Positions 1 to 11,162 of a stretch of DNA of 11,162 nt are shown here, piece by piece. Source of the stretch: an uncultured Eubacteriales bacterium (lineage in GTDB: Bacteria > Bacillota > Clostridia > Christensenellales > CAG-138). The stretch spans positions 1 to 11,162 of the forward strand of contig URSN01000060.1 of the NCBI GenBank assembly GCA_900550525.1, given 5' to 3'. Numbering within the stretch: position 1 is the first letter of the stretch; each line of letters starts with the position of its first letter. The notes beneath the pieces were generated by a model. The model searched no databases and had not been told where the DNA came from. It saw only the letters and a program-made list of their open reading frames with translations. Both the position numbers and the translations under genes were made by a program.

Positions 1-27
1 TTCCTTCGGCGCCTCCTCCTTCACCAC
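1..27 (-). CDS. Possible 5' end of a minus-strand gene, cut by the window edge
   Basis: Read on the minus strand, a GGGAGGGGAG purine tract is followed by two GTG codons (27-25 and 24-22) and then by codons for K-E-E-A-P-K-E up to the window edge. Spacing from GGAGG to the first GTG is about 6 nt, as expected for a start site. The position just after the hairpin at 95-116 also fits a new gene. Only nine codons are visible, so no product can be named, and the reading could be chance in GC-rich DNA. Confidence 0.2.
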
Positions 28-94
28 GACTCCCCTCCCAGTCCCTTATCCGCTGCGGGGCCGGGCCCTCTGGGCGCTGCCCCGCGCTATATGA

Positions 95-116
95 AAAAGC
101 GGCCTGCGCCGCTTTT
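95..116. terminator. Bidirectional Rho-independent terminator hairpin
   Basis: A perfect 9-bp inverted repeat (AAAAGCGGC at 95-103 and GCCGCTTTT at 108-116) encloses the 4-nt loop CTGC. Each strand therefore has a GC stem followed by a short T run: TTTT on plus, TTTTT on minus. It lies about 165 nt past the stop of the minus-strand DHH gene pair and is the best candidate for ending that transcript. The T runs are short, so efficiency may be moderate. Confidence 0.6.
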
Positions 117-279
117 CCTTTGCGCTGTGCGATTCGCCCGCGCATCCGTGCGGCTGGGAGGGGAATCGCCGTTGCTTCCGCTTCGGCCTGACCCTTCGCG
201 CGTCCGCGCGGATGGGGGCATCTCTTTTGTAAAATTCCCGATAAGCAGAATCCTGCGCGGCCCGCACGGAGGGGGCGCG

Positions 280-1260
280 TCACTGCCAGCCGCTGTGCGT
301 CCGCTTGTAGTCGGCGATGAGCCTGTCCGCGTCGGCGATGAGCGCGCGCATCTCGCGGCGGCTGCGCACGGTCGCGCCGCTGGCGCAGGCATGTCCGCCG
401 CCGCCGTAGCGCTCCGCCAGCTCATTGATGGTCACAAAGCGCGAGCGCAGGCGCACGCGGATGGTGCCGTCCCCGTTCTCGATGAAGGCGATCCAGATGA
501 TGCTCCCGCGCAGCGAGTCGAGGAACGATACCGCCGTATACGCCTGCTCGCTCGTCAGGCGCAGCGCCCGCTGCGCCGCGCGGCTGACGTACAGGTGCGC
601 AACGCCGTGCGGCGTGACCTTCATCCGCCGCAGCGCGTGCGCGTGGAAGCGCAGCTCCTCACGGCTGTTGAGGTACAGGTGCGCGTAGAGCGCCTCGGTA
701 TCGATCCCCTCGTCGAGCAGCAGCGCCGCAAGGCGCAGCGTGTCGCCGGAGACGGAGTCGAAGCGGAACCGGCCGGAATCGGTCACCATGCCGGTGTACA
801 GGCACGTCGCCGATTCCCGGTCAAGGCGCAGCACGTCCGGGAACGATGCGCACAGGTCCACGACCATCTCGCACGTGGAGGAGCGATCCGGCTCGACCCA
901 CGCAAGGTCGCCGTAGGGGTGCGTCTCGATGTGGTGGTCGATCACGATCAGCTTCTGCGCGCGGCGAAAATGCCGGTTGGAGAGGCGCTCCGCATTGCCC
1001 GTATCCAGCGCGATGACCAGCGCGCCGTCGTATTGCGCCGCGTCCGGCGGTTCGCCCTCCGGCCCGAGGAACGCGAGCGCGGCGGCGTGGTCGTCGTTGG
1101 CAAGCCAGATGCGCTTGTCCGGGAACGCGCGCCTGAGCACGCGGCAAAGCCCCATCGTGGCGCCGACGGCGTCGCCGTCCGGCCGCAGGTGCCGCGTCAG
1201 GATGATCCGCTCATGGGCGCGGATGCTGTCCAGTATCGCCCGCTTAATCTCCTCGTGCAT
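280..1260 (-). CDS. DHH/DHHA1 phosphoesterase, NrnA-like (downstream paralogue)
   Basis: A 326-residue cytoplasmic DHH-family phosphoesterase of the NrnA type. Members use two metal ions (usually Mn2+) to degrade 2-5-nt RNA and often to dephosphorylate pAp to AMP. All active-site motifs are visible: motif I RHLRPDGD (H24, D28, D30), motif II D86 in ALDTGN, the DHH triad D108-H109-H110, and motif IV D161 in GMVTDSGR. The C-terminal DHHA1 substrate-binding domain carries GGGGHACASG (286-295). The length is normal for the family. The ATG at 1260 is chosen because homology begins there and GGGAGG lies 5 nt upstream; the frame is open further upstream but reads as low-complexity residues. The start overlaps the stop of the upstream paralogue by 17 nt, so the two are probably translationally coupled. 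NrnA-like activity is a family inference; pApA hydrolysis is also possible. Confidence 0.93.
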   Translation of the reverse strand: MHEEIKRAILDSIRAHERIILTRHLRPDGDAVGATMGLCRVLRRAFPDKRIWLANDDHAAALAFLGPEGEPPDAAQYDGALVIALDTGNAERLSNRHFRRAQKLIVIDHHIETHPYGDLAWVEPDRSSTCEMVVDLCASFPDVLRLDRESATCLYTGMVTDSGRFRFDSVSGDTLRLAALLLDEGIDTEALYAHLYLNSREELRFHAHALRRMKVTPHGVAHLYVSRAAQRALRLTSEQAYTAVSFLDSLRGSIIWIAFIENGDGTIRVRLRSRFVTINELAERYGGGGHACASGATVRSRREMRALIADADRLIADYKRTHSGWQ

Positions 1261-2197
1261 CGCCGCCTCCCGATAGCGCGTCCAGTTCGTCGAGCATGCG
1301 CATGGCCGTCGCCCGGTCGGGCACGGTCGCGCCGCTGGCTCTGGCATGCCCGCCGCCGCCGTATTTGACGGCGATGGGGTTGATGTTGTGCCGGCTGGCG
1401 CGCAGCTCGCACAGCACGCCGCCCTCCGTTTCGGCAAAGCTCGCCCAGATGCCCACGCCGCGGATGTCGGCCATCAGGCCCACCGCCCCGCGCGAGAGCG
1501 TGAACGCGTCCGCGCCGAGCGCGCGCGCCGCCGCCGCATCGGTGTACAGATAGGCGACGCGGTGCGGCGTGAAGCGGATCTGCATGGTCAGCTGCGCGCG
1601 CAGTCGGATGTGGGAGAACTCCTCCTCGTACAGCGCGGGATAGATGCGCGCCGGCTCCGCGCCGCAGCGCAGCAGGAAGGCAGCCCGCTCGAACGTCTCC
1701 GCCGTGGTGGAATCGTAGCGAAAGCGCCCGGAATCCGTCACCATTCCGGCGTAGAGCGCGTTTGCCGCCGCCGGCGGGACGGCGAGGCCGGCCTCCATCG
1801 CCAGCGCCGTGACGAGCCCGCAGCAGCTTTCAAACCCGGGCTCGATCACCTCCACATCGGCAAACCGCCCGGAAAAGACGTGGTGGTCGCTGCGCAGCGT
1901 CCGCGCGGCGAGCGCGTAGCGGCCGTCGCTCACCAGGCGCGGCGCGCCGCAGTCGAGGATGACGGACAGCGCGCCGTCAAAAAAGGCGTCCGGCACATCG
2001 TCGGCGCAAAAGCCCGTCAGCGCCGCGTACCGGCCGGGGCCGTCGCCGACCACGCGCACCTCTTTTTGGGGATAATTTTCCAGCAGGATGTGCCTGAGGC
2101 CGATCTGGCTGCCCAGCGCGTCGCCGTCCGGGTGTTCGTGACGGTGCAGGATGATGCAGTCGTGACGGGCGATCTCGCTTAGCGCAAGCTCAAACAT
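1244..2197 (-). CDS. DHH/DHHA1 phosphoesterase, NrnA-like (upstream paralogue)
   Basis: A 317-residue protein of the same family and domain order as its neighbour. Motif I is RHEHPDGD (H20, D24, D26), motif II D82 in LDCG, the DHH triad D104-H105-H106, and motif IV D155 in GMVTDSGR. The DHHA1 domain has GGGGHARASG (280-289). All catalytic residues are kept, so both paralogues are probably active. It deviates before the triad (LRSDHH, where the other copy has VIDHH), and the C-terminus ends in a Gly/Asp-rich tail. The ATG at 2197 is preceded by AAAGGAA at 9 nt. It is the first gene of a two-gene minus-strand operon, probably driven by the promoter at 2259-2287. The two copies may have diverged in substrate, for example nanoRNA against pAp or pApA; that cannot be decided from sequence. 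Confidence 0.92.
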   Translation of the reverse strand: MFELALSEIARHDCIILHRHEHPDGDALGSQIGLRHILLENYPQKEVRVVGDGPGRYAALTGFCADDVPDAFFDGALSVILDCGAPRLVSDGRYALAARTLRSDHHVFSGRFADVEVIEPGFESCCGLVTALAMEAGLAVPPAAANALYAGMVTDSGRFRYDSTTAETFERAAFLLRCGAEPARIYPALYEEEFSHIRLRAQLTMQIRFTPHRVAYLYTDAAAARALGADAFTLSRGAVGLMADIRGVGIWASFAETEGGVLCELRASRHNINPIAVKYGGGGHARASGATVPDRATAMRMLDELDALSGGGDARGD

Positions 2198-2258
2198 GGG
2201 GGGGAGTTCCTTTCGGCGCGGCGGCGCGGCGCTGCGCGCACGGCCCGCTGTCCCGTCC

Positions 2259-2287
2259 AGTATACCATCGTTTCTCCGGCGCGTAAA
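2259..2287 (-). promoter_or_regulatory. Putative sigma-A promoter for the DHH gene pair
   Basis: On the minus strand, TATACT (2264-2259) is preceded by TGG, which makes an extended -10 (TGnTATACT). TTTACG (2287-2282) lies upstream with a 17-nt spacer and matches four of six -35 consensus positions. It sits about 60 nt upstream of the DHH gene start and back-to-back with the ATP synthase promoter. Confidence 0.5.
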
Positions 2288-2339
2288 GGCGCGCGGATGC
2301 CGCGGCGCGAACGGCGGAGAAAAAATGCGGCGAAAGGAT

Positions 2340-2368
2340 TTGACAAGCGGTCATATCGCTACTATAAT
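2340..2368 (+). promoter_or_regulatory. Consensus sigma-A promoter of the ATP synthase operon
   Basis: A perfect -35 TTGACA (2340-2345) and a perfect -10 TATAAT (2363-2368) are separated by exactly 17 nt. They sit in a locally AT-rich patch of otherwise very GC-rich DNA, 50 nt upstream of the first operon gene. Transcription should start near 2375. A full consensus match fits strong constitutive expression of the energy-converting enzyme. No operator repeat was seen around it. Confidence 0.88.
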
Positions 2369-2417
2369 ATCAGAAAAACGTGGGGGGGAATGGCAGGGGA
2401 GAGAGGCGACATACGGT

Positions 2418-2744
2418 ATGGAGAGCGTAGCGGTCGGCATGGTTTTGGCGTTCCTGGGCGGCGCGTGCGTCGCCGTGTGCAACGCATGGATCAGCCGGGC
2501 GAAATGGTTTCAGGAGGGCGCGCGCCTGTATGCGTGCTTTTTTGTTCGCCAGACGCTCAATGTGGCCTATCTGGTCGGGCTGTATCTGCTCGCGCCCCTG
2601 CTGCCTTGGGATACGGCGCTGCTGCTGCTGGGCGGCGCGCTGGGGCTCACCATTCCGTCGTTCTTTTTGATCCGCCGCCTGCTCCGCAAAAGCGGCCGGA
2701 GCGCCGCTTGTGCGCCGGAGCAGCACAGTTCCGCAGGGAGGTGA
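2418..2744 (+). CDS. Small membrane protein heading the atp operon, AtpI-like
   Basis: A 108-residue protein with about three hydrophobic segments (roughly 5-22, 39-62 and 66-86) and a basic, then polar, C-terminal tail (IRRLLRKSGR onward). The position immediately before atpB is where AtpI, a poorly conserved membrane protein thought to assist c-ring or a-subunit assembly or ion supply, is found in many bacteria. The assignment rests on location, size and topology, since I see no diagnostic motif. The ATG at 2418 is preferred: hydrophobic sequence begins there, a GGGGAG/AGAGG purine tract lies about 12 nt upstream, and it follows the promoter at 2340-2368. The frame is open upstream to 2196, but that part overlaps the promoter. 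The stop is 6 nt before the atpB start. Confidence 0.65.
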   Translation: MESVAVGMVLAFLGGACVAVCNAWISRAKWFQEGARLYACFFVRQTLNVAYLVGLYLLAPLLPWDTALLLLGGALGLTIPSFFLIRRLLRKSGRSAACAPEQHSSAGR

Positions 2745-2750
2745 TTGGGC

Positions 2751-3434
2751 ATGGGCGAGGCGTCTGAGGTCGTCATCCCGCTCTTTGGCGTGCTCGATAT
2801 CACGGGCGAGGTGCTCCTCATGTGGGCGATCTGCCTCGTGCTGGTGGTCGTGTCCGCCGTTGCGACCCGCCGGCTCAGGGAGCGGCCGGGCCGCCTGCAA
2901 AACGTGCTGGAGACGGGCATCGAGTATCTGGACGGGTTCTTCACGGGGCTGCTGGGCAAGCGCGCCGCGCGCAAGTACTTCTATTTCCTGGGCTCGCTGT
3001 TCATCTTCATCATCTTTTCCAACTATTCCGGGCTGATCCCGGGCGTGGGCCTGACGCCGTATTTCAAGGCGCCGACCTCGTCGCTGTCGGTCACGGTGGG
3101 GCTTGGGCTACTGGCGTTCGTCTTTTTGCAGCTGGCAAGTCTGCGCGCGCGCGGCGGGCGCGGCTATCTCAAACGCTTCATCACGCCCGTGGCGTTCATG
3201 CTGCCGCTGCTGGTGCTCGACGAGTTCATCAAGCCCGCGTCGCTCGCGCTGCGTCTGTTCGGCAACATCTTTGGCGAGGAGACCGTGACGGAGGAGCTGT
3301 ACAACCTGCTGCCCATCGGCGCGCCGGCGCTGATGATGGCGCTCTCGCTCCTGTTCTGCGCGATACAGGCCGTCGTGTTCACGATGCTCGTGTCCATCTA
3401 TCTGGATGAGGGGATCGAAATAGAAGAGGCGTAA
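2751..3434 (+). CDS. atpB: F-type ATP synthase subunit a
   Basis: The 227-residue integral membrane stator subunit that forms the two ion half-channels against the c-ring. Hydrophobic segments lie near 21-38, 79-98, 114-131, 144-160 and 190-217. The hallmark fourth-helix motif SLALRLFGNIFGEE is present, with the essential arginine at R168 followed by N172. The LIPG motif (95-98) and the C-terminal segment AIQAVVFTMLVSIYL are typical. A TTG at 2745 is in frame, but GGGAGG at 2736-2741 is only 3 nt from it and 9 nt from the ATG at 2751, so the ATG is chosen. It is the second gene of the operon. The length is at the short end for bacterial a subunits. Confidence 0.96.
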   Translation: MGEASEVVIPLFGVLDITGEVLLMWAICLVLVVVSAVATRRLRERPGRLQNVLETGIEYLDGFFTGLLGKRAARKYFYFLGSLFIFIIFSNYSGLIPGVGLTPYFKAPTSSLSVTVGLGLLAFVFLQLASLRARGGRGYLKRFITPVAFMLPLLVLDEFIKPASLALRLFGNIFGEETVTEELYNLLPIGAPALMMALSLLFCAIQAVVFTMLVSIYLDEGIEIEEA

Positions 3435-3476
3435 TCCGCCGCAACACCACTATATTGAGGATTGGAGAACAAGAAA

Positions 3477-3707
3477 ATGACTGATTCTGGGATCATTGCC
3501 ATCGCCGCCGCGCTGACCATCGCGCTTAGCACCATCTGCCCCGCGATCGGACAGGGGCTTGCCGCCAAGGCGGCCATGGAGGGCATCGCCCGCCAGCCGG
3601 ACGCGGCCAAGGATATCCGCTCCACGCTGATCATCGCCATGGCGCTCATGGAGGCGCTGACCATCTACGGCCTGCTGATCGCGTTCGTGCTGACCACGCG
3701 CATCTGA
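3477..3707 (+). CDS. atpE: F-type ATP synthase subunit c
   Basis: A 76-residue, two-helix membrane hairpin; about 8-15 copies form the rotor ring. The polar loop ARQPDA (38-43) and the ion-carrying glutamate E59 in [10 protein letters not shown] are clear. Q26 aligns with the Na+-ligand glutamine of sodium-type c subunits, but the Ser/Thr that should follow the glutamate is A60-L61. Proton coupling is therefore more likely than sodium coupling. The usual glycine repeat of helix 1 is degenerate (T19, C21, A23, then G25, G27). The ATG at 3477 is chosen because GGAG at 3464-3467 lies 9 nt upstream; the in-frame TTG at 3462 would overlap that site. A stem-loop follows the stop. Confidence 0.96.
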
Positions 3708-3714
3708 GCGCGTT

Positions 3715-3732
3715 TGCGGCCCCGCGGCCGCA
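3715..3732 (+). promoter_or_regulatory. Intercistronic stem-loop after atpE
   Basis: TGCGGCC (3715-3721) and GGCCGCA (3726-3732) form a perfect 7-bp, GC-rich stem with a 4-nt loop, 8 nt after the atpE stop. No T run follows, so it is not a normal terminator. A hairpin here could protect the atpE mRNA end or lower translation of downstream genes, which would fit the large excess of c over other subunits. GC-rich DNA yields chance stems, so the function is unproven. Confidence 0.4.
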
Positions 3733-3759
3733 CGTACCCGCAGGATCGGAGGGAAGCGG

Positions 3760-4176
3760 ATGACCATTCAAGTATCCGTCCTGATCTGGACGGTGATCAC
3801 GTTCTGCGTGCTGATGTTCTGCCTGAACAGGTTCCTGTTCAAGCCGCTGCTCTCGCTCATGGACGCGCGCGAGGAGAAGATCGCCGATGCGCGCCGGCGC
3901 CATGAGGAGGGCGCGCGCGCCCTTGCCGAGGCGCAGGAGGCCGCCGCTGAGCGGCGCGCCCTTGCCGAAAAGCAGGCCCACGCCGCCAGGGAGCGGGCGC
4001 TTGCCGAGGCGCACGCCGCCGCCGAGGCCGAGATGCACGCGGCGGACGGGCGCTACGCGCAGCTGCTGAGCGACCGGCGCGAGCAGGCGGCGGCGGAAAA
4101 GCAGCAGCTCCAGCAGGGGCTTGCCGCGGGCATGGAGGAGCTGGTGGCGTCCTTTGTGCAGAAGCTGTCCAGCTGA
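3760..4176 (+). CDS. atpF: F-type ATP synthase subunit b
   Basis: A 138-residue peripheral-stalk subunit. An N-terminal membrane helix (about 5-27, LIWTVITFCVLMFCLNRFLF) is followed by the typical KPLLSLMDAREEKIADA segment and a long Ala/Glu/Arg-rich helix to the end, as expected for the b coiled coil. It is somewhat shorter than common b subunits (around 155-170 residues). GGAGGG lies 6 nt before the ATG. A second, b'-like segment begins the next gene, so a b/b' heteromeric stator is likely. It ends 16 nt before that fusion gene. Confidence 0.93.
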   Translation: MTIQVSVLIWTVITFCVLMFCLNRFLFKPLLSLMDAREEKIADARRRHEEGARALAEAQEAAAERRALAEKQAHAARERALAEAHAAAEAEMHAADGRYAQLLSDRREQAAAEKQQLQQGLAAGMEELVASFVQKLSS

Positions 4177-4192
4177 CGAGAGATAGAAGCCT

Positions 4193-6400
4193 ATGGAATT
4201 TGTGTATGCGCTGATCAATTTCGCCCTGCTTGCGGGCGTGGTGTACCTGTTCGGCCGCAAAAAGATCGCCGCGATCTTCCGCGACCGCCTTGCGCGCATC
4301 AACAGCGGCCTCGACCTTGCGGAAAAGCCGGTGCCGCAGCCGCCCGCGCAGGAGGAGCTGCCCGCGCCCGAGGCGAAGCTGCGCTCGGACGAGCTGGGCG
4401 CGCCGGCGCGCGCCGCCGTGCAGGAGCATGAATACCGGCTCCAGGCGCAGTTCGACGAGGCGTGCGAGGATCTGCGCCGCACCATGCTGCTCGAGGTGCG
4501 CGACGAGCTGGTGGAGCGCGCGCAGGCGCAGGCCGCCGAACGGCTCGCCTGCGAGCCGTACCGCTCCAGCCTGCACAGCCACGAGGGCGAGATGGTGGAC
4601 GGCGTGCTCGAGGAGATCTGCCTCTCCCCCGGGGACAGGGTGTACCTGGTGGACCATGACGTGCTGTACGTCACGCTGACCTCGGCCAGCCCGATGGACG
4701 GCGAACTCGTGGCCCGCATCCGCGCGCGCGTGGACGAGCTGCTCGCGCAGGTGGACGGCCGCGCGTCGTTCTGGACGCGGGTGGACGAGTCGCTCATCGG
4801 CGGCTTCCAGCTGCGCATCGGCGATACGGTCTACGACCGCTCCGTCGTCAACAGCATCGCGCGCCTGGGCGAGGTGCTGCGCGAACAGGAGATCACGGAC
4901 GCCGGCGCGCCCGCCGCCATCGTTTCCGCCATGGCGGATACCGTGGCGCACGTGCCCGTGGAGCACGACGAATACCAGGTGGGCCGCGTGCTCACCGTGT
5001 CCGACGGCATCTGCTGGCTCGACGGCGTGTCCGACATCATGTTCGGCGAGGTGGTGGAGTTTGCCTGCGGCGAGCGCGGCATGGTGCTCGACATCGAGCA
5101 GGACCGCGTGGGCTGCATCATCTTCGGCCGCTATGAGCACATCGAGAGCCTCAGCCGCGTGCGCCGCCTCGGCATCATGATGAGCGTGCCCGTGGGCGAT
5201 GAGCTGCTCGGACGCGTCGTGGACGCGCTGGGCAACCCCATCGACGGCAAGGGCCGCATCTGGTCGAATGAGAGCCGCCCCATCGAGTGCCGCGCCCCGG
5301 CCATCCCGGACCGCAGGTCCGTCTCCGTGCCGCTGCACACGGGCATCAAGCCCATCGACGCGCTCACGCCGATCGGCCGCGGGCAGCGCGAGCTGATCAT
5401 CGGCGACCGGCAGACGGGCAAGACGTCCATCGCCATCGACACGATCATTAACCAGCGCGGCAAGGGCGTGGCCTGCATCTATGTGGCCATCGGCCAGAAG
5501 GAGGCGGCCGTGGCGGAGATCGTCTCCAAACTCCAGGCGCACGGCGCGATGGAGTATACCACGGTCGTGTGCGCGACCGCGTCCAGCTCCGCGTCGATGC
5601 AGTACATCGCGCCGTTTGCCGGCGCGGCGATGAGCGAGTATTTCATGTACAACGGCCGCGACGCGCTGATCGTCTACGACGACCTGTCCAAGCACGCCGT
5701 GGCCTACCGCGAGCTGTCGCTGCTGCTGCACCGCCCCTCCGGGCGCGAGGCGTACCCGGGCGACATCTTCTACCTGCATGCGCGCCTGCTCGAGCGCGCC
5801 GCCCAGCTCAACGACGAGGCCGGCGGCGGCTCCGTCACCGCGCTGCCCATCATCGAGACGCAGGCGGGCGACATCTCCGCCTATATCCCGACCAACGTCA
5901 TCTCCATCACCGACGGGCAGATCTTCCTCGAGACGGATCTGTTCAACGAGGGACAGCGCCCGGCGGTCAACGTGGGCCTTTCCGTGTCGCGCGTGGGCGG
6001 CGCGGCGCAGACGAAGCTGATGAAACAGGTCTCCTCGCAGCTGCGCATGAACCTTGCGCAGTACCGCGAGCTGGCGACGTTTGCCCAGTTCGGCTCCGAC
6101 CTTGACGAATCGACGCGCCGGGTCATCGCCTCCGGCGCGCGCATGATGGCCGCGCTGCGGCAGGGCCGGTACGCGCCGCTTGCGGACTGGAAGCAGGCGC
6201 TGCTGCTGTTCGCCGTCTCCGGCGGCAGCGCGGCGGACGTGGCGCCCGAGGATATGGAGGCGTACGAGGCGCGCCTGTACGCATACTTTGAGGCGGAGCA
6301 GCCGGAGCTTGTCAAACGGCTCGAAAAGGGCGCCAAGCTGGATGCGGAGGCGACCGCGCGCCTTGAGGCGGCGCTTGCCGCGTTCCGGGAGGCCGCCTGA
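4193..6400 (+). CDS. atpA: ATP synthase b'-delta(C-terminal domain)-alpha fusion protein
   Basis: A single 735-codon frame with three modules. Residues 1-140 are b'-like: membrane helix 5-20 ([16 protein letters not shown]), [13 protein letters not shown], a Pro-rich interruption at 45-59, and a helix ending in [13 protein letters not shown], as in b C-termini. Residues about 157-230 match the delta/OSCP C-terminal domain: [13 protein letters not shown] and the signature [15 protein letters not shown] with G203-G204. Residues about 240-735 are a complete alpha subunit: N-terminal beta-barrel ([11 protein letters not shown]), P-loop GDRQTGKT (404-411), VYDD (494-497), signature [10 protein letters not shown] (590-599) and arginine finger R600. 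The delta N-terminal bundle, about 105 residues in normal delta, is missing. No separate atpH exists here. The start has only weak SD-like purines (GAGAGA, GAAG). Fused b-delta is known from mycobacteria; joining these to alpha is unfamiliar to me. The C-terminal alpha domain is normal. Confidence 0.95.
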
Positions 6401-6401
6401 T

Positions 6402-8732
<2,331 letters not shown>

Positions 8733-8733
<1 letters not shown>

Positions 8734-9140
8734 TGAACAGCTTCATCCTCAACATCACGGCTTCCAGCGGTGAATTCTATCAGGGCTACTGCGAGAGCCT
8801 GCCCCTGCCCACCGGCGACGGTGTGTATGGCGTGCAGGCCGGGCACAACCCCGTGCTGGTGGCCATCCACATGGGCATCCTGCACTTTGAGGTGAACGGT
8901 GAAAGCCAGGACATCCTGGTAGGCGACGGCATTGCCGAGGTGACACCTGCCTATGTGATGGTGCTGGTGGACAGCGCCGAGCGCCCGGAGGATATCGACA
9001 AGAACCGTGCCGAGGCTGCCCGCATCCGTGCCGAGGAGCGTTTGCAGCATCAGCAGAGCATGCATGAATATTATCAGAGCAAGATCGCGCTCGACCGTGC
9101 GATGCAGCGCCTGCAGGCCGCTGCAAAGTACCGGCGCTGA
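8733..9140 (+). CDS. atpC: F-type ATP synthase subunit epsilon
   Basis: A 135-residue F1 subunit that couples gamma to the c-ring and can inhibit ATP hydrolysis. The N-terminal beta-sandwich (1-82) includes GDGVYGVQAGHNP and GIAEV. The C-terminal helical hairpin (about 87-133) starts with IDKNRAEAARIRAEE. The stretch IDKNRA (88-93) matches the I/L-D-x-x-R-A motif linked to ATP binding in Bacillus-type epsilon subunits, so ATP-sensed inhibition is plausible. It starts in an ATGA-type overlap with the atpD stop, with GGTGAGG about 5 nt upstream. Its 15 alanine codons are 9 GCC, 3 GCT, 2 GCG and 1 GCA, unlike the GCG-rich genes upstream. It is the last gene before the operon terminator. Confidence 0.95.
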
Positions 9141-9171
9141 GAATGAGCCGCATCTGCCAGGACCAGATCTG

Positions 9172-9224
9172 AAAAAAGAGCATCATTTGTATCCATTGAG
9201 GGTGCAAAGTGATGCTCTTTTTTT
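9172..9224 (+). terminator. Rho-independent terminator of the atp operon
   Basis: A perfect 14-bp inverted repeat with core GAGCATCA/TGATGCTC (9172-9185 and 9210-9223) includes flanking A6/T6 and is followed by T's to 9224. An inner TTTG/CAAA pairing can lengthen the stem with a one-nucleotide bulge. It lies 31 nt after the atpC stop. The A-run on the 5' side would also allow termination of minus-strand transcripts, but no minus-strand gene approaches it. Confidence 0.92.
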
Positions 9225-9234
9225 GTTTCAGGCT

Positions 9235-9246
9235 GTTCCATGGAAC
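9235..9246. promoter_or_regulatory. Perfect 12-bp palindrome, candidate operator
   Basis: GTTCCATGGAAC is a perfect inverted repeat covering the -35 region of the promoter at 9259-9264, with 12 nt between them. Placement over a poor -35 box fits binding of a dimeric regulator, either an activator replacing the missing -35 or a repressor. Only one copy is in the window, so this is suggestive only. Confidence 0.35.
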
Positions 9247-9258
9247 GCTGCTTTCGTG

Positions 9259-9264
9259 TATAAT
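9259..9264 (+). promoter_or_regulatory. Putative -10 element for the isomerase gene
   Basis: A perfect TATAAT lies 50 nt upstream of the ATG at 9314 and downstream of the atp terminator. At 16-18 nt upstream there is no good -35 (TTCCAT at best), and the TG of an extended -10 is not in register. This suggests a weak or activator-dependent promoter. The short leader contains a 5-bp stem, CCCGC (9280-9284) with GCGGG (9292-9296), just before the ribosome binding site. Confidence 0.55.
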
Positions 9265-9313
9265 AAGGTCAATGCACTCCCCGCGTGTTGTGCGGGAAAG
9301 GAGGAGGTTTTCC

Positions 9314-10162
9314 ATGATCCAATTCGGCCTGCGTCTGCATGACGCGGAAAAGCTGCCCGTTGAACAGGTGCTGCCGCTGGTGCGCCAGAAAGGCTTTACC
9401 TGCGCCCATGTGGCTCTGAGCAAATCCTTCAAGGAGCTGCCCTGCACCCCCAGCGCCCTGACCCCCGGCTATGCGCTGTATCTGCGGCATCTGTTTGAGA
9501 AAAACGGCATCGACATTGCCGTGCTGGGCAACTACCTGAACCTTGCCCACCCGGATGCGGATGCCCTGCACGCCATTCAGGAAAAATACTATGCCCATAT
9601 CCGCTTTGCAAGCCTGCTGGGCTGCGGAATGGTGGGCACCGAGACCGGCGCACCCAACGCGGAGTACAAATTCTGTCCGGAGTGCCGCAGCGACGAAGCC
9701 CTTGCCACCTTTATCAAGAACTTCAAGCCAGTGGTGCGCTGTGCCGAGCAGTACGGCGTGACCATTGCCATTGAGCCGGTGGTCAAGCACATCGTATACG
9801 ATGCCAGACGCGCCCGCACCGTGCTGGACGAGATCGGCAGCCCGAACCTGCAGATCCTGTTCGACCCCGTCAACCTGCTGAACATGGAAAATGTGGACCG
9901 CCGCGAGGAAGTGTTCGCCGAGGCCATCGAGCTTCTGGGTAAGGTTTTCGCCATGATCCACTTTAAGGATTTCCTGCGCAAGGATGCGGGCGGCCAGCTG
10001 GCTGCTACGGGTGCAGGGCAGGGAGGCATGGAGGACTACCGCACCATCCTGCGGTTTGCAAAGCAGGAAAAGCCCTATATCTTTGCAACGCTGGAGAATA
10101 CCACCCCGGAAAACGCGGTGGAATGCCTGAACTACCTGAAAAAGCAGTACGACGAGTGCTGA
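9314..10162 (+). CDS. Sugar phosphate isomerase/epimerase-like TIM-barrel protein
   Basis: A 282-residue cytoplasmic protein of the xylose-isomerase-like TIM-barrel (AP endonuclease 2) superfamily. Members use divalent metal to isomerise or epimerise sugars, inositol derivatives or related compounds. Probable metal ligands are at the expected strand ends: E154 (IAIEP), D184 (LFDPVN), H216 (IHFKD) and E261 (ATLENT). An early GNYLNLAHPD motif (72-81) and GTETG (108-112) resemble the substrate-pocket strands of family members. The ATG at 9314 has AAAGGAGGAGG ending 6 nt upstream; in-frame codons further upstream overlap the promoter. It is a single-gene unit bounded by terminators. No transporter or sugar kinase is next to it, so the substrate cannot be guessed. 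Codon usage matches atpC and the permease gene rather than the rest of the atp operon. Confidence 0.88.
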   Translation: MIQFGLRLHDAEKLPVEQVLPLVRQKGFTCAHVALSKSFKELPCTPSALTPGYALYLRHLFEKNGIDIAVLGNYLNLAHPDADALHAIQEKYYAHIRFASLLGCGMVGTETGAPNAEYKFCPECRSDEALATFIKNFKPVVRCAEQYGVTIAIEPVVKHIVYDARRARTVLDEIGSPNLQILFDPVNLLNMENVDRREEVFAEAIELLGKVFAMIHFKDFLRKDAGGQLAATGAGQGGMEDYRTILRFAKQEKPYIFATLENTTPENAVECLNYLKKQYDEC

Positions 10163-10177
10163 ACACTTTATAACAAG

Positions 10178-10228
10178 AAAAACATCTGCAAGCTTTGCCC
10201 GGAATGGGGCAGCTTGCAGATGTTTTTT
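10178..10228. terminator. Strong bidirectional terminator between convergent genes
   Basis: A perfect 17-bp inverted repeat (10178-10194 with 10211-10227; core ACATCTGCAAGCT) has A5 on its left and T6 on its right. The loop can pair further as GCCC (10197-10200) with GGGC (10207-10210). On the plus strand it ends the isomerase transcript 15 nt after its stop. On the minus strand the T5 run would end the permease transcript about 95 nt after its stop. The 95 nt between this hairpin and the permease stop are AT-rich and show nothing else recognisable. Confidence 0.93.
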
Positions 10229-10323
10229 GTATCAGATGAAGTTTATGGTTCGGCCTTTTACAAATTGCAATTAAGAAGTAGTTTCGCTGAAAATGCCCAG
10301 AACGAAAGCGGAGGACATTAAGA

Positions 10324-11136
10324 TCATTCCAGATTCAGCTTATGTTCCATCAGCCAGCGGGTCAGCAGAAAGTATCCTGCGGCAAAGGCGATGCTGACCG
10401 CCAGCCCGAACAGGGTGGTGAACGCACTGGGCGCAGCAATAGAAACATCTACACCGCCAAGGGTGGGATCGGAAACAGCCTGCAGCATGTCGGCACTGCT
10501 GACACCGGAGCTCAGCCAGTTCTGCAGGAAGGACAGCAGGAAAAATGCCAGAATACCGGCCGGGACCATGTGCTTTTTGAACTGGTGGCCGATCATGCAA
10601 GCGGCATAGATGCACAGGATGCTGGACACCAGTGCCACCAGCCCGTTCAGCGTTTCAAAGACCAGCCAGAGCCACCCGGAGCTGCCGGTCATGCGGAAGA
10701 TCTCTCGGAAGATCTCTACCACTTTCTGCCACAGCTCCGGCAGCTGCTGCAGGGCCGCGCTGTTCAGAGACAGAGCCAGCAGCATCACCGCAAAGGAGAA
10801 AATACCCACGATGCTGCTGCAAAGCATCCACACCACGCTGGAGATCAGCTTGGAAAGGATGAGCTGGCTTTCCGTCACCGGCAGGGTGTGCATCAGGTAG
10901 CCTTCGCGGCCCAGCAGATTGCGGGTGAAGCGGGTCACAATGGTCATCACGGACACCACTGCCACTGCAACGGCTACGACCATGTAGGCGAACAGCAGCA
11001 GAGATGCAAAGTTGTCCTTGGAAGAGCTGCGCAGGGAAAAGCCGCTCAGCACTGCCAGCGCAACAAGGGCCAGATACAGCCCGCCGTAGGTGCGGCCGGT
11101 GGCCTTGAATTCATATTTTAACAGCTGTTTCAGCAT
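10324..11136 (-). CDS. ABC-2-type transporter permease-like membrane protein
   Basis: A 270-residue integral membrane protein with about six hydrophobic segments (17-36, 43-68, 98-124, 155-182, 190-209, 237-259). The N-terminus MLKQLLKYEFKATGR and the cytoplasmic stretch RNLLGREGYLMHTLPVTESQLILSKL (first 20 residues at 73-92) resemble permeases of Gram-positive ABC-2-type exporters. Those usually work with an ATPase encoded alongside, often exporting or sensing peptides or lipids. No ATPase gene is inside the window; if present it would lie beyond the right edge on the same strand. The ATG at 11136 has GGGAGG about 7 nt upstream. The stop is at 10324, and transcripts would run into the hairpin at 10178-10228. 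The substrate is unknown. Confidence 0.8.
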   Translation of the reverse strand: MLKQLLKYEFKATGRTYGGLYLALVALAVLSGFSLRSSSKDNFASLLLFAYMVVAVAVAVVSVMTIVTRFTRNLLGREGYLMHTLPVTESQLILSKLISSVVWMLCSSIVGIFSFAVMLLALSLNSAALQQLPELWQKVVEIFREIFRMTGSSGWLWLVFETLNGLVALVSSILCIYAACMIGHQFKKHMVPAGILAFFLLSFLQNWLSSGVSSADMLQAVSDPTLGGVDVSIAAPSAFTTLFGLAVSIAFAAGYFLLTRWLMEHKLNLE

Positions 11137-11162
11137 TTGAATACCTCCCGGAAATATGCATC

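Follow-up and report, generated by a model that had tools for sequence, protein, structure and literature searches.

An uncultured Eubacteriales bacterium encodes, in a single uninterrupted reading frame, a b-type stalk arm, the C-terminal domain of delta and a complete alpha subunit of F-type ATP synthase. The fused protein probably belongs to a natural multi-stalk F-type ATP synthase, whose covalently built peripheral stalks would number up to three. Support for this reading comes from the absence of the delta N-terminal domain and the fusion of the delta C-terminal domain to alpha, as in the enzyme designed by Ueno et al. (2025). The gene lies in a stretch of 11,162 nucleotides (contig URSN01000060.1, assembly GCA_900550525.1), here called the window, with the following features.

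2196..2744, forward strand: membrane protein opening the operon, possibly ATP synthase I chain-like, of uncertain start (PF03899, E 0.0017, 19.2 bits, below the cut-off of 25.1)
2745..3434, forward strand: a subunit, atpB (PF00119, E 5e-44)
3462..3707, forward strand: c subunit, atpE (PF00137, E 4.2e-18; the family consensus includes PaigQG)
3760..4176, forward strand: separate stalk subunit of b/b' type, predicted to pair with the fused b arm (PF00430, E 1e-13)
4193..6400, forward strand: fused b-deltaCTD-alpha gene, 735 codons encoding 735 aa, no internal stop (ORF list, Pfam, NCBIfam, AF2 model)
4193..4324, forward strand: fusion residues 1-44, b membrane helix running on into the cytoplasm (AF2 helix 2-44; conserved INF...GRK...IF..RRERI)
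4325..4390, forward strand: fusion residues 45-66, a break in the fused b arm that is conserved, rich in proline and predicted to be disordered (pLDDT <50 at 48-65)
4388..4609, forward strand: fusion residues 66-139, b stalk helices (AF2 helices 66-118, 123-129 and 131-139)
4628..4885, forward strand: fusion residues 146-231, delta/OSCP C-terminal domain without the N-terminal domain; VDESLIGG is residues 197-204 (PF00213 and AF2)
4886..4909, forward strand: fusion residues 232-239, short, eight-residue delta-to-alpha linker (AF2 and spacing count)
4910..4951, forward strand: fusion residues 240-253, helix where the alpha N-terminal helix belongs (AF2 model)
4967..6397, forward strand: alpha subunit body (TIGR00962, 724.9 bits)
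5402-5425, forward strand: alpha P-loop GDRQTGKT, residues 404-411 (sequence)
5990-5992, forward strand: alpha arginine of SVSRVG, residue 600 (sequence)
6402..7238, forward strand: gamma subunit (PF00231, E 6.8e-49)
7315..8733, forward strand: beta subunit (PF00006, E 1.7e-72)
8733..9140, forward strand: epsilon subunit, both domains (PF02823 and PF00401)

The original prediction had proposed one open frame of 735 codons at 4193-6400 that joins b, delta and alpha in their usual gene order. The frame, its domain coordinates and the fusion itself are borne out by Pfam, TIGR00962 and a profile built from residues 1-245 of ten relatives. The alpha part is complete, as had been claimed: the TIGR00962 atpA score exceeds its cut-off of 484.45 bits, and barrel, nucleotide-binding and C-terminal domains occupy residues 263-731 (Pfam). 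Residues G404, D405, R406, G409 and K410 are invariant in a 49-row alignment, as is R600 of SVSRVG, which we take to be the arginine finger. For the stalk part, the ATP-synt_B (PF00430) match at residues 3-95 scores 22.6 bits, below the cut-off of 28; PF00430 is precomputed for many members of the fusion family. The ten-relative profile matches b subunits in the PDB over about its first 120-147 positions (e.g., 6n2y_b2 3-122, E 1.6e-6) and delta/OSCP C-terminal domains over about 160-237. The anchor had been described as b'-like. A stalk part is indeed present, but it may be b rather than b', the weak best NCBIfam match being b (PRK07352, 22.4 bits; cut-off 137), and it is called b here. The separate gene at 3760-4176 best matches subunit B' (PRK08476, 71 bits, below the cut-off of 118), and both it and the fused b part match the single b gene of three conventional operons. 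The further suggestion, that alpha would be tethered to the membrane, is supported too.

The delta C-terminal domain with its VDESLIGG motif had likewise been recognized, but no inference had been drawn from it; that delta lacks its N-terminal domain is the mechanistically decisive feature. The OSCP match (PF00213, 39.8 bits; cut-off 22.3) spans fusion residues 155-228 and covers profile positions 100-171 of 172 only. By this profile, the N-terminal helical domain, which binds the alpha N-termini, is absent from the window fusion. The profile start falls at 95-101 in the fusions of ten other genomes. In the AF2 model, short helices (123-139) are all that separates the stalk helix from the delta C-terminal domain, which folds as helix-strand-helix-strand-strand-strand-helix. 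The model (mean pLDDT 79.4, pTM 0.66, from the 49-row alignment) is of a single chain and carries no information on assembly; parts of the alpha core (515-523, 565-574 and 581-604) also have pLDDT <50. The three chains of 9jc1 head the list of Foldseek matches of the model in the PDB (best E 2.6e-56; TM-score 0.82 by target, 0.65 by query). The matches listed by VIA-align are ordinary alphas, and the absence of 9jc1 from the 50 listed proves nothing.

Two further features characterize the 192 full-length fusions found by homology. At least one proline lies at residues 45-66 in 187 of them and at least two in 185; among 90 rows of separate b subunits, one has a proline within residues 36-60 and 26 have one anywhere within 36-125. 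The delta-to-alpha spacing is nearly invariant, the span corresponding to residues 216-262 measuring 46 or 47 residues in 191/192. An exact pattern of GD..YL plus GDRQTGKT was rejected as a family signature for being too strict (89/192).

By its Pfam matches, the operon is of the F type. The c subunit of the window and its family shows a QG...MEALTIYG pattern, which resembles that of the proton-type c subunits of cyanobacteria. In the triple-fusion clade, the a subunit reads APTaSLSVT at a place occupied by PTxDxNxT in several other operons. The a motif PTSxxSVT and the c pattern were dropped as marks of the triple-fusion enzyme: both also occur in the conventional operon L201 and therefore give no independent support. 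Elsewhere in the window, two adjoining minus-strand frames (280-1437 and 1244-2197, overlapping as listed, starts uncertain) both encode DHH/DHHA1 proteins, as if duplicated. GC falls from about 0.64-0.72 to 0.55-0.58 past epsilon (9001-11000), over a xylose-isomerase-like protein and a weak match to an ABC-2-type membrane protein. Rfam gave no match at gathering scores within the window.

The mechanism suggested by these features follows from work on an engineered enzyme (Ueno et al., 2025; Nat Commun 16:5410, PMC12229609). The authors reason that the delta N-terminal domain, lying on the three-fold axis, restricts the enzyme to a single stalk. They engineered a Bacillus PS3 delta-DeltaN-alpha FoF1 (structure 9jc1), which carries up to three stalks and a-subunits. 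Cryo-EM found 0, 1, 2 and 3 stalks on 15, 51, 26 and 8% of particles, an average of 1.26 that was ascribed to grid loss; gels gave about two stalks, and the H+/ATP ratio doubled (5.8 +/- 0.4 vs. 3.0 +/- 0.2). Both sequence features of this design, a missing delta N-terminal domain and a C-terminal domain fused to alpha, are present in the window protein.

In the natural enzyme, each alpha would be made with its own peripheral-stalk arm, running from the b membrane and stalk helix, with its proline-rich break, through the delta C-terminal domain into alpha. Loss of the delta N-terminal domain would leave the three-fold axis atop F1 unoccupied, so that equivalent delta C-terminal domains could be presented by all three alphas. 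One stalk would form from each covalent arm together with a separate b-type subunit, so that an enzyme could have up to three, and an a subunit could be recruited to the c ring by each of them. The enzyme would be expected to gain a raised H+/ATP ratio and the ability to work at low proton-motive force, and the covalent link should prevent stalk loss. We infer that the proline-rich break would act like a hinge, allowing three arms to reach one rotor. A fuller version of this scheme, put forward tentatively and as somewhat short of probable, has three built-in covalent stalks and three a-subunits on one c ring, with protons per turn equal to three times the c number and the proline-rich break fitting three arms to one rotor. 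Anaerobic gut bacteria might then make or spend ATP at proton-motive forces that stall ordinary enzymes.

The number of arms can be approached through the gene content of relatives; the statements that follow rest on their genomes rather than the window's own. In nine of the ten genomes that carry the triple fusion, the fusion is the sole PF00213 match, no second alpha scores above the TIGR00962 cut-off, and there is one a gene. In seven of these nine, completeness is at least 90% and contamination at most 5%; the other two, G203 and G180, are 62% and 80% complete, and the alpha of G180 is itself below the cut-off because a contig end cuts it. Since an F1 head needs three alphas and these nine genomes hold no other delta or F-type alpha, three arms per enzyme are expected, a consequence that goes beyond the original prediction. 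Judged from gene content, all three alphas of an enzyme should carry the b-delta arm, unless alpha is released.

Gene content bears equally on the role of the enzyme. The b-delta-alpha enzyme might act as an accessory pump, the main work falling to another rotary ATPase, a view that is compatible with a multi-stalk architecture and that we regard as unlikely, though to be taken seriously. The tenth genome, G129, has a second, conventional F-type set, and G155, G057 and G313 have further alpha/beta-type matches on other contigs, below the cut-off, that may represent V/A-type ATPases. However, the other nine genomes lack a second F-type alpha above the cut-off, a second delta and a second a subunit.

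Two of these observations also count against the multi-stalk reading itself: the nine genomes have one a gene each, and in G129 the conventional alpha could mix in. The engineered PS3 enzyme counts against it as well, three stalks having been seen by cryo-EM on only 8% of particles. The fusion could be real and the enzyme nevertheless single-stalked, with one arm paired to the separate b and to a while the other two serve as extra membrane anchors or stay idle. Besides the single a gene, this alternative can draw on the 15 and 51% of engineered PS3 particles that showed no stalk or one, and on their average of 1.26 (PMC12229609). Yet the three delta domains are identical and have no N-terminal domain to break the symmetry, and Ueno et al. 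attribute the low count to grid loss, their gel and H+/ATP data giving about two stalks on average (PMC12229609). A single-stalk enzyme is accordingly considered improbable.

Processing of the chain, by a protease or an internal start that frees alpha, would solve the stoichiometry by supplying one b-delta and three alphas per enzyme. Start codons were surveyed in 72 fused genes less than 90% identical to one another, the window included. An ATG or GTG with an SD-like match occurs within residues 230-262 in 17/72 genes, above the mean of 10.9 in other stretches of the protein but within their range of 0-33; for ATG only, the count is 11/72 (mean 5.7, range 0-18). These counts give no clear internal-start signal, since they fall within the range of the other stretches. 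Residue 254 alone combines a start codon with an SD-like match in 9/72, among the highest single positions, although several positions inside alpha equal or exceed it. Residue 247 is an ATG in the window itself; it is a start codon in 11/72 genes, in no case accompanied by an SD match. Among the 72 genes, no conserved internal start for a free alpha was found. The near-constant length of the span 216-262 argues for a joint in use, and a cleaved chain would still be without the delta N-terminal domain. Proteolytic release of alpha is conceivable, but processing in either form appears very unlikely, and full-length chains with three arms are the preferred reading.

The fusion is conserved beyond the window. 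From 7995 candidates of 404-1286 aa, a search with fusion residues 1-245 returned 309 proteins at E<=1e-3, of which 120 were listed. Among the 197 homologues listed in all, 192 are 727-755 aa long and five are shorter. A scan of genome contigs confirmed 236 places of the fusion, and the best 80 were taken for locus analysis; by their titles they come from Clostridia, Oscillospiraceae, Christensenellaceae and similar MAGs, in many cases of ruminant-gut origin. Ten loci from the order-level draw described below, several sharing genomes with the 80, brought the set to 90. An open frame of more than 700 aa is present in 87 of these loci, and the other three (L063, L086 and L116) run off a contig end; the fusion is clearly not confined to this assembly. 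BLAST found a at 86 loci, c at 88, a separate b at 89, gamma at 78 and beta at 77, many of the other loci being short or cut; the single locus without a separate b, L033, begins inside the fusion. No separate delta C-terminal domain was matched by BLAST at the 90 loci, a search of limited reach, as the chimeric part of L035 does hold a cut separate delta. In L035 (5225-6742 and 7524-9900; contig labelled Prevotella), GC drops within the beta gene, from about 0.61 to 0.44, and the contig then passes into another a-c-b-delta set, the one that includes this separate, cut delta. Transfer into Prevotella, which this contig would suggest, was rejected, and the contig was treated as chimeric on these two grounds; its fusion gene was retained in the trees.

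That the fusion is an assembly or sequencing artefact or a decaying gene, as the shortness of the window contig (the longest contig of the matching protein cluster has 11225 bases) and the chimeric look of L035, though inside beta, might suggest, is practically refuted already, because relatives carry the same frame in 87/90 loci and in 72 genes below 90% identity, with near-uniform length in 192/197 listed proteins and catalytic residues invariant in 49 rows.

In the order of G056, the triple fusion was found in 10 of the 295 genomes drawn (E 5e-68 or better), with weaker matches, mostly to b or delta alone, in 60 further genomes. Within the family of G056 it occurs in 8/61 genomes, the centre included, and a draw across the phylum recovered it in 1/398, namely G056, the centre of the draw. 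Of 107 genomes in the order that are at least 90% complete, 54 have an F-type alpha at E<=1e-150. These genomes yielded 57 alpha frames: six of at least 737 aa, all of them triple fusions, 15 of 579-681 aa, and 36 of at most 547 aa. Six of the mid-length alphas were read (G161, G094, G055, G040, G077 and G054), and all have a delta C-terminal-like stretch before alpha, confirmed by Pfam in G054.

Two-part deltaCTD-alpha fusions occur as well. A two-part query matched 366 proteins at E<=1e-3 among 684 candidates; of the 120 matches listed, five bear a name, in each case Faecalibacterium. Pfam confirmed two-part fusions in other families of the phylum (G394, G410, G330, G378 and G442). Nine of the ten proteins tested by Pfam have the delta C-terminal domain only. 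The tenth, in G183 (L181, G183:C11, 161-2170, minus strand), joins a nearly whole delta (OSCP 26-171 of 172) to alpha in one 670-aa frame and is a plausible intermediate between separate genes and the N-terminally cut fusion. Faecalibacterium-type genomes (two-part loci among L007-L010, L012, L014-L017, L019 and L026-L030) contain two sorts of deltaCTD-alpha fusion, and in some of them, G020 and G002 for example, a conventional alpha is encoded elsewhere too.

Triple-fusion alphas form one clade with support of 100/100 in each of two trees, which include 27 and 19 triple-fusion rows; in the first, the cut loci L132, L134, L136 and L138 are labelled separate but derive from fusions. The second tree, which also contains the nearly whole delta-alpha fusion L181, splits conventional alphas (28 rows plus L018, labelled two-part through an upstream frame extension although its delta is separate) from fused ones on a branch supported at 82/86. 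A single origin of the delta-alpha fusion is compatible with these data, because this branch separates conventional from fused alphas; the trees are unrooted, and the long-branched two-part rows L187, L178 and L026 are of unsure place.

The original prediction knew of no fusion continuing into alpha. Natural delta-DeltaN-alpha fusions are in print: the text of Ueno et al. (PMC12229609) names Acidaminococcus fermentans and two UniProt entries and predicts multi-stalk enzymes there. Searches of open-access literature, supplementary files aside, found no report of a b-delta-alpha protein. In the accessible text of one study, b-delta-alpha denotes gene order, the "chimera fusions" are transcription units, and the fused protein is delta/b of Gordonia and some mycobacteria (PMC5709465); that of ProAD mentions a b-delta fusion in N-ATPases (PMC11738941). 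What is new here is that b is fused too, that a conserved proline-rich break lies near the membrane, and that the delta-alpha spacing is nearly invariant.

Among known systems, the engineered PS3 enzyme is the closest in design: its delta N-terminal domain was removed, its delta C-terminus is joined by a short linker to the alpha N-terminus, and it provides the best fold match to the window model. It differs in being man-made and in holding b as a separate dimer by contact only; in the window, one b belongs to the fused chain and another b-type subunit is encoded separately. The natural two-part fusions, in Acidaminococcus fermentans, the two UniProt entries, Faecalibacterium and others, likewise join the delta C-terminal domain alone to alpha, but have no b in the chain in the sequences compared here; Acidaminococcus, set beside the window by its published description (PMC12229609), might conceivably carry a fused b as well. 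Actinobacterial b-delta (PDB 7jg5_d and 8j0s_d), the best PDB match of the residues 1-245 profile, combines b and delta in one chain beside a separate b, but is about 445 aa long with alpha separate; the first 246 residues of the window protein fail the actinobacterial-type B/delta model PRK13428 (20.2 bits; cut-off 328).

Ueno et al. call for a stably bound multi-stalk enzyme to relate a-subunit number to H+ stoichiometry (PMC12229609), and the triple fusion may offer one, since with b fused too its arm would be covalently held. A three-stalk design has so far been built in the laboratory only, and this bacterial clade, with many members from ruminant guts, predicts its natural counterpart. 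With a stalk of its own on every alpha, such a clade makes the existence of multi-stalk F-type enzymes directly testable. V-type ATPases carry three peripheral stalks around their rotary head. The window enzyme may work like such a three-stalk head, although it would do so with other subunits, encoded in an F-type operon.
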